A stretch of 64,000 nt of DNA from Qipengyuania seohaensis. GTDB lineage: Bacteria; Pseudomonadota; Alphaproteobacteria; Sphingomonadales; Sphingomonadaceae. The notes beneath the pieces are model-generated. The model had not been told where the DNA came from. It made no database searches and saw only the letters and a program-made list of their open reading frames with translations. The stretch spans positions 1,523,001 through 1,587,000 of the forward strand of contig NZ_CP024920.1 of the NCBI RefSeq assembly GCF_002795865.1. The letters are read 5' to 3'. A program made the translations under genes and the position numbers. Shown here in pieces: positions 1 to 64,000 of the stretch (positions are counted from its first letter, which is position 1; each line of letters starts with the position of its first letter).

Positions 1-72
1 CTCGTGAAGTCCCGCTTCGATGAGGTCCATCACGAAGCGGAAGCTTTGCGGGACTACATAACGCACGCTTGA
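1..72 (+). CDS. possible 3' end of an upstream gene (partial)
   Basis: An open frame enters from the left edge and ends at a TGA at 70-72, giving 23 residues that include Ser-Arg-Phe-Asp-Glu and end Tyr-Ile-Thr-His-Ala. It is too short to assign. The complementary strand over the same bases is also open, starting at a GTG and giving a more hydrophobic peptide, so even the strand is uncertain. The gap to erpA is 31 bases. No function is proposed. Confidence 0.3.
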   Translation, partial: LVKSRFDEVHHEAEALRDYITHA

Positions 73-103
73 GCGGCGCCCGCCGGCTCCCTACATAAGC
101 GGC

Positions 104-433
104 ATGGCTGATATGCTCACCCTTACCCCTTCGGCGGCTGCGCGAGTCGCGGCCATTGCCGAAAAGCAGGCAAAACCTGCTATCCTGCGCCTTTCCGTGG
201 AAGGCGGCGGGTGCTCCGGCTTCCAGTACAAGTTCGATCTTTCCGACGGCCCCGATGCGGACGACAGCGTGAGCGAGACCGATGGCGTTCGCCTCGTAGT
301 TGACCCTGTCAGCCTCGACCTGGTCGCGGGAAGCACGGTGGACTTCGTCGAATCCCTCGGCGGGGCTGCATTCAAGGTTGAAAACCCCCAGGCGGCGGCG
401 GGATGCGGCTGCGGTTCGAGCTTCGGGATTTAG
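104..433 (+). CDS. erpA: ErpA, A-type iron-sulfur cluster insertion protein
   Basis: A 109-residue protein of the IscA/ErpA/SufA (HesB) family, which delivers [Fe-S] clusters to apo-proteins in the cytoplasm. The three cluster-binding cysteines of the family are present: Cys37 in the Gly-Gly-Gly-Cys-Ser-Gly-Phe motif, and Cys101 and Cys103 in the terminal Cys-Gly-Cys-Gly. Length is normal for the family. The first ATG is used; a second ATG three codons later is also possible. It lies 38 bases upstream of xth on the same strand. ErpA rather than SufA is inferred because there are no suf or isc genes beside it; the family assignment is secure. Confidence 0.9.
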   Translation: MADMLTLTPSAAARVAAIAEKQAKPAILRLSVEGGGCSGFQYKFDLSDGPDADDSVSETDGVRLVVDPVSLDLVAGSTVDFVESLGGAAFKVENPQAAAGCGCGSSFGI

Positions 434-471
434 GTTAGACCCGCGCGTCGCTTTCGGGCATCAGATCGCCC

Positions 472-1257
472 ATGCGTATTGCGACCTTCAACATCAACGG
501 GATCAAGGCCCGCCTGCCACGCCTCAAGGAATGGCTGGAAGAAACGCGCCCCTCTGTCGCCTGCCTGCAGGAAATCAAGACGATGGACGAAGGCTTTCCG
601 GCCGAGGAATTCGAAGCCATCGGCTATCACGCGATCTGGCATGGGCAGAAGAGCTTCAATGGCGTCGCAATCCTGGCCGATGGCGTGAAGCCGATCGAAA
701 TCCAGCGCGGCCTCGGCATCGACGGGCCAAAGGACGGGGAGGGCGAGCAGGCTCGTTACCTGGAGGCGGAGGTGAACGGAGTTCGCATCTGCAACCTGTA
801 CCTGCCGAACGGAAATCCGCATCCCGGGCCGAAATTCGATTACAAGCTGGCGTGGATGGAGAAACTTCGCGCGCGGATGAAATCCGTGTGGGCGGAAGAA
901 GTGCCTGCCGTGGTGCTGGGCGACTTCAATGTCATTCCGGAAGACAAGGACGTGTGGTCACCGAAGGCGATGGCTTCCGACGCCCTGATGCAGCCCGAAT
1001 CACGCGATGCCTATTTCAGGCTGCTCGGTGACGGTTGGACCGATGCGATCGACACGCTCAATCCGCGTGGCGGGATTTGGACCTATTGGGATTACCAGGC
1101 GGGTGCGTGGCAGCGCGATCACGGCTTCAGGATCGACCACCTGCTTCTCTCGCCCGAACTTGCCGACCGCATGACGGCTGCAGGCGTCGACAAGGAATAT
1201 CGCGGGCGCGAAAAGTCCAGCGATCACACGCCTGTCTGGGTCGAGATCGCCGACTGA
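472..1257 (+). CDS. xth: exodeoxyribonuclease III (AP endonuclease)
   Basis: A 261-residue EEP-superfamily nuclease. In base-excision repair these enzymes cleave 5' of abasic sites and remove 3' blocking groups. The N-terminus has Asn7 and the metal ligand Glu34 (Cys-Leu-Gln-Glu-Ile-Lys). The central Gly-Asp-Phe-Asn-Val motif carries the catalytic Asp/Asn, and the C-terminal Ser-Asp-His-Thr-Pro-Val motif carries the catalytic Asp-His pair. It follows erpA closely and may be co-transcribed. It converges on the SleB-like hydrolase, with a hairpin terminator between them. Length matches E. coli Xth. Confidence 0.95.
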   Translation: MRIATFNINGIKARLPRLKEWLEETRPSVACLQEIKTMDEGFPAEEFEAIGYHAIWHGQKSFNGVAILADGVKPIEIQRGLGIDGPKDGEGEQARYLEAEVNGVRICNLYLPNGNPHPGPKFDYKLAWMEKLRARMKSVWAEEVPAVVLGDFNVIPEDKDVWSPKAMASDALMQPESRDAYFRLLGDGWTDAIDTLNPRGGIWTYWDYQAGAWQRDHGFRIDHLLLSPELADRMTAAGVDKEYRGREKSSDHTPVWVEIAD

Positions 1258-1260
1258 CCC

Positions 1261-1310
1261 CAAAAAAACAAAAGGCCGCCACGCCTGAGCGCAGCGGCCT
1301 CTTGTTCCCG
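1261..1310 (-). terminator. hairpin terminator between xth and the SleB-like hydrolase
   Basis: An inverted repeat AGGCCGC (1273-1279) / GCGGCCT (1294-1300) has an A-rich run at 1262-1273. On the minus strand this becomes a T tract right after the stem, so it best serves the minus-strand hydrolase gene. Because the genes converge it may act both ways. Confidence 0.75.
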
Positions 1311-1321
1311 TCCAAGGAAAT

Positions 1322-1975
1322 TTAACGGTAGAAGATGTGCGTCTTGATGGTGGCGCGAGCGACTTTGCGCTTCGCCCAGCTGGGACGGACGTAATGCGCA
1401 TGGAAATACAGCGAATCGTCGGCTTCGCTGTCCCACAGGCCCTGGTGCGCAATACGCGCAACGGCCTTGGCGCGCTTCCAGGCGGCAGAGCCCTGCTTGA
1501 TGCGCGGCATCTTTCCGCCGCGGACAAAGCTGAACTGGGCTCGCTGGTACACGACTCCGCAGTAGCTGGAGGGGAACTGACGCGATTCGCTACGATTGAT
1601 GACGACCTGCGCGACAGCCAGCTGGCCTTCGAGCGGCTCACCGCGCGATTCGAAATATACGGCGCCGGCGAGGCAGCGCATTTCTTCCGACAGCTGTCCG
1701 ACCGGCGGCATAGCAGAAACCAGAGCGCGCAGGCTTTCGGCCTTCGGCGCTTCGGTGGGAACTTCGGGGGTGGCTTCCGTTTCTTCAGGAAGCTCCTGGA
1801 CGACTTCGCCTTCGACGAAAACCGGCACGACCTCGTCGGTCAGTTCGGCTTCGGAGACGATCGTTTCGCCTTCCGCTTCTGCAGCGAAGGCGATGGAGCC
1901 GGTTTCTTCTGCACCGGCAAAACTTGCAACGAGCGTAACCGCGCTCGCCGCGAGGGCTAGGTAAGTCTTTCGCAT
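1322..1975 (-). CDS. SleB-like cell wall hydrolase
   Basis: A 217-residue exported protein. The N-terminal signal peptide runs to about residue 22 (Ala-Gly-Ala before Glu-Glu). An acidic, Glu/Val/Pro-rich linker spans roughly residues 25-85. The Hydrolase_2/SleB domain takes up the C-terminal half. The family signature Ala-Val-Tyr-Phe-Glu-Ser-Arg-Gly-Glu, with the presumed catalytic Glu, is followed by Ala-Gln-Val-Val-Ile-Asn-Arg. Members cleave peptidoglycan as lytic transglycosylases or amidases; alphaproteobacteria keep such paralogues outside sporulation. It is monocistronic, with a 202-base upstream region and a terminator after it. The substrate bond cut is inferred only. Confidence 0.85.
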   Translation of the reverse strand: MRKTYLALAASAVTLVASFAGAEETGSIAFAAEAEGETIVSEAELTDEVVPVFVEGEVVQELPEETEATPEVPTEAPKAESLRALVSAMPPVGQLSEEMRCLAGAVYFESRGEPLEGQLAVAQVVINRSESRQFPSSYCGVVYQRAQFSFVRGGKMPRIKQGSAAWKRAKAVARIAHQGLWDSEADDSLYFHAHYVRPSWAKRKVARATIKTHIFYR

Positions 1976-2177
1976 TATTCCGAGTGACTAAGCGGTGAAC
2001 TCACAGTCGCAGGCCGGGATCAGAGGCGCGCCAATTGCGCCAAAGTGGTCAGATCCGTTTTTCGAGCCTGCCGCTCGTTCCCCGTCTGCGTGCTAGCTTT
2101 CCGACCCCATTGTCGTCCAAAGCCGCCTACGCATCGAAGCTGGGCAGCCAAATAGTCACAATTGAAACCGTGTCAAG
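1976..2177. other. intergenic region upstream of the SleB-like gene
   Basis: These 202 bases lie between the hydrolase start and the DUF1491 stop, both minus-strand. They presumably hold the hydrolase promoter. I see no tRNA-like fold, no strong inverted repeat and no clear -35/-10 pair. Confidence 0.4.
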
Positions 2178-2528
2178 TTAACGGGGGTCGGAATCGACGA
2201 GCCGTTCCATTTCGGGGCCATCCAGTTCCAGAATCCAAAGATCGGGATCCTGCGTCATGCGGCGACGGATATAATCATCAAATTCTTCTGTTTTTTCAGC
2301 GTCTTGCGACTTAGTGACCTGAAAACGACGCCTGCCGTCCATTAGGGGCATACGCTCCCAAAGCATTGTATTTTTGCCACTGTGAGTGGTTAATATGGCC
2401 AGCGTTCCCGCATCGCGCTCGCCTGCCTGCAGCACCATGGCGAATCCTCCGGCGGCTTGCGCACTGCGGATAAGGCCACTGACTTCGATATGTGTCGGCA
2501 GCCGCGCGTCTTCGAAGCCGTGGCTCAA
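2178..2528 (-). CDS. DUF1491 family protein
   Basis: A 116-residue soluble protein of the alphaproteobacterial DUF1491 family, whose function is unknown. Typical features are the N-terminal Arg-Leu-Pro-Thr-His-Ile-Glu-Val, an Ala-Gly-Glu-Arg-Asp-Ala-Gly-Thr segment in the middle, and a Gln-Asp-Pro-Asp-Leu-Trp-Ile-Leu-Glu-Leu-Asp motif near the C-terminus. No signal peptide or membrane segment is seen. Its start overlaps the stop of the thioesterase gene by four bases, so the two are translationally coupled. It ends the minus-strand run that begins at the origin region. Confidence 0.85.
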   Translation of the reverse strand: MSHGFEDARLPTHIEVSGLIRSAQAAGGFAMVLQAGERDAGTLAILTTHSGKNTMLWERMPLMDGRRRFQVTKSQDAEKTEEFDDYIRRRMTQDPDLWILELDGPEMERLVDSDPR

Positions 2529-2983
2529 GCGGCGTATCCCGGCAGGCTAGAAAGAGAGATGCGGGACTTCATGAACGTCCCCGTTCCGCGCCCTATTTCA
2601 TCGCCTTCTGCATCGACGAGCCGCGATTCGGCCACGAAGACCCTGCGCTTGCCGCTGACCCAGCGGCCTTCTGCGACAACCCGTCCTTCGCGAACCGGTT
2701 TGGTGAAGTGGAGGTTGAAGGAAGTCGTCAACAGGAAGCGATCGGTGACGAGTGTGTTCGCAGCGTAGAAAGCGGCATCGTCGAGCATCTTGAAATAGAT
2801 GGTGCCATGCGCCGCACCGGCAGCGTGATAGGCCGCTTCCGTTACATCGAACGTAATGCGCGCGCGGCCCTCACCGGTGATATCGAGCTTCGAATCGAAC
2901 AGGTGGTTGATCGGGGCAGAGGCGTACAACCCCTCCAGGGCGCGCCAATGGCCCTCCGCCCCGCTATTGCCAGACATTGCCAT
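2525..2983 (-). CDS. PaaI-like hotdog thioesterase
   Basis: A 152-residue 4HBT/PaaI-type hotdog protein, a family that hydrolyses acyl-CoA thioesters in the cytoplasm. The core shows the hotdog helix with Ala-Ala-Gly-Ala-Ala-His-Gly and then Met-Leu-Asp-Asp-Ala-Ala, in the position that supplies the family's active-site Asp. The strand Leu-Thr-Thr-Ser-Phe-Asn-Leu-His-Phe follows. Only 12 bases separate it from hpf upstream, and it overlaps DUF1491 by four bases. The actual acyl-CoA substrate cannot be read from the sequence. Confidence 0.85.
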   Translation of the reverse strand: MAMSGNSGAEGHWRALEGLYASAPINHLFDSKLDITGEGRARITFDVTEAAYHAAGAAHGTIYFKMLDDAAFYAANTLVTDRFLLTTSFNLHFTKPVREGRVVAEGRWVSGKRRVFVAESRLVDAEGDEIGRGTGTFMKSRISLSSLPGYAA

Positions 2984-2995
2984 CGAACCTTTCCG

Positions 2996-3565
2996 TCAGC
3001 GCGGTTCGACCCAGCCGATCGAACCGTCTGGCCGGCGATAGACCATGTTGTGCGCTTCCGTCGCCCCGTTCTTGAACAACAGCGCGTTGGTGTTCTGCAG
3101 GTCGAGCATCATGACCGCGTCGGCAACAGAGCATTCGGGGATCATGGCACTTGTCTCCGCAACGATCGGCGGACTGTCCGACGTGATTTCATCGTCGTTC
3201 TCGGGCTCGGGTGCGGCGAAGATAGTGTAGGCCGCCTCTTCCTCGCGCATCGCGTACTGTGCTTGCTCGTGCCGGTTCTGGATACGCCTCTTGTACCGGC
3301 GCAGCTGCTTCTCGATTTTTGCAGCCGCCTTGTCGAATGCCTGGTGGATGTCGTGGGCTTCCGCATGACCCTTCAGGATAAGACCCTGCATTACGTGTGT
3401 AACGATGTCCGAGGAGAACGCGCCCCCTGCCGCCTTCCCGAAGGTGACGTGGGAGGAAATCGCACGGTTGAAATGCTTGTCGACGATGCCCTGCATACGG
3501 TCTTCGACATGGGTCTGCAGCGCAGCGCCGGTATCGATCTGGTGACCCGAGACGCGAATATCCAT
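2996..3565 (-). CDS. hpf: long-form ribosome hibernation promoting factor HPF
   Basis: A 189-residue protein beginning Met-Asp-Ile-Arg-Val-Ser-Gly. The S30AE/RaiA domain (about residues 1-110) binds the 30S decoding region. The C-terminal domain (about residues 130-189) holds the conserved Asn-Ala-Leu-Leu-Phe and Val-Tyr-Arg-Arg-Pro-Asp-Gly-Ser-Ile-Gly motifs that dimerise long HPFs and form 100S ribosomes. This length and two-domain layout define the long form. It leads a three-gene minus-strand group with the thioesterase and DUF1491. Expression is probably tied to stationary phase or stress, as in the family; no specific operator is visible. Confidence 0.92.
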   Translation of the reverse strand: MDIRVSGHQIDTGAALQTHVEDRMQGIVDKHFNRAISSHVTFGKAAGGAFSSDIVTHVMQGLILKGHAEAHDIHQAFDKAAAKIEKQLRRYKRRIQNRHEQAQYAMREEEAAYTIFAAPEPENDDEITSDSPPIVAETSAMIPECSVADAVMMLDLQNTNALLFKNGATEAHNMVYRRPDGSIGWVEPR

Positions 3566-3632
3566 AATTCTCTCCTTTACTGCAGCATGTCGTTTCCGGA
3601 CCCGGCGGCCTGCGCCGCGTCATTGGGCGAAT

Positions 3633-4319
3633 TCAACCCCAAAGCGGGTTTTCGATACCGCTCATGAACTTTCTGTGGCGCGCAAGCTCTTCTTCGCTGG
3701 GAGCATGGGCTCGCGGTTCGCGGCGCGGGCGGTCCGGCGCCTGGCGCACGGCGATTACTTCCCGCTCGATGACCTGCACCCGCTCGGCGGCGAGTTCCAG
3801 TCCGATCTGGCGGCCGCCCTTGAGCTCTACATAGACCTGCGCAAGCAATTCCGCATCGAGCAGGGCGCCGTGCTTCACCCGGTGGCTGCGATCGATCCCG
3901 TAACGTGAGCACAATGCATCCAGCGAAAGCTTGGCGCCCGGGTGGCGTTTTTTGGCCATGGCCACGGTGTCCACCATCCTGCTCATGCAGATGACCTCGC
4001 GCTCGCACAGGGTCAGTTCGGCATTGAGGAAGGCGAAGTCGAACCCGGCATTGTGCGCAATCAGCGGCGCATCGCCGATGAAATCGAGCAATTCGTGGGC
4101 CGTATCGCGGAAGGGCGGCTTGTCGGACAGGAACGACGCAGACAAGCCGTGCACGGCTTCCGCGCCGGCGGGCATATCGCGTTCCGGGTTATAGTAAGCG
4201 TGGAATACTTCGCCCGTGGGGACGAGATTGACCATTTCCACGCAACCGATTTCGACCATCCGGTCGCCTGTCTTGGGATCAAGGCCGGTGGTCTCAGTAT
4301 CGAAAACGATCTCGCGCAT
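3633..4319 (-). CDS. dnaQ: DNA polymerase III epsilon subunit (3'-5' proofreading exonuclease)
   Basis: A 228-residue DEDDh exonuclease that proofreads for the replicative polymerase. Exo I is Phe-Asp-Thr-Glu-Thr-Thr-Gly with Asp7 and Glu9. Exo II lies in His-Asn-Ala-Gly-Phe-Asp, and Exo III in His-Gly-Ala-Leu-Leu-Asp-Ala, so all catalytic residues are present. The remaining C-terminal tail (about residues 175-228), rich in Arg and Pro, would carry the alpha-subunit contact. It is 41 bases downstream of coaE in the ppsR-maf-aroE-coaE group, the usual alphaproteobacterial neighbourhood of dnaQ. Confidence 0.95.
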   Translation of the reverse strand: MREIVFDTETTGLDPKTGDRMVEIGCVEMVNLVPTGEVFHAYYNPERDMPAGAEAVHGLSASFLSDKPPFRDTAHELLDFIGDAPLIAHNAGFDFAFLNAELTLCEREVICMSRMVDTVAMAKKRHPGAKLSLDALCSRYGIDRSHRVKHGALLDAELLAQVYVELKGGRQIGLELAAERVQVIEREVIAVRQAPDRPRREPRAHAPSEEELARHRKFMSGIENPLWG

Positions 4320-4360
4320 TGCAGGGACTATCGGACTCGTGCTTCCGGATTACAAGGATT

Positions 4361-4963
4361 TTAGAGTCGCGACTGGCTGCGCAACCGCTCGATGAGGGTG
4401 CGCACGGCCTGCTCGGTTTGCGAAAGCGTCGTTCCGGTGTCGATGACGTGATCGGCTCGGGCGCGCTTCTCGACGTCAGGCACCTGTAGCGACAGGATAT
4501 GCGCGAATTTCTCGGGCGTCATGTCGGGACGGGCAAGAACCCGTTTGCGCTGCACTTCGGCTGGTGCGGACACGACCACGACCACATCGACCGCCTCGTG
4601 GCCGCCTTTTTCGAACAGCAGGGGAATGTCGAAAACGACCATGTCCTGACCAGCATGCTCGATCAGGAAGGCTCCCCGCTCTTCGGCAACCGCAGGGTGA
4701 ACGATAGATTCGAGGCGGGCGAGGGCGGCCTTGTCTCCGAACACCTGCTTGCCGAGCTTGTCCCGCAGAACTCCGCTATCATCGGTGCTGCCGGGGAATT
4801 CCGCCTCAATGGCTGCGACGAGTCTCCCCGAAGGACCCTGCATCGCGCGCACTTCCTTGTCGGCATCGAAAACCGGAACGCCCGCACGCTGGAACATCTC
4901 TGCCACCGTGGATTTGCCCATCCCAATAGAGCCGGTGAGGCCGATAATGATCGGACGGGTCAA
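4361..4963 (-). CDS. coaE: dephospho-CoA kinase
   Basis: A 200-residue P-loop kinase for the last step of CoA synthesis, phosphorylating dephospho-CoA at the ribose 3'-OH. The Walker A motif Gly-Leu-Thr-Gly-Ser-Ile-Gly-Met-Gly-Lys-Ser-Thr is at the N-terminus. The Val-Phe-Asp-Ala-Asp-Lys segment and the Asp-Ile-Pro-Leu-Leu-Phe-Glu lid motif follow. The start overlaps the aroE stop by four bases, so it is translationally coupled to it. Length and motifs are normal. Confidence 0.95.
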   Translation of the reverse strand: MTRPIIIGLTGSIGMGKSTVAEMFQRAGVPVFDADKEVRAMQGPSGRLVAAIEAEFPGSTDDSGVLRDKLGKQVFGDKAALARLESIVHPAVAEERGAFLIEHAGQDMVVFDIPLLFEKGGHEAVDVVVVVSAPAEVQRKRVLARPDMTPEKFAHILSLQVPDVEKRARADHVIDTGTTLSQTEQAVRTLIERLRSQSRL

Positions 4964-5811
4964 GTCATCAGCCTTTCACGCAATTCGCTATCGAATTCGC
5001 GCGGAGCTTCGATGCCGAAAAAATATTCGAAAGCGACGGCGGCCTGCCCGATCAGCATGGAAAGCCCGTCGATCGTCTTGAGTCCCGCATCGCGTGCCGC
5101 ATTCAAGAAGTCGGTTTCGGCCGGATCGGTGACGATATCATAGGCAATCGAGCCGGGCGGGGCGTGGCTCCAGTCGAAAGGCAACGGAGGTTGACCACGC
5201 ATACCCAAGGGGCTGGCATTGATCACGAGGTCGCAGCACCCTTCGCGATCGTCAAAGTCGAAATCCGTGGCCGCCGCGAAATGCGAAAGCGGTGCGACAT
5301 GATGATCGCCCTCTGCCAGTTCGTCCAAGAGTGCGCGCGCCTTGTCCGTATCGCGACCTGCAAGGACCACGGTAAACCCTTCTTTCGATAGACCTGTCAC
5401 AATCGCACGCGCCGCACCTCCGGTGCCAAGGATGCGAGCCATGCGGAAGTAATGGGTGCCAGACAGCTCGCCGCGCAAAGGCTCGAGGAAGCCTGCGACG
5501 TCGGTGTTGCGTCCCACCAACGCGCCATCTCGGGCCCTGACGACTGTATTCACCGCACCAACGCGCTTCGCCAAGGGCTCCATCCGGTCGAGGAAGGGTA
5601 TGATGGCTTGCTTGTGCGGCATCGTCGCGTTGCAACCGCGCCAATCCGTGTCCCCCCGCCGTTCAGCGAGATAGCTTTCCAATTCGGCTGGAATGACGTG
5701 ACGGGCGCGGTATTCCGCCTCGATCCCGAGCTTGTCGATCCAGAAGCCGTGAATCGCAGGCGATTTGGATTGAGCGATCGGATCGCCGATGACTTCTGCG
5801 TATGGGATCAC
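4960..5811 (-). CDS. aroE: shikimate dehydrogenase
   Basis: A 283-residue NADP-dependent enzyme that reduces 3-dehydroshikimate in aromatic amino acid synthesis. The shikimate site is seen in Gln-Ser-Lys-Ser-Pro-Ala-Ile-His, the catalytic Lys in Met-Pro-His-Lys, and the Asp in Asn-Thr-Asp-Val-Ala-Gly-Phe. The Rossmann glycine motif is Gly-Thr-Gly-Gly-Ala-Ala-Arg-Ala. It overlaps maf upstream and coaE downstream by four bases each, so the three form one coupled operon. It is slightly longer at both ends than E. coli AroE; nothing is missing. Confidence 0.95.
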
Positions 5812-6404
5812 GAAGGGAGCGCGCCTTCATCGCGTAGCGCGCCGAGCACCTGCAGCAAAGGCATGCCCAGCACGGTGAACTGGTCACCCATGATACTTTC
5901 GAAGAGCTGCACGCCCGGACCCTCGATCCTGAAAACGCCGACGCAATAGGACACTTCCGGCCATTCCGCCTGTAGATAGGCCTCGATAAATTCCTCGGAC
6001 AATTCACGCACCCTGAGGCGCGCGAAGTCCGAGCCCATCCAGACGATCCGGCCATCGCGGGCTAGGGCGGCCGCGCTATGCAGCGTCATGACCTTGCCGG
6101 AGAAGAAGCGCAGGTGTTCGGCGGCCTGGTCCCTGCTTGTCGGCTTGTCGAACCTGCGCCCATCTACCTCGACCAGGGAATCGCTTCCCAGCACGAGCTT
6201 GTCCGATGAGACCGAAGCCGCCTTTGCCGCGGCCAGGGCCTGCGCGATCTCGGCTGGATCCGCGCCCTCCATTTCCGCTTCCAGCGCACGCTCGTCTACT
6301 TCGCCCGGCGAAGCGACATAGGATACACCTGCCGCATCGAGCATCGCCTTGCGCGAAGCGGAATTGGAGGCGAGCACGATCCCGGTGCCGCTAATGCCCG
6401 TCAT
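5808..6404 (-). CDS. maf: Maf-like nucleoside triphosphate pyrophosphatase
   Basis: A 198-residue Maf/HAM1-fold protein that hydrolyses non-canonical or pyrimidine NTPs to NMP plus PPi (house-cleaning). Family motifs are Leu-Ala-Ser-Asn-Ser-Ala-Ser-Arg at the N-terminus, Val-Asp-Glu-Arg near residue 37, the catalytic Gly-Ser-Asp-Ser-Leu-Val loop, and Lys-Pro-Thr-Ser-Arg-Asp-Gln-Ala. It is coupled by four-base overlaps to ppsR and aroE. Whether it prefers dTTP/UTP or modified bases cannot be settled from sequence. Confidence 0.9.
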
Positions 6405-7258
6405 ATCGCCTTCACCCCTTCGAAATCGCCACCCGATTTGTGACTGCGCTCGCTACATAGCCGGATGATCGCAGCTGCAGTCTCTTCGATCGAGCGGCGC
6501 GTAACATCGATGACGGGCCATCCGTTGTCCGCGAACATCCGGCGCGCGAACGCCACTTCCGATTTCACGCGCTCGTTATCGATATAGGCGGTTTGCGACT
6601 GTTCGTTGAGCGTGAGCAGGCGATTGCGCCGAATCTGTACCAACCGCTCGGGCGCAGTGGTGAGACCTACGACCAAGGGTTTATGCAATTCGAAAAGTTT
6701 GGTCGGTGGGGGGCTTTCCACCACGAGCGGAATATTCGCGACCTTGTACCCGCGGTTGGCAAGATAGATGCTCGTCGGGGTCTTCGAGCTTCGCGATACG
6801 CCGGCGAGGATGATGTCCGCCTCTTCCCAGTTCTCCCACCCTATTCCATCGTCGTGAGCGATCGTGAACTGGATCGCCTCGACGCGCTCGAAATAGGCCT
6901 TGTCCATCTGGTGTTGGCGCCCCGGTCGGCCATGGGCCTCCTGTCCCAGCGCCTTTTCCAGGGCTTCGGTCACGCGATCGAGAATCGGAACGGCAGGCAG
7001 CCCGTTCTGGGCGCAAACCTCCTCCAGGCGCGCCCGCGCCTCGGGGTTTACGAGAGTGAAGAGGACGAGGCCGGGATTGGCCTTCAGCTCCGGCACGATC
7101 CGGTCTAGATGCTGGCGCGATCGGACCATGGGCCAGAAATGCCGCACCACGTCGGCATCGTCGAACTGCGCGAGCGCGGCCTTCGCCAGCATTTCCAGCG
7201 TTTCGCCGGTGGAATCGGACAGGAGATGGAGATGGATACGGTCGGCGATGATCGTCAC
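6401..7258 (-). CDS. ppsR: PEP synthase / pyruvate phosphate dikinase regulatory protein (DUF299)
   Basis: A bifunctional Ser/Thr kinase and Pi-dependent phosphorylase that controls PEP synthase or pyruvate phosphate dikinase. The ADP-binding signature [11 protein letters not shown] is present. I use the GTG at 7256-7258 (285 residues) because the family begins just before the [10 protein letters not shown] segment. An in-frame start at 7366 would add 36 unconserved residues inside the putative origin. This gene corresponds to RP001, the gene flanking the origin opposite hemE in Caulobacter and Rickettsia. Its stop overlaps maf by four bases. Confidence 0.9.
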
Positions 7259-7570
7259 TTTCGGCCTGTGGAGAAGCACCGGATAAACCACGGCACAAGT
7301 CTGGCGACAAGTTCGGGGATCAATTCGCTCCCCATTACGAGTCCTGTTCGGGGTTGATTCCCGCACAGCAAATGGAACTTGTGCGCAGGCTGGGGAGAAG
7401 CGGGATAAGTTTGACTCGACTCAATGCCGACCACGAGTCGCAAACCCGCATCCGGCCTTTTCCTTGCGGGAGAAATGGGGCAGGGGACGGCTATGCCCGA
7501 TATCCACAGGGCCAACAGACTCCATCAACTCTTATAATATTTCTTATTTATTGGATTGGACTCTCTCTCG
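7259..7570. other. putative chromosomal replication origin (oriC) between ppsR and hemE
   Basis: A 312-base non-coding region between divergent ppsR and hemE, the gene pair that brackets the Caulobacter origin. It holds a 21-base tract at 7532-7552 with a single C (the likely unwinding element). Two DnaA-box-like sequences match TTATCCACA at 8 of 9 positions: ATATCCACA at 7500-7508, and TGTGGAGAA at 7267-7275 (reverse strand). There are seven GANTC methylation sites and an imperfect inverted repeat at 7409-7445. A TATAAT hexamer at 7533-7538 may serve as the hemE -10. Gene orientation switches from minus to plus across it. The origin role is inferred from synteny plus these signals. Confidence 0.7.
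7409..7445. repeat. imperfect inverted repeat in the putative origin
   Basis: The arms GTTTGACTCG (7409-7418) and CGAGTCGCAAAC (7434-7445) are complementary except for a two-base bulge, around a 15-base centre. GANTC sites lie within both arms. It may be a protein-binding site or an extrudable hairpin; the role is not known. Confidence 0.55.
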
Positions 7571-8596
7571 ATGCCCGGCATTCTGCTCGACACTCTGAAC
7601 GGTAAGCGCGCTGACAAGGTGCCGCTCTGGCTCATGCGCCAGGCTGGTCGGTATCTTCCCGAGTATCGCGAATTGCGCGCGGAGAAGGGTGGTTTTCTCG
7701 CTATGGCCTATGACAGCGAGGCCGCTTGCGAGATTACGCTGCAGCCTATCGACCGTTTCGGTTTCGATGGGGCGATCCTGTTTTCGGATATCCTGATCGT
7801 GCCGCATGCCCTTGGGCAGCACCTGGAATTTCTGGCGGGCGAGGGCCCCAAGCTTTCTCCTCCGCTGGTCGACGCCGAACTCGGCGGATTAAGTCCGGAG
7901 CGCTCCCGCTACGATCCGATTTACGAAACGGTACGCCTTTGTCGCCAGCGCCTCTCGGACGATGTGACGATGCTCGGCTTTGCAGGCAGTCCGTGGACAG
8001 TTGCGACCTACATGGTCGCTGGCGAGGGTAGCCGTGACCAGCACGATGCGCGGGCCATGGCTTATCGCGACCCAGGCAAATTGCAGGCGATCATCGATGC
8101 GATTGCCCATGAAACGATCGAGTATCTTTCCGGCCAGATCGAGGCCGGTGCAGAGGCCGTGCAGCTCTTCGACAGCTGGGCCGGCAGCCTGGCGCCCGAC
8201 GAGTTCGAACGCTGGGTTATCGCTCCGAACGCGAAGATCGTCGCGGCCTTATCGCAGCGGCATCCTGCAACTCCGATTATTGGCTTTCCCAAGGGAGCTG
8301 GAGAAAAGCTTCCGGCCTATGCTCGCGAAACAGGCGTGAAGGCGGTTGGCGTAGATGAAACGCTCGATCCGGTGTGGGTCGCACGCGAATTACCCGCTGG
8401 GATGGCCGTACAAGGCAATCTGGACCCGCTTCTGCTACTTTCAGGTAGCGAGGCCCTCGAAGGACGCATCAAGACAATCCTCGAGGCTTTTTCCGATCGG
8501 CCGCACGTGTTCAATCTCGGTCACGGGATCGATCGCCGCACACCGATCGCCAATGTCGAGCGATTGATCGCCACTGTCAGGGGTTGGCAGGGGTGA
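7571..8596 (+). CDS. hemE: uroporphyrinogen decarboxylase
   Basis: A 341-residue cytoplasmic enzyme that removes four carboxyl groups from uroporphyrinogen III to give coproporphyrinogen III. The signature Pro-Leu-Trp-Leu-Met-Arg-Gln-Ala-Gly-Arg-Tyr-Leu-Pro-Glu-Tyr-Arg is present, with the catalytic Asp in Phe-Ser-Asp-Ile. The C-terminal Phe-Asn-Leu-Gly-His-Gly motif is intact. I start at the ATG at 7571; a TTG five codons upstream is less likely. It is the first gene right of the putative origin, followed 31 bases later by hemJ and then rho, the standard alphaproteobacterial order. Confidence 0.95.
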   Translation: MPGILLDTLNGKRADKVPLWLMRQAGRYLPEYRELRAEKGGFLAMAYDSEAACEITLQPIDRFGFDGAILFSDILIVPHALGQHLEFLAGEGPKLSPPLVDAELGGLSPERSRYDPIYETVRLCRQRLSDDVTMLGFAGSPWTVATYMVAGEGSRDQHDARAMAYRDPGKLQAIIDAIAHETIEYLSGQIEAGAEAVQLFDSWAGSLAPDEFERWVIAPNAKIVAALSQRHPATPIIGFPKGAGEKLPAYARETGVKAVGVDETLDPVWVARELPAGMAVQGNLDPLLLLSGSEALEGRIKTILEAFSDRPHVFNLGHGIDRRTPIANVERLIATVRGWQG

Positions 8597-8627
8597 CGAA
8601 ACCGGCAGCTATCCCTACATCGCTTGC

Positions 8628-9071
8628 ATGCAGGACGTACTTGCGATGACCTATCTCTGGCTCAAGGCCGGCCACATCATCTTCATGGTGTTCTGGATGG
8701 CTGGACTGTTCATGCTCCCGCGCCAGATGATCTATTGCCACGAAGCCGCGGCGGGATCCGACGAGGAAGCGACATGGGCCAAGCGCATGGGCCTGCTGCG
8801 CAGGATAATCCTCACGCCGAGCCTGATCGTCGTATGGATACTCGGGCTCGCTCTGGCGATGAGTATCGGGGCATTCGACCAAGGCTGGTTTCATGCCAAA
8901 TTGCTGTTCGTGCTGCTTCTGACCGGTTTTCACGGATTCATGGTCGCCAAGTCCAAGGCAATGGCGACCGGTCATCGCCCGCTCAGCGAAAAGCAGTTGC
9001 GCCTGTTTGGCGAAGTGCCCGGAATCCTGCTCGCGGTGATCGTCGTTCTGGTCATCGTAAAACCGTTCTAA
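8628..9071 (+). CDS. hemJ: protoporphyrinogen IX oxidase HemJ
   Basis: A 147-residue, four-helix membrane protein of the HemJ (UPF0093) family, which oxidises protoporphyrinogen IX in bacteria lacking HemG/HemY. The conserved Tyr-Leu-Trp-Leu-Lys-Ala-Gly-His in helix 1 supplies the key His. Leu-Pro-Arg-Gln-Met-Ile-Tyr-Cys-His follows at the helix end, and Lys-Leu-Leu-Phe-Val-Leu starts a later helix. It lies between hemE and rho, so two heme steps are transcribed together. An alternative ATG at 8646 would remove six residues and fits the family N-terminus equally well. Confidence 0.9.
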   Translation: MQDVLAMTYLWLKAGHIIFMVFWMAGLFMLPRQMIYCHEAAAGSDEEATWAKRMGLLRRIILTPSLIVVWILGLALAMSIGAFDQGWFHAKLLFVLLLTGFHGFMVAKSKAMATGHRPLSEKQLRLFGEVPGILLAVIVVLVIVKPF

Positions 9072-9232
9072 GGCAGGTCGGGTGCCCTGTTTGCCGATTG
9101 ACGGCAGGCGGGACGACATTTATCTGCACATCAACAACCGGCAAGTGGCACCGCGATCCAACGGGTGCCGGGTCTGCTTTCTCCAAGCCCATACCGACCC
9201 GCCGGCCATTCCATATATCTGAGTAAAAACAC
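9072..9232 (+). other. 161-base leader between hemJ and rho
   Basis: This non-coding stretch precedes rho. It contains a short hairpin GCCG-ATTGA-CGGC and AT-rich sequence just before the rho start. rho genes are commonly autoregulated by Rho-dependent termination in their leaders, so this may be that leader; no specific rut array can be proven by eye. Confidence 0.35.
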
Positions 9233-10498
9233 ATGCATCTCAAAGATTTAAAAGCAAAAGCGCCCGCAGACCTCGTGGCAATGGCCGAGGAGCTGGGCGT
9301 CGAAGGCGCATCGACCATGCGCCGTCAGGACCTGATGTTCTGCATCCTTCGCGAACTGGCCGAAGATGAAGAATACGACGAAAAGATCATGGGCATCGGT
9401 ACGATCGAAGTGTTGCAGGACGGCTTCGGCTTCCTTCGCAGCCCCGAGGCCAATTATCTCGCCGGCCCCGACGATATCTACGTTTCGCCGAACCAGGTCC
9501 GCAAATGGGGCCTGCGTACCGGCGACACCGTCGAAGGTGAAATTCGCGCACCCAGGGAAGGGGAGCGGTATTTCGCGCTGACGAAGCTGACCAGCGTCAA
9601 TTTCGAAGACCCCGACCAGGTTCGCCACCGCACCAATTTCGACAATTTGACTCCGCTTTATCCGGAACAGAAGCTGTCGCTCGATACTCTCGATCCGACG
9701 GTCAAGGACAAGTCGGCGCGCGTCATCGATATCATCTCGCCTCAGGGTAAGGGCCAGCGCGCCCTTATCGTCGCGCCGCCGCGCACGGGTAAGACCGTCC
9801 TGCTGCAGAACATTGCGAAGGCGATCACGGATAATCATCCGGAAGTCTTCCTCCTGGTCCTGCTCGTCGACGAGCGTCCGGAAGAAGTCACCGACATGCA
9901 GCGCAGCGTTAAGGGCGAGGTGATCTCCTCGACCTTCGACGAACCTGCCAACCGCCACGTGCAGGTCGCCGAAATGGTGATCGAGAAGGCCAAACGCCTT
10001 GTCGAACACAAGCGTGACGTCGTTATCCTCCTCGATTCGATCACGCGCCTCGGCCGCGCCTACAACACAGTGGTCCCGAGCTCGGGCAAGGTACTTACCG
10101 GCGGTGTCGACGCCAATGCGCTCCAGCGTCCCAAGCGCTTCTTCGGCGCGGCTCGTAACATCGAGGAAGGCGGTTCGCTTTCGATTATTGCTACGGCGCT
10201 GATCGACACGGGCAGCCGCATGGACGAAGTCATCTTCGAAGAATTCAAGGGCACCGGTAACAGCGAAATCGTCCTCGACCGCAAGGTTGCCGACAAGCGC
10301 ATCTTCCCGGCTCTCGATGTCGGCAAGTCTGGTACGCGTAAGGAAGAACTGCTGGTCGAGAAGGACAAGCTCTCGAAGATGTGGGTCCTGCGGCGCATCC
10401 TCATGCAGATGGGCACTGTCGATGCGATGGAATTCCTTCTCGACAAGATGAAGGATTCGAAGACCAACGAGGACTTCTTCGCCAATATGAACCAATAG
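9233..10498 (+). CDS. rho: transcription termination factor Rho
   Basis: A 421-residue hexameric RNA helicase. The N-terminal Rho_N helix bundle (residues 1-45, beginning Met-His-Leu-Lys-Asp-Leu-Lys) precedes the RNA-binding cold-shock-like domain (about 50-125) with Gly-Phe-Gly-Phe-Leu-Arg. The ATPase domain has Walker A Pro-Pro-Arg-Thr-Gly-Lys-Thr with Lys187 and Walker B near Val-Ile-Leu-Leu-Asp-Ser. The Q and R loops are conserved. Length is normal, with no inserted domain. The hemE-hemJ-rho order is standard in alphaproteobacteria. Confidence 0.97.
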
Positions 10499-10507
10499 AG
10501 GAACGGT

Positions 10508-10532
10508 GCGCGGCGGGCGCACCCCGCCGCGC
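10508..10532 (+). terminator. strong GC hairpin after rho
   Basis: GCGCGGCGGG (10508-10517) pairs perfectly with CCCGCCGCGC (10523-10532) across a five-base loop, ten bases past the rho stop. No T tract follows, so termination here would be Rho-assisted, or the hairpin may only protect the transcript end. Confidence 0.5.
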
Positions 10533-10541
10533 AGGACTTGA

Positions 10542-10931
10542 GTGCATCGGATCGTCTACAGCAGCATCGCCTCCAAAGGCACCAACACGCCGGACGTGTT
10601 CGAGATCGTGGATGTCTCGGCGCGCAATAATCCGCAGCGTTCCGTGACCGGTTTCCTGCTGTACGATGCCGACAGGTTCCTGCAGATGATCGAAGGGCCG
10701 GCGCTGGCTCTGCAAGCCTTGCTGGAAGACCTGGAAGCGGATCCGAGGCACCACTCTATCGAGGTGCTGCACCGCAGTGCGACAGACGAGCGCTGGTTTC
10801 CCGATTGGGAAATGAAGCAGCTCATTTCGTTCTCTGCCGAACCAGCCCTCGAACAACTCAGGCACACTCTTGCCACCAAGCCTGGCGGGGCTGAGATATT
10901 CGCCATAGTGGATGATTTTCTGCGAGAGTGA
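10542..10931 (+). CDS. BLUF-domain blue-light sensor protein
   Basis: A 129-residue stand-alone BLUF protein that would bind FAD and sense blue light. All photocycle residues are present with AppA spacing: Tyr6, Asn30, Gln48 (in Phe-Leu-Gln-Met-Ile-Glu-Gly), Trp89 and Met91 (Trp-Glu-Met). The Tyr-Ser-Ser-Ile-Ala start and Val-Thr-Gly-Phe-Leu-Leu-Tyr motif are typical. It starts at GTG. There is no attached output domain, so signalling must go through a partner or through the short C-terminal helices. It is 43 bases after rho on the same strand, with a hairpin between. The physiological output is unknown. Confidence 0.92.
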   Translation: MHRIVYSSIASKGTNTPDVFEIVDVSARNNPQRSVTGFLLYDADRFLQMIEGPALALQALLEDLEADPRHHSIEVLHRSATDERWFPDWEMKQLISFSAEPALEQLRHTLATKPGGAEIFAIVDDFLRE

Positions 10932-10958
10932 GCCCGATCGAGCGCGCCGGGCGCCGGC

Positions 10959-11357
10959 TTAACTTGCCTGCTTGTCCAGCATGGCAGCCATCTCTTCCCA
11001 GACCTTGTTGACTGCCTTGAGCGGCCTGACCATCACCTTGAAATCCTTGATCATGCCAACATCATCGAATTGGATGAGGTCGATGCCATTGATGTGGATG
11101 CCGCCCATCTCAGTAGTAAATTCCAGCATCGCATTCTGGCCGTCGACCAGCTCGCGGACATAAGTAAAACTGTCATTTCCAAGGGTTTTGCCTGCTGCAG
11201 CGAGATATCCAATCACCAGATCGCGTCCTTTTTGCGGAGTGTGGACGACAGGCGAATGAAACTCCGCGTCTTCACGGATTATGGCGGCCAGATCGGCAGG
11301 CTTGGAACCTGCGTCGATGACCTCGTGCCACCGCTTCAAACCGATCTCTGCACTCAT
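10959..11357 (-). CDS. SnoaL-like / NTF2-fold protein
   Basis: A 132-residue small alpha-beta barrel of the nuclear transport factor 2 (SnoaL-like) group, which includes small isomerases, hydrolases and ligand-binding proteins. The pattern of an N-terminal helix pair, Phe-His-Ser-Pro-Val, and a C-terminal Asp-Phe-Lys-Val-Met-Val-Arg-Pro strand fits. The ATG at 11357 overlaps the stop of the glutamate-synthase-like gene in an ATGA, so it is translationally coupled to it. A longer in-frame reading upstream lies inside that gene and is rejected. The substrate is unknown. Confidence 0.75.
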   Translation of the reverse strand: MSAEIGLKRWHEVIDAGSKPADLAAIIREDAEFHSPVVHTPQKGRDLVIGYLAAAGKTLGNDSFTYVRELVDGQNAMLEFTTEMGGIHINGIDLIQFDDVGMIKDFKVMVRPLKAVNKVWEEMAAMLDKQAS

Positions 11358-12943
11358 GCATGCCTCCGGAAACTGTCGGACCTCGCAGCATCCCAATGGC
11401 GAGCGAGGGGAGTGGATGAAGGCTTGTCGAGCAGGACACCGGGTTCCGCAAAATAATAAATCTTGTCGAATGCATCGGATCGCGCCCCGTTGATCCTCTC
11501 GCGCATGTCGAGTGGTTTCATATCCCAAGGGCTATCGAGGCCCATAGCGATGGTAATCTCGCGTAAGGAATGAAGGGTCTGCCGCTGGAAGCGGGCCACG
11601 CGCGGGGCCTTGTCTTCGACTATGAGGCCGCGCTGGCGCCACTCTTCCTGAGTCGCGATGCCGGTCGGGCAGGTGCCCTTGTGACAGTTCATCGACTGAA
11701 CGCATCCGAGCGAGAACATGAAAGGACGCGCCGCATTGCACCAGTCGGCACCAAGCGCGAAACTCTTGGCCATCTGCGCGCCAGAATGAATCTTGCCGGA
11801 CGTCGCGATCTTCACCTTGTCTCGGAGCCCTGTACCCACAAGCATGTTGCGGACGAAAATCTGCCCCTCGCGTAGCGGCATGCCAACCGAATTCGACAAT
11901 TCCAGAGGCGCAGCTCCCGTTCCCCCTTCCGCACCATCCACGGTGATGAAGTCCGGGTGCATCCCTGTCTCGAGCATCGCTTTTCCTATCGCGAAGATTT
12001 CGTGCGGAAGGCCGACGCAAAGCTTGATACCGACGGGTTTGCCCCCCGACAGCTCCCTCAGTCTTGTGACGAACTCGAGCAATTCGATCGGCGTGTCGAA
12101 TTCCGGATGCGCCGCCGGGGAAGTCACAGTCTCACCCACCGGCACTCCGCGAGCTTCCGCAATTTCCTTCGTCACCTTAGCGCCCGGCAGGACGCCGCCG
12201 TGACCCGGTTTAGCGCCCTGGCTCAACTTGAGTTCGATCATCTTGACCTGGTCGGAGCCGGCATTTTCTTTAAACTGCTCGGGATCGAAGCGACCATCCT
12301 TGGCCCTGGCTCCGAAGTAGCCGCTACCAAGCTCCCAGATGAGGTCTCCGCCAGGCTTGCGATGATATTTGCTGATCGAGCCTTCGCCTGTGTTGTGCGC
12401 GAAATTGCCCTCCTTCGCGCCTGCGTTTAGCGCCTCGATCGCGCGTCCCGAAAGCGAACCAAAGCTCATAGCCGAAATATTGAGCAGCGATGACGAATAC
12501 GGCTTGGCGCAAGTCTTCTCGCCAACCGTGACGCGCCACTCCTCTGGCGCATTAGATGAGGGCGCGATTGAATGCCCGACCCACTCGTACTCGTCGGAAT
12601 ACACGTCGAGTTCGGTACCCATTGGGTGTGAATCAAGATCGCCTTTGGCCCGGGCGTAGACGAGTGCACGAGCCTGATGACTGAATGGTCGGCCCTCCAG
12701 ATCCCCTTCGACGACATAGGATTGAGCAAAGGGCCTCAGGTCCTCCATGATCCAGCGAATTCTGGCGACGAGCGGGTAGTTTCTTCTAAGTGTGTGTTTT
12801 TCTTGCGAAAAATCCCAGACAGCTAACAGCAGGGCAGGAACCAAGATCCACAGCAACCACCTCGCAGGTTCCCAAAGTCCGGCAATGGCCACCAACAGGT
12901 AGAGGAGGACCGGGATGATGTACCGGAAGGGAATTTTTTCCAT
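11354..12943 (-). CDS. FMN-binding glutamate synthase family protein (membrane-anchored)
   Basis: A 529-residue protein with two N-terminal hydrophobic segments (about residues 8-45) followed by a GltS-type FMN/Fe-S domain. The C-terminal Cys-His-Lys-Gly-Thr-Cys-Pro-Thr-Gly-Ile motif holds cluster cysteines, and the Gly-Ala-Glu-Gly-Gly-Thr-Gly-Ala-Ala-Pro motif is the family FMN-site signature. The glutaminase and GltD parts of true glutamate synthase are absent, so it is not a complete GOGAT. The natural substrate of these stand-alone proteins is unsettled. It is coupled to the downstream SnoaL-like gene and lies 14 bases after the dienelactone-hydrolase-like gene. Confidence 0.85.
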   Translation of the reverse strand: MEKIPFRYIIPVLLYLLVAIAGLWEPARWLLWILVPALLLAVWDFSQEKHTLRRNYPLVARIRWIMEDLRPFAQSYVVEGDLEGRPFSHQARALVYARAKGDLDSHPMGTELDVYSDEYEWVGHSIAPSSNAPEEWRVTVGEKTCAKPYSSSLLNISAMSFGSLSGRAIEALNAGAKEGNFAHNTGEGSISKYHRKPGGDLIWELGSGYFGARAKDGRFDPEQFKENAGSDQVKMIELKLSQGAKPGHGGVLPGAKVTKEIAEARGVPVGETVTSPAAHPEFDTPIELLEFVTRLRELSGGKPVGIKLCVGLPHEIFAIGKAMLETGMHPDFITVDGAEGGTGAAPLELSNSVGMPLREGQIFVRNMLVGTGLRDKVKIATSGKIHSGAQMAKSFALGADWCNAARPFMFSLGCVQSMNCHKGTCPTGIATQEEWRQRGLIVEDKAPRVARFQRQTLHSLREITIAMGLDSPWDMKPLDMRERINGARSDAFDKIYYFAEPGVLLDKPSSTPLARHWDAARSDSFRRHA

Positions 12944-12957
12944 CGAGATCGATGCCT

Positions 12958-13653
12958 TCAGCCTAGGTGTTTTTGGAAGAATTCGCTGGTGCGGCTATCG
13001 GCGAGGTTTGCGGCCTCTTCACTACGCCGATTTCCAAACTCGGTGGCAAAGCCGTGGTCGAGGCCTTTATAATCGTGAAGTGTCACTTTGGGGTGGTCGT
13101 CAAGTCCAGCGTGCATAGCGGCTTGGGTATCCTTGTCGACGAAACCATCTTCTGTGGGGATGTGCAGCATCAGCGGATTCGCGATCGCGTGCTTTTCGTT
13201 GAGGAGGTTGTCGACGCCCACCGCGTAATAGCCAACAGTGGCGTCGCTGTCGGTGCGCGCGGCCGTCATGTAGGCTAGCCGACCGCCGAGGCAGTACCCC
13301 ACGGCGCCGACCTTGGCACATCCTTCCGCGCGTGCATATTTGATGGCCGCCTCGATATCCCGGATGCCTTGGTCCTGGTCAAACTTTCCGAATAAATCCA
13401 AAGCTTTGTTCATCTCCGGCTCGATATCCGGATCGAGTTCGATTCCGTCTTCGAATTGCCAGAACAGGTCCGGAGCGACTGCCAGGTAACCTTCTTCGGC
13501 GAGCTTGTCGCATTTGCGACGGATGCCGGTATTGATGCCGAAGATTTCTTGAATCACCACGATTGCCGCCTTCGCCTTTCCTGCCGGGCGGGCGACGTAG
13601 GCATTGAAGGTGTTCTTGCCGTCGAGTGTGGAGATGGTGACCAGTTCGCTCAT
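12958..13653 (-). CDS. dienelactone hydrolase family protein
   Basis: A 231-residue alpha/beta hydrolase. The nucleophile is Cys in Gly-Tyr-Cys-Leu-Gly-Gly, as in dienelactone hydrolases. The Asp lies near Thr-Glu-Asp-Gly-Phe-Val and the His in Gly-Leu-Asp-His-Gly-Phe. There is no signal peptide. It leads the minus-strand group of three (hydrolase, glutamate-synthase-like, SnoaL-like). No chlorocatechol pathway genes are nearby, so a general carboxylesterase role is more likely than true dienelactone turnover. Confidence 0.88.
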   Translation of the reverse strand: MSELVTISTLDGKNTFNAYVARPAGKAKAAIVVIQEIFGINTGIRRKCDKLAEEGYLAVAPDLFWQFEDGIELDPDIEPEMNKALDLFGKFDQDQGIRDIEAAIKYARAEGCAKVGAVGYCLGGRLAYMTAARTDSDATVGYYAVGVDNLLNEKHAIANPLMLHIPTEDGFVDKDTQAAMHAGLDDHPKVTLHDYKGLDHGFATEFGNRRSEEAANLADSRTSEFFQKHLG

Positions 13654-13764
13654 GCGTGTATTCTCCCTTTATCGTTTGCAGGCCTAGCGCTTGCGCTGCA
13701 GGGCTGGCAAACCCAGATAACAAAAGACCCAGATGTCTTCTGGAGGTTCAACGGAGGAAACGCG

Positions 13765-14028
13765 ATGAAGGTCCATGTCGAAATTGATTGTACGCCGGAA
13801 GAAGCGCGGACCTTCATGGGGTTGCCGGACGTCGGCCAGGCGAATGCCGTGTATGTCGACATGATGTCGAAGGCGATGAAGGGTGTTTCGAGCCCGGATC
13901 AATTGCAGGAATATGCGCGCCAACTCGCGCCCATGGGCCAGGCCGGTTTCAAGCTGTTCCAGAGCTTCATGGAGGGCGCGAATGCGGCTCGTGGATCATC
14001 GAAGCCCGAAAAATCTTCGGACGACTAG
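13765..14028 (+). CDS. DUF6489-type small protein
   Basis: An 87-residue protein of unknown function starting Met-Lys-Val-His-Val-Glu-Ile-Asp-Cys-Thr-Pro-Glu-Glu-Ala-Arg. This family is common in Sphingomonadales, just upstream of mnmE. It has a beta strand, an amphipathic helix rich in Met and Gln, and a polar tail. I start at the ATG at 13765, which has a good GGAGG eight bases upstream; longer frames reaching into the divergent hydrolase are not supported. Only 15 bases separate it from mnmE, suggesting co-transcription. Confidence 0.75.
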   Translation: MKVHVEIDCTPEEARTFMGLPDVGQANAVYVDMMSKAMKGVSSPDQLQEYARQLAPMGQAGFKLFQSFMEGANAARGSSKPEKSSDD

Positions 14029-14043
14029 GGTCCCCCACTTACC

Positions 14044-15318
14044 ATGAGTGATACGATATTCGCTCTGTCGAGCGGATCGCCGCCCGCCGCCATTGGCGTC
14101 ATCAGGATCAGCGGAAACAGCGCCAAGAGCGCCCTGGAAACACTCGCCGGCAGGCTTCCCGATGCCCGGCAAGCGGCATTGCGTTCGATCAAGGACGCAC
14201 AAGGCAATGCGCTGGATCGGGCTCTCGTGCTGTGGTTTGACGGGCCGAGAACCGCCACGGGCGAGGATTTGGCTGAAATCCATTGTCATGGTGGCAGGGC
14301 GGTCGTTGCCGCCATAGAGAAGGCCCTTGAGGCAATGAGTGGCCTTCGTCGCGCCGAACCTGGTGAATTTACCAGACGAGCGTTCGCGAACGGCGTGATG
14401 GATCTGGCAGAGGCTGAAGGTCTGGCGGATCTTCTTGCAGCGGAAACGGAGTTGCAAAGGGTCGCAGCGCAGGCCTCGGCAGGGGGTGTGTTGTCAGCCA
14501 AGGTAGACTGCTGGCGCTCCCAGGTGCTGACACTTTCTGCCTATGTCGAGGCTGCACTCGATTTCGCCGATGAAGACGATGTTGGCGGCCTGCCTGAAGC
14601 TTTCGATGCTGGCCTGGCAAAGGTTGTCGGTGAGATCCGCGATGCGTTGAACGCCCCGCGGGCAGAGCGCCTACGGGATGGACTGCGAGTTGTACTGGCA
14701 GGCCCTCCTAATGCGGGGAAGTCATCGCTATTCAATGCGTTGCTGGATGAGGGCGCGGCTATCGTTGCCGACGAAGCGGGAACTACCCGGGACGTGATCG
14801 AACGCCCGATCGCCTTTGGCGGAGTTCCCTTCGTGCTTGTAGATACCGCGGGCCTGAGAAACGAAGGTGCTGCCAAGATCGAAGCAATGGGAATAGACCG
14901 CGCTCGCAAGGAACTGGAGAGAGCCGATATGGTTCTTTGGCTTGGCCCCGAAGGCGAAGGGCCTGAAGGCGCGATAGAAGTCTCGGCCAAAGCCGATTTG
15001 GCACCGCGTGAGAAATTGAACCCGAAGCACACCGTTTCCTCGCTTGACGGCACAGGGCTCGAAGAGCTGGTTGGCGACCTCGTCGACATGGCGAAGGGAT
15101 TGATCCCGAAGCCTGGCGAGGCGGCGTTCAACCTTCGTCAGTCGCAAGCCTTGGCGGAGGCCCTCGATGCGCTGAAAGAGGTCACCCCTGACGTTGACCT
15201 TCTTATTGTCGGTGAACGACTGCGCCTCGCCAGGAGGGCATTCGATCGCCTATTGGGACGACAATCCACCGAAGAAGTGCTCGATGCCTTGTTTGGGCGC
15301 TTTTGCATCGGGAAGTAG
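14044..15318 (+). CDS. mnmE: tRNA modification GTPase MnmE
   Basis: A 424-residue protein that with MnmG forms 5-carboxymethylaminomethyl-uridine at the wobble base of certain tRNAs. The N-terminal tetrahydrofolate-binding domain (1-115) is followed by a helical domain. The inserted GTPase domain has G1 at residue 220 (Gly-Pro-Pro-Asn-Ala-Gly-Lys-Ser-Ser). The C-terminal Phe-Cys-Ile-Gly-Lys (420-424) carries the invariant Cys. It heads the mnmE-mnmG-rsmG-parA-parB cluster; a parS site lies right after its stop. Confidence 0.96.
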   Translation: MSDTIFALSSGSPPAAIGVIRISGNSAKSALETLAGRLPDARQAALRSIKDAQGNALDRALVLWFDGPRTATGEDLAEIHCHGGRAVVAAIEKALEAMSGLRRAEPGEFTRRAFANGVMDLAEAEGLADLLAAETELQRVAAQASAGGVLSAKVDCWRSQVLTLSAYVEAALDFADEDDVGGLPEAFDAGLAKVVGEIRDALNAPRAERLRDGLRVVLAGPPNAGKSSLFNALLDEGAAIVADEAGTTRDVIERPIAFGGVPFVLVDTAGLRNEGAAKIEAMGIDRARKELERADMVLWLGPEGEGPEGAIEVSAKADLAPREKLNPKHTVSSLDGTGLEELVGDLVDMAKGLIPKPGEAAFNLRQSQALAEALDALKEVTPDVDLLIVGERLRLARRAFDRLLGRQSTEEVLDALFGRFCIGK

Positions 15319-15321
15319 GAT

Positions 15322-15337
15322 TGTTTCACGTGGAACA
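15322..15337. promoter_or_regulatory. parS site 1 (intergenic, mnmE-mnmG)
   Basis: TGTTTCACGTGGAACA matches the bacterial parS consensus TGTTNCACGTGNAACA at every position. It lies in the gap between mnmE and mnmG and is a ParB loading site for chromosome segregation. Confidence 0.92.
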
Positions 15338-15382
15338 CCTCAAGCTTTGACCCGGTAACGAAACCCATTTATCGGCGTCCAT

Positions 15383-17236
15383 ATGCAGAGCTTTGACACC
15401 ATTGTTATCGGCGGCGGTCACGCCGGCGTGGAGGCGGCATGTGCGTCTGCTCGCATGGGCGCGCGCACGGCTCTTGTAAGTTTCGACCTTTCGAAGATCG
15501 GTGCCATGAGCTGCAACCCGGCGATCGGGGGGCTCGGCAAAGGGCATCTGGTCCGCGAGGTGGATGCTTTGGATGGTGTGCTCGGCCGTGCCGCGGATGC
15601 TGCAGCAATCCACTATCGCATGCTGAACCGTTCGAAGGGGAGTGCGGTGTGGGGGCCGCGTGTCCAGGCCGATCGTGCGCTTTTCCATCAGGCCGTGCAG
15701 AAGATCGTTGCCAGCTACCCCAACCTGACCCTCGTGGAAGGCGAGGCGGCGGGCTTGAGATTTTCAGCCGGGAAGGTCTCGGGCATCGAGCTCGCAGATG
15801 GCGTACCCGTCAGCGCGAGTGCAGTGATACTTTGTACGGGGACGTTCCTCGGCGGAACGCTGTTTCGAGGGGAGGAGAAGTTTGTAGGCGGCCGCGTCGG
15901 CGAGAACGCTGCACATCGCCTCGCGGAGCAGTTGCGCGAGGCAAATCTGCCGATGGCTCGCCTCAAGACCGGTACCCCGCCACGGCTGGATGGCCGGACT
16001 ATCGATTGGGGTCGATTGGAAGAACAGCCCTCGGATGATGAGAGCTGGACGATGTCGTCGTTGAGCGAGGGCAGGGCAAATCCCCAAGTCTATTGCGCAA
16101 TAACGCGAACGAACGAGCGTTCACACGATATCATCCGAGCCAACTTGGATCGCTCGCCGCTGTTTTCCGGCGCGATCGGAGCTGCGGGACCGCGATACTG
16201 TCCTTCTATCGAGGACAAGATTCATCGGTTCGGTGATCGCGATGGACATCAGATATTTCTGGAGCCGGAAGGTCTGTCGACACACCTGGTTTATCCGAAC
16301 GGGATCAGCACCTCATTGCCCGTAGACGTCCAACTCGACATGCTCAGGGCGATGGACGGTCTCGAGAGGGTCGCCATGGAAGTACCGGGTTACGCTGTCG
16401 AGTACGACCATATCGACCCGAGGGCTCTGCGCTCGACCTTGGAAGTTCGGGATCTTCCGGGCCTTTATTGCGCAGGACAGATAAACGGCACCACCGGGTA
16501 CGAGGAGGCTGCGGCACAGGGCCTTATTGCGGGAATGAGTGCTGCGGCGAAGAGCCATTCCAAGGAGGCTGCAGAGCTAAATCGCGCAAACTCGTACATG
16601 GCTGTCATGGTGGACGATTTGACGCTGCAAGGCGTTACGGAACCTTACCGCATGCTGACCTCGCGTGCAGAGTATCGATTGCGTCTCCGCGCTGCGAACG
16701 CAGACACGAGGCTTACACCTTTGGGGATGAAAGTCGGCATCGTCGGAAAAGCGCGTAGAGATTGGTTTGAGGCTCGGGAAAAGCGCCGTGAGGTAATCGA
16801 TAGCCTCTTATCCCAGCCCATATCCGGTAAGACACTCCATTCTTCGGGGCACAACGTGAAGGTCGATGCAGGGCCTCGCAGCGCCAAGGACTGGCTCCGA
16901 GGCGGGCACGTCTCCTTGGCTGATCTCGCTTTTCACGTGGAACAATTGGATGGCGACGAGGCCCTGGCGATCGAGCTCGCAGAGGATGCTTTCTACGCTC
17001 CTTACCTTGAACGTCAGGACGCTGAGCTTAGGGAATTAAGCGCTGGCGAGCATCTCAAGATCGCCGATGATTTCGCATTCGAGCGCGTGCCCGGGCTTTC
17101 GAATGAGATGGTGGAGCGTCTCGGTAGGGCGAAACCAGCGACATTGGCGGCAGCCGGTCGAGTGCCCGGTATTACGCCATCGGCGCTCGCAGCCTTAATG
17201 GTCCATGTGAAGCGCGATCAAGGTGCAAAGGCATGA
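15383..17236 (+). CDS. mnmG: tRNA uridine-5-carboxymethylaminomethyl modification enzyme MnmG
   Basis: A 617-residue FAD/NADH-dependent partner of MnmE. The FAD-binding motif [12 protein letters not shown] is at the N-terminus. The GidA signatures [11 protein letters not shown] and [12 protein letters not shown] are conserved, and the helical MnmE-binding domain is at the C-terminus. Its stop overlaps the rsmG start (ATGA). A weak parS-like sequence lies inside the gene at 16929-16944. Confidence 0.96.
16929..16944. promoter_or_regulatory. weak parS-like site 2 (within mnmG)
   Basis: The core CACGTGGAACA is intact but the first two bases differ from consensus, for 14 of 16 matches. It may be a lower-affinity ParB site. 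Confidence 0.5.
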
Positions 17237-17868
17237 CGATTGCCAGTGAAGAAGCGGCCCGTGAATATATCGCCGAAATTGGTGGGGCAGCGTCATTGGA
17301 TCGGCTTGAATTGCTTGGAGCGCGGCTCAAAGAGGAAAACGGCCGCCAGAATTTGGTCGCCAGCGGATCGCTCGAGGAAATGTGGGTCCGGCATTTCGCC
17401 GATTCGGCGCAGCTGCTCCACTTTGTTCCACGTGAAACAAAAGGCACTTGGCTCGACCTTGGCAGTGGTGCTGGCTTTCCTGGGTTGGTGCTGGCGATAC
17501 TGCGACCGGAGATGGACTTCGCCCTTATCGAATCGCGAAAGTTGAGGGTCGACTGGCTGGAGAGAATGAAGGCCGAACTTCAGCTCGAAAATTGCTGCAT
17601 CGAGGGCGCCCGATTGGAGCTGGTGGAGACGCTCGGTGCGGCCGCAATTTCGGCACGAGCGTTCGCACCGCTAGCGAAGTTGCTGCGTTTATCCGCACGC
17701 TTCTCCACAGGCGACACATATTGGGTGTTGCCGAAAGGGCGGTCCGCAGCCCAAGAAGTGCGAGAGCTTCCAAAACGAGAGTCGGAAATGTTCCACGTGG
17801 AACATTCTGTCACGGATCCGGAGGCGGGGATCATCGTCGGCCGAGGCAAGGTGAGGGACAAAACTTGA
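17233..17868 (+). CDS. rsmG: 16S rRNA (guanine-N7) methyltransferase RsmG
   Basis: A 211-residue SAM-dependent methyltransferase that modifies G527 of 16S rRNA (E. coli numbering). The SAM motif [11 protein letters not shown] is near residue 75, and Ser-Arg-Lys-Leu-Arg-Val follows in the next strand. It overlaps mnmG by four bases and parA by four bases. Two perfect parS sites are embedded in the coding sequence, fixing the local residues Val-Pro-Arg-Glu-Thr and Met-Phe-His-Val-Glu-His. Confidence 0.94.
17424..17439. promoter_or_regulatory. parS site 3 (within rsmG)
   Basis: TGTTCCACGTGAAACA is a full match to the parS consensus, inside the rsmG reading frame. Confidence 0.92.
17789..17804. 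promoter_or_regulatory. parS site 4 (within rsmG)
   Basis: TGTTCCACGTGGAACA is a full consensus match and a perfect 16-base palindrome. It lies 61 bases before the parA start and could also let ParB influence parAB transcription. Confidence 0.93.
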
Positions 17869-18656
17869 TTACCGTCGCAATTGCCAATCAGAAGGGCGGG
17901 GTGGGAAAGACCACCACGGCGATCAACATTGCCACTGCGATGGCTGCAACCGGCTGGAAAACGCTTCTGATCGATCTCGATCCGCAGGGCAACGCGTCCA
18001 CCGGCATGGGCATCGATAGTTCCCTCCGTGAAAACTCGAGTTATGATCTACTGCTGGAGCAGGGCGACCTTGCCCAATGCGCCCAGCCAACCGAAATACC
18101 CGGGCTCGACATCGTCCCTGCGACGCAAGATCTCTCCGGGGCAGAGGTCGAGTTGGTGGCGGTTGATGATCGCACGTCGCGACTGTCCAAGGCGCTTGCG
18201 CAGTCGGGTCAGAATGGTTTCGCAAGTTACGACATTTGTTTCATTGATTGTCCGCCGTCGCTGGGACTGCTCACATTGAATGCGTTGGGGGCGGCAGATA
18301 CGCTCCTGGTGCCTCTTCAATGCGAGTTCTTCGCTCTCGAAGGGCTGAGCCAGCTCCTGCAGACGGTGGAGCGCGTCCAGCAACGCTTCAACCCCGACCT
18401 TGGCATCGTGGGCATTGCCCTGACGATGTTCGACCGCCGCAACCGCCTGACGGATCAGGTTGCGGACGATGTCCGCGATTGCCTCGGTAATCTGGTCTTC
18501 GAAAACGTAATCCCGCGCAATGTCCGGTTGTCCGAAGCGCCGAGCCACGGAATGCCGGCGCTCGTTTACGACCACAATTGTCCAGGAAGCCGCGCCTACA
18601 TCGGACTGGCGCGAGAATTGATCGGAAGACTACCCGAGAGGAGGAAAGCCGCGTGA
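17865..18656 (+). CDS. parA: chromosome partitioning ATPase ParA
   Basis: A 263-residue ATPase that moves ParB-parS complexes on the nucleoid. The deviant Walker A Lys-Gly-Gly-Val-Gly-Lys-Thr-Thr holds the signature Lys10 and the P-loop Lys15. Walker B lies in Ile-Cys-Phe-Ile-Asp-Cys-Pro-Pro-Ser. I use a TTG at 17865, overlapping the rsmG stop, because conserved sequence starts at once (Thr-Val-Ala-Ile-Ala-Asn-Gln) and GTGAGGG lies upstream. It ends in a GTGA overlap with parB. The weak start may hold ParA low relative to ParB. Confidence 0.95.
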   Translation: MITVAIANQKGGVGKTTTAINIATAMAATGWKTLLIDLDPQGNASTGMGIDSSLRENSSYDLLLEQGDLAQCAQPTEIPGLDIVPATQDLSGAEVELVAVDDRTSRLSKALAQSGQNGFASYDICFIDCPPSLGLLTLNALGAADTLLVPLQCEFFALEGLSQLLQTVERVQQRFNPDLGIVGIALTMFDRRNRLTDQVADDVRDCLGNLVFENVIPRNVRLSEAPSHGMPALVYDHNCPGSRAYIGLARELIGRLPERRKAA

Positions 18657-19591
18657 GCCAAGCAGTCGATCGTAAGAAGAAGCTCGGCCGTGGGCTTGGT
18701 GCGTTGCTCGGAGAAGTGCAGCGCGAAGAGCCGCTGGTCAATTCTGGTAACGAAAGCAACGACTTGACGGGGGCGCCGACAGGCAAGACGACTTCGGGCC
18801 TTACTCTGATTTCTGTCGCCGACATCGAGCCACTTCCTGGCCAGCCGCGTACACATTTCAACGATGAAGCGTTGGACGAGTTGGCTGCCTCGATTGCGCA
18901 GCGCGGGGTTATCCAGCCCGTTATCGTTACGTCGAAGGGTGCTGGAAAATACCGGCTGGTGGCCGGCGAACGCCGTTGGCGCGCCGCACAGCGAGCCAGA
19001 TTGCATCAGATTCCAGCGATCGTTCGCGATCTTGAGGAACGCGAAGTTCTCGCACTCGCTCTCATCGAGAACCTACAGCGGGAAGACCTCAATCCGCTGG
19101 AAGAAGCGAGAGCATACCAGAAGCTCGCCGAAGACGAGGGAATGACGCAGGCCGAGATTGCCGGGCTGGTCGACAAATCCCGCAGTCACATTGCCAATTT
19201 GCAGCGCCTGCTTGCCCTGCCGAACGATGTTCTTGAGCTTTTGGCAGCCTCAAAGCTGTCCATGGGCCATGCGCGGGCGCTGATTGGCAATGAAGATGCG
19301 TCAGAGATTGCATCGCGCGCCGCCAAGGAGGGGCTATCGGTACGCGAAGTTGAGAAGCTCGTGCGCAAGGGCAAGGCCCCGGTACGCACACGCGGGACAA
19401 AGCCGACTGTACCTGAAGCGGAAACGGATGCCGATATTGCGGCAGTCCAAGGTCATCTGGAAGAGTTCCTGGGGCTGCCGGTGAAGATTCGGACCGACGA
19501 AACGCCGAGCACGGGTACGGTCACCATTCGTTACCACACGCTCGACCAGCTCGATCTGATTTGCCAGCGTCTCACAGGTGGCGATATTTAG
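18653..19591 (+). CDS. parB: chromosome partitioning protein ParB (CTPase)
   Basis: A 312-residue ParB/Noc-family protein that loads at parS and slides as a CTP-dependent clamp. The basic N-terminal Lys-Leu-Gly-Arg-Gly-Leu-Gly-Ala-Leu-Leu region is the usual ParA-interacting box. The CTP-binding Gly-Glu-Arg-Arg-Trp-Arg-Ala motif is near residue 105. A helix-turn-helix follows with Leu-Val-Asp-Lys-Ser-Arg-Ser-His-Ile-Ala-Asn, and the dimerisation domain is C-terminal. It starts at GTG overlapping the parA stop. Its parS targets are within 4.3 kb upstream. Confidence 0.95.
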   Translation: MSQAVDRKKKLGRGLGALLGEVQREEPLVNSGNESNDLTGAPTGKTTSGLTLISVADIEPLPGQPRTHFNDEALDELAASIAQRGVIQPVIVTSKGAGKYRLVAGERRWRAAQRARLHQIPAIVRDLEEREVLALALIENLQREDLNPLEEARAYQKLAEDEGMTQAEIAGLVDKSRSHIANLQRLLALPNDVLELLAASKLSMGHARALIGNEDASEIASRAAKEGLSVREVEKLVRKGKAPVRTRGTKPTVPEAETDADIAAVQGHLEEFLGLPVKIRTDETPSTGTVTIRYHTLDQLDLICQRLTGGDI

Positions 19592-19592
19592 C

Positions 19593-19608
19593 GAGGCGAA
19601 AATGCCTC
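19593..19608 (+). terminator. weak hairpin after parB
   Basis: GAGGC (19593-19597) pairs with GCCTC (19604-19608) around a six-base A-rich loop, just past the parB stop. The stem is short and there is no clear T run, so termination is only possible. Confidence 0.35.
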
Positions 19609-19640
19609 ATTAGTCAGTGCGTTGACCGGCAGGGACCGGG

Positions 19641-20405
19641 TTATTCGGTCGGGGATACCTCTCGGTAGACGGCCTTGCGAGGTTCGGAAATTGTCACCGG
19701 GACCAGCATATACTCCTGGCCATAATGGCTTGGCCGATCCCGGAATTCCCCGTTCATCGCGCTTTGCATATAGTCATCCAGATACGCCTCGCATTCACCG
19801 TATGCAGAGGCGGGAGTAGCCTGTCCGTCGTCAATCGAGTCACCGATAGCGCCGCCCGCAAGAGCGCCTATGGCCGCCCCCGCAGCGGTCCCGGCCAAAC
19901 GATCCCCGCTTCCCGCAATGCGATTTCCAGCGACACCCCCGATTGCAGCCCCGGCGATGGCGCCGATTACCTTGCTGCGATCGCTTTCGTCGTGCGTCGC
20001 CAGGCGATTGCGGCATTCCGCCAGCCAGGCCTCGCGGTCGAAGCGCACGACGCGAGCCCCTGCGGGTAGTCCGACTATTTCGGTGCGTGAGCCGTCATCC
20101 TGCTGGATATAGGCCCGCTGCATTCGGTACGCCGTTATGCGGTCATTACCCGTTACGGGCCGGGCAAATTCCGCTCCTGCGTACGCCGGGACCTCGTCGA
20201 TCTCCACACGTTCGATAATTACCGGGGCTGGCCGCGCGGGGATGACACGCTCGGCCGGGAAAACGGTCTCTACCACCTCTTCCTGTATTTCCCGATCAGC
20301 CTGACTCTCGGTCGGGCTGGCCTGCATAGTCTCGGATTCTTGCGCACTGACGGACGTCGCTGCGCAGGTGGCAACGCTTGCGATGACTAGGGAGATGCGA
20401 TTCAT
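19641..20405 (-). CDS. glycine-zipper (17 kDa surface antigen-like) envelope protein
   Basis: A 254-residue secreted protein. The signal peptide ends near Val-Ser-Ala-Gln at residue 22. A polar region with a Glu/Pro-rich stretch runs to about residue 130. A glycine-zipper 2TM segment follows with repeated Gly-Ala-Ile-Ala-Gly-Ala-Ala-Ile-Gly and Ala-Gly-Gly-Ala-Ile-Gly motifs (about 145-190), and then a Tyr-rich C-terminus. Such zippers associate with the outer membrane. It converges on parB. The molecular role is unknown. Confidence 0.7.
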   Translation of the reverse strand: MNRISLVIASVATCAATSVSAQESETMQASPTESQADREIQEEVVETVFPAERVIPARPAPVIIERVEIDEVPAYAGAEFARPVTGNDRITAYRMQRAYIQQDDGSRTEIVGLPAGARVVRFDREAWLAECRNRLATHDESDRSKVIGAIAGAAIGGVAGNRIAGSGDRLAGTAAGAAIGALAGGAIGDSIDDGQATPASAYGECEAYLDDYMQSAMNGEFRDRPSHYGQEYMLVPVTISEPRKAVYREVSPTE

Positions 20406-20506
20406 GAGGTTGGCTCCGCAGGATACTCAGGGATTCCCATCAAGCTATCAACTAAGACCGCGTATCGCAAAGCGGTGGAGCGGACCCGTCTTATCGCGGG
20501 GCAGTT

Positions 20507-20989
20507 TCAGATCCTGTCGGCGAGGACCGAAGCCAACTCTTCGATACCTGCGCGATCTTCCCCGTCGAAACGGGCCGTGGTCGGGCTGTCGAGGTCGATA
20601 ACGGCAATTACCCGCCCATCGCGATGGACAGGCACCACCAGTTCCGAATTCGTCACGGCGTCACAGGCAATGTGGCCCGGGAAGGAGTGAACGTCTTCGA
20701 CCAACTGCGTCTCGCCGGTTTCAGCGGCAGCCCCACATACGCCCGTGCCCATGGGGATGCGAATGCACGCAGGCCTTCCCATGAAGGGCCCAAGGACCAG
20801 TTCGTCCTCGATCACGCGGTAAAATCCAGCCCAGTTCAAATCGGGCAGGAAGTCCCAGAGCAATGCCGCGATATTCGCCATATTGGCGACCGGATCCGGC
20901 TCTCCGGACGTCAATGCGTCCGCTGCATCACGCAATTGACGATAGGCTTCGGGTTTCGGGCAGTCATCTGCGGGGCGAAAATCGTACAT
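20507..20989 (-). CDS. msrC: free methionine-(R)-sulfoxide reductase (GAF-type)
   Basis: A 160-residue single-GAF enzyme that reduces free Met-R-sulfoxide. The fRMsr signatures are Leu-Gly-Pro-Phe-Met-Gly-Arg-Pro-Ala-Cys, then Gly-Thr-Gly-Val-Cys-Gly, then Gly-His-Ile-Ala-Cys-Asp. They supply the three catalytic cysteines in the same order and spacing as E. coli MsrC. It sits alone, divergent from the sugar-dehydrogenase-like gene. It would protect against oxidative loss of free methionine. Confidence 0.93.
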   Translation of the reverse strand: MYDFRPADDCPKPEAYRQLRDAADALTSGEPDPVANMANIAALLWDFLPDLNWAGFYRVIEDELVLGPFMGRPACIRIPMGTGVCGAAAETGETQLVEDVHSFPGHIACDAVTNSELVVPVHRDGRVIAVIDLDSPTTARFDGEDRAGIEELASVLADRI

Positions 20990-21066
20990 CGGTGCGATCT
21001 AGGCCACGCGGCGCGGGATGCAAGGGGCGTTGCGGCCCGTGATTTGCTGGCGTAACGCTTCACCGC

Positions 21067-22518
21067 ATGAGCATTGTCAAAAAGCTGGGAATTGCCCTCC
21101 TGATCGTCATCGCCGTCCTGGCGATCGTTTTCTACTTCGTCTCGCGCGGCGATACCGCGGACATCCCCTTCGACGAAGTCGTCGGAACCGAACCGCGTCT
21201 CGACGAGCCGGATGCAGAAACCTTCCCGACCGTTGCCATCGCCGAGCCGATTGGGTGGCAGGCGGGTGAAGTCCCGACGGCTGCCGAGGGACTGCAGGTC
21301 CAGCGCTTTGCTGACGGATTGGAGCACCCGCGGACCCTGCAGGCCTTGCCCAATGGCGATATCCTCGTTTCCTTGACGCGTGCACCTGCGAAGGACGGAG
21401 GCGGCCTTACGGCGTGGATTGCCGACTTGCTGATGAGCCGGGCCGGTGCTGGCGGGGAATCCCCCAATCAGGTGGTCCTGCTTCGCGACGAGGATGGTGA
21501 CGGCGCCGCGGAATTGCGCCTGGTCCTTCTGGATGATCTGGATTCCCCCTCCGGTCTCGCATGGAACGACGGGACGCTCTATGTCGCAAATCACGACGAA
21601 GTGCTTGCGTTCCCTTACGAACTCGGCGCCGACACGGTTTCGGGGGCCGGAACGAAGTTGATCGATCTCGCCCCTGCAGGCGGCCATTGGATGCGCAACC
21701 TGGCGCTGCATCCCGATGGCGACAGGCTGTACGTTGCAGTGGGTTCCGACACCAATATCGGTGACAAGGGCATGGAAGCCGAAGAGGGCCGCGCCCTGAT
21801 CTGGGAGGTCAACCTTGAGTCGGGCTCTCAGCGTATGTTCGCAGGCGGTCTGCGAAATGCGAACGGGCTCGACTTCAGCCCATGGTCGGGCGAACTATGG
21901 ACGACCGTGAACGAGCGCGACATGCTCGGGTCGGACCTCGTGCCGGACTACCTCACCAATGTTCCTGTCGGCGCGCAATACGGCTGGCCGTGGGTATATT
22001 GGGGCGACAATTTCGACCGCCGCGTCAAATATCCCTATCCCTCGTATATAAACTACATCCGCACGCCGGAATATGCGCTGGGCCCGCACGTTGCCGCGCT
22101 CGGACTGGTCTTCAGCCGGGAGGGGGCCGCTCTGGGCGAAAGCTTCTCGAGCGGCGCCTTCATCGCGCGTCATGGTTCGTGGAACCGTAAGCCGCCCTCG
22201 GGTTATGACGTTGTCTATGTTCCTTTCGACGAACGCGGCAATCCGATGGGGCAGCCGATCGAGGTGCTGGGCGGTTTTCTTACCGGCGACGGAAAGACCC
22301 GCGGCCGCCCAACCTGGGTAGAACTGGCTGGCGACGGCTCACTTCTCGTCAGTGATGATACGGCCGGGATAATCTGGCGCGTGAGTGCCCCCGGCGCGAC
22401 GCCGCAGGGGCCGATCGAAAGGGTGACCGGCCGCAGCCTGCCGCCGCAGCGCGAACTGAGAGGGCAGGCCGCAACCTTTTCCGGTGAAGATTTCGCCCGG
22501 GAAGTGACGGTGGACTAA
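21067..22518 (+). CDS. membrane-anchored PQQ-dependent sugar dehydrogenase family protein (sorbosone dehydrogenase-like)
   Basis: A 483-residue protein with one N-terminal membrane anchor (about residues 5-25) and a six-bladed beta-propeller of the glucose/sorbosone dehydrogenase fold. Motifs include Gly-Leu-Arg-Asn-Ala-Asn-Gly-Leu-Asp-Phe, Asn-Glu-Arg-Asp, and Gly-Trp-Pro-Trp-Val-Tyr-Trp-Gly. Such proteins oxidise sugars or aldoses in the periplasm with PQQ. No pqq synthesis genes are in the window, so cofactor supply cannot be judged. It converges on the acyl-CoA dehydrogenase, with a palindrome in the gap. Confidence 0.8.
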   Translation: MSIVKKLGIALLIVIAVLAIVFYFVSRGDTADIPFDEVVGTEPRLDEPDAETFPTVAIAEPIGWQAGEVPTAAEGLQVQRFADGLEHPRTLQALPNGDILVSLTRAPAKDGGGLTAWIADLLMSRAGAGGESPNQVVLLRDEDGDGAAELRLVLLDDLDSPSGLAWNDGTLYVANHDEVLAFPYELGADTVSGAGTKLIDLAPAGGHWMRNLALHPDGDRLYVAVGSDTNIGDKGMEAEEGRALIWEVNLESGSQRMFAGGLRNANGLDFSPWSGELWTTVNERDMLGSDLVPDYLTNVPVGAQYGWPWVYWGDNFDRRVKYPYPSYINYIRTPEYALGPHVAALGLVFSREGAALGESFSSGAFIARHGSWNRKPPSGYDVVYVPFDERGNPMGQPIEVLGGFLTGDGKTRGRPTWVELAGDGSLLVSDDTAGIIWRVSAPGATPQGPIERVTGRSLPPQRELRGQAATFSGEDFAREVTVD

Positions 22519-22535
22519 GTTGCGCGGCGCAACTT
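22517..22535. repeat. perfect 19-base palindrome, copy 1 of a repeated motif
   Basis: AAGTTGCGC-G-GCGCAACTT forms a nine-pair hairpin between convergent genes and could terminate in both directions. Related palindromes occur at 38019-38033 and 41014-41034 within coding sequence. Confidence 0.7.
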
Positions 22536-22539
22536 GGGA

Positions 22540-24279
22540 TCAGCCGAGAAGCGCTTCGGAATCGACTGCGTAGAGGCCGCTAGAACCTGCGGTCGCTGCG
22601 GCGCGCAGGCCCGCAGCTTCCGGGACGATACGGTCCAGAAAGAAACGGACGCTTGCCGGCTTGGTCTTGGCCAATACCGGAGCACTTCCAGACTCTACCG
22701 CGCGAAGCTGGCGCACCAGCTGCCATCCGGCGACAGCCACCGACAGCATCGTCGTGAACGGAACGCTGCCAGAGAGGCGGTCGTCCAGACTGGCTTCCTC
22801 GCGCATCCATTTGGCGACTGCTGCGCAATCCCCGGCGAGCGCAAACAGGGCCGGTTCGTCGGCGCAGTCGCGTGCGATATCTTCGGTGAGCGAGATCAGC
22901 GCCTGGCCGTCGTCCATGCCCAGTTTTCGGGTAACGAGGTCGGCTGCCTGAATGCCGTTTGTGCCCTCGTAGATCGGAGCGATACGCGAATCGCGCCAAT
23001 GCTGGGCTGCACCGGTTTCCTCGACGAACCCCATACCTCCGTGGACCTGGATGCCCAGGCTCGCGACTTCGATGCCGATGTCGGTTCCCCAGGCTTTGAT
23101 CAGCGGCGTCAGGACTTCGCCGCGCGCCCGCGCGTCCTCATTGCCTAGAGTCCCGCGATCGACTTGGCCGGCGGTGTAGTAGAGCAGTGCACGGGCGCCT
23201 TCGGTGAGCGCCTTCATCCTGAGGAGCATTCGACGCACATCGGGATGCTCGATTATCGAAACAGGATTGCGATCCGGAGAGCCGGCGCGCGCCGACTGTA
23301 CCCGCTCCTTGGCATAATCAAGTGCTTGCTGGGTCGCCCGCTCACCAATCTGCACGCCCTGATTGCCGACATTGATGCGGGCGTTGTTCATCATCGTGAA
23401 CATGGCCATCAGTCCGCGATGCGGGGCCCCGACCAGTTCCCCGATGCATTCGTCGTTATCGCCGTAACTCATCACACAGGTCGGCGACGCATTGATGCCG
23501 AGCTTGTGCTCGAGGCTGACGCAGCGAACATCGTTGCGCGAACCAAGTGTGCCATCCGCTTCGACGTGGTATTTGGGCACGACGAAGAGCGAAATTCCCC
23601 GGCTTCCTTCCGGCGCATCCGGAAGGCGCGCGAGAACGAGATGGATGATATTCCTGGAAAGCTCGTGCTCACCCCAGGTGATGTAGATTTTCTGGCCCTT
23701 GATCCGGTACTTGCCGGCATGCTCGCCATCTTCGATCGGTATGGCGGTCGCCCGCAGGGCGCCGACGTCGCTCCCGGCTTGCGGCTCGGTCAGGTTCATC
23801 GTTCCCGACCATTCACCGCTAACCAATTTGGGAAGATACTTTTGCTGCAATTCACCAGAACCGTGGTTTTCGAGCGCCTCGATTGCGCCCACACTCAGCA
23901 TCGGCAACAGGTTGAAGGCCATGTTTGCGGTACCGAGGTTCTCCAGCACATTGCATGCAAGAGTGAAGGGCAGTCCCTGGCCACCGAATTCGGCCGGGGA
24001 CGCGATCGCATTCCAACCCTGCTCGACATAGGCGTGATAGGCGGTGTCGAAGCCGTCCGGCAGGCGGACTACACCATTTTCCAGCTTCGCTCCCTCAAGA
24101 TCGCCGATCCGATTAAGCGGCGCAAACTCGCCTGCTGCGAACTGGCCCACACCTTCGACAATGGCTTCGACCATGTCAGGCTCGGCGGCAGCAAATTTCT
24201 CGCTGGCCGCAAGCTCTTCGATTCCGGCATTTACCCGAATAGCGAGCAACTGATCCTGGGTGGCGGGAGTGTAGGTCAC
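22540..24279 (-). CDS. acyl-CoA dehydrogenase (long, C-terminal-domain type)
   Basis: A 579-residue flavoenzyme of beta-oxidation, of the long type related to DmdC/AidB-like proteins with an added C-terminal domain. The FAD-site segment Met-Asn-Leu-Thr-Glu-Pro-Gln-Ala-Gly-Ser-Asp-Val and the C-terminal Gly-Ile-Gln-Val-His-Gly-Gly-Met-Gly-Phe are conserved. A Glu in Tyr-Glu-Gly-Thr-Asn-Gly-Ile-Gln is the likely base. I use the GTG at 24277-24279, with AGAGGA upstream; the longer frame overlaps tsaC on the other strand and is rejected. The acyl chain length is unknown. Confidence 0.9.
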   Translation of the reverse strand: MTYTPATQDQLLAIRVNAGIEELAASEKFAAAEPDMVEAIVEGVGQFAAGEFAPLNRIGDLEGAKLENGVVRLPDGFDTAYHAYVEQGWNAIASPAEFGGQGLPFTLACNVLENLGTANMAFNLLPMLSVGAIEALENHGSGELQQKYLPKLVSGEWSGTMNLTEPQAGSDVGALRATAIPIEDGEHAGKYRIKGQKIYITWGEHELSRNIIHLVLARLPDAPEGSRGISLFVVPKYHVEADGTLGSRNDVRCVSLEHKLGINASPTCVMSYGDNDECIGELVGAPHRGLMAMFTMMNNARINVGNQGVQIGERATQQALDYAKERVQSARAGSPDRNPVSIIEHPDVRRMLLRMKALTEGARALLYYTAGQVDRGTLGNEDARARGEVLTPLIKAWGTDIGIEVASLGIQVHGGMGFVEETGAAQHWRDSRIAPIYEGTNGIQAADLVTRKLGMDDGQALISLTEDIARDCADEPALFALAGDCAAVAKWMREEASLDDRLSGSVPFTTMLSVAVAGWQLVRQLRAVESGSAPVLAKTKPASVRFFLDRIVPEAAGLRAAATAGSSGLYAVDSEALLG

Positions 24280-24327
24280 GAATGCATTCCTCTTGGCTTT
24301 CTTGAGCGTCAGATATAGCGCGCAGGC

Positions 24328-25263
24328 ATGGTCGGCAAATACGCTACGGAAACGCTTCAGGCGAACGAAAGTGGCATAGCGCGTGCCGCAGAAATCTTGC
24401 GCGCGGGCGGGGTGGTCGCGGTGCCGACCGAAACGGTATACGGCCTGGCGGGAAGGGCTGACAGCGAAGAGGCGGTCACCCGCATTTACGAAGCGAAGGG
24501 AAGACCGAGCTTCAATCCCCTCATCGTTCACGTGCCCTCGATCGAGCGGGCAAAGCGCCTGGCGGTGTTTGGCGAAGAAGCGACAGAACTGGCGCTTGGC
24601 TATTGGCCTGGCCCGCTGACCCTCGTCCTGCCGAAGCGCGAAGAAGCGGAACTGGCAGCAAAGGCCACAGCCGGATTGCCGACACTGGCCCTGCGCGTGC
24701 CCGATCACCCCGTGATGTCTGCGCTGCTGGGCGCGGTCGATTTTCCCTTGGCGGCGCCTTCCGCTAATCCGAGCGGTTTCATCAGCCCCACGAGCGCGAA
24801 GCACGTTCTGGCATCATTGGATGGCCGTATCGATGCCGTGATCGATGGAGGGGTCTCGCGGGCGGGGCTGGAATCCACGATCCTCGCAGTGCGCGACGAC
24901 GGTACGGTGGAAGAGCTACGGCCGGGTCCGATCAAAGTTGCGCCGCGCGACTCCGCTCGGCAGTACGACGCGATTGAAGCGCCTGGCCAGCTCGCGAGCC
25001 ACTACGCCCCAGGCAAACCCTTGCGTCTCGATGCGAGCGATCATGCAGGAGACGAATTCATGATCGGATTTGCCGGCATCGCCGGCGATTGCACACTGTC
25101 TGGGGCTGGCAATCTCGAAGAGGCCGCTTCACGTCTCTACGCTTGCTTGCACCTTGGCGCGGCCTCCGCGAAACCGCGCATAGCCGTCGCCCCTATTCCG
25201 GATCGCGATATCGGCATAGCAATCAATGACAGGTTGCGCCGCGCTGCGACACCGCCGGATTAA
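24328..25263 (+). CDS. tsaC: L-threonylcarbamoyladenylate synthase (Sua5 type)
   Basis: A 311-residue enzyme making threonylcarbamoyl-AMP for the t6A37 tRNA modification. The YrdC domain (about 10-200) has Pro-Thr-Glu-Thr-Val-Tyr-Gly-Leu-Ala and Lys-Gly-Arg-Pro-Ser-Phe-Asn-Pro-Leu. The linker Ser-His-Tyr-Ala-Pro and a C-terminal Sua5 domain make it the long form. It is divergent from the acyl-CoA dehydrogenase with a 48-base spacer, and its stop overlaps the end of the small lipoprotein gene by four bases. Confidence 0.92.
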   Translation: MVGKYATETLQANESGIARAAEILRAGGVVAVPTETVYGLAGRADSEEAVTRIYEAKGRPSFNPLIVHVPSIERAKRLAVFGEEATELALGYWPGPLTLVLPKREEAELAAKATAGLPTLALRVPDHPVMSALLGAVDFPLAAPSANPSGFISPTSAKHVLASLDGRIDAVIDGGVSRAGLESTILAVRDDGTVEELRPGPIKVAPRDSARQYDAIEAPGQLASHYAPGKPLRLDASDHAGDEFMIGFAGIAGDCTLSGAGNLEEAASRLYACLHLGAASAKPRIAVAPIPDRDIGIAINDRLRRAATPPD

Positions 25264-25589
25264 TCCTCGTCAGGTTCGACGGGGATGGTTGGCAGGATCT
25301 GCTGCATCTGTGAGTAGGTATCGCGCGCCTCGCTGCAGGCACGGCGATTGCCTTCCTCGCATTCGTCCAGTTGCTTTTCGTATTCCCGCTCCAGCTTGGC
25401 CAAACGCTCCTCGCGGCGACGAATTTCTCGCCCGCGTTTCTCGTCGGCTTCCGACTGGCTGGTGGTCGCGAGGTCTACGCCCTTACTTACGACTTTTACC
25501 GGAGCGGTCGCAACATCGACGAGCGTGCTGACACAACCGCCGAGAGTCAGGGAGACCAAGGGTAGGGCAGCAGTAGCTAGGCGGCGCAT
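25260..25589 (-). CDS. small lipoprotein with coiled coil
   Basis: A 109-residue predicted lipoprotein. The lipobox Leu-Gly-Gly-Cys places the lipidated Cys at residue 19. The mature chain is mostly charged coiled coil (about 50-85, rich in Arg, Glu and Lys), with two further cysteines in Asp-Glu-Cys-Glu-Glu-Gly-Asn-Arg-Arg-Ala-Cys. No family is recognised with certainty. It may be an envelope structural protein. It faces tsaC tail to tail. Confidence 0.65.
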   Translation of the reverse strand: MRRLATAALPLVSLTLGGCVSTLVDVATAPVKVVSKGVDLATTSQSEADEKRGREIRRREERLAKLEREYEKQLDECEEGNRRACSEARDTYSQMQQILPTIPVEPDED

Positions 25590-25642
25590 GCAAATTCCTT
25601 TCGCTGCGCCACCTAGCTCATATTCCCTTGCCGGGCGATGAC

Positions 25643-26422
25643 TTAGGCTTCGGAATCTTCCGTTCTTGCATCCTGTGCCGGTTTGGCGCCGCCGCGGCAG
25701 ACGAGCTTGCCCGATCCCATTGACGAAACTTCGCAGGTCGCGCTGCCGTTCACCGTTACCGTGCCCGATCCGACGATGTTCGCTTCGACGGTGCCGTCGG
25801 ACGAAAACTCTGCATCGCCGGAACCGGCTACGGTGACTTCGGCCGTGTCGACCTGAAGATCGGCCATTGCGCCCTTGCCGGTGCCCGCGATCGTCATTTC
25901 CAGGCTCTTCGCGTTGCCGGACGCCTCGAAGTCGCCGGAGCCCGCAATAGTCACTTCGAGTTTTTCGGCATCGATTTTGCCAACCTTTGCCGAACCGGAG
26001 CCCGCGATGGTGGCTTCGGCGGGGCCGCTCATTTCGTCCGCTTCGATAGTACCGGATCCGGCCAGAACCATTGCTGTCAGGCTCGGCATCGTGACGCGGA
26101 CGGTGGCCGTTCCCAAATTCTTGCCGCTGTCCTTCTCACGGCTCACGGCAAGTGAGTCATTGTCGAGATGGAAGCGCAGGGCATCGACCGCCGCCTGGTC
26201 TCCGGAGACCTCGATATCGAGGGCATCGCCGCGATTGACGATGATCGTGTCGGGCGAGGCCAGGACGATTTCGGAGGGATTTGCATCGGCCATGTCGACT
26301 TCTGCCAACGGCACGCCCTCCGTATCTCCGATGGTGACATTCACGCCGTCGCACCCCACGACAAGAGTGCTGGCGGCCAAGGCGGCGACGGGCGCAAGGC
26401 CCTTGAGAATTCTGGTCAGCAT
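25643..26422 (-). CDS. DUF2807 (head-GIN/autotransporter adhesin-like) lipoprotein
   Basis: A 259-residue predicted lipoprotein with lipobox Val-Val-Gly-Cys (Cys24). The mature part is a chain of short beta-strand repeats containing Ala-Gly-Ser-Gly (for example Val-Ala-Gly-Ser-Gly-Asp-Ala and Ile-Ala-Gly-Ser-Gly-Ser-Ala), the pattern of the DUF2807 right-handed beta-helix. The C-terminus is polar. Function is unknown; an envelope stress or adhesion role is only a guess. It is 53 bases from the small lipoprotein and in the same direction. Confidence 0.78.
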   Translation of the reverse strand: MLTRILKGLAPVAALAASTLVVGCDGVNVTIGDTEGVPLAEVDMADANPSEIVLASPDTIIVNRGDALDIEVSGDQAAVDALRFHLDNDSLAVSREKDSGKNLGTATVRVTMPSLTAMVLAGSGTIEADEMSGPAEATIAGSGSAKVGKIDAEKLEVTIAGSGDFEASGNAKSLEMTIAGTGKGAMADLQVDTAEVTVAGSGDAEFSSDGTVEANIVGSGTVTVNGSATCEVSSMGSGKLVCRGGAKPAQDARTEDSEA

Positions 26423-26495
26423 TGGCGGTTTCCCTCTATTGCCCGCGTTTCCGTATTGCTTACGTAATACACCAAGGCCGTCAGTTCAAGCCAAA

Positions 26496-26530
26496 CGAAA
26501 AGGGCCGCCCCTTGCGGAGCGGCCCTTTCG
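26496..26530 (-). terminator. intrinsic terminator downstream of carD
   Basis: CGAAAAGGGCCGC (26496-26508) pairs with GCGGCCCTTTCG (26519-26530) in a long GC stem. On the minus strand a T-rich run follows, fitting termination of carD transcripts. Confidence 0.75.
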
Positions 26531-26555
26531 TCGATTTCCCGATGGTGTTTGCCGA

Positions 26556-27089
26556 TCAGGCTTCTTCGGTGTTCTCGTAATACTGGGGCGCGTGTTCGCG
26601 CAGGACGTCGAGAATCTTTTCCAGGGCCGTCGCTTCGTCGGTTTCTTCCATCGCCGCAAGTTCGCGGGCGAGGCGGCTTGATGCCGCTTCGAAGATCTGA
26701 CGTTCGGAATAGCTCTGTTCCGGCTGGTCATCCGGGCGGAAGAGATCGCGCGTAACTTCGGCGATCAGGACGATTTCGCCCGAGTTGATCTTGGCTTCGT
26801 ATTCCTGTGCGCGGCGCGACCACATGGTGCGCTTGACCTTGGGCTTGCCCTTCAGGGTTTCCATCGCTTCCTTGAGGGTCTTGTCCGAGGACAGCTTACG
26901 CATGCCGATCGATTCGACCTTGTTGACCGGAACGCGGAGGGTCATCCGTTCTTTTTCGAAACGCAGAACATAGAGTTCGAGTTGCATTCCCGCGATTTCT
27001 TCGCTCTGCAGTTCGATCACACGGCCCACGCCGTGCTTGGGGTAAACGACGTAATCGCCAACGTCGAAGGCATCAGCCTTGCTCGCCAT
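26556..27089 (-). CDS. carD: CarD-family RNA polymerase-binding regulator
   Basis: A 177-residue CarD/CdnL protein that binds the RNA polymerase beta subunit and stabilises open promoter complexes, notably at rRNA promoters. The N-terminal Tudor-like domain starts Phe-Asp-Val-Gly-Asp-Tyr-Val-Val-Tyr-Pro-Lys-His-Gly-Val-Gly. The C-terminal helical domain has Met-Trp-Ser-Arg-Arg-Ala-Gln-Glu-Tyr with the conserved Trp that stacks at the -10 edge. It has its own 184-base upstream region and a terminator after it. Confidence 0.94.
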   Translation of the reverse strand: MASKADAFDVGDYVVYPKHGVGRVIELQSEEIAGMQLELYVLRFEKERMTLRVPVNKVESIGMRKLSSDKTLKEAMETLKGKPKVKRTMWSRRAQEYEAKINSGEIVLIAEVTRDLFRPDDQPEQSYSERQIFEAASSRLARELAAMEETDEATALEKILDVLREHAPQYYENTEEA

Positions 27090-27273
27090 GCATCAATCCT
27101 TTCAACGGGCCGACCGAGATTTCCGCGCTGCGAAGGACCCTGTCCGCATTCCTCGGAGGAGCGCGGCCAAACAGTCGAATTGCAGAGAGAATGCTCTTCC
27201 GGCCCTTTCGATTCTCACATCTGGCCGGGAGCACACCGGCGCAGTTGCTGCATTATATAGCACGGAAAGTGGA

Positions 27274-28092
27274 TTATTGCGAGTCCGAGACGCTTTCGGT
27301 CGATCCGGACAGCCCACCCTGCGTGCGCTGAGCCACCAATTCGGCGCCGAGGAGGAGGAAGAAGCCGCTGGCATAGAACCACGTGATCAAGACGATGACC
27401 GCACCCAACGAGCCGTAGGTGGCATTATAGTTACCGAAATTGGTGGCATAATAAGCGAAGGCTGCGGTCGCTGCGAGCCAGCTGATCGCAAACAGGATTG
27501 CACCGGGCCAAATGGCCTCCCAATCCGGCGAAGGCGTGTTCGGAGCAAAGCGGTAGAGCAATGCTGCAGCCCCGCTCGCCACGATCAGGAGGCTCGCGAA
27601 GCCTGCAATATCTCCTACCGGGCCCGACAAGGCGGCAATTGCGGTCACTGCGCCGCCAGCCGCGACCAGTCCCACAACCCCTGCAATGGTGATCGAGAGC
27701 GCGACCAAATTGGCTTTGACGAACCCGCGCTCTTCGTCCGCACCCAAGGCGATATTGAGCCCCGTCATCAAGGCGCGCGCACCGTTTCGAGCACCGAAGA
27801 GCGCGATAGCGAGCGACAACAGCAGGCCGAAGCCCTTCGCGCCGGCGGCCCCTTCGCTCACATTCCTCAACTGGTCACCGATGAGTTCAGCGGCCGAGGG
27901 CGGCAGGCTCCGTGAAAGTGAAGAGATATGACCTGCAACCGTCGCCGGATCGGCGAAAAGGCCGTAGCCAAGCACGATTGCCCCGAGCGCAGGCACGAGC
28001 GCGAGCAGCGCGTAATGCGCCACTCCCGCAGCAACGATGCCGATGTTGTCTTCGCCGCCCTTGGCCCAGGCGGTTTTCAGGTCGTCAAGCAA
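27274..28092 (-). CDS. YihY/virulence factor BrkB family membrane protein (copy 1)
   Basis: A 272-residue integral membrane protein with about six transmembrane helices and the YihY pattern. Signatures include Thr-Gly-Leu-Asn-Ile-Ala-Leu-Gly-Ala-Asp-Glu-Glu-Arg-Gly and the late Trp-Phe-Tyr-Ala-Ser-Gly-Phe-Phe-Leu-Leu-Leu-Gly-Ala-Glu-Leu. The family is widespread, though formerly misannotated as RNase BN, and its transport role is unproven. It is 13 bases downstream of fdxA. A second, more divergent member lies at 61232-62269. Confidence 0.85.
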   Translation of the reverse strand: MLDDLKTAWAKGGEDNIGIVAAGVAHYALLALVPALGAIVLGYGLFADPATVAGHISSLSRSLPPSAAELIGDQLRNVSEGAAGAKGFGLLLSLAIALFGARNGARALMTGLNIALGADEERGFVKANLVALSITIAGVVGLVAAGGAVTAIAALSGPVGDIAGFASLLIVASGAAALLYRFAPNTPSPDWEAIWPGAILFAISWLAATAAFAYYATNFGNYNATYGSLGAVIVLITWFYASGFFLLLGAELVAQRTQGGLSGSTESVSDSQ

Positions 28093-28105
28093 ACCGATGG
28101 CTGGA

Positions 28106-28444
28106 TCAGTCGCCTTCGCCAGGCTCGGGCGAGAAGTACTTGTCGAACTTGCCTTCTTCGCCCTTGTGTTCGTCGGCGTCCGCAGGCGGTTCTTTCTGAC
28201 CGGTGATGTTCGGCCATTCGGCGGAGAACTTCGTGTTCAGCTCGAGCCACTTCTCCAGATTATCTTCGGTATCGGGCAAGATCGCTTCGGCCGGACATTC
28301 CGGTTCGCACACGCCGCAATCGATGCATTCCGACGGGTTGATGACGAGCATGTTCTCGCCCTCGTAGAAGCAGTCGACGGGGCAGACCTCGACGCAATCG
28401 GTGTATTTGCATTTGATACAGGCGTCGGTGACGACATAGGTCAT
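28106..28444 (-). CDS. fdxA: seven-iron ferredoxin FdxA
   Basis: A 112-residue [3Fe-4S][4Fe-4S] ferredoxin. Using the Azotobacter FdI pattern, Cys9, Cys17 and Cys50 would bind the 3Fe cluster, and Cys21, Cys40, Cys43 and Cys46 the 4Fe cluster; Cys12 and Cys25 are the free ones. A C-terminal acidic extension is typical of this family. Its start overlaps the S4-domain gene stop (ATGA), so it is coupled to it. It serves as a low-potential electron carrier; the partner is unknown. Confidence 0.93.
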
Positions 28445-28752
28445 GGTGCGATATTTCCCTGTCTCGCAGTGGTCGTTCCGCTGCTATTTCCATTTTGTCC
28501 GCCCGGGTCAAGCTCGCGGTAGCAAGCCTGCGCTTCTCTTGGGGGTCCGCGACGATCGGGCAGTGACAGAACTTCGATCAGCCGCACTGTGTTCCCGAGT
28601 GGGAGGGTTAGTACGTCCCCTGGCTGGATGTCCCTGCTGGAGCGGGTGACGCGCTCACCATTCTGGCGAATGTGCCCCTTGCCGACCAGCTTGTTTGCCG
28701 CGCTGCGGGTTCGAACGAAACGCAGCAAAAATAGCAAACGATCGATCCGCAC
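28441..28752 (-). CDS. S4-domain RNA-binding protein (Hsp15-like)
   Basis: A 103-residue protein with one S4 domain at the N-terminus: [15 protein letters not shown], then Ile-Arg-Gln-Asn-Gly-Glu-Arg-Val. This matches the Hsp15/YrfH group, which binds 50S subunits carrying stalled nascent chains. The start is GTG, two bases after the helicase stop, and its stop overlaps fdxA. The C-terminal tail is low complexity. Confidence 0.85.
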
Positions 28753-28754
28753 GC

Positions 28755-31262
28755 TCAGCCTTGCTTCATGAGATCCGCCAGCCCGGCGAATGCGCTGCCT
28801 TCACGAGGCTTGCTCGGGGCGGGCGCGCTGCGTTGCTGCTTGCGGCGGGACGGGCGCCACTCCCAGATGTCCGGCCGCTGAGGTCCGAACGCGTTCTCTG
28901 CCATTGGTCTTGCGCGCTGGACGCGAAAACCGGCCTGTCCGAGCAGGCGCTCGGCATTCTTTTCCTCGAGCCCGATTGAGATCGGCAGGGCGAGATTGAG
29001 GCGAAACTTGCGGGTCTTGTCCGCCTTGGCGCGCGCTTCGTGAGCGGAGCGGAAGATCTTCTCTGCTAGGTCGAGCCGGATGGCTTGCGATCCGGCGTGG
29101 CGATAGCCCGACGGGAGCTTCTTCGCGTCCGGAATGACCGGCAGCATGGCCTCCTGCAGCGGACGCCGATCGATGCCGAGTGCATGGAGCAGCTGGCGCG
29201 GCGCAGGCTTGAGGAGCATCGGCGAATAGATGTCCAGCGCGCCGAACGTGACACCGATCTTGCGCAGGAAAGGCCGCATCTCCTTGGGCAAATGCTCGAT
29301 CCCTGCTTTTTCACGAGTGACGAAGCCGTGGCCCGAGATCAGGTTGAGTAGCAGGGCGCGGGCCTGCGATCCGGCATCCGGATTGGTCGCAGCGATATGC
29401 ATCTTGCGCAGCGGTTCGAGCGGTTCGAGCTGCTTGTCGAGCCACTTGTCCAGAGCGGCCATCAAATTGGCCCGCGATGCGTCCGACAGGCTTGCCAGTT
29501 CGCGCGCAGGTTCGAGATCGGGCTTCACCTGTCCATCGCGGGTGCGCAATTTCGCCAGCATATGGCCCTTCCATCGAAGTGCTCCCCGACCCAACTCGAT
29601 GTCCTGCAAATCGGACGCCGCCAGGGCATCGGCACGTTCCCCGAGCAGGCGGGGCAGCGCTTTCTCGGCTGCTGCAAGCAACATCTTGCGGTCTGCATGG
29701 TTGGCGGCCGCATCGACTACGAAGCGGAACCCTTCGACATGGCCCAGGGGTTCGTCCTCGACCTTCAGGATGCCGTCTTCAGTCAGGGTGATGGGGAGCA
29801 TGGATGCGTCCTGTCCCAGCGATTTCATCAGGATAGCTGTCCTTCGGTTTACGAATCTTTCGGTCAGTCGCGCATGCAGCGCGTCCGATAATTTTGCCTC
29901 GACCGCGCGGGCGCGCGACGCCATTTCGTCACGTGCAAGAACCCAGTCCGGGCGTTGGCAGATATATGCCCAACTGCGAATCGCCGCGATCCGCCCTTGC
30001 AGCGTATCGATGTCGCCACCCGTATTGTCGAGTTCCGAGATCCGGGCGGCTACGAAATCCGCACCGATATAGCCTTGCTGGAGATCCTGCCACAGCCGCG
30101 CCACGAACCGGGCGTGGACGTCGGGCCCGCGCTGGCGGAAGTCGGGAAGCGAGCAGGCCTCCCAGAACCTTCGAACTTGCCCGTGCCCCTGGATCGTTGC
30201 AGCGAACGGTTCGTCGGCGAGGCGCTTGAGGGTTGCGAGGTCGATCGCTTCGGGGGCTAGACGAAGGGCCTCGTGCTGCGGTGGTGTCTCCAGGTCTCCG
30301 ATCAGCGTTGCGATGCTGTCGAAGCGCGGCTCGGCCTCTCTCCAGAATAGCTTCGTGATCGGAGCGAAGCGGTGCTCCTCGATGGCGTAAACCTCTTCTT
30401 CGGTAAACTCGGGTGCGGATCCCATTTTGCTTCCCGCGCCTGCAAGCGTACCGAACGTCCCGTCACGCTGGTGACGCCCCGCGCGTCCAGCGATTTGCGC
30501 CATCTCCGCCGGATGAAGCCTGCGCATTCGCACGCCGTCGAATTTCGTCAGGCCCGCGAAGGCCACATGGTTCACATCGAGATTGAGGCCCATTCCGATG
30601 GCATCGGTCGCGACAATGTAATCGACCTCACCATTCTGGAACAATTCGACCTGCTTGTTGCGCGTTTCCGGTGAGAGCGCCCCCATGACGACCGCTGCGC
30701 CACCGCGAAACCGGCGAAGCATCTCGGCCACGGCATAGACCGCCTCGGAACTGAAGGCGACGATTGCGCTGCGAGGGGGCAGGCGCGACAATTTTCGCGG
30801 CCCGATATGGGTAAGTGTCGAAAATCGCGGCCGGTCGGATATTTCGGCTTCGGGGATCAGCGCCTTGACCATCGGCTCCAGCGTTGCCGCACCGAGCAGC
30901 ATTGTCTCCTCGCGTCCGCGCGCATTGAGCATGCGGTCGGTGAAGACGTGCCCGCGTTCGCGGTCGGCAGACAGTTGTGCTTCGTCGAGGGCGACGAAGG
31001 CCGCATCGGGAGAGCGGGGCATGGCTTCCACCGTGCAGCAGAGAAATCGGGCGCCTGCCGGTTCGATGCGCTGTTCGCCGGTAATCAGCGCCACCGCCTT
31101 TTCGCCCTTGATTGCGACCAGGCGGTCGTAGACCTCGCGTGCGAGCAACCGCAGCGGGAACCCGATCACACCGCTCGAATGCGCGCACATCCTTTCGATG
31201 GCGAGGTGCGTCTTGCCGGTATTGGTGGGCCCGAGGACCGCCTTGATCGAGGCGTCTTTCAC
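28755..31262 (-). CDS. SUV3-like helicase (DExH/D RNA helicase, mitochondrial type)
   Basis: An 835-residue SF2 helicase close to mitochondrial SUV3. Motif I is Gly-Pro-Thr-Asn-Thr-Gly-Lys-Thr-His, motif II Ala-Leu-Asp-Glu-Ala-Gln, motif V Ala-Thr-Asp-Ala-Ile-Gly-Met-Gly-Leu-Asn, and motif VI Gln-Ile-Ala-Gly-Arg-Ala-Gly-Arg. The C-terminal half contains the SUV3-type helical region and an alphaproteobacterial tail. I choose the GTG at 31262 with TAGGGCGG just before it; a GTG seven codons upstream is possible. It heads helicase-S4-fdxA-YihY. RNA processing is inferred from the family. Confidence 0.88.
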   Translation of the reverse strand: MKDASIKAVLGPTNTGKTHLAIERMCAHSSGVIGFPLRLLAREVYDRLVAIKGEKAVALITGEQRIEPAGARFLCCTVEAMPRSPDAAFVALDEAQLSADRERGHVFTDRMLNARGREETMLLGAATLEPMVKALIPEAEISDRPRFSTLTHIGPRKLSRLPPRSAIVAFSSEAVYAVAEMLRRFRGGAAVVMGALSPETRNKQVELFQNGEVDYIVATDAIGMGLNLDVNHVAFAGLTKFDGVRMRRLHPAEMAQIAGRAGRHQRDGTFGTLAGAGSKMGSAPEFTEEEVYAIEEHRFAPITKLFWREAEPRFDSIATLIGDLETPPQHEALRLAPEAIDLATLKRLADEPFAATIQGHGQVRRFWEACSLPDFRQRGPDVHARFVARLWQDLQQGYIGADFVAARISELDNTGGDIDTLQGRIAAIRSWAYICQRPDWVLARDEMASRARAVEAKLSDALHARLTERFVNRRTAILMKSLGQDASMLPITLTEDGILKVEDEPLGHVEGFRFVVDAAANHADRKMLLAAAEKALPRLLGERADALAASDLQDIELGRGALRWKGHMLAKLRTRDGQVKPDLEPARELASLSDASRANLMAALDKWLDKQLEPLEPLRKMHIAATNPDAGSQARALLLNLISGHGFVTREKAGIEHLPKEMRPFLRKIGVTFGALDIYSPMLLKPAPRQLLHALGIDRRPLQEAMLPVIPDAKKLPSGYRHAGSQAIRLDLAEKIFRSAHEARAKADKTRKFRLNLALPISIGLEEKNAERLLGQAGFRVQRARPMAENAFGPQRPDIWEWRPSRRKQQRSAPAPSKPREGSAFAGLADLMKQG

Positions 31263-31453
31263 CCGCCCTAGGTGGCAGTGCACCGAACGCTGTGCAACCG
31301 CCTGTCTCGCAATACCCGCAGTTCGCCCCTAATTGCGCCGCAAGGGGGGCGAAGTTAAGCGCGCCTTTACCTTGAATCCGGCATAGACTAATCCGAATGA
31401 ATTGAACGGCGGGCGCGCGGGATCGCGCCACTTGTCGTGATGGAGGGTTTCAG
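31263..31453. other. divergent promoter region, helicase / M23 peptidase
   Basis: About 190 bases between the two divergent starts. A plus-strand TTGAAT (31371-31376) and downstream TAGACT could be promoter elements for the peptidase, and GGAGG (31442-31446) is its ribosome site. No inverted repeat or RNA gene is evident. Confidence 0.4.
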
Positions 31454-33064
31454 GTGCAGGTGTCCACATCGGACGATCCGGAGCAGGTAACGGCGGATGG
31501 TGCGGCGCGGGAAAGCGCTCAGACCGCCGCTCCTGTAGTCGAGGGGCAGGGTCAGGCCTCGAAGGCAGGGAAGTTTTCGCTCGCCACCCTGAAATCGCAG
31601 GTCTTCGCGCATATCGAGAGCTTCGACATCGCCCCTGACCTGGGAGCCGACATCGGATCGAAGCGCTGGTTCAGAGGCTTGGGCACTTTCGTGGGGCTCT
31701 CTGTTTTAGCGCTGGCGTTCTGGCCGGATTTCGCGCCGCTCGAAGCCGCTTCGCCGCTGCCCGATGACAGCGGAATACTCGACGAATATCACAGCCAGGC
31801 GATCCTGCCGCTGGCCTTGGGGGCGGATACGGGCCGACGCATGGGGCCGAGCAATCTCGTCCGCCCGCTGACAGAGGCGCCCGAACGCCCTCAATTGCAG
31901 ATGCTGGCCACCCTTGGTTCGGGTGGCAGCTTCGAACGCACCCTTCTGAGAGCCGGTGTCGGCCGCGCTGAAGCGCAGGATGTGCTGTCGCTCGTAGAGC
32001 GCGCCATGCCGACCAGCGAACTTGAGCCTGGAACCCAGATCGACATCACACTGGGCCGGCGCCCTGCTCCGGGCGCCTCACGACCCCTGGAAGGGCTCAA
32101 ATTCCGCGCACGCTTCGATCTGGAACTGGCCGTGACCCGGCTCGATCCTGGCGCTGATCTTACGTTGTCGCGCAAGATCATCCGGGTCGACGAAACCCCG
32201 CTGCGGATCCGCGGGACCGTCGGTGACAGCCTGTATCGCTCCGCCCGCGCTGCCGGAGCGCCTGCGAGCGCCATTCAGGCCTATCTCAAGGCTCTTTCCG
32301 CACAGGTTAGTCTGGACAGTGAGGTTCGCGAAACCGACACGTTCGACATGATCATCTCGCACCGCCGCGCGGCGACGGGAGAACGTCAGGCGGGACAGCT
32401 CCTTTTCGCGGGTCTGGAGCGCGGCTCGCGCCAACCGATCCAGCTCATGCGCTGGGGTAAAGACGGGCAATTCTACGAGGCATCGGGCGTCGGCGAGGAA
32501 CGGGGCGGCCTGGTGGCACCGGTGCCGGGCCGGATGAGTTCGAGTTTCGGTATGCGACGCCACCCGATCCTTGGGTATCGAAGGATGCACTCGGGGGTCG
32601 ACTTCAAGGCTCGCCACGGAACGCCGATCGTCGCTGTCACCGATGGCCGGGTTACCGGTGCAGGACGCATGGGCGGCTGCGGCAATGCGGTGCGCCTGCG
32701 TCATGGCAACGGCATCGACACGCGCTACTGCCACATGAGCCGCATTGCGGTGCGCGGTGGGCAATCGGTCAAGCGCGGACAGGTCATTGGTTACGTAGGA
32801 TCGACCGGCCTTTCTACCGGCCCGCACCTCCACTACGAAATGTATCGCGGTGGTCGCGCCGTGAATCCGGCCTCGGTCCAGTTCGTCACGCGCGCCCAGC
32901 TTTCGGGCGATGACCTCCAGAAATTCCGCGACGCACTGCGTAAGATAAGGACAGTCGAGGCAGGTGCTGCACTGGAAGATCTTGCGCCGACCGCCGACGA
33001 GGTAGCGGACGAGGGGCCAAAGCGCGAAATCGACAAGCTCAACATGCCCAAGCAGGTATCCTGA
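31454..33064 (+). CDS. M23-family metallopeptidase (membrane-anchored, 536 aa)
   Basis: A 536-residue cell-wall endopeptidase. A cytoplasmic tail of about 70 residues leads to one membrane helix (Leu-Ser-Val-Leu-Ala-Leu-Ala-Phe-Trp). A long periplasmic part with OapA/LysM-like segments follows. The C-terminal LytM domain has Met-His-Ser-Gly-Val-Asp-Phe and Gly-Pro-His-Leu-His-Tyr-Glu, so the Zn-binding His and Asp residues are intact. It starts at GTG with GGAGG upstream. It is 37 bases before hemB. It likely cleaves peptide cross-links during growth or division. Confidence 0.88.
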   Translation: MQVSTSDDPEQVTADGAARESAQTAAPVVEGQGQASKAGKFSLATLKSQVFAHIESFDIAPDLGADIGSKRWFRGLGTFVGLSVLALAFWPDFAPLEAASPLPDDSGILDEYHSQAILPLALGADTGRRMGPSNLVRPLTEAPERPQLQMLATLGSGGSFERTLLRAGVGRAEAQDVLSLVERAMPTSELEPGTQIDITLGRRPAPGASRPLEGLKFRARFDLELAVTRLDPGADLTLSRKIIRVDETPLRIRGTVGDSLYRSARAAGAPASAIQAYLKALSAQVSLDSEVRETDTFDMIISHRRAATGERQAGQLLFAGLERGSRQPIQLMRWGKDGQFYEASGVGEERGGLVAPVPGRMSSSFGMRRHPILGYRRMHSGVDFKARHGTPIVAVTDGRVTGAGRMGGCGNAVRLRHGNGIDTRYCHMSRIAVRGGQSVKRGQVIGYVGSTGLSTGPHLHYEMYRGGRAVNPASVQFVTRAQLSGDDLQKFRDALRKIRTVEAGAALEDLAPTADEVADEGPKREIDKLNMPKQVS

Positions 33065-33101
33065 GATTGAACCGCCTTAGCGATTGCGACACAGGGGTCA
33101 C

Positions 33102-34103
33102 ATGACGAGCAACGCATCCTACCCAGCCACCCGCATGCGCCGCACGCGAGCCCATGACTGGAGTCGCCGAATGCAGCGCGAAACCGTGCTGACTGCGTCC
33201 GACCTCATCTGGCCGCTCTTCGTGACCGAAGGTAAAGGTGTTGAGGACCCGGTCGCAAGCCTGCCCGGTGTGTCGCGCTGGTCTATCGACGGTATCGCGA
33301 AGCGCGCCAAGGAGGCTGTCGAGCTCGGGATACCGTGCATAGCCCTGTTTCCGAACACCCCTTCCGAAAAGCGAAGCGAGGACGGTGCGGAAGCGCTCAA
33401 TCCGGATAATCTGATGTGTCGTGCGATCAAGGCGGTCCGCGATGCTTGTGGGACGGACATCGGTATCCTGACCGACGTCGCCCTAGATCCTTATACCAGC
33501 CACGGACAGGACGGTCTCGTCGATGGGACGGGCTATGTCCTGAATGACGATACAGTCGCGGTGCTCGTGGACCAGGCGCTGGTCCAGGCCGAAGCGGGGG
33601 CGGATATCGTCGCTCCGTCGGATATGATGGACGGCCGCGTCAAAGCGATCCGCATGGCGCTCGAGATGAACGGGCACCCCAATGTCCAGATCATGAGCTA
33701 CGCCGCGAAATACGCCTCCGCATTCTACGGGCCATTCCGTGACGCCGTGGGGTCTGGCGGTCTGCTGAAGGGCGACAAGAAGAGCTACCAGATGGATCCG
33801 GCCAATGGCGATGAGGCCTTGCGCGAAATCGCGCTCGATATCGCCGAGGGCGCCGACAGTGTCATGGTGAAACCGGGTCTCGCCTATCTCGATGTTATCT
33901 GGCGCGCGAAACAGGAATTCGGAATTCCGGTCTATGCTTACCAGGTGAGCGGCGAGTATGCGTTGATAGAGGCGGGCGCGGCAGCCGGCATCGGGGACCG
34001 CGACGCACTGCTGATGGAGAAGCTCGTCGCCTTCAAGCGCGCTGGTTGCTCCGGCGTACTAACCTATCATGCGCCTGTGGCGGCACGGTTGCTCAATGAC
34101 TGA
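33102..34103 (+). CDS. hemB: delta-aminolevulinic acid dehydratase (porphobilinogen synthase)
   Basis: A 333-residue enzyme joining two 5-aminolevulinate molecules. The Schiff-base lysines are in Tyr-Ala-Ala-Lys-Tyr-Ala-Ser-Ala-Phe-Tyr-Gly-Pro and Val-Met-Val-Lys-Pro-Gly. The metal segment Asp-Val-Ala-Leu-Asp-Pro-Tyr-Thr-Ser-His-Gly lacks the Cys triad, so it is the Mg-type, Zn-independent enzyme usual in alphaproteobacteria. I start at the ATG at 33102; a TTG six codons upstream is rejected. It overlaps the next gene by eight bases and starts the overlapping operon that follows. Confidence 0.95.
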   Translation: MTSNASYPATRMRRTRAHDWSRRMQRETVLTASDLIWPLFVTEGKGVEDPVASLPGVSRWSIDGIAKRAKEAVELGIPCIALFPNTPSEKRSEDGAEALNPDNLMCRAIKAVRDACGTDIGILTDVALDPYTSHGQDGLVDGTGYVLNDDTVAVLVDQALVQAEAGADIVAPSDMMDGRVKAIRMALEMNGHPNVQIMSYAAKYASAFYGPFRDAVGSGGLLKGDKKSYQMDPANGDEALREIALDIAEGADSVMVKPGLAYLDVIWRAKQEFGIPVYAYQVSGEYALIEAGAAAGIGDRDALLMEKLVAFKRAGCSGVLTYHAPVAARLLND

Positions 34104-36141
34104 CACGGGCAGCGCAACTTCGCGCCGCTGGCTTTTCACTCTCACAATCTTCGTGGGCAGCTTCCTGCTGTTCATGGTGCAGCCGATGGTCGCACGGATG
34201 GCCCTGCCGCGCCTTGGCGGGGCCCCGAACGTCTGGAACAGCGCCATGCTGGTTTACCAGGCGCTGCTTCTGGGCGGTTATACCTACGCCCATTTCATCG
34301 GCCGCTTCACGATCAAGCGCCAGGCGACCATCCATATCGCACTGCTCCTGCTGGCCGGCCTTACCTTGCCGCTTGCCCTTAAGGCGGGTGGAGCCGCGTC
34401 CCCCGGTTGGGAAGTCGTCTGGGTACCGTGGCTTTTCCTTTTGACCGTCGGCCCGGTTTTCTTCGCCGTGTCCGCACAGGCGCCGCTCATGCAAAGCTGG
34501 TATGCCGCCGGAGAAGGGGCAGGCGATCCTTATCCGCTGTATGCGGCTAGCAACCTCGGAAGTTTCGGGGGCTTGCTCGCCTATCCGCTGCTGGTCGAGC
34601 CCATCCTTCCGCTTGGCGAGCAAAGCCAGCTCTGGACGATCGGTTACGGCGCCTTGGTCCTGCTCGTCGCAAGCGTCGCCTTCGCGCGGCGCAGGGCGGT
34701 TGCTGTTACACATGCCGCCGAAGAAGCTCGTACCAAGATCAAGGGCTCCACGATTGCATTCTGGTTGATCTTGTCCGCCGTGCCATCGGGCTTGATGCTG
34801 TCGACCACCACGTTCCTCACAACCGACATCATGGCGATGCCGCTGTTGTGGGTGATCCCGCTTGGCCTTTACCTGCTCTCCTTCTCGATCGCCTTTGCTG
34901 AAAATCGCAAGCTGGCAAGTTTGTTCGTGCGATCCGCGCCGATCCTGGTGCCGATCTGCGCTGCACTCTCGATCGGCGAGAAAGCGGACCTGGGCGTAAC
35001 GGCCGGGATTGCCACGATTGCCTTGCTCTTCATCGGAGCGGTTGCGCTACACGCCCGCCTCTATTCGCTGCGCCCACCCGCGAGCGATCTTACGCGCTTC
35101 TACCTTTTCATGTCGCTCGGCGGGGTGATTGGCGGCGCTTTCACCGCCCTGTTCGCGCCAGTCCTGTTCGACTGGACCTGGGAGCATCCCATCCTGATCA
35201 TCGCGCTGGTGGCGCTTCTGCCACTTGATGACTGGAAGCCGCTGCTTGCGCGAATCCAGGTCCGAGAGAATTTCATTCGGGTCGGGCTGGTCGTGGCGGT
35301 TTTCGGCGTGATGATGATCACCGGCCTGACGACCCAGATCGCTCTAAGCACCGTGGGCGACAGGACGCGCAGTTACTTCGGTATCTACACGGTCGCAGAA
35401 CCGAACGACGGAACGCGCTGGCTGATCCATGGCACCACCACGCACGGAATGCAGCTGGACGGAAGCACGCAGCCGACGACCTATTATGGGCGCAATTCAG
35501 GTGTCGGCAGGGTGCTGGCGAAGACGCCCGGGCTGTTCGGTGAAGAAGCGCATATCGGTGTGGTCGGCCTCGGAGTTGGTACGCTCGCCTGTTATCGCCA
35601 GCCCGGCCAGGAATGGACCTATTTTGAAATCGACCCCGCGGTCCTCGACTATTCGACACGCGGCCAGTTCACCTACCTGTCGGAATGCACGCCCGAGGCG
35701 CGGACCATCATCGGGGATGCCCGCCTCGAACTGGCGGCCTTGCCCGACAACACTTTCGATGTGCTCGTCATCGATGCCTTCTCGTCCGATTCCATCCCGC
35801 TCCACCTGCTGACGCGCGAGGCAATCGCGGTGTATCGGCGGGTCATGCAGCCAGACGGCGTGCTGCTCATCCATATCAGCAATCGCTTCATAAAGCTGGA
35901 GCCGGTGATCGAAGCCCTGGCTCGCGATGCCGGGCTTACCGCGACCATCCGCAACGATCCCGAAAACAAGGAGGCGCGGACATTTACCTCCGGCTGGATC
36001 GCGCTCAGCTCCGATTCTTCGAAAGTCGACCAGATAACCGAGCAAGAAGGTTGGGAGCCATTGGGCGAGCCTGCCGAACGGCTTTGGACGGACGACTATG
36101 CTTCGGTCTTGCCCCACCTCAAGGCGGACATCATCGAATGA
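34096..36141 (+). CDS. fused MFS-type membrane / spermidine synthase-like protein
   Basis: A 681-residue fusion. Residues about 1-420 form roughly 10-12 membrane helices in a transporter-like array. Residues about 430-681 are a spermidine-synthase-fold methyltransferase domain with Gly-Val-Val-Gly-Leu-Gly-Val-Gly-Thr and Val-Leu-Val-Ile-Asp-Ala-Phe-Ser-Ser-Asp-Ser-Ile-Pro. The latter replaces the canonical aminopropyltransferase Asp-Ala-(Tyr)-Asp motif, so true polyamine synthesis is uncertain. It begins inside hemB (eight-base overlap) and ends in an ATGA overlap with the first GNAT. The family role is unknown. Confidence 0.82.
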   Translation: MTDTGSATSRRWLFTLTIFVGSFLLFMVQPMVARMALPRLGGAPNVWNSAMLVYQALLLGGYTYAHFIGRFTIKRQATIHIALLLLAGLTLPLALKAGGAASPGWEVVWVPWLFLLTVGPVFFAVSAQAPLMQSWYAAGEGAGDPYPLYAASNLGSFGGLLAYPLLVEPILPLGEQSQLWTIGYGALVLLVASVAFARRRAVAVTHAAEEARTKIKGSTIAFWLILSAVPSGLMLSTTTFLTTDIMAMPLLWVIPLGLYLLSFSIAFAENRKLASLFVRSAPILVPICAALSIGEKADLGVTAGIATIALLFIGAVALHARLYSLRPPASDLTRFYLFMSLGGVIGGAFTALFAPVLFDWTWEHPILIIALVALLPLDDWKPLLARIQVRENFIRVGLVVAVFGVMMITGLTTQIALSTVGDRTRSYFGIYTVAEPNDGTRWLIHGTTTHGMQLDGSTQPTTYYGRNSGVGRVLAKTPGLFGEEAHIGVVGLGVGTLACYRQPGQEWTYFEIDPAVLDYSTRGQFTYLSECTPEARTIIGDARLELAALPDNTFDVLVIDAFSSDSIPLHLLTREAIAVYRRVMQPDGVLLIHISNRFIKLEPVIEALARDAGLTATIRNDPENKEARTFTSGWIALSSDSSKVDQITEQEGWEPLGEPAERLWTDDYASVLPHLKADIIE

Positions 36142-36692
36142 TCGACGGGCCCTTCCGGTGCGAAACGGAACGGCTGGTCCTACGCGACTGGAATGACGAA
36201 GACTGGCCCCTCTTCTGGGAGGCGACCAACACTCCCTCGGTCATGCGCTGGCTTGGCGGTGTGTGCGATGCAGACAAGCGTGCGGCTGCGCAAAACCGTC
36301 TGATTTCCTACGAACGGGAACATGGACACACCTTCTGGGTGATCGAGCGCAAGAGCGACGGCGCAATCCTCGGCTTCTGCGGATTGAAGCGCTGCAATCA
36401 GGCGGGTGGTCCGGTTGGCATGATGGAAGTCGGTTGGCGCCTGCGCGAAGATGCCTGGGGCAAGGGTTACGCGAAAGAGGCTGCCATTGCCTCTCTGGAT
36501 ATGGCTTTCAGCCGCTTCGGGGCCGAAGAGGTTATTGCGCTCACCGTCGCGGGCAATTCTCCCAGCTGGGGCCTGATGGACCGGCTCGGCATGCGGCGGC
36601 GCGAAGATCTGGACTTTGCCAATGACGAGTTCGACAAGGAAAACCCGGTCATCATCGTCTACTCCATCGATGCGGACAGCTGGCGTGGCTGA
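36138..36692 (+). CDS. GNAT N-acetyltransferase 1 (RimJ/RimL-like)
   Basis: A 184-residue acetyltransferase. The N-terminal Thr-Glu-Arg-Leu-Val-Leu-Arg-Asp-Trp is the RimJ/L-type start. The acetyl-CoA loop lies in Arg-Glu-Asp-Ala-Trp-Gly-Lys-Gly-Tyr-Ala-Lys-Glu-Ala, followed by Asn-Ser-Pro-Ser-Trp-Gly-Leu-Met-Asp-Arg-Leu-Gly-Met-Arg. The substrate is unknown. It overlaps its neighbours by four bases (upstream) and eight bases (downstream). The next gene is similar in layout, suggesting an old tandem duplication. Confidence 0.88.
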   Translation: MIDGPFRCETERLVLRDWNDEDWPLFWEATNTPSVMRWLGGVCDADKRAAAQNRLISYEREHGHTFWVIERKSDGAILGFCGLKRCNQAGGPVGMMEVGWRLREDAWGKGYAKEAAIASLDMAFSRFGAEEVIALTVAGNSPSWGLMDRLGMRRREDLDFANDEFDKENPVIIVYSIDADSWRG

Positions 36693-37257
36693 CATAATCG
36701 CCGAAACCGATCGCCTGATCCTGCGGACCATCGAAGAAAGCGATGCGGCGGAGCAGATGCGCGTGCTCAACACTCCCACCGTGATGGCTAGGCTGGGCGG
36801 CGTGAAGGAGATGCACGAAATCGAGGCCAAGCATGCCAAGGCCCAGGCGCTATATGCCCGTCACGGTTTCAGCTTCCTGATGATGATCGAGAAAAGTAGC
36901 GGCGACCTCGTGGGCCATTGCGGCATCAAGCAGGTCGACAGCTCGCTTGCTCCGAACCAGGGTGATCACGAGGTTGGCTGGCTGGTCCGCGAAGACCGCT
37001 GGAGGCGGGGTTATGCGCGCGAGGCGATGGAGGCGGTACTCGATTGGGCATTCGGCCGTGTCGATGCGCCCCACGTCGTCGCCTTGACGAGCGAAGCGAA
37101 CGTGGGAAGCTGGAAACTGATGGAAAGGCTCGGCATGACGCGGCGGGTGGACCTGGACTTCGACGATCCCGACTACCCGCCCGAAGACCGCCACGTCATC
37201 CAGTACAGCCTGACCCGCGAAGAATGGGAGAAGAAAAAATGGACCGCCCCGGCGTGA
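36685..37257 (+). CDS. GNAT N-acetyltransferase 2 (RimJ/RimL-like)
   Basis: A 190-residue relative of the preceding gene with the same order of motifs: Thr-Asp-Arg-Leu-Ile-Leu-Arg, then Arg-Arg-Gly-Tyr-Ala-Arg-Glu-Ala for acetyl-CoA, then Gly-Ser-Trp-Lys-Leu-Met-Glu-Arg-Leu-Gly-Met. I start at the GTG at 36685, eight bases inside the previous gene. Its end overlaps the carbonic anhydrase gene by 19 bases. The substrate may be a protein N-terminus or a small amine; it cannot be told from sequence. Confidence 0.86.
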   Translation: MADIIAETDRLILRTIEESDAAEQMRVLNTPTVMARLGGVKEMHEIEAKHAKAQALYARHGFSFLMMIEKSSGDLVGHCGIKQVDSSLAPNQGDHEVGWLVREDRWRRGYAREAMEAVLDWAFGRVDAPHVVALTSEANVGSWKLMERLGMTRRVDLDFDDPDYPPEDRHVIQYSLTREEWEKKKWTAPA

Positions 37258-37805
37258 ACATCGTGCCGATCCACGGCAAGACCCCGAAGATCGACGACAG
37301 CGCATTCATCGCGCCCGGATGCACGATCATCGGGGATGTCACGATCGGCGCGCAAAGCTCGATCTGGTACAATTGCGTGCTGCGTGCGGACGTAAGCCGC
37401 ATCGTGATCGGGGAGCGAACGAATGTGCAGGACGGCAGCGTGCTCCACTGCGACCCGCCGCGCCCCGGCGATCCCGATGGCTCACCGCTCATCATCGGCG
37501 ATGACGTTCTTATCGGCCACATGGCGATGATCCACGGCTGCGTAATCGAAAACCGCGGGTTCGTCGGGCTTGGCGCAATCGCGATGAACAAGGCCGTGAT
37601 CGGCAGCGATGCCATGCTCGCTGCCGGCGCCATGCTGACGGAAGGCAAGGTCATGGGAGAGCGGGAGCTATGGGGCGGCCGACCTGCCCGGAAGATGCGC
37701 GATCTCGACGAAGCGGCAGTCATGGGCATGCGCATGGGCACCGCGCATTATGCCGAGAACGCCCGTCACCATTCAGTGGCAGTGGATGAAGCGCTCAAGA
37801 GCTGA
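37239..37805 (+). CDS. gamma-carbonic anhydrase family protein
   Basis: A 188-residue left-handed beta-helix (hexapeptide repeat) protein of the YrdA/gamma-CA group. The three metal-ligand histidines are present, one in Ser-Val-Leu-His-Cys-Asp and two in Ile-Gly-His-Met-Ala-Met-Ile-His-Gly. The ATG at 37239 lies inside the previous gene, and the end overlaps DUF167 by 20 bases. Whether it is an active CO2 hydratase or another metal enzyme is open, as for much of the family. Confidence 0.9.
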   Translation: MDRPGVNIVPIHGKTPKIDDSAFIAPGCTIIGDVTIGAQSSIWYNCVLRADVSRIVIGERTNVQDGSVLHCDPPRPGDPDGSPLIIGDDVLIGHMAMIHGCVIENRGFVGLGAIAMNKAVIGSDAMLAAGAMLTEGKVMGERELWGGRPARKMRDLDEAAVMGMRMGTAHYAENARHHSVAVDEALKS

Positions 37806-38073
37806 CCTGCCGGAAGCGGCTGCGCTACTTGCATTGATCGACCCGAAGGGCCGGCTGCCGGTACGCGTCACACCGGGAGCGCGTACCCAGGCAATCCTGA
37901 TCGAGAACGGCAAGGTGTCCGTCAAAGTTCGCGCCAAGCCTCAGGATGGCGCGGCCACCGAGGCAGTGCGCGAGCTTCTGGCCGAGGCCCTGCAGATTGC
38001 GCCCTCGCATGTGCATTTGTTGCGCGGCGCAACTTCTCGCGAAAAGCTCTTTGCTATTACCCTGCCGGTTTGA
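37786..38073 (+). CDS. DUF167 (YggU-like) family protein
   Basis: A 95-residue small alpha/beta protein of the UPF0235/YggU group. The core Val-Arg-Val-Thr-Pro-Gly-Ala-Arg-Thr, Lys-Val-Arg-Ala-Lys-Pro-Gln-Asp-Gly-Ala-Ala and Leu-Leu-Arg-Gly-Ala-Thr-Ser-Arg-Glu-Lys motifs are typical. Function is unknown. I start at the ATG at 37786 inside the carbonic anhydrase end. It is the last gene of the overlapping plus-strand chain and meets DUF1993 tail to tail with a 17-base overlap. Confidence 0.82.
   Translation: MKRSRADLPEAAALLALIDPKGRLPVRVTPGARTQAILIENGKVSVKVRAKPQDGAATEAVRELLAEALQIAPSHVHLLRGATSREKLFAITLPV
38019..38033. repeat. palindrome, copy 2 (inside DUF167)
   Basis: GTTGCGC-G-GCGCAAC is the 15-base core of the palindrome found at 22517-22535, here within coding sequence. 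Confidence 0.6.
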
Positions 38074-38566
38074 CGTAGGCGCCCATGTGCGGGACAAGAT
38101 CCGCCTTGCCGAGATTGACACCGTTCATGCGCATGATCGCGTAGGCCGTGCTGGTGTGGAAATAGAAATTCGGTAGCGCCCAGTCGCGCGCATACTCCTG
38201 CGCCGAGAGGTGGAACGTCATGCCGATGGGGAGCGTCATGTCGAATTTCGCCCCTGCGTCGAGGAAGTCATCCGGCTGGACCTTTTCGAGCATCTCCAGG
38301 GATTCGCCGATCCGCGCCTTGGCCTCGGCGAACGTTGCCGGATCCTCGTCCCTGGAGGTGAAATCGAGCCCGGCAAGGCGGGCCAGTCCCTCGCCCGGAA
38401 GGTTGGTCACGAACCGATACTGGGTAGATAGCGGAAGCATGTCGTCTGCCAGCTTTTCAGCGAGCAGCGCATCGCCCTTGTCGTGGGTGGAGGCCTTGTC
38501 GGTCATTCCCGAAAGCGCGCGCAGCATGTTGCGCCAGGTCGGTATCAGCAGGTCGTGAGGTGTCAT
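38057..38566 (-). CDS. DUF1993 family protein
   Basis: A 169-residue DinB-like helical protein of the DUF1993 family. The pattern of an N-terminal helix with Asn-Met-Leu-Arg-Ala-Leu-Ser-Gly-Met, a central Phe-Ala-Glu-Ala-Lys-Ala-Arg-Ile, and His-Thr-Ser-Thr-Ala-Tyr-Ala-Ile-Met-Arg near the end is typical. The start at 38566 has GGGAGA upstream; a longer in-frame reading is not supported. DinB-fold proteins often bind metal and thiols, but this family's function is unknown. Confidence 0.85.
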   Translation of the reverse strand: MTPHDLLIPTWRNMLRALSGMTDKASTHDKGDALLAEKLADDMLPLSTQYRFVTNLPGEGLARLAGLDFTSRDEDPATFAEAKARIGESLEMLEKVQPDDFLDAGAKFDMTLPIGMTFHLSAQEYARDWALPNFYFHTSTAYAIMRMNGVNLGKADLVPHMGAYVKPAG

Positions 38567-38613
38567 CGAATTCTCCCGGACAGGCACTTGGCCTAGCCGG
38601 AGCAGCCGCGGCG

Positions 38614-40206
38614 TCAATCCCTCACGAGCGAGCGCAGCGCCTCTATACGGTCCGCTTCGTGCGGCGGCTTGTCCCAGCGGATGCGGTGGATGCGTGGAAA
38701 GCGCATGGCGAGGCCGGACTTGTGCCGCTTGCTCTCGTGCACGCTGTCGAACGCCACCTCGAAGACCAGGCTCTTATCCGTTTCGCGCACCGGCCCGAAG
38801 CGGTTGACGGTATTGCTGCGCACATGCCGGTCGAGCTTCTTCAGTTCTTCGTCGGTGAAGCCGGAATATGCCTTCCCGACGGGTAGCAGGTCGGCCCCCT
38901 TGTCGGGATCCCCGTCCCAGCACCCGAAGGTGTAGTCGGAAAAGAAGCTGGATCGCTTGCCGCTGCCGCGCTGGGCATACATCAATACGCAGTCGACCAG
39001 CAGCGGATCGCGTTTCCACTTGTACCAGTAGCCCACGCGTCGTCCCGCGATATAGGGGCTGTCCTTGCGCTTCAGCATAAGGCCTTCGATCGCATCGTCG
39101 CGGCTGCCTTCGCGGATTTCTGCCAGATGCTCGAAATCGCGCGCTTCCACCAGGCTGGAAAGGTCGAAATGACTTTCCGGCAAGCGCACCATCAGTCCTT
39201 CCAGCGCCGCGCGGCGACTGGTCCAGTCCTTCTCGCGCAGGTCGTCACCCTCGGCGATGAGGACGTCATAGAGGCGCACGAAAGCAGGCGCTTCGGTGAG
39301 CATTTTCTTGCTTACGGTCTTGCGTCCCAGCCGCTGCTGGAGCGCGTTGAAACTGGCCGCGCCGCCCGCTTCGCCGCCCTGAACACTTCCGCGCACCAGC
39401 AATTCACCGTCGAGCACGGCATTGAAGGGAAGCGCATGAAGCAGCTCGGGGAATGTAGCCGAAATATCGTCGCCACTACGCGAATACAGGCGCGTTTCAC
39501 CACCAGCCCGAACCAATTGGACGCGGATGCCGTCCCATTTCCACTCCGCGGCATATTCCGCCAGGTCGACGACCGTGTCTTCCAGCGGATGGGCGAGCAT
39601 GAACGGCCGGAAGGTCGGCAGGTTCTCGATGTCCGGCGGGTCCTTGCCATGAGCGGCCCAGTCGAACAGCTCGGGGTAGGGCGCAGCGAGGCCGTGCCAG
39701 TACTCCTCAACCTCGTCGACCGACACGTCGAAAGCCTGCGCCAGCGCAGTCTTCGCCAGCCGGCTCGAGACGCCGATGCGCATCCCGCCTGTTGCGAGCT
39801 TCAACAAGGCGTAGCGGCCCGATGCGTCGAGCCTGTCGAGCAGGCGCGGCAACTCGGTGACGACGCTCTTGCGGTTCATAGAGGAAAGGAGTTCGACCGC
39901 TTCGCTGACCGTCGGCGGGGAGGGCGGTTCTTCCGGTGCCGGCCAGAGGAGGCTGGCGGTCTCCGCCGTATCACCGACGAAATCGCGGCTGAGCGTCCAC
40001 AGTACCGGATCGACCCGATCCTTCATGAGGTTGCGGATCGTCGAGCTTTTCACCGCCGGGAAATCCAGCCCGTCGGCCAGCGCAGCCAAGGCCCAGCCAC
40101 GGTCGGGATCGGGTGTGGCCCTCAGATATTCCGCGATCAGCCGCAATTTCTCATTGCGCGAACGCGTGTAGACCAGCGCATCGACGAGGGCGGCAAATTC
40201 CTCCAC
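38614..40206 (-). CDS. ATP-dependent DNA ligase, cisplatin-damage-response type
   Basis: A 530-residue ligase. An N-terminal helical domain (about 1-190) precedes the adenylation domain. The nucleophile is Lys223 in Trp-Lys-Trp-Asp-Gly-Ile-Arg, and the later Leu-Met-Leu-Lys-Arg and Trp-Tyr-Lys-Trp-Lys-Arg motifs are present. The C-terminal OB fold ends near Arg-Ile-His-Arg-Ile-Arg. It starts at GTG two bases after the exonuclease stop; the long upstream frame is spurious. With the exonuclease it forms half of a known alphaproteobacterial DNA repair set; the associated helicase and phosphoesterase are not in the window. Confidence 0.9.
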   Translation of the reverse strand: MEEFAALVDALVYTRSRNEKLRLIAEYLRATPDPDRGWALAALADGLDFPAVKSSTIRNLMKDRVDPVLWTLSRDFVGDTAETASLLWPAPEEPPSPPTVSEAVELLSSMNRKSVVTELPRLLDRLDASGRYALLKLATGGMRIGVSSRLAKTALAQAFDVSVDEVEEYWHGLAAPYPELFDWAAHGKDPPDIENLPTFRPFMLAHPLEDTVVDLAEYAAEWKWDGIRVQLVRAGGETRLYSRSGDDISATFPELLHALPFNAVLDGELLVRGSVQGGEAGGAASFNALQQRLGRKTVSKKMLTEAPAFVRLYDVLIAEGDDLREKDWTSRRAALEGLMVRLPESHFDLSSLVEARDFEHLAEIREGSRDDAIEGLMLKRKDSPYIAGRRVGYWYKWKRDPLLVDCVLMYAQRGSGKRSSFFSDYTFGCWDGDPDKGADLLPVGKAYSGFTDEELKKLDRHVRSNTVNRFGPVRETDKSLVFEVAFDSVHESKRHKSGLAMRFPRIHRIRWDKPPHEADRIEALRSLVRD

Positions 40207-40208
40207 GC

Positions 40209-41213
40209 TCAATCGTCCTCGTCTTCGTAACCGACGAGGGCGAGCGCCCGCGCGCGGCGTTGGTGGAGCTGGCACCATCGCAGCAGCGCATCCTCGCGTC
40301 CGTGGGTAATCCAGTTTTCCTGCGCATCGACTTCCCGTATCGTGCGGGTGAGCTCGCCCCAGTCCGCGTGGTCCGAGATCACCAGCGGCAATTCGACGTT
40401 TCGCTGACGAGCACGCTGGCGCACACGCATCCAGCCGCTTGCCATGGCAGTGATCGGATCGGGCAGGCGGCGGCTCCAGCGATCGTTCAGCGCAGATGGC
40501 GGGCACACAACGATGGCCCCGCGCATGTCCTCCTTCGTGTGGTCGGCGACCAGCCGCAGCTCGCCCAGATCGACGCCGTGCTCCTCGTAGAGGCGGCACA
40601 TCTTTTCCATCGCGCCATGCAGGTAGATCGGATTCTTATGTCCCGCTTGGCGCAATTCGGCGATGACCCGCTGCGCCTTGCCCAGCGCATAAGCGCCTAC
40701 GAGCACGCAACGCTCCGGGTGGGCGGCCAGGCGGTCAATAAGCTTTCCCAGCTCTTCTTCGATCGGGGGGTGGCAGAACACTGGCAGGCCGAAGGTCGCT
40801 TCGGTGATGAAGATATCGCAGGCCGTGACTTTGAACGGAGGGCAGGTGGGGTCGGCCCGGCGCTTGTAGTCGCCAGTCACGATCACCCGTTCCCCCGCAT
40901 GTTCGAGCAGGATCTGCGAGCTGCCGAGCACATGGCCTGCAGGAATATAGGTAGCATCGACACCGCCCGGCAGGCGGATGGTCTCGCCATATTCGGCAGG
41001 CGTGGCACCATCGGAAGTTGCGTAGCGCAACTTCATAATCGCTAGCGTTTCGGGCGTGGCAACGGTCTGGCCATGGCCGCCGCGTGCGTGGTCGGCGTGG
41101 CCGTGCGTCACAAGAGCCTTGTCGACGGCCCTTGAAGGATCGACCCAGCAATCCGCCGGCTCGATGTAGATCCCGTGCGGTTCGGGTTTGATCCAGGAAA
41201 AAGGCGCGGCCAT
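40209..41213 (-). CDS. ligase-associated DNA exonuclease (metallo-beta-lactamase fold)
   Basis: A 334-residue nuclease of the beta-lactamase/beta-CASP group, paired with ATP-dependent ligase genes. The metal motif is Val-Thr-His-Gly-His-Ala-Asp-His-Ala-Arg-Gly, with a later Gly-Asp-Tyr-Lys-Arg and a His-Ala-Asp-Trp motif. Two bases separate it from the ligase. It would process DNA ends before sealing. A terminator for the upstream clpA gene lies between the two transcription units. Confidence 0.9.
   Translation of the reverse strand: MAAPFSWIKPEPHGIYIEPADCWVDPSRAVDKALVTHGHADHARGGHGQTVATPETLAIMKLRYATSDGATPAEYGETIRLPGGVDATYIPAGHVLGSSQILLEHAGERVIVTGDYKRRADPTCPPFKVTACDIFITEATFGLPVFCHPPIEEELGKLIDRLAAHPERCVLVGAYALGKAQRVIAELRQAGHKNPIYLHGAMEKMCRLYEEHGVDLGELRLVADHTKEDMRGAIVVCPPSALNDRWSRRLPDPITAMASGWMRVRQRARQRNVELPLVISDHADWGELTRTIREVDAQENWITHGREDALLRWCQLHQRRARALALVGYEDEDD
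41014..41034. repeat. palindrome, copy 3 (inside exonuclease gene)
   Basis: GAAGTTGCG-TAG-CGCAACTTC is a nine-pair palindrome related to the copies at 22517 and 38019, here in coding sequence. Confidence 0.6.
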
Positions 41214-41225
41214 CGCCGACTCAAA

Positions 41226-41264
41226 CGAAAGGGGCGCGAACCGTTCCCGATCCGCGCCCCTTCG
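41226..41264 (-). terminator. intrinsic terminator downstream of clpA
   Basis: CGAAAGGGGCGCG (41226-41238) pairs with CGCGCCCCTTCG (41253-41264). On the minus strand TTTCG follows the stem. It separates clpA from the exonuclease-ligase unit. Confidence 0.7.
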
Positions 41265-41282
41265 ATTGCTTATGGCAGGATG

Positions 41283-43673
41283 TCAGTCCTTACCTTTATC
41301 ACCCTTGCTGCCGCCTTCGCTGGCATCTGCGTCGGGCTTTTTCTTGGGCGCCGCCTTCTTCTTCGCCGCGGGCTTGCGCTTCGGCTTGGTCTTGGGCGGA
41401 GCCGGCGTGAGTTCGAATGACGGCTTGCCATCCTTCATCGTCACCGCGACCTCGCCGCCATCGGCCAGCTTGCCGAACAACAGCTCTTCGGCGAGCGGCT
41501 GCTTGATTTTTTCCTGGATCAGGCGGCTCATCGGCCGCGCACCATAGAGCTTGTCGTAGCCCTTATTCGCCATCCAGGCGCGCGATTCAGCATCGAACTG
41601 GATATCGACGTTCTGTTCGGCCAGCTGAAGTTCGAGCTGGAGGATGAACTTGTCGACCACGCGTGCGACGGTTGCCTTGTTGAGGTAACCGAACGGCACG
41701 ATCGCATCGAGACGGTTGCGGAATTCCGGGGTGAACATCCGCTTCACCGCCTCTTCGCTCGCGTCTTCCTTGGACACGTCGCCGAAACCGATACCCTGCT
41801 TGGCCATGTCCGATGCGCCCGCATTGGTGGTCATGATGAGAACCACGTTGCGGAAATCGACCGTCTTGCCGTGATGATCGGTCAGGCGACCGTTATCCAT
41901 CACCTGCAACAGGATGTTGAATAGGTCCGGGTGAGCCTTCTCGATTTCGTCGAGCAGGAGCACGCAGTGCGGATTTTGATCAACCGCATCGGTTAAGAGG
42001 CCACCCTGATCGTAACCGACATAGCCCGGAGGCGCACCGATCAGGCGGCTGATCGAATGGCGTTCCATGTATTCGGACATGTCGAAGCGCTTGAGTTCGA
42101 TACCCATGATCGAGGCGAGCTGGCGCGCGACTTCGGTCTTGCCCACGCCGGTGGGGCCGCTGAACAGGAACGAGCCGATCGGCTTGTCCGGATCGCGCAG
42201 GCCTGCACGCGACAGCTTCATGGCCGTCGACAGCTTCTCGACTGCCGGGTCCTGCCCGAAGACGACGTGCTTCAAGTCGCGCTCGAGATTCTCGAGAGCC
42301 TTCTTGTCGTCGCTAGACACCGATTTCGGCGGGATGCGGGCCATGGTCGCGATGACGGCCTCGATCTCGCGCGCGGTGATCTTCTTCTTGCGGCGGCTGG
42401 GCGGCACCAGCATCTGCATCGCCCCCACTTCGTCGATCACGTCGATCGCCTTGTCGGGCAGCTTGCGGTCGTTGATGTAGCGCGCCGACAGTTCCACGGC
42501 GGTCTTGAGGGCATCGGGCGTGTACTTGACCTTGTGATGCTCTTCGAAGGCGCTGCGCAGGCCCTTGAGGATCTTGATCGTATCCTCGATCGTCGGCTCG
42601 TTCACGTCGATCTTCTGGAACCGGCGCAGCAGCGCGCGGTCCTTTTCGAAGTGATTGCGGAATTCCTTGTAGGTGGTCGAACCGATGCAGCGGATCGAAC
42701 CGCTGGAAAGCGCAGGCTTCAGCAGGTTGGACGCATCCATCGCGCCGCCGCTGGTTGCGCCGGCGCCGATCACCGTGTGGATTTCGTCGATGAAAAGAAC
42801 GGCCTCGGGCATGCTCTCGAGCTCGTTCACGACCTGCTTCAGCCGCTCTTCGAAGTCGCCGCGATAGCGGGTGCCTGCCAACAGTGCGCCCATGTCGAGC
42901 GAATATATGACCGCATCCTGCAGTACTTCGGGCACGTCGCCCTCGACGATCTTGCGGGCAAGACCTTCGGCGATGGCGGTCTTGCCGACGCCCGGATCGC
43001 CCACATAGAGCGGGTTGTTCTTCGACCGGCGGCACAAGATCTGCACCGTACGGTCGACCTCCGGTCCGCGTCCGATAAGCGGGTCGATCCGTCCGTCTTC
43101 CGCCTTCTTGTTGAGGTTGACGGTGAACTGGTCGAGCGCGGTTTCCTTCTTGTCGGCGCCTTTCGCCTGTTCCGGCGCGTCGGTGTTTGGCGCCTCTTCC
43201 GCGCCCTGTGGCGAACGGCCTTCGACCTGCTTTCCGCCCTTGCCGATCCCGTGGCTGATGAAGCTGACCGCATCGAGACGGCTCATGTCCTGCTGTTGCA
43301 GGAAATAAACGGCGTAGCTGTCTCGCTCGGAGAACAGTGCGACCAGCACGTTCGCGCCGGTCACCGTGTCCTTGCCCGAAGACTGGACATGCAGGATCGC
43401 GCGCTGGATTACCCGCTGGAAGCCGGCAGTAGGCTGCGGATCGGCCCCGTCGTCGGATTTGAGCGACTGGTATTCCTGTTCCAGATACTGGGTCACGACA
43501 GTGGTCAGTTCGCCGAGATCGACGCCGCAGGCGGTCATGACCTGGGCGGCATCCTCGTCGCCGATAAGCGCGAGCAGTAAATGCTCCAGCGTCGCATATT
43601 CATGACGACGCTCGCCCGCATCGGTGAGGGCTGCGTGAAGGGTCTTTTCGAGGTTCGCGGCGAAACTTGGCAT
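41283..43673 (-). CDS. clpA: ATP-dependent Clp protease ATP-binding subunit ClpA
   Basis: A 796-residue AAA+ unfoldase for ClpP. The N domain (1-150) takes adaptors such as ClpS. AAA1 has Walker A with Lys231 in Gly-Asp-Pro-Gly-Val-Gly-Lys-Thr. AAA2 has Lys512 in Gly-Pro-Thr-Gly-Val-Gly-Lys-Thr. The C-terminus carries an added, Lys/Pro/Ala-rich tail (about 759-796) with repeated Lys-Lys-Lys, which E. coli ClpA lacks. No clpS is next to it here. It has its own upstream region and a terminator after it. Confidence 0.95.
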
Positions 43674-43815
43674 TCGGATCCTACTTTCGAGGGACTCGCA
43701 AAACGGCGAGACAGGGAGAGCCTAGGGGATCAAGCTTGACGAAAGCTGACCGCGCTGCGGCGTGTTTCGTGCATATGGGAAGCGGGCGGCGAGATTTCAG
43801 CCCCCCGACCATCGC

Positions 43816-44025
43816 CTAATCCTTTCGCCCGAACAGGGAATCGGCCGCATCGCGATGCGCGGCGGCCATCAGGCGATGTTTTTCAACCCGCGCGATCTCG
43901 TCTTCCAGGAGACGGATACGGTCGGCCAGTTCGTCTATGGAATAGGGTGCCAGATCCTCTCCAGCGAGGAGGCTGGCGGCATCGCCTTTGGGGCGTGGAC
44001 GGGCGTCGTCATCCATGGCGGCCAT
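43816..44025 (-). CDS. DUF1192 family small protein
   Basis: A 69-residue soluble protein. The core Pro-Tyr-Ser-Ile-Asp-Glu-Leu-Ala-Asp-Arg-Ile-Arg-Leu-Leu-Glu-Asp-Glu-Ile-Ala-Arg-Val forms a single amphipathic helix typical of the alphaproteobacterial DUF1192 family. Function is unknown. The start is uncertain between ATGs at 44025 and 44016. It is divergent from the quinone oxidoreductase. Confidence 0.8.
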   Translation of the reverse strand: MAAMDDDARPRPKGDAASLLAGEDLAPYSIDELADRIRLLEDEIARVEKHRLMAAAHRDAADSLFGRKD

Positions 44026-44117
44026 GCTCTGCCTTTGAGCGGTTGCTGTCAACACGGCTGCGCGTTAATGCACCGCTTCGTGGCCGCCGGGCTGCATAGG
44101 GAAGAAGGGGGGAAGGT

Positions 44118-45131
44118 TTGGCCAGCAATCTGCCGGAAGCGATGACCGCGATGGGCTTTGATGCCCCGGGCGGTCCGGAGGTTTTTCGTGCCGAGACCCA
44201 GCTCGTTCCGGTCCCTTCCGGCAAACAGGTCCTCATCAAGGTTGATCACGCCGGCGTGAACCGGCCCGATGTGATCCAGCGCCAGGGCTTCTATCCGCCT
44301 CCCCCGGGCGCATCGCACATTCCCGGGCTCGAAGTGTCGGGCACGATCGTGGCGATCGGTGACGAAGCCGCACCCGAAATGCTCAATCGCCCGGTCTGTG
44401 CCCTGGTTTCGGGCGGTGGCTATGCGGAATACTGCCTCGCCCATGCCGAACACTGCCTTGCCGTCCCGCGCGACATGGACATGGCGACAGCTGCCGCAAT
44501 TCCCGAGACCCTGTTCACCGTGTGGCACAATGTCTTCGAGAGGGGTTGGGCGCGCGACGGAGAGACCTTCCTCGTTCACGGCGGCACGAGCGGGATCGGC
44601 ACCATGGCGATCCAGCTTGCCAAGGAATTCGGCCTCAAGGTCGTGACCACGGCCGGAAGCGACGAAAAGTGCGAAGCCGCGCGCGGTGTCGGGGCAGACC
44701 TCGCAATCAATTACAAGACCGAGGACTTCGTCGAGAAGGTGAACGAATTCACCGCGGGCCAGGGTGCGGACGTGATCCTCGACATGGTTTCGGGAGATTA
44801 CGTGCAGCGCAATCTCGATTGTCTCGCTGTGGACGGGCGCCATGTGACCATTGCCGTGCTTGGCGGGATGAAGGCGGAAATCAACATGGCCAAGCTGATG
44901 AGCAAGCGCCAGACGATGACCGGCTCGACGCTGCGCCCGCGCTCGGACGAGTTCAAGGCACTGCTCGCGGACGAAATCTACAACCACGCGTGGCCTCTGT
45001 TCGAGGATGGCACGGTCGCTCCGGTTATGGACAAAGTGTTCCCGCTGACCGAAGTCGGCGCCGCCCATGCCCGCATGGAAGCGGGCGATCACATCGGAAA
45101 AATCGTGCTCAAGGTGTCCGGCGAGGACTGA
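44118..45131 (+). CDS. NAD(P)H-quinone oxidoreductase (PIG3/zeta-crystallin type)
   Basis: A 337-residue zinc-independent MDR enzyme. The N-terminal GroES-like part has His-Ala-Gly-Val-Asn-Arg-Pro-Asp. The Rossmann fold has Val-His-Gly-Gly-Thr-Ser-Gly-Ile-Gly-Thr for NADPH. A TTG at 44118 with GGGGGGAAGG upstream is taken as the start; the ATG at 44142 is an alternative. It likely reduces quinones or enones. It sits alone between DUF1192 and the phosphoesterase. Confidence 0.88.
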   Translation: MASNLPEAMTAMGFDAPGGPEVFRAETQLVPVPSGKQVLIKVDHAGVNRPDVIQRQGFYPPPPGASHIPGLEVSGTIVAIGDEAAPEMLNRPVCALVSGGGYAEYCLAHAEHCLAVPRDMDMATAAAIPETLFTVWHNVFERGWARDGETFLVHGGTSGIGTMAIQLAKEFGLKVVTTAGSDEKCEAARGVGADLAINYKTEDFVEKVNEFTAGQGADVILDMVSGDYVQRNLDCLAVDGRHVTIAVLGGMKAEINMAKLMSKRQTMTGSTLRPRSDEFKALLADEIYNHAWPLFEDGTVAPVMDKVFPLTEVGAAHARMEAGDHIGKIVLKVSGED

Positions 45132-45227
45132 CTCCGAACCGTAGCAAAGACGCGCTTGTGTAACGCACCTGCGATGCTGACGTAACAATTGCCTGCCATG
45201 CACGTCCCAGATTCAGGGGGAATGTGC

Positions 45228-46127
45228 ATGACCAATCTCACGCCCGACCTTACCGCTTTCGCCAATGTTTCCAGCTTCCTGCCGGTCAAGCCAAAGGTGC
45301 CCGAACGCACCAGCCTCGAGGAGCGCCGCCGCTTCCGCACAATCTGGATCAGCGATATCCATCTCGGCACCAAGGGTTGCAACGCCGAACTGCTGATCGA
45401 CTTCCTCGACCACACCGACAGCGACACGATGTATCTGGTTGGCGACATCATCGACGGCTGGCGGCTGAAGAAGAAATTCTACTGGCCAGCCGAACACAAC
45501 GACATTGTCTGGCGCATCCTCAAGCGCGCACATCGCGGTACGCGCATCGTCTACATTCCCGGCAATCACGACGAGATGGTGCGGCCCTTCTCTGGCATGA
45601 ATTTCGGCGGGGTGGAGATCGCTCGCGCGGCTTTCCACGATACCGCCGACGGCCGCCGGCTGATGGTGCTGCACGGCGACGAGTTCGATACCGTCATGCT
45701 CGCCCATCGCTGGCTCGCCTTCGTAGGCGATGCGCTTTACCACGCCATGATGAAGCTGAACGGCTGGGTCGCCTCGGTACGCAAGTTGCTGGGGCTGCCG
45801 TACTGGTCGATTTCGAAAGCGGCCAAGCACAAGGTGAAGAATGCCGTCGAGTTCATCTCGAAGTACGAATCGGTAGTCGCGCGGGCCGCGGGCGAACGCG
45901 GTGTGGACGGCGTGGTCTGCGGTCACATCCACACCGCGGAAATGCGCGCTTTCAAGCATGGCGAGGGCGAGGTCGCCTATTACAATGACGGCGACTGGGT
46001 CGAAGGCTGCACCGCGCTGGTCGAGCATTTCGACGGCACCATGGAAATCCTCCACTGGCCCGATGAAATCGCCAAGCGCGAGGCCGAGAAGGCCGCGCAG
46101 GCGGCACCGGCCATGCAGGCCGCATGA
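45228..46127 (+). CDS. UDP-2,3-diacylglucosamine diphosphatase-like metallophosphoesterase
   Basis: A 299-residue calcineurin-type phosphoesterase related to LpxH. The metal motifs are Ile-Ser-Asp-Ile-His-Leu-Gly, Gly-Asp-Ile-Ile-Asp-Gly-Trp, Gly-Asn-His-Asp-Glu and Gly-His-Ile-His. LpxH cleaves UDP-diacylglucosamine in lipid A synthesis, but many alphaproteobacteria use LpxI, so this paralogue may act on another envelope precursor. The ATG at 45228 has AGGGGGA upstream. It overlaps the glycosyltransferase gene by four bases, implying a shared pathway. Confidence 0.8.
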   Translation: MTNLTPDLTAFANVSSFLPVKPKVPERTSLEERRRFRTIWISDIHLGTKGCNAELLIDFLDHTDSDTMYLVGDIIDGWRLKKKFYWPAEHNDIVWRILKRAHRGTRIVYIPGNHDEMVRPFSGMNFGGVEIARAAFHDTADGRRLMVLHGDEFDTVMLAHRWLAFVGDALYHAMMKLNGWVASVRKLLGLPYWSISKAAKHKVKNAVEFISKYESVVARAAGERGVDGVVCGHIHTAEMRAFKHGEGEVAYYNDGDWVEGCTALVEHFDGTMEILHWPDEIAKREAEKAAQAAPAMQAA

Positions 46128-47200
46128 ACGCGCAGCGATTGGCGCTCGAATTCGAGGGGCCTGCCATCTCCCCCCAGCGGATCGCCATCGTCACTGATGC
46201 GTGGTTGCCGCAGGTTAACGGAGTGGTCCGTACGCTTACCACGACGTGCGACCATCTGCGCAGGCTGGGCCATGATGTGGTGGTCATCTCGCCCGATGCC
46301 TTTCGCAGCGTGCCGTGCCCGACATATCCCGAAATCAGGCTCGCACTGACGAGCCCGGCGACGATCTCCGCGCGCCTGCGTGCTTTCACCCCCGATGCCA
46401 TCCATATAGCGACCGAAGGTCCGCTGGGGCTGGCGGCGCGCCATCACTGCGTGAAGCATGGCATAGAATTCACCACCGCCTACCACACCCAGTTTCCCGA
46501 ATATCTGGCCAAGCGCACCCGCCTGCCAAGCGACTGGTTCTGGCGCTACATCGGCTGGTTCCATCGACCGGCAAGCCGGATCCTGGTGGCAACGCCGAGC
46601 ATCCGCACGGAACTGAGGGAGCATGGCCTGGACCGCCTCCATCACTGGAGCAGGGGCGTCGACCTCGACTGCTTTACCCCTGACGCGGCGCCGCCACCGG
46701 AGTTCGAGACCCTCCAGCGGCCGATCCAGCTTTATGTCGGGAGAGTTGCGGTAGAGAAGAATCTCGAAGCTTTCCTCGACTCCTCGCGTCCCGGCAGCAA
46801 GGTGGTGGTCGGCGACGGTCCGGCGCTCGAACATCTGCGCAGGGCTTATCCCGATGCCCTCTTCCTTGGCCGCAGGACCGGAAGCGAGCTTGCCGGTTGT
46901 TATGCCGGCGCGGACGTCTTTGTCTTTCCCAGCCTCACCGACACTTTCGGCCTCGTCATGATAGAGGCATTGGCTTGCGGGACGCCGGTGGCCGCCTTTC
47001 CTGTTGCAGGACCGCGCGACATCGTATCCGACGAGGTCGGGGCGCTTTCGTTTCAGCTCGAGAGGGCGATCGATGCCGCACTTTATTGCGACCGCAAGGC
47101 CTGCGCCCGTTTTGCGCGGCGGTATTCGTGGGAAGCGGCCAGCGCGCAATTCCTCGATGGCCTTGCGCCGCTCTCGCACCGGGAACCAATCGGCGCCTGA
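46124..47200 (+). CDS. GT4-type glycosyltransferase
   Basis: A 358-residue GT-B glycosyltransferase. The N-terminal Ile-Val-Thr-Asp-Ala-Trp-Leu-Pro-Gln-Val-Asn-Gly-Val-Val-Arg-Thr is the acceptor-side signature of the GT4 family that adds sugars to lipids (mannosyl/glucosyl-diacylglycerol or PIM-type enzymes). The donor-site Glu-Ala-Leu-Ala-Cys-Gly-Thr-Pro-Val and the Phe-Gly-Leu-Val-Met-Ile-Glu loop are present. It starts inside the phosphoesterase stop (ATGA). It may make a glycolipid; the acceptor is unknown. Confidence 0.85.
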   Translation: MNAQRLALEFEGPAISPQRIAIVTDAWLPQVNGVVRTLTTTCDHLRRLGHDVVVISPDAFRSVPCPTYPEIRLALTSPATISARLRAFTPDAIHIATEGPLGLAARHHCVKHGIEFTTAYHTQFPEYLAKRTRLPSDWFWRYIGWFHRPASRILVATPSIRTELREHGLDRLHHWSRGVDLDCFTPDAAPPPEFETLQRPIQLYVGRVAVEKNLEAFLDSSRPGSKVVVGDGPALEHLRRAYPDALFLGRRTGSELAGCYAGADVFVFPSLTDTFGLVMIEALACGTPVAAFPVAGPRDIVSDEVGALSFQLERAIDAALYCDRKACARFARRYSWEAASAQFLDGLAPLSHREPIGA

Positions 47201-47262
47201 GCGGGCGGCGGGCTGATCGCGCTTGCCGAATCCGCACCTGTCGCCTACATGCGAAGGGCAAC

Positions 47263-47294
47263 GGCCGCTCCGCGAGGGGCGGCCCTTCTATTTT
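47263..47294 (+). terminator. hairpin terminator after the glycosyltransferase
   Basis: GGCCGC (47263-47268) pairs with GCGGCC (47279-47284), with flanking AGGGC/GCCCT support, followed by CTTCTATTTT. It would end the phosphoesterase-glycosyltransferase transcript just before the TrcR gene. Confidence 0.65.
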
Positions 47295-47317
47295 CAGACT
47301 TGAGAAAAGGCATATTC

Positions 47318-48055
47318 ATGGCCGACCAACCGACTCCGCTGATGCCGCATGCGACCGCCACCTGGCTGGTCGACAACACCGGTCTTTCGTTCGAGCAGAT
47401 CGCCGAATTCTGCGGCCTCCACATCCTGGAAGTCCAGGCCATGGCCGACGATCTCGCCAGCAGCAAGTACACCGGTCGCGACCCGCTCCACTCGGGCGAG
47501 CTGACGCAGGGCGAAATCGAAAAGGGTCAGGCCGATCCGGAATACCGCCTGAAGATGCAGCGTGCGCCCGTGGCCGTAAGCCGGACCAAGGGTCCGCGCT
47601 ATACGCCGGTCTCTAAGCGCCAGGACAAGCCCGACGGCATCGCCTGGCTGCTGCGTAGCCACCCGGAAGTGTCGGACGCGCAGATTTCCAAGCTTATCGG
47701 CACCACGCGCAACACGATCACCGCGATCCGCGAGCGCAGCCACTGGAACATCCAGAACATCCAGCCGAAGGATCCGGTTACTCTGGGCTTGTGTTCGCAG
47801 CGCGAACTCGACGCGGTCGTTGCCAAGGCAGCCAAGAACAAGCCTGCCCCCGCAGAGGGTGAAGAATCAGCGCCTGCGCCCAGCGGCGTCAGCGATCGCG
47901 AAAAGCTGATCGAAGAACTGCGCGCAGAACGCGACGCCAACGAGAAGGCCGCAGCCGAAGCTGCACAGGAAGCCGAAGCCGAAGAATGGCTGCGTGCCAA
48001 GCGCGCCGCCGAAGAAGAGGGCGAAGCACCGGCTGCCCCTGCCGACGAAGGCTGA
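47318..48055 (+). CDS. trcR: cell-cycle transcriptional regulator TrcR (DUF1013)
   Basis: A 245-residue DUF1013 protein, a family conserved across alphaproteobacteria and named TrcR as an RNA-polymerase-associated cell-cycle regulator. The N-terminal Met-Pro-His-Ala-Thr-Ala-Thr-Trp-Leu-Val-Asp-Asn-Thr block and the helix-turn-helix-like Ser-Lys-Leu-Ile-Gly-Thr-Thr-Arg-Asn-Thr-Ile block are the hallmarks. The C-terminal third is Ala/Glu-rich coil. I start at the ATG at 47318. A strong terminator follows at 48077-48119. Confidence 0.88.
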   Translation: MADQPTPLMPHATATWLVDNTGLSFEQIAEFCGLHILEVQAMADDLASSKYTGRDPLHSGELTQGEIEKGQADPEYRLKMQRAPVAVSRTKGPRYTPVSKRQDKPDGIAWLLRSHPEVSDAQISKLIGTTRNTITAIRERSHWNIQNIQPKDPVTLGLCSQRELDAVVAKAAKNKPAPAEGEESAPAPSGVSDREKLIEELRAERDANEKAAAEAAQEAEAEEWLRAKRAAEEEGEAPAAPADEG

Positions 48056-48076
48056 AATTCAGGCCACATACGAGAC

Positions 48077-48119
48077 GCAAAGGGCGGGCGGGGCAAACGG
48101 CTTCGCCCGCCCTTTTTGC
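48077..48119 (+). terminator. Rho-independent terminator after trcR
   Basis: GCAAAGGGCGGGCG (48077-48090) pairs with CGCCCGCCCTTTTTGC (48104-48119), with a T run at the 3' side of the stem. It is the clearest intrinsic terminator in the window. Confidence 0.9.
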
Positions 48120-48153
48120 TTGCGTTTAGTGCGAGATAGGCCATGTTATTGAC

Positions 48154-49857
48154 ATGGATGTAAGCAATTATACCTATCACCATCCGACGCCGTGGGACAC
48201 GAAGTTCGAAGTGGCCAGCCTGCCCGATCTGCTGGCCAAGACGACCGCGAAGAATCCGCAGGCGCCGTTCCTCCATTTTCTGGGACGGACCTATACCTAC
48301 GAAGAGATTTTCGCCGATGCGCAGCGCTTCGCTGCGGGACTGATCGAAATGGGGATCGCCAAGGGCGACAGGGTCGGACTGTTCCTGCCCAATGTCCCGA
48401 TCTACGCCTCGGCATATTATGGTGCGATGATGGCGGGTGCGATCGTCGTAAACTTCTCGCCGCTCTACACGGTCGAGGAACTGAGCTGGCAAGTCGAAGA
48501 TTCCGGCACCCGCGCCCTCGTGACCGTCGATGTGCCGGAACTGTACGGGACCGCAGAACAGGTTCTTGAGGAATCCAGCCTCGAAAGGCTGGTGGTCGGA
48601 TCGCTGGCGGATATGCTCCCGTCGCTGAAAGGCGTTGCCTACAAGCTGTTCAAGCGCAGCCAGATCGCCAAATTGCCCAAGGGGAACTTGACTGCTTCGG
48701 TTCGGCGCTGGTCGGATGTCCAGGGCGACCTCGCCTGGGCCAACTGGCTGGATGGACGACCGCCCCAACTGCCCAATATCGATATCGAGAACGATATCGC
48801 TTTGCTCCAGTATACCGGGGGCACCACGGGGCGGCCCAAGGGCGCCATGCTCGGTCATTCTCAGCTTGCGGTGAACGCGCAGCAGGTCGCCGGCCTCAAC
48901 CCTTACGGCGATCCTTCGAGCGAAGTTTTCATGGGCGCTTTGCCGTTCTTCCACGTGTTCGCAAATACCGCGCTCTTGAACCACGCCATGGTTACAGGTG
49001 CTTCGATTGCCATGGTTCCGCGCTTCGAGGCGGGGCAGGTGTTGGATACCATCGCAAGGTACAAGACGACCGGGTTTCCAGGCGTCCCCACCATGTTCCA
49101 GGCACTTCTCGACCACCCCAAGCTCTCTTCGACCGATGTCTCTTCGATCAAGGTGTGCATTTCCGGGGGCGCGCCCATGCCTGCGCCGGTGCACACCAAG
49201 TTCGAGGAGACGACCGGAGTTCGCATCGTCGAAGGCTACGGACTTACGGAAAGTTCGGGCGTGGTGTCGGCCAATCCCTATGAGGGAGTGCGCAAGAAAG
49301 GCACGATCGGCCAAGTGGTAATGGGCACCGAGGTGATTTTTCTCGACAAGGAAGCTCCCACGATGCTTGCGCCCGAAGGCGAACCCGGCGAACTGGCAGT
49401 CCATGGACCGCAGATCATGCGCGGTTACTGGAACCGTCCGGATACCGATGCCGACACCTTCGTCGAGCGCGACGGCAAACGCTATCTTCGCACGGGTGAT
49501 GTCGCGACGATGGACGAAGACGGATTCCTCGAAATCGTCGATCGCATCAAGGACATGATTGCCGTGGGCGGGTTCAAGGTATTCCCGAGCCAGGTCGAAG
49601 ACGTCCTGCTCGAAAACGACGCGGTGAAGGAAGCACTCGTGATCGGTATTCCGGACGATTACCTTGGCGAATGTCCGAAAGCCTATGTGACGCTGAACGG
49701 CGATGCCGAGACGGACGGAGATGCCCTCCGCGAATGGCTCAACGCCCGCATCGGCAAGCACGAGCGCGTGTGCGCGGTCGAAGTCCGCGAGGAACTGCCC
49801 AAAACGATGATCGGCAAACTCGACCGCAAAGCCCTGCGCGCCGAAGTACTCGACTAG
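48154..49857 (+). CDS. fadD: long-chain fatty acid-CoA ligase
   Basis: A 567-residue ANL-superfamily enzyme that activates fatty acids via acyl-AMP. The AMP-binding P-loop Tyr-Thr-Gly-Gly-Thr-Thr-Gly-Arg-Pro-Lys-Gly-Ala is near residue 220. Gly-Tyr-Gly-Leu-Thr-Glu-Ser-Ser-Gly and Tyr-Leu-Arg-Thr-Gly-Asp-Val-Ala follow. The catalytic Lys is in the C-terminal Met-Ile-Gly-Lys-Leu-Asp-Arg-Lys. It converges on bactofilin, with a terminator between. The chain-length preference is not visible. Confidence 0.92.
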   Translation: MDVSNYTYHHPTPWDTKFEVASLPDLLAKTTAKNPQAPFLHFLGRTYTYEEIFADAQRFAAGLIEMGIAKGDRVGLFLPNVPIYASAYYGAMMAGAIVVNFSPLYTVEELSWQVEDSGTRALVTVDVPELYGTAEQVLEESSLERLVVGSLADMLPSLKGVAYKLFKRSQIAKLPKGNLTASVRRWSDVQGDLAWANWLDGRPPQLPNIDIENDIALLQYTGGTTGRPKGAMLGHSQLAVNAQQVAGLNPYGDPSSEVFMGALPFFHVFANTALLNHAMVTGASIAMVPRFEAGQVLDTIARYKTTGFPGVPTMFQALLDHPKLSSTDVSSIKVCISGGAPMPAPVHTKFEETTGVRIVEGYGLTESSGVVSANPYEGVRKKGTIGQVVMGTEVIFLDKEAPTMLAPEGEPGELAVHGPQIMRGYWNRPDTDADTFVERDGKRYLRTGDVATMDEDGFLEIVDRIKDMIAVGGFKVFPSQVEDVLLENDAVKEALVIGIPDDYLGECPKAYVTLNGDAETDGDALREWLNARIGKHERVCAVEVREELPKTMIGKLDRKALRAEVLD

Positions 49858-49901
49858 CGGCATCCCGCCCGTTTCTGAAGAAAAGCCGTTCCCGAAAAGA
49901 A

Positions 49902-49936
49902 GAAGGCCGTCCTGCGTCGTGCGCAGGGCGGCCTTC
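49902..49936. terminator. bidirectional terminator between fadD and bactofilin
   Basis: GAAGGCCGTCCTGCG (49902-49916) pairs with CGCAGGGCGGCCTTC (49922-49936), with one wobble pair. A/T-rich flanks on the left give a T-rich tail on the minus strand, and the genes converge here. Confidence 0.82.
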
Positions 49937-49960
49937 ATCCCCTCCAAACTTTAACTGGCT

Positions 49961-50419
49961 TCAGCTGGCTACCTGGAGGTCCGGCTTGCTTGCCTGCTGC
50001 TGCGGAGCGGCGGCGGTCGACTTTGCATCGCGGTGCGCGAAGCGGCCTTCGACCTGAGCGCCCTGTTCGATAGTCAGCGCATCGTAGAACACATCGCCAT
50101 TGATCTTGGCGGTCTTCAGGATGACCAGTTCGCGGGCCGTGATCGATCCGTTGACCGTACCGGCCAGCCGCGCACTTTCCGCCTTGATCGCGCCGGTGAC
50201 AGTGCTGGTTTCGCCCTGCACCAGGCTGGAGCAGGAAATGTCGCCCTCGACGCTGCCGTCGATATGAAGGTCGGCCGAAGCCTTGATGTCGCCCTTGATG
50301 GCGAGGTCCGAACCGAGGACCGAAAACGTGGAATTGCTCTTGCTGGCCATGGGTGCGCTGCGTCCGGAATTAATGGGCGTGGGCGAGCTCGGGTGCTCGG
50401 CGGATTTCTTCGAGAACAT
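49961..50419 (-). CDS. bactofilin
   Basis: A 152-residue cytoskeletal bactofilin that forms membrane-associated filaments. The start Met-Phe-Ser-Lys-Lys is typical. The beta-helix core (about 35-125) has the regular hydrophobic repeats Gly-Ser-Val-Glu-Gly-Asp-Ile and Val-Asn-Gly-Ser-Ile-Thr, ending in a Gln/Ala tail. I take the ATG at 50419, with CTGGAG upstream; it overlaps the end of the M23 gene by 50 bases. It would scaffold peptidoglycan synthesis or stalk-like growth, as in Caulobacter and Hyphomonas. Confidence 0.88.
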   Translation of the reverse strand: MFSKKSAEHPSSPTPINSGRSAPMASKSNSTFSVLGSDLAIKGDIKASADLHIDGSVEGDISCSSLVQGETSTVTGAIKAESARLAGTVNGSITARELVILKTAKINGDVFYDALTIEQGAQVEGRFAHRDAKSTAAAPQQQASKPDLQVAS

Positions 50420-51527
50420 GGGGGGCTGTCTCCAGGAAGGTGCGCGGGTTGACCGCTCGATTGTTGATCCGGACCTCGAAGTGGAGGTGGGGACCGGTGG
50501 AGCGACCCGTGCTGCCGATCGCGCCGATGGTGTCGCCTGCGCCGACCTGCTGGCCGACCTTGGCACTGAAGCGCGACATGTGCGCATAGCGCGTCATCAG
50601 GCCGTTGCCGTGAGTGATTTCGACCGTGTTGCCGTAACCGCCCTTGCGACCGACGAAGGTGACGCGGCCCTTGGCGGCGGCATAGATCGGCGTTCCGGTC
50701 GCGCCCCTGAAGTCGAGACCATTGTGCATCGCGGCGCGGCCATTGAAGGGATCGCGGCGATATCCGAAGCCCGACGAGATAAGGTCCTTGCGAGCCGGGG
50801 CGAACTGCGGAACGCCTTCGAGAGCCTGCTCGAGAGCAGCCATGCGCTCCATCGAGAGACCGAGGCGCTCGAAACGCGGGTCGATCGAGCCGTCGGCGGC
50901 AGTCGCCAGCCCGTCGAGCGGACCACCCATCGCCTGGTTGCGGCTGGTGCGGATCACCTGGGCGGGATTGAGGTCGAGTTTCTTGAGCGCTTCTGCGGCG
51001 CGCTCGGCGCGCCAGTCGGCGTAGCGGGTCAGTCCTTCGACCACGGCAAGCTGGCGTGCCTCGATACGTGCCAGCTTGGCGGCTTCGGGGAACGCGGCGG
51101 AAACCTTTTCGACCGTAGCAGCGGCTTCACCAGTCGAATCGGATACGGCCGTGTCCACCTTGAGGTCTGCCGGAAGCAGTTCGGTCACGCCCTCGATAAA
51201 CCCCATCCGACGGTCGAGATCGTCGCTCACCGCGTCGAGGTCTTCGCTATAGGCGGCGAAACGTTCTTCCTGGGTGGCGACCTTGGCTTCGCGATCGAGC
51301 AGGAGATCGCGATCTGCGGAGGCGCGATACTGCGCCCATCCGGCGACCGCCATCGACAGCGCCCACACCAGAAGGACCGATACGGCAATCGCCGCTGCGG
51401 TGATCTGTACGCGCGATGAGATGGTGATGAAGCGTACCTGGCCTTCGGAGCGCATGAAGAATTCGCGATCCGGAAACCAGCTCTTGATACGGGCAATGCG
51501 CCCGCCGCTTGCGTTGTCTATATCCAA
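50370..51527 (-). CDS. M23-family peptidoglycan endopeptidase linked to bactofilin (LmdC-like)
   Basis: A 385-residue protein. A cytoplasmic N-terminus is followed by a membrane helix (Ala-Ala-Ala-Ile-Ala-Val-Ser-Val-Leu-Leu-Val-Trp) and a periplasmic coiled region. The C-terminal LytM domain has Met-His-Asn-Gly-Leu-Asp-Phe and Gly-Pro-His-Leu-His-Phe-Glu, so the Zn site is intact. Bactofilin-paired M23 peptidases of this kind act at sites set by the bactofilin. Its 3' end overlaps the bactofilin gene. Confidence 0.9.
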   Translation of the reverse strand: MDIDNASGGRIARIKSWFPDREFFMRSEGQVRFITISSRVQITAAAIAVSVLLVWALSMAVAGWAQYRASADRDLLLDREAKVATQEERFAAYSEDLDAVSDDLDRRMGFIEGVTELLPADLKVDTAVSDSTGEAAATVEKVSAAFPEAAKLARIEARQLAVVEGLTRYADWRAERAAEALKKLDLNPAQVIRTSRNQAMGGPLDGLATAADGSIDPRFERLGLSMERMAALEQALEGVPQFAPARKDLISSGFGYRRDPFNGRAAMHNGLDFRGATGTPIYAAAKGRVTFVGRKGGYGNTVEITHGNGLMTRYAHMSRFSAKVGQQVGAGDTIGAIGSTGRSTGPHLHFEVRINNRAVNPRTFLETAPHVLEEIRRAPELAHAH

Positions 51528-51764
51528 AACGACCCGTCCCTTGGTCTTTGACCCTTGTTTGTGATCGCTAACAAAGGTTCCCGGGAAAATCGAATAATCC
51601 CTTACCCGAATCCACGAGTCGATGATTTGACGGGACGAGTCGTTTCAATGACGCGAAATTTCCGATCAAACGAGGGAACCAAAGATTAAGTCGGCGTTTA
51701 CCACGTGCCGAACGATTCGGTCCGATTCTGGCGCGCTGACAAGCATTTGCGGGGCTGCTAGGCG
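51528..51764. promoter_or_regulatory. divergent control region, M23-bactofilin / nadD
   Basis: These 237 bases hold five GANTC sites (51608, 51616, 51637, 51714, 51724), a direct repeat ACGAGTCG at 51614 and 51635 (21 bases apart), and a CtrA-like TTAA-N7-TTTA at 51686-51700. The combination suggests cell-cycle control; promoter positions are not certain. Confidence 0.45.
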
Positions 51765-52442
51765 ATGGGAATGACGAACCGCGCGAATGGACGCCGAATC
51801 GGCCTGTTGGGCGGGAGCTTCAATCCCGCGCATGGCGGTCACAGGCGCATTTCCCTGTTCGCGCGAGAGGCGTTGGGGCTCGATGAAATCTGGTGGCTTG
51901 TATCGCCCGGTAATCCGCTGAAACCAAAGGAAGGAATGGCACCGCTTGCCGCGCGCCTGTCCTCGGCGATGGAGCAAGCGCGCCGCGCGCCGATTCGCGC
52001 CACCGCGATCGAGCGCGAGCTGGGGACGCGATATACGGTCGATACGCTAGGCGCGATCAAGCGGCGTTATCCCAAGCATGACTTCCTGTGGCTCATGGGA
52101 TCGGACAATCTCGCCCAGTTCCACCGCTGGCGCGACTGGCGGGGGATCGCAAGAATGATGCCGATTGCGGTCATCGCGCGGCCCGGCTATGATGGTGCCG
52201 CTATCGCAAGCCCCGCGATGGCCTGGCTGAGGCACTTTCGTGTTCCTCTCGCCAGCTTTGCAAATGGGGGCGAATGGAGCTCACCGGCACTGGTGACATT
52301 ACGTTTCGATCCCGACCCGCGTTCGGCCACGGCTATTCGCCGCGCCGATCCCGACTGGGCATCGCGCCACGCCGGTAAAACCCTTCGAGACCAGGTGACT
52401 CATCGTCCGATCCCGTCACGGGAGGAAACAACTGCGCCATGA
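51765..52442 (+). CDS. nadD: nicotinate-nucleotide adenylyltransferase
   Basis: A 225-residue enzyme making deamido-NAD from NaMN and ATP. The nucleotidyltransferase motif Gly-Gly-Ser-Phe-Asn-Pro-Ala-His-Gly-Gly-His is at the N-terminus, with Leu-Met-Gly-Ser-Asp-Asn-Leu near residue 105. The terminal Ser/Thr-X-X-Arg region is present. An ATG two codons downstream is also possible as start. It begins the conserved nadD-rsfS-rlmH-envC-ctpA run. Confidence 0.93.
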   Translation: MGMTNRANGRRIGLLGGSFNPAHGGHRRISLFAREALGLDEIWWLVSPGNPLKPKEGMAPLAARLSSAMEQARRAPIRATAIERELGTRYTVDTLGAIKRRYPKHDFLWLMGSDNLAQFHRWRDWRGIARMMPIAVIARPGYDGAAIASPAMAWLRHFRVPLASFANGGEWSSPALVTLRFDPDPRSATAIRRADPDWASRHAGKTLRDQVTHRPIPSREETTAP

Positions 52443-52511
52443 TGCGCGTTGTCTTTCCCATGATACCCACGGTCTCTTCGACCCCCGCATTCAGGAGTAC
52501 GATGCACGCCT

Positions 52512-52931
52512 ATGACACAGGCGCATACCAACCCGGCCAGTTCCGGAACCGACACGGCGAAAGTGGTTCGCATGGCTGAGGCCAAGGACGATCCGCTGCT
52601 TTCGCTCGTGCTCAAGCACCTCGACGACGACCAAGCCCAGGAGATCGTGACCATCGATCTCGAGGGGAAGACCTCGATTGCCGATTACATGGTAATCGCT
52701 TCGGGCCGTTCGACCCGGCAGGTTGCTTCGATGGCTCAAAAGCTTGCCGAGGCGGTCAAGAAAGAAGGCTTCGGCCCGGTGAAGCTCGAAGGCCTTCCGG
52801 CCGCAGACTGGGTCCTGATCGACGCCGGTGACGTCGTGGTGCACCTATTCCGCCCCGAAGTCCGCAGCTTCTACAATCTGGAGCGTATGTGGGCATTCGG
52901 TGACGCACCACCGGTAGCCGGCATGGCGTAA
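52512..52931 (+). CDS. rsfS: ribosome silencing factor RsfS
   Basis: A 139-residue protein that binds uL14 and blocks 50S/30S joining in starvation. The core Lys-Thr-Ser-Ile-Ala-Asp-Tyr-Met-Val-Ile-Ala-Ser-Gly-Arg-Ser and the C-terminal Asp-Val-Val-Val-His-Leu-Phe-Arg-Pro-Glu-Val-Arg-Ser-Phe-Tyr are family signatures. A later ATG at 52572 is possible. It is next to nadD and rlmH, the classical bacterial cluster. Confidence 0.92.
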   Translation: MTQAHTNPASSGTDTAKVVRMAEAKDDPLLSLVLKHLDDDQAQEIVTIDLEGKTSIADYMVIASGRSTRQVASMAQKLAEAVKKEGFGPVKLEGLPAADWVLIDAGDVVVHLFRPEVRSFYNLERMWAFGDAPPVAGMA

Positions 52932-53062
52932 CGGTCTTGCGCTCGCGCATCCGCGCGAGCGTCCTCGGTGCCATTCCTCCGCTTCGCTGCGGGCACCTTC
53001 GGGCGGGCAGTCGCCCTCTGATTGCCGTGGCCAAGAAGGGGTGCCAACCCAGAGGTATTGCC

Positions 53063-53485
53063 TTGCTTCTTCATGTCATCGCTCGCGGAAAGATTGCACG
53101 TTCCCCGGAGGCGGAGCTCGTGGCGCGCTACGAGAAGCGGATGACCTGGCCGGTCAAATTCACCGAGCTGCCGGAAACGGGCGGCCGCATCCCCGATCCG
53201 CAAACTCCTTACAAGACCGTACTCCTCGACGAACGGGGCAAGGATCTTTCCTCCGAAAAGCTCGCGGCGTTCCTCGAGCGCTGGCGCGATGACGGTATGC
53301 GCGAGTGTCGCTTCGTTCTCGGCGCAGCAGATGGCCATGCAGAAGAAGAGCGGCGTGACGCTGACTTGCTGCTCGCCTTTGGCAAGGCAACCTGGCCGCA
53401 CCTGCTGGCGCGCGCCATGCTCGCCGAACAATTGTACCGCGCAACGACGATCATCGCGGGTCACCCCTATCATCGCAGCGGTTGA
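53063..53485 (+). CDS. rlmH: 23S rRNA (pseudouridine1915-N3) methyltransferase RlmH
   Basis: A 140-residue SPOUT methyltransferase. The C-terminal knot has Phe-Val-Leu-Gly-Ala-Ala-Asp-Gly-His and the closing Ala-Gly-His-Pro-Tyr-His-Arg. I use a TTG at 53063 with AGAGGT upstream because conserved residues (Leu-Leu-His-Val-Ile-Ala-Arg-Gly-Lys) start there. A longer upstream frame is not conserved. It is between rsfS and the envC-like gene. Confidence 0.9.
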   Translation: MLLHVIARGKIARSPEAELVARYEKRMTWPVKFTELPETGGRIPDPQTPYKTVLLDERGKDLSSEKLAAFLERWRDDGMRECRFVLGAADGHAEEERRDADLLLAFGKATWPHLLARAMLAEQLYRATTIIAGHPYHRSG

Positions 53486-53503
53486 TGCGGCAGTAATGGC
53501 GTC

Positions 53504-54733
53504 ATGATCCGTGTCGCAGCCATCTCCTTTGCCCTGCTGGTCCCGCTCGCTCTCGCCTTGCCGGGCCTTGCGGCGCCCGGTGGCACCATTGGCACAGCAA
53601 GCCTCGATGCGGCCGGAGCGCGCGTTGCACTCGAGACTGCACGCCAGCAACAGCGCAACGCCCGCGCCCGTGCCGAGCGGCTGGAGCGGCAGGCCGCCCA
53701 GTCGCAGGTCAGCGCCGGGAAGGCCCAGAGCGAGGCGGCAGCCCTTGCTGCACGCGTCCAGCAATCCGAGGCCGCAATCACCGCCGCGCAGGCGGAACTG
53801 GCCCTGTTAAAGGTCCAGAGCGACGGCCTCGATCGCCAGCTCGCCCGCAAACGCCAGCCTCTGATGCGCCTGACCGCCGCGCTCCAGACGATGGCGCGGC
53901 GCCCTCTGGCGCTGGCCGCGCTGCAACCTGGCTCGCTCGAAGACGTCGTCCATACGAGGGCAGCCCTGTCCGCCGCCATGCCGGTGGTGCGCGAGCGGAC
54001 AGCCAGCCTGCGCACCGAACTCGATCTCGCGCGCGATCTGGAAAAGCGGCAGCTGGAAACGCTCGGCAGCTTGCGCTCCGCCGAAGCCAGCCTCGAAACG
54101 CGCAGGCGCAATATGGCCGCGCTGGCGGAAAAGGAACGTCTCGCCGCGCAGCGCGCTGCTGGCGGGGCTTCGCGAGAGGCTGAGCGAGCCCTGTTCCTCG
54201 CCGAAGAGGCCCGCGATCTCGATGCCTTGGTCGGCGGCCTCGAAGCCAATGCCTCGGTGCGAAGCCGACTGGCCGCTCTTCCCGGACCCGTATTACGTCC
54301 CGGCAGCGCCCCTGCCGCAAGCGCGGGGCCGTCGGCCCTACCGAGGCCTAAGCCAAGCGCGACCGCGGCGCCCGATCGCTATCTCCTGCCTGTCGCAGGG
54401 CGGATCGTCACCGGTTTCGGGGATGCGAATGCGACCGGCGAGCGCAGCTCCGGCCTGGTCATGGCGTCTCGCTCGCGGGCGCAGGCAGTGGCCCCGGGTG
54501 CGGGACGCGTCGTATTTGCAGGGCCTTATCGCGGGTTCGGCGCAATCGCGATCATCGAACACGAGAACGGCTGGACCAGCCTGGTCACCGGTCTTTCGCG
54601 TGTGACGGTAGCGGTCGGTCAGGAGGTTACTGCCGGTTCACCGCTCGGGCAGGGCGGCGTGACGGAATCGCTGATTGCGCTGGAACTGCGCAGGGATGGC
54701 GAACCGGTCAATCCGCTCGACCACTTGCGCTAG
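53504..54733 (+). CDS. EnvC-like murein hydrolase activator
   Basis: A 409-residue periplasmic protein. The signal peptide ends near Gly-Leu-Ala-Ala at residue 24. A long Ala/Arg/Glu-rich coiled coil (about 35-250) precedes a LytM domain. In the LytM domain the Zn-binding His positions are replaced (Ser-Ser-Gly-Leu-Val-Met and Ile-Ala-Leu-Glu-Leu-Arg), so it is degenerate. Like EnvC it probably activates amidases at the division site rather than cutting itself. ctpA lies 103 bases downstream. Confidence 0.85.
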   Translation: MIRVAAISFALLVPLALALPGLAAPGGTIGTASLDAAGARVALETARQQQRNARARAERLERQAAQSQVSAGKAQSEAAALAARVQQSEAAITAAQAELALLKVQSDGLDRQLARKRQPLMRLTAALQTMARRPLALAALQPGSLEDVVHTRAALSAAMPVVRERTASLRTELDLARDLEKRQLETLGSLRSAEASLETRRRNMAALAEKERLAAQRAAGGASREAERALFLAEEARDLDALVGGLEANASVRSRLAALPGPVLRPGSAPAASAGPSALPRPKPSATAAPDRYLLPVAGRIVTGFGDANATGERSSGLVMASRSRAQAVAPGAGRVVFAGPYRGFGAIAIIEHENGWTSLVTGLSRVTVAVGQEVTAGSPLGQGGVTESLIALELRRDGEPVNPLDHLR

Positions 54734-54836
54734 GCGGTCGGTCGAAAAACCGTTCCTTTAACGTACGGTATGCGGCTCATCTTTCATTCACGCCGCGAGC
54801 GCTATACAATGCGCATTCGTTCGAAGGATATTGCCG

Positions 54837-56177
54837 ATGAAATTCGCCGTACTGGCCCGTTCAGCTGCACTTGTGACCGCCGTTGCGCTGATCCCCGCAA
54901 CGACCGCCGGGCTTGCGCGCGTCGAAGGCAGCGCAGGGCCCGAATTCGGCAAGCTGTTCGCGGTCTACCAGCGCATCAAGGCAAGTTATGTCGAGCCGGT
55001 CGAGGACGATGTCCTGATCAACGGCGCGATCGACGGTATGCTGGCCGCGCTGGACCCGCATTCCGGCTATCTCGATGGATCGGACCTCCAGCGGCTCGAA
55101 ACGATGATCGACGGCAATTATTCCGGTCTCGGCCTGTCGGTGGTCGGCGAAGATGGCGCGGTTAAGGTCATCTCGCCCTTCCGCGGCAGCCCGGCCGACG
55201 AAGCCGGCGTCAAGGCGGGCGACTACATTACCCATCTCGATGGCGAATTGATCTACGGCCTCGAACTTGACGAAGCCGTCGCCCGCATGCGCGGCAAGGC
55301 CGGCACCTCGATCCGCCTCACCGTGTTTCGTCCCGGCCGCGACGAACCCTTCGACCTCGATGTGACGCGCGGCCTGATCGAACTCGAACCAGTTACCTGG
55401 AAGATCGAGAACGGCTCAATCGGCCATATCATGATCAACGAATTCTCCCGCGATGTCGGCAGCGATGTCTTCGCCGCGTGGAAGGACCTGCAGAAGCAGG
55501 CAACGGGCCGCCTGACCGGTCTCGTGCTCGACCTGCGTTCCAACCCTGGCGGATCGCTCGACGAGGCAGTGGCGTTGTCCGACCTCTTCCTGACCGACGG
55601 CCAGATCGTGTCGCAGCGCGGCCGGGCACGCGGCGAATCGATCAGTTACGAGGCCGAGACGGTCTTCCGGGGCGATATCGCCGAAGGCCTGCCGATCGTC
55701 GTCCTGATAGACGCCGGGTCTGCTTCGGCCAGCGAGATCGTGGCTGGCGCGCTGCAGGACCATCGCCGTGCGGTGGTCATGGGTGAGCGCAGCTTCGGCA
55801 AGGGCAGCGTCCAGTCGCTTCTCCCGCTGGGCCGCGATGCCGCTCTCAAACTAACGACGGCGCGCTATTACACGCCTTCGGGCCATTCGGTGCAGGAGGG
55901 CGGAATCAAGCCCGACATCACCGTGCCGCAGCTGTCCGATCCGGATCTTGCCAAGCGCAACCGCTTCCTGATGCGCGAGAGCGATCTGCGCGGCCATCTC
56001 GTCAACGAGCTTGGCCTCAAGGACGAGGACATGGAGGCGGACAAGCGCCAGGATCCGCGCTTCCAGATGACGGCAGCAGAGCTGGAGGAGCAGGGCATCG
56101 AGGATTTCCAGCTCCACTATGCACTGCAAACGCTCAGCCGCACGTCTCCGAGCTCGGTTGCCGCGCGCCGCAAGTAG
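54837..56177 (+). CDS. ctpA: C-terminal processing protease CtpA (S41)
   Basis: A 446-residue periplasmic serine protease. The signal peptide reaches about residue 27. The PDZ domain (about 85-170) has Tyr-Ser-Gly-Leu-Gly-Leu-Ser-Val-Val-Gly. The S41 core has Val-Leu-Asp-Leu-Arg-Ser-Asn-Pro-Gly-Gly-Ser-Leu. The catalytic Ser is in Gly-Ser-Ala-Ser-Ala-Ser-Glu-Ile and the Lys in Gly-Lys-Gly-Ser-Val-Gln. It often controls peptidoglycan hydrolases, fitting its position after the envC-like gene. I start at the ATG at 54837. Confidence 0.93.
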   Translation: MKFAVLARSAALVTAVALIPATTAGLARVEGSAGPEFGKLFAVYQRIKASYVEPVEDDVLINGAIDGMLAALDPHSGYLDGSDLQRLETMIDGNYSGLGLSVVGEDGAVKVISPFRGSPADEAGVKAGDYITHLDGELIYGLELDEAVARMRGKAGTSIRLTVFRPGRDEPFDLDVTRGLIELEPVTWKIENGSIGHIMINEFSRDVGSDVFAAWKDLQKQATGRLTGLVLDLRSNPGGSLDEAVALSDLFLTDGQIVSQRGRARGESISYEAETVFRGDIAEGLPIVVLIDAGSASASEIVAGALQDHRRAVVMGERSFGKGSVQSLLPLGRDAALKLTTARYYTPSGHSVQEGGIKPDITVPQLSDPDLAKRNRFLMRESDLRGHLVNELGLKDEDMEADKRQDPRFQMTAAELEEQGIEDFQLHYALQTLSRTSPSSVAARRK

Positions 56178-56195
56178 GGCTAGCACCCGCCCGCT

Positions 56196-56675
56196 ATGAC
56201 CGAGACGCTCTCGATGCAGCTGGCCCAGCGGCTGGCCCTTGCGCTCCCTGCCGCCCTACTTGCAGGGGCGTATATTTCGCAATACGGCTTCGGCCTCTAC
56301 CCCTGCGAAATGTGCTGGTGGCAACGCTGGCCCCATTTCGCCGCCCTCGCTTTCGCGCTGCTGTCGTTCTTTGTGCCGAACAAGAAGCTGCTCGTCGCGC
56401 TGGCGGCCGGCGGCATCCTCACATCTGGCGCCATCGGGTTCTTCCACGCAGGCGTGGAATATAGACTGTGGGAGGGAATCACCTCCTGCGCCGCTGCCCC
56501 GCTGCCCGATGACGGGCAGAGCGCGCTCGATGCCATCATGAACGCTCCGCTTGTGCGCTGCGACGAAGCGCCCTGGACGCTGTTCGGCATCAGCCTGGCG
56601 GGCTTCAACTTCCTCTTGTCCACCCTGGGCGGGCTCACCATCTTGCGCCTGTTGGCAAAGGACAAGGCAGTATGA
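56196..56675 (+). CDS. dsbB: DsbB-family disulfide bond formation protein
   Basis: A 159-residue membrane protein with four helices. The first periplasmic loop holds Tyr-Pro-Cys-Glu-Met-Cys-Trp-Trp-Gln-Arg (the Cys-X-X-Cys quinone-linked pair). The second loop holds the Cys in Ser-Cys-Ala-Ala and the Cys in Arg-Cys-Asp-Glu-Ala-Pro-Trp. It reoxidises DsbA using ubiquinone. It overlaps coq7, a ubiquinone synthesis gene, by four bases. Confidence 0.9.
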   Translation: MTETLSMQLAQRLALALPAALLAGAYISQYGFGLYPCEMCWWQRWPHFAALAFALLSFFVPNKKLLVALAAGGILTSGAIGFFHAGVEYRLWEGITSCAAAPLPDDGQSALDAIMNAPLVRCDEAPWTLFGISLAGFNFLLSTLGGLTILRLLAKDKAV

Positions 56676-57199
56676 CCAAGACCCCCGACCACATCGCCCG
56701 CATGATCCGCGTCGACCAGGCCGGAGAATTCGGCGCGACGCGGATTTACGCCGGACAGCTTGCCGTCATGGGAGATCGCGGACCGCATTCGGCTGAAATC
56801 GCCGGGATGGCCGAGCAGGAAGCCGACCACCGGGCCAAGTTCGATGCGCTTATGGCGCGCCGGGGCGTTCGCCCGACGGCGTTGCAGCCGTTCTGGGATC
56901 GAGCCGGGTTCGCCTTGGGCGCAGTCACGGCGATGATCGGGCCGGAAGCGGCCATGGCTTGCACAGCTGCGGTCGAAACCGAGATCGACAAGCACTATTC
57001 CGACCAACTCGACCAGCTGGAAGAAACGGGAGAGGATCCGGAGCTTGCCGCGATGATCGAGCAGTTCCGCGAGGACGAGCGCGAGCATCGCGATGCCGCG
57101 CTGGCCGCAGGTGCAGAGCGCGCGCCCGCCTATCCCGTGCTGTCGGGACTGATCCGCCTGGGCTGCCGCGCCGCGATCCGCATTTCCGAGCGCATCTAG
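56672..57199 (+). CDS. coq7: demethoxyubiquinone hydroxylase Coq7
   Basis: A 175-residue di-iron hydroxylase making the C6 hydroxylation in ubiquinone synthesis. The diiron carboxylates lie in Gln-Ala-Gly-Glu-Phe-Gly-Ala, Met-Ala-Glu-Gln-Glu-Ala-Asp-His, Cys-Thr-Ala-Ala-Val-Glu-Thr-Glu-Ile and Glu-Asp-Glu-Arg-Glu-His. It starts inside dsbB (ATGA). The pairing of quinone synthesis with the quinone-using DsbB may be no more than operon convenience. Confidence 0.92.
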   Translation: MTKTPDHIARMIRVDQAGEFGATRIYAGQLAVMGDRGPHSAEIAGMAEQEADHRAKFDALMARRGVRPTALQPFWDRAGFALGAVTAMIGPEAAMACTAAVETEIDKHYSDQLDQLEETGEDPELAAMIEQFREDEREHRDAALAAGAERAPAYPVLSGLIRLGCRAAIRISERI

Positions 57200-57289
57200 A
57201 GGGAACCGGGCCGCGCGTCCGTTCGCTTCATTGACAGTTCACGCGTGGACGCGCTTACTCGTCCGCGCACACAAATCACGAGGTTGACC

Positions 57290-57895
57290 ATGTCCAAGCC
57301 GCTTCTCGCCTTTGTCGCAATCGCTGGCGCAACGCTCGGCGCTCCGGCCATCGCGCAGGTGCCGGTGGATACGGGCGACGACCGCTACAACATGGTCATC
57401 GTCTACGGCGAAGACGAATGTCCGCCGAGCGAAGGCGATGTGATCGTCGTCTGCGCGCGCAAGGCCGAGGCGGAACGCTACCGCATCCCTGAAGCGCTGC
57501 GCTATTCGAAGAGTCCGGCAAACCAGAGCTGGGCCGACCGCGTAGAAAGCTTCGAAATGGTCGGTGCCTCGGGCATCATGTCGTGCACCCCGACCGGACC
57601 GGCAAACTTCACCGGCTGTACCGAGCAATTCATCGACAAGGCCTATGAAGAAAAGCGCGAGGGCTCCGCTGTCCGTTTTTCGGAGATCATTGCGGCCCAG
57701 CGTGCGGAACGGCTTTCGACCATCGATGAAGATGCCGAATTGCAGCAGCGCGATGTCGAGATGATCGAGCGCGAATATATGGAGCGCCTGGCCCGCGAAC
57801 GCGGCGAGCCGCTGCCGGGCGATGAAGAGGCGCTGCCCCAGCCGGACCCAACCGTGGTTGCAGGCGATGCCGATGCGGACCCGCAGCCCGAATAA
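57290..57895 (+). CDS. secreted protein of unknown function with four cysteines
   Basis: A 201-residue protein. The signal peptide Ser-Lys-Pro-Leu-Leu-Ala-Phe-Val-Ala ends near Ala-Ile-Ala-Gln (residue 22). The mature part has four cysteines (Asp-Glu-Cys-Pro, Val-Val-Cys-Ala, Met-Ser-Cys-Thr, Thr-Gly-Cys-Thr) that could form two disulfides, then a charged helix, then an acidic Asp/Glu/Pro tail. The Glu-Gly-Asp-Val-Ile-Val-Val-Cys-Ala segment recurs in sphingomonad secreted proteins. No family is assigned. I start at the ATG at 57290, not the upstream GTG. Confidence 0.75.
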   Translation: MSKPLLAFVAIAGATLGAPAIAQVPVDTGDDRYNMVIVYGEDECPPSEGDVIVVCARKAEAERYRIPEALRYSKSPANQSWADRVESFEMVGASGIMSCTPTGPANFTGCTEQFIDKAYEEKREGSAVRFSEIIAAQRAERLSTIDEDAELQQRDVEMIEREYMERLARERGEPLPGDEEALPQPDPTVVAGDADADPQPE

Positions 57896-57937
57896 GGTCT
57901 ATGGCCCGTTAACCAATTGCGGGTACAGCGCACGCCC

Positions 57938-59062
57938 ATGACTGCGCGACCCAAGATCCTCACCGTTTTCGGCACAAGGCCCGAAGCGATCAAGCTTTTC
58001 CCCCTTGTCCACGCCCTGCAAGAGGACGAGCGCTTTGAAAGCCGCGTCTGCGTCTCTGCGCAGCACCGCGGGATGCTCGACCAGGTGCTCGATATCGCAG
58101 GGGTTTCGCCCGACCACGATCTCGACCTTATGACGCCTGGACAGACGCTCGACGAGCTGACGGCGCGGGCTCTGACCGGGATCGGCAAGGTGCTCGACGA
58201 AGAACAGCCCGACTGGGTGGTGGTACAAGGCGATACGACGACCGTCATGGCCGGGGCGATCGCTGCCTATTACCGCAAGATCCCTGTCTGCCATGTCGAG
58301 GCGGGCCTCCGGAGCGGGAATATCCATCATCCGTGGCCCGAAGAGGTCAATCGCAGGGTCGTGGGCACTTTCGCCGCGCTCCACTGCGCGCCGACCGAAA
58401 CCAGCGCGGCTGCGCTGCTGAGGGAGAACGTCGATTCCGCCAGCGTCCATGTCACGGGAAATACGGTGATCGACGCGCTCAAATGGGTGACTGCGCGCAT
58501 CGAGCAGGAACCTTCGCTTGCCTCGGGCCTCGCCGATCTCGAGGCACGTTTCGCGGGCAAGCGCATCATCGGGATGACCAGCCACCGGCGCGAAAACTTC
58601 GGCGACGGGATGCAGAATATCGCCAATGCGGTTAAGCGTATTGCATCACGTGATGATATTGCGGTTATTTTCCCCGTTCATCTCAACCCGAATGTGCGGG
58701 CGGTGATGAACGAGCAGCTCGCAGGGCTCGACAATGTCGCGCTGATCGAGCCGCTGGATTATCCGCATTTCGCGCGGCTGCTCGATATCAGCCACCTCAT
58801 GCTCACCGATAGCGGCGGCGTGCAGGAAGAAGCGCCCGCGCTCGGGAAACCGGTGCTGGTCATGCGGGAGACTACCGAACGCCCCGAGGGCGTGGAGGCG
58901 GGCACGGCAAAGCTCGTGGGCACTGATGCCGACACAATTGTGCGCGAAACTTTGCGCCTTCTGGACGACGAAGTCGCCTATGCGGCCATGGCAAGAGCGC
59001 ACAATCCTTTCGGGGATGGCCAGTCTTCACAGCGCATCTGCGACCTTCTGGCCGAAGCCTGA
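57938..59062 (+). CDS. wecB: UDP-N-acetylglucosamine 2-epimerase (non-hydrolysing)
   Basis: A 374-residue GT-B enzyme interconverting UDP-GlcNAc and UDP-ManNAc. Motifs are Phe-Gly-Thr-Arg-Pro-Glu-Ala-Ile-Lys, Cys-His-Val-Glu-Ala-Gly-Leu-Arg-Ser-Gly, Thr-Ser-His-Arg-Arg-Glu-Asn, and Thr-Asp-Ser-Gly-Gly-Val-Gln-Glu-Glu-Ala. I use the ATG at 57938, not the start seven codons upstream. It supplies UDP-ManNAc for wecC next door. Confidence 0.94.
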   Translation: MTARPKILTVFGTRPEAIKLFPLVHALQEDERFESRVCVSAQHRGMLDQVLDIAGVSPDHDLDLMTPGQTLDELTARALTGIGKVLDEEQPDWVVVQGDTTTVMAGAIAAYYRKIPVCHVEAGLRSGNIHHPWPEEVNRRVVGTFAALHCAPTETSAAALLRENVDSASVHVTGNTVIDALKWVTARIEQEPSLASGLADLEARFAGKRIIGMTSHRRENFGDGMQNIANAVKRIASRDDIAVIFPVHLNPNVRAVMNEQLAGLDNVALIEPLDYPHFARLLDISHLMLTDSGGVQEEAPALGKPVLVMRETTERPEGVEAGTAKLVGTDADTIVRETLRLLDDEVAYAAMARAHNPFGDGQSSQRICDLLAEA

Positions 59063-59074
59063 GTTAGCGTTACT

Positions 59075-59086
59075 GGTAAATTTACC
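59075..59086. repeat. perfect palindrome upstream of wecC
   Basis: GGTAAATTTACC is a perfect 12-base palindrome 48 bases before the wecC start. It could be an operator; nothing else marks it as one. Confidence 0.5.
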
Positions 59087-59134
59087 CTCGTCGGCTAGGC
59101 AGGCGGGGAATTTGGGACGGGAATCACATTAAAA

Positions 59135-60400
59135 ATGCGCGGCGACATCAAACCCGAAGTCTGTGTCATCGGACTAGGCTATATCGGCCTGCCCACGGCA
59201 GCGATCATTGCGAGGGCTGGGTGCCCCGTCCATGGCGTGGATGTAACGCAGACTGTGGTCGACACGATCAACCGCGGCGAAATCCATATCGAGGAAGTCG
59301 ATCTGGACGGTCTCGTCCAGGCGGTGGTGCAGCGCGGCCTGCTCAAGGCCTCCACAGAAGTAGCCCCGGCCGATGTATTCGTGATCGCCGTTCCCACTCC
59401 CTTCGCCAAGGACGGCAACCATACGCCGGATACGTCCTATGTCATGGCTGCTGCGAAGAACGTGGCGAAGGTCCTCAAGAAGGGCGACGTTGTGATCCTC
59501 GAATCCACCTCGCCGGTCGGCACGACGGAGGCGATGCGCGATGCAATGGCGCAAGAGCGCCCCGATCTCGCAATGCCCGGCCTTTCGGACGGACAACCCG
59601 ACGTCAGCCTGGCCTATTGTCCGGAGCGAGTGTTGCCGGGCAAGATCCTCGAAGAGCTCACGCATAACGATCGCTCGATCGGCGGCATCACGCCGCGTTG
59701 TGCCCGCAAGGCGCTGGCCTTCTACAAACGCTTCGTGAAGGGCGAGTGCGTCACTACCGATGCGCGTAGCGCCGAAATGACCAAGCTGGTCGAAAACAGC
59801 TTCCGCGACGTGAATATCGCCTTTGCCAACGAGCTATCGATGATCGCGGACAAGCAGGGCCTGGACGTGTGGGAGGTGATCCGCCTCGCCAACCGGCACC
59901 CGCGCGTGAACATCCTCACCCCCGGCCCCGGTGTGGGCGGGCACTGCATCGCGGTCGACCCGTGGTTCATCGTCCACGGCGCGCCCGAAGAAGCGAGGAT
60001 CATCCGCCAGGCGCGCGAGACCAACGATGCCAAAATGCACCACGTCCTCGCCCGCGCGAAGTCACTGGTAGAAGCCAATCCGGGCGCGAAAGTTGCCTGC
60101 CTTGGCCTCGCATTCAAGGCTAACATCGACGACTTTCGCGAAAGCCCTGCGCGCTACGTCGCGGCCAGCCTAGCGCGGCAATTCGGCGAGCGGGTCCAGG
60201 TAGTCGAACCCTATGCGGGCGAGCTACCGCGCGAATTCGACGGTACCGGTGCCGAGCTCGTCGACATCGACACGGCGCTTGAGGAAAGCGATGTCCTTAT
60301 CACGCTGGTCGATCACGATGTCTTCAAGGTGATCCCGCCCGAAGAGCGCCAGAACAAGGCCGTCTACGACACGCGCGGTATCTGGCCCGACGTGGTCTGA
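59135..60400 (+). CDS. wecC: UDP-N-acetyl-D-mannosamine dehydrogenase
   Basis: A 421-residue NAD-dependent dehydrogenase oxidising UDP-ManNAc to UDP-ManNAcA. The Rossmann motif Gly-Leu-Gly-Tyr-Ile-Gly-Leu-Pro-Thr and the Glu in Leu-Glu-Ser-Thr-Ser-Pro-Val-Gly are present. The catalytic Cys is in Gly-Val-Gly-Gly-His-Cys-Ile-Ala-Val-Asp-Pro. With wecB it makes UDP-ManNAcA for an enterobacterial-common-antigen-like or capsular polymer, but no glycosyltransferase of that path is nearby. One base separates its end from fabI, which is convergent. Confidence 0.93.
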   Translation: MRGDIKPEVCVIGLGYIGLPTAAIIARAGCPVHGVDVTQTVVDTINRGEIHIEEVDLDGLVQAVVQRGLLKASTEVAPADVFVIAVPTPFAKDGNHTPDTSYVMAAAKNVAKVLKKGDVVILESTSPVGTTEAMRDAMAQERPDLAMPGLSDGQPDVSLAYCPERVLPGKILEELTHNDRSIGGITPRCARKALAFYKRFVKGECVTTDARSAEMTKLVENSFRDVNIAFANELSMIADKQGLDVWEVIRLANRHPRVNILTPGPGVGGHCIAVDPWFIVHGAPEEARIIRQARETNDAKMHHVLARAKSLVEANPGAKVACLGLAFKANIDDFRESPARYVAASLARQFGERVQVVEPYAGELPREFDGTGAELVDIDTALEESDVLITLVDHDVFKVIPPEERQNKAVYDTRGIWPDVV

Positions 60401-60401
60401 C

Positions 60402-61208
60402 CTACTTGTCGAGAGCGATGTCCGGCGCGTCTTCCTGCTTCATTCCAACGACGTGATAGCCTGCATCCACATGGTGCGTCTCGCCGGTGACACCCGATGA
60501 CAGGTCGGACAGGAAATAAAGGCCCGATCCGCCCACATCCTCGATCGTCACGTTGCGACGCAAGGGCGAATTGTACTCGTTCCACTTCAGGATGTAGCGG
60601 AAGTCGCCGATGCCGCTGGCCGCCAGCGTCTTGATCGGTCCCGCGCTGATCGCGTTGACGCGGATGTTCTCCGGTCCGAGGTCGTTGGCGAGGTACTGCA
60701 CGCTGGTTTCGAGCGCCGCCTTGGCCACACCCATGACGTTGTAATGCGGGATGACCTTTTCCGCGCCGTAATAGGTCAGCGTCAGTATGCTGCCGCCGTT
60801 CGGCATCATCTCGCGCGCGCGCTTCGCCACGGCGACCAGCGAATAGGCAGAGATGTTCATCGTCATCAGGAAGTTGTCGAGGCTGGTGTCGACATATTTG
60901 CCGCGAAGCTCGCTCTTGTCCGAAAACCCGATGGCATGGACGACGAAATCGATGGTGTCCCACCGCTTTTTCAGTGTGTCGAAGGCGCTATCGAGCGCGT
61001 CCATGTCGGACACGTCGCATTCGAAGGTGAAATCGCTGCCGAGTTGTTCGGCGAGCGGACCGACGCGTTTCTTCAGCGCCTCGCCCTGGTAGGAAAAGGC
61101 CAGTTCCGCACCCTCTTCGTGCAGCTTCTTGGCGATGCCCCATGCCAGTGACTTGTCGTTGGCGAGACCCATGATCAGCCCGCGTTTGCCCTGCATCAGT
61201 GAGCCCAT
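60402..61208 (-). CDS. fabI: enoyl-[acyl-carrier-protein] reductase FabI
   Basis: A 268-residue NADH-dependent SDR that performs the last reduction of fatty acid elongation. The start Met-Gln-Gly-Lys-Arg-Gly-Leu-Ile-Met-Gly-Leu-Ala follows a GGAAGGAA site. The catalytic Tyr lies in Leu-Thr-Tyr-Tyr-Gly-Ala-Glu and the Tyr-Asn-Val-Met-Gly-Val-Ala-Lys motif carries the second Tyr and Lys. A much longer reading upstream overlaps the YihY gene and is not supported. Length is usual. Confidence 0.95.
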   Translation of the reverse strand: MGSLMQGKRGLIMGLANDKSLAWGIAKKLHEEGAELAFSYQGEALKKRVGPLAEQLGSDFTFECDVSDMDALDSAFDTLKKRWDTIDFVVHAIGFSDKSELRGKYVDTSLDNFLMTMNISAYSLVAVAKRAREMMPNGGSILTLTYYGAEKVIPHYNVMGVAKAALETSVQYLANDLGPENIRVNAISAGPIKTLAASGIGDFRYILKWNEYNSPLRRNVTIEDVGGSGLYFLSDLSSGVTGETHHVDAGYHVVGMKQEDAPDIALDK

Positions 61209-61231
61209 AGCTGCATTCCTTCCTTCGATCT

Positions 61232-62269
61232 TCAATCCGTTTGCGCGACCGCTCCGGCTTCGCCGTTCTGGCCCAATTCCTCTTCCTCGGGCGTTTCGGC
61301 AAGCGCCGCATTCAATTCCGCGCCGATAACCACCCCGAGCCCGACAAGCCAGAAAAAGAACAGCGCTACCATGATCCCGGCAAGGCTGCCGTAGGTGAGG
61401 TTGTAGGTGAAGAAGCTGCGCAGGACGATGGGCATCAGCGACGTCACCAGGATCCACCACAGCGTCGTGAACAGCACGCCGGGCCATTTCGGATAGCGAC
61501 GGTGGCGGTAATGCGAGGGGGTGAGCGAATAGAAGATCATGTAGAGCGAGCCGAACAAGCCGATCGCGGGCAGGATGCGTGAGATCCTGAGATCGGAAAT
61601 GTAACTGACAAGCTGCGGGAAATAGGCCTCGATGACTTGCTGCGCCGCGCCGATCACAACCTGTGCCAGCAGCGAAAGCATAAGCAACAGCACCGCCCCG
61701 ATGATCACGCCTGACGAGAATATCCGGTATTTCCAGAACGCCTTGGTCATCTTGGTCCCGTAGGCGCGGCGCAGGATATCGCGGATCGTCTCGACGAGGC
61801 TGCCCACGGTCCATAACGCGACGAGTGCGCCTGCCCACAAGAGCCAGCCGCTGCGTGCCTCGATCACGTCGCGCGCGACGGGTTCGATCACGTTTCCGAC
61901 CATCGGGGGGAGTGCGACGAGGACGGCATTGATCATCGCTGCCCGCTCCGCCTCCTCGCCGAATAGCGAGAAGATCGCCGCGCCAAGGATGAAAAACGGG
62001 AATATCGACAGCATCGCCAGATAGGCGAGGTTGCCGGCATGAATGAAACCGTCGTTGAACGTGCCGACAGCAGTTCGCTTCAATACCTGGAAGAACTGGG
62101 TGCCGGGACCGACCCGCTTGGCCACGCGGCCACGCAAGGTGACCGCCTCCTGCCGCCGCGCTTCCGGAGAGAGCGACCGGACCTCGCGCTCTTCAGGCTG
62201 CGGAAGCGGATGATGTACCAAAGGCCTTATACCCCGAGTTTGCTCCGTGGGTCGCTTTCGTCCTTCCAC
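61232..62269 (-). CDS. YihY/virulence factor BrkB family membrane protein (copy 2)
   Basis: A membrane protein of up to 345 residues with about six helices and the YihY core, ending Trp-Leu-Val-Gly-Leu-Gly-Val-Val-Ile-Gly-Ala-Glu-Leu-Asn. An N-terminal polar stretch (about 60 residues) precedes the first helix, with Gly-Phe-Ile-His-Ala-Gly-Asn-Leu-Ala-Tyr. The start is uncertain: a GTG at 62269 inside the DnaJ gene, or a TTG at 62221. It is 23 bases upstream of fabI. It is less like the 27274-28092 copy than expected for recent duplicates. Confidence 0.8.
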   Translation of the reverse strand: MEGRKRPTEQTRGIRPLVHHPLPQPEEREVRSLSPEARRQEAVTLRGRVAKRVGPGTQFFQVLKRTAVGTFNDGFIHAGNLAYLAMLSIFPFFILGAAIFSLFGEEAERAAMINAVLVALPPMVGNVIEPVARDVIEARSGWLLWAGALVALWTVGSLVETIRDILRRAYGTKMTKAFWKYRIFSSGVIIGAVLLLMLSLLAQVVIGAAQQVIEAYFPQLVSYISDLRISRILPAIGLFGSLYMIFYSLTPSHYRHRRYPKWPGVLFTTLWWILVTSLMPIVLRSFFTYNLTYGSLAGIMVALFFFWLVGLGVVIGAELNAALAETPEEEELGQNGEAGAVAQTD

Positions 62270-63174
62270 CCATCGAGCCGCTTGGCAAGTTCGCCGAGAT
62301 CGGCGGGGAGCTGGATTTCAAGCGTCACGAGCTGGTCGCCGCGGTTACCGTCCTTCTTGGAAAAACCCTTGCCCTTGAGGCGCAGGACCGAGCCGCCGCT
62401 GGTGCCGGCCTTGATGGTCATCATCACCGGGCCATCGACTGTGGGCACGCGGACCTTCGCGCCGTTCACCGCTTCGTCGAGCGTGATCGGCAGGTCGAAG
62501 CGCACATCGTCCCCGTCGCGCTTGTAGAGTTTGTGCCGGTCGATGCGGATCGTAACGAGCCCGTCGCCTGCGCCGCCGGGACCCTGTTCGCCCTTGCCCT
62601 TGAGGCGCATCTGCGTGCCGTCCTCAAGGCCCTTGGGCAGCTTGAGATCGATGGTCTTGCCGTCCGCCAACGTAATGCGCTGGTCCCTTAGCGACGCCGC
62701 ATCGGTAAAGGGGACGCGCAGGGTATAGGCGATATCCGCGCCCTTGGGTGGCGGTGCGCGGCGCCCGCCGAACGGATCGCCGCGTCCGCGCGAGCTGGTC
62801 CGCCCGCCACCGAACAAGCCTTCGAAAATGTCGCCCAGGTCGACGTTCTCCTGGCTGAAGCCCTGGAAATCCTCTGCCCTGAAGCCGCGCTGGCCGCCGG
62901 GATGACCGCCGCCGCCGAACCCGCCGCCCATGCCGCCGAACGGATTGGTCGGATTGCCCTCGGCATCGATCTCGCCCCGGTCGAACCGGGCGCGCTTGTC
63001 CTTGTCCGACAACAGGTCGTAGGCGTTCGTCACTTCGCTGAAGCGTTCGGCCGCCTTGGGGTTGTCCTTGTTGCGATCGGGATGAAGCTCCTTGGCGAGC
63101 GTGCGGTATGCGCTCTTGATATCCTTTTCGGATGCAGAGCGCGGGACGCCAAGGGTGGAATAGGGATCGGCCAT
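62227..63174 (-). CDS. DnaJ-family co-chaperone (class B, CbpA-like)
   Basis: A 315-residue J protein. The J domain (1-65) has His-Pro-Asp in Glu-Leu-His-Pro-Asp-Arg. A Gly/Phe-rich segment (about 75-115, many Gly-Gly-Gly-Phe) and two C-terminal substrate-binding domains follow. There is no Cys-rich zinc finger, so it is class B rather than full DnaJ. It would stimulate DnaK; no dnaK is nearby. Its end overlaps the longer YihY reading frame. Confidence 0.9.
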   Translation of the reverse strand: MADPYSTLGVPRSASEKDIKSAYRTLAKELHPDRNKDNPKAAERFSEVTNAYDLLSDKDKRARFDRGEIDAEGNPTNPFGGMGGGFGGGGHPGGQRGFRAEDFQGFSQENVDLGDIFEGLFGGGRTSSRGRGDPFGGRRAPPPKGADIAYTLRVPFTDAASLRDQRITLADGKTIDLKLPKGLEDGTQMRLKGKGEQGPGGAGDGLVTIRIDRHKLYKRDGDDVRFDLPITLDEAVNGAKVRVPTVDGPVMMTIKAGTSGGSVLRLKGKGFSKKDGNRGDQLVTLEIQLPADLGELAKRLDGWKDESDPRSKLGV

Positions 63175-63375
63175 AGCGTGTTAGCTAGGTGCAACACGTT
63201 GTCCGCGCAAGCGGAGAGGCTTTCCTACGGACGAAGCGGGATATAGGGAACGCGTCATGCACTGCCTCAACCAACCTGCCGCCCGCGAAGTTCCGCCATT
63301 CCGCGCGCAATCGTACGGGCAGGGTTTTTTGCGCCAGGACTGTGTTCCACCCGTTCCACTCTGTAGGACTGCCCG
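63175..63375. other. divergent intergenic region, DnaJ-family gene / pdxH
   Basis: About 200 bases between the DnaJ-family start and the pdxH start. It includes a run of six T at 63325-63330 but no stem before it. Open frames across it are weak. I see no RNA gene or clear operator. Confidence 0.4.
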
Positions 63376-63999
63376 ATGAGCGATAGCGAAAGCGCGATTC
63401 CCGTCACCGATCCGTTCACCCTGTTCGAAGAATGGTTCGGAGAGGCGAAGGCGAGCGAGCCGAACGATCCCAATGCCATGGCGCTCGCCACGGCCAGCGA
63501 AAGCGGCTTGCCCTCGGTACGCATGGTGCTGCTGAAGGGGCGTGGCACGCATTGGGGCGAGGGCGGCGGCTTTGTGTTCTACACCAATGCCCAAAGCCGC
63601 AAGGGCGAGGAAATCCGCGCCAACATGCAGGCGTCACTCCTATTCCACTGGAAGAGCCTGCGCCGCCAAATCCGTATCGAAGGACCGTTGCAGGAAGTCA
63701 GCAGCGAACAGGCGGACGCCTACTTCCACTCGCGACCGCGTGTCTCGCAAATCGGCTCTGCTGCGTCCGACCAGTCACGCCCGCTGCCGGACCGGCAGGT
63801 CTATCTCGACCGTGTGGCGGCGCTTGAAGAACGCTATCCGGAAGGTGACATCCCGCGCCCGCCGCATTGGACCGGCTTCCTGCTGACGCCGACCGCGATC
63901 GAATTCTGGCAGGACCGCCAGTACCGCCTGCATGACCGCCGTCGCTTCACGCGAACAGCGGCGACCGATGGCTGGTCGAACACGTTGCTCTATCCATGA
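63376..63999 (+). CDS. pdxH: pyridoxamine 5'-phosphate oxidase
   Basis: A 207-residue FMN enzyme making pyridoxal 5'-phosphate. The FMN-site segment Val-Arg-Met-Val-Leu-Leu-Lys and Phe-Tyr-Thr-Asn-Ala-Gln-Ser-Arg-Lys-Gly are conserved, as is the substrate-binding Arg-Pro-Arg-Val-Ser-Gln-Ile-Gly-Ser. The C-terminal Arg-Leu-His-Asp-Arg-Arg and closing Leu-Tyr-Pro motif are intact. The gene is complete, with its stop at the window edge. Confidence 0.95.
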   Translation: MSDSESAIPVTDPFTLFEEWFGEAKASEPNDPNAMALATASESGLPSVRMVLLKGRGTHWGEGGGFVFYTNAQSRKGEEIRANMQASLLFHWKSLRRQIRIEGPLQEVSSEQADAYFHSRPRVSQIGSAASDQSRPLPDRQVYLDRVAALEERYPEGDIPRPPHWTGFLLTPTAIEFWQDRQYRLHDRRRFTRTAATDGWSNTLLYP

Positions 64000-64000
64000 G

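Follow-up and report, generated by a model that had tools for sequence, protein, structure and literature searches.

The ppsR-hemE intergenic region as the likely chromosomal origin of replication of Qipengyuania seohaensis, with a conserved set of GANTC sites

The Caulobacter crescentus origin, Cori, was mapped by experiment between hemE and a COG1806 gene (PMC1914354), and GANTC motifs have already been reported within it (PMC3973325). Origins beside hemE are predicted for most Sphingomonadaceae (PMC4741004). The dnaA gene is not origin-proximal in Sphingomonadales, and Sphingomonas melonis can grow without CtrA (PMC8116508). A search of the open literature found no published origin for the genus Qipengyuania.

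We analyzed a window of 64,000 nucleotides (positions 1,523,001-1,587,000 of the single contig of 2,942,673 bases, or 2.94 Mb) from Q. seohaensis, a marine sphingomonad of the Qipengyuania/Erythrobacter group. Coordinates are those of the window unless the contig is named. With a probability of about 95%, the 312-bp ppsR-hemE intergenic region (7259-7570), which corresponds to contig positions 1,530,259-1,530,570 given the start of the window, is the single chromosomal origin (oriC) and belongs to the hemE type, of which the Caulobacter origin was the first to be mapped. Less expected were its seven GANTC sites, of which the one at 7435 is constrained, and the absence of a CtrA box. Three findings go beyond an earlier note on this DNA, which had placed the origin at the same junction: the GANTC cluster, the parS/parAB cluster elsewhere in the window, and how deeply the intergenic sequence is conserved.

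Genome setting and strand polarity

The candidate origin lies between ppsR (COG1806/DUF299; 6401-7258, minus strand), identified by its NCBIfam profile, and hemE (7571-8596, plus strand; TIGR01464, 389 bits; PF01208). The gene order given in the earlier note, dnaQ-coaE-aroE-maf-ppsR/hemE-hemJ-rho, was borne out by NCBIfam profiles, with hemJ and maf falling under a curated cut-off and aroE barely over one, each still being the best match. An Rfam scan of positions 6000-11000 detected no RNA family.

GC skew was read from 60 stretches of 6 kb across the whole contig and, around the junction, from a continuous 384 kb, beyond which the sample amounted to about 12% of the chromosome. The skew was weak overall. 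The coarse cumulative skew of the whole contig ran down from the contig start to the junction and up from there to the contig end. Taken alone, the sparse sample had its minimum, a shallow one, near 1.35 Mb. The complete 384-kb reading corrected this, placing the minimum at contig position 1,535,896, which is 5.3 kb past the junction on the right. The earlier note had named a skew minimum far from the junction as evidence against an origin there; the minimum found is close by and the coarse trend agrees with it. The strongest positive skew of the window (0.10) was at positions 14000-18000, over mnmE-mnmG-rsmG and just right of the origin. A search for a gamma-type dif site, allowing up to three mismatches, found none, and the terminus is therefore placed roughly, near the contig ends, from the skew.

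The KOPS motif GGGCAGGG switched strands in the same 384 kb, with 10 minus and 0 plus sites to the left and 1 minus and 9 plus sites to the right (Fisher p = 1e-4, one exception in 20). The best split was between contig positions 1,520,142 and 1,530,478, and the latter is the first plus-strand GGGCAGGG octamer of the right arm (7478-7485, plus strand). A looser form of the motif, GGGNAGGG, placed the best split at about 1,523,000 (p = 1e-5), roughly 7 kb left of the junction. Across the whole genome only 13 of 134 plus-strand KOPS sites were left of the junction, and the first 100 of the 130 minus-strand sites were all below 1.115 Mb.

A palindrome search detected three parS sites, TGTTTCACGTGGAACA (15322-15337), TGTTCCACGTGAAACA (17424-17439) and TGTTCCACGTGGAACA (17789-17804), which are all that the genome contains and which lie beside mnmE-mnmG-rsmG-parA-parB. 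One is in the mnmE-mnmG gap and two are within rsmG (gidB), just ahead of parAB. The partition genes themselves are parA (17862-18656, plus strand; PF13614, 200 bits) and parB (18578-19591, plus strand, start codon approximate; TIGR00180; PF02195 and PF17762). In 15 of 15 relatives every parS was 5-23 kb from the ppsR-hemE junction, on the hemE side. The skew, the KOPS switch and the parS sites 8-10 kb away thus support the junction as the origin.

The dnaA gene is 410 kb from the candidate origin (contig 1119569-1120933). This distance is compatible with a reading in which the junction is a relic of synteny, the ancestral hemE origin having gone out of use and initiation having moved elsewhere, for example to dnaA, and relocation of origins is possible in principle. 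However, skew, KOPS and parS all indicate the junction rather than 1.12 Mb, and the intergenic sequence is still strongly constrained, which makes a relic exceedingly improbable.

DnaA boxes, AT tract and conservation

The earlier note had called the DnaA boxes weak, with two 8/9 matches, and this description stands. An exact DnaA box is absent from 7259-7570, and none of the five in the genome is near the origin. The two 8/9 boxes are TTCTCCACA (7267-7275, minus strand) and ATATCCACA (7500-7508, plus strand), and they account for the inverted repeat described in the same note, as a widely spaced inverted pair with arms at 7260-7272 and 7503-7515. A weaker 7/9 box, TTCTCCCCA (7391-7399, minus strand), adjoins a conserved GGATAAG. 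When the genome was divided into 2217 tiles of 312 bp, the window itself included, 2 of the 2217 equaled the count of 8/9 boxes.

The AT tract reported at 7532-7552 has the sequence TTATAATATTTCTTATTTATT, with one C in 21 bases, and only one of the 2217 tiles was as rich in AT over 21 bases as the ppsR-hemE intergenic region. Of all 27-mers in the intergenic region, 7531-7557 is the least stable, and its instability was equaled once in 630 kb of other sequence from the same genome. This segment is AT-rich in the aligned relatives and is probably the duplex-unwinding element, an easily melted tract beside the 7500 DnaA box. An origin of the BUS type with DnaA-trios was considered and set aside; by a simple consensus, the longest trio run between the box and the unwinding element was 2, no longer than in shuffled sequence.

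The intergenic region was matched in 59 of 60 genomes in a search of the genus. Its length was 303-332 bp in these 59 sequences, and 20 sequences of the family from outside the genus had 286-343 bp; the counts over 79 sequences given here combine the two sets. The upstream box is kept among relatives as TTCTCCACA or TTGTCCACA, that is, as TGTGGA(G/C)AA. The word GSATAAACCACGGG (7281-7294), which possibly represents weak DnaA sites, recurs in at least 74 of the 79 sequences, as GCATAAACCACGGG or GGATAAACCACGG(G/C). A second conserved word, GACAAGTTCG (7303-7315), emerged from the sequence comparison. Both GSATAAACCACGGG and GACAAGTTCG are nearly invariant, and we know of no nameable binding site that matches either. 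Further conserved words are GGGGAYAG...GGGAYAAG, CGAGTCG or CGATTCG, and GGGAGAAATCGGGCAGGG.

The downstream box begins the most conserved block of the region, in which the core TATCCACAGGGCCAACAGACTCCATCA continues into the AT tract. The core TCCACAGGRCCAACAGANTCCWTCA (7503-7527, plus strand) includes the GANTC site at 7518, and a search of a collection of species genomes for the core TCCACAGGRCCAACAGANTCC matched at least 120 contigs. Among the matches listed for TCCACAGGRCCAACAGANTCC, 110 of 120 were flanked by both hemE and ppsR; the other 10 loci end too early on one side, and no exception was seen. Its carriers among these matches were sphingomonads or alphaproteobacterial metagenome-assembled genomes, and a search of viral contigs did not detect it. 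The 21-base signature can serve as a marker of oriC in many sphingomonads.

Established knowledge of DnaA origins suggests how this origin would work. DnaA-ATP, supplied from the dnaA gene 410 kb away, would bind the two inverted 8/9 boxes and the weaker sites between them. From the 7500 box, which abuts the most conserved block, DnaA would open the AT tract at 7531-7557, the helicase would be loaded there and forks would leave in both directions. ParB bound to parS 8-10 kb to the right would then act with ParA in segregating the new origins.

GANTC sites and ccrM

GANTC is the target of the methyltransferase CcrM. Seven GANTC sites are present in 7259-7570, and none of the 2217 tiles had as many. 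A pair at 7339 and 7356 (7339-7360) is kept in 44 and 43, respectively, of the 59 genus sequences, and a triple at 7413, 7418 and 7435 (7413-7439) includes one site kept in 57 of 59 (7418) and one kept in 79 of 79 (7435). For the site at 7518 the count is 72 of 79 sequences, three of them with GAGTC, and the seventh (7559-7563), which adjoins the hemE start, is kept in 34 of 59. Apart from 7435 and 7518, retention of the sites was mainly inside the genus. At its middle base the 7435 site has G in 60 of the 79 sequences and T in the other 19; since the site is universal while this base varies, the constraint falls on the methylation site itself. At the level of sequence, comparison among relatives shows CcrM sites in the ppsR-hemE origin to be under selection.

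The GANTC site directly ahead of hemE, together with the TATAAT that the earlier note saw in the AT tract and that we located at 7533-7538, would also suit a region that is merely regulatory, carrying divergent ppsR and hemE promoters and a GcrA/CcrM switch, with the true origin nearby, for example beside parS/parAB. GcrA acts at promoters that carry methylated GANTC (Fioravanti et al., 2013, PMC3667746, as cited in PMC8116508), and the skew minimum does lie to the right of the junction, by 5.3 kb. However, a promoter scan of 7100-7700 detected no sigma-70-type promoter, conservation extends across the whole 312 bp with its length fixed, an invariant DnaA box adjoins the least stable 27-mer, and KOPS polarity changes at the junction or to its left, not at parS. 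A purely regulatory role is thus very unlikely. A terminator scan gave no match.

For an origin at the junction, the presence of seven GANTC sites points to a possible role of CcrM methylation, full before and hemimethylated after initiation, in tuning either firing or the hemE and ppsR promoters. An influence of methylation on the timing of initiation is our hypothesis.

The ccrM gene is at contig position 2,331,432 (match to the solved CcrM structure 6pbd, E = 5e-149). One of the five exact DnaA boxes of the genome is just upstream of it (contig 2331401-2331409), and this box forms a block, GGACTCACCCTGTGGATAA, with an upstream GANTC. Among the genus ccrM loci examined, 30 of 30 had an exact DnaA box that begins 27-33 bp before the start codon, and 30 of 30 had a GANTC directly upstream of the box. 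A literature search found no report of control of ccrM by a DnaA box.

These upstream sequences suggest that DnaA may control ccrM directly. We tentatively propose, as a doubtful idea, that origin licensing in this family operates through a DnaA-CcrM loop that dispenses with CtrA, in which DnaA would act on ccrM through its box and CcrM would act back on DnaA through the GANTC array of oriC. Such a loop would resemble the Dam/GATC/SeqA system of enterobacteria. With constrained GANTC sites and no CtrA sites in the origin, methylation control of initiation is directly testable in this group.

Comparison with described origins

A Cori controlled by CtrA as in Caulobacter was also considered and rejected, as the CtrA box TTAA-N7-TTAA is absent from 7259-7570, as is TTAA itself; 50 of the 59 genus intergenic regions likewise contain no TTAA. 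Caulobacter Cori, in contrast, has five CtrA sites (PMC1914354). The missing sites fit the dispensability of CtrA in S. melonis (PMC8116508). The 410 kb between dnaA and the origin is a further difference from Cori and is in line with the Sphingomonadales pattern (PMC8116508).

The origin predicted for Sphingopyxis granuli TFA and other Sphingomonadaceae (DoriC, Ori-Finder) is alike in location and in having conserved DnaA boxes and an unwinding element (PMC4741004). The likeness is one of description and concerns another genus, and the accessible part of that report does not mention the GANTC constraint or the core block. The present analysis fixes the origin for the genus Qipengyuania. Its flanking genes, DnaA boxes and AT-rich stretch are shared with Caulobacter Cori (PMC1914354), as is the presence of several GANTC sites (PMC3973325), and because GANTC motifs were known there, our GANTC finding extends earlier knowledge and is not in itself a discovery. 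The ppsR-hemE oriC is in these respects an ordinary, well supported origin of known type.
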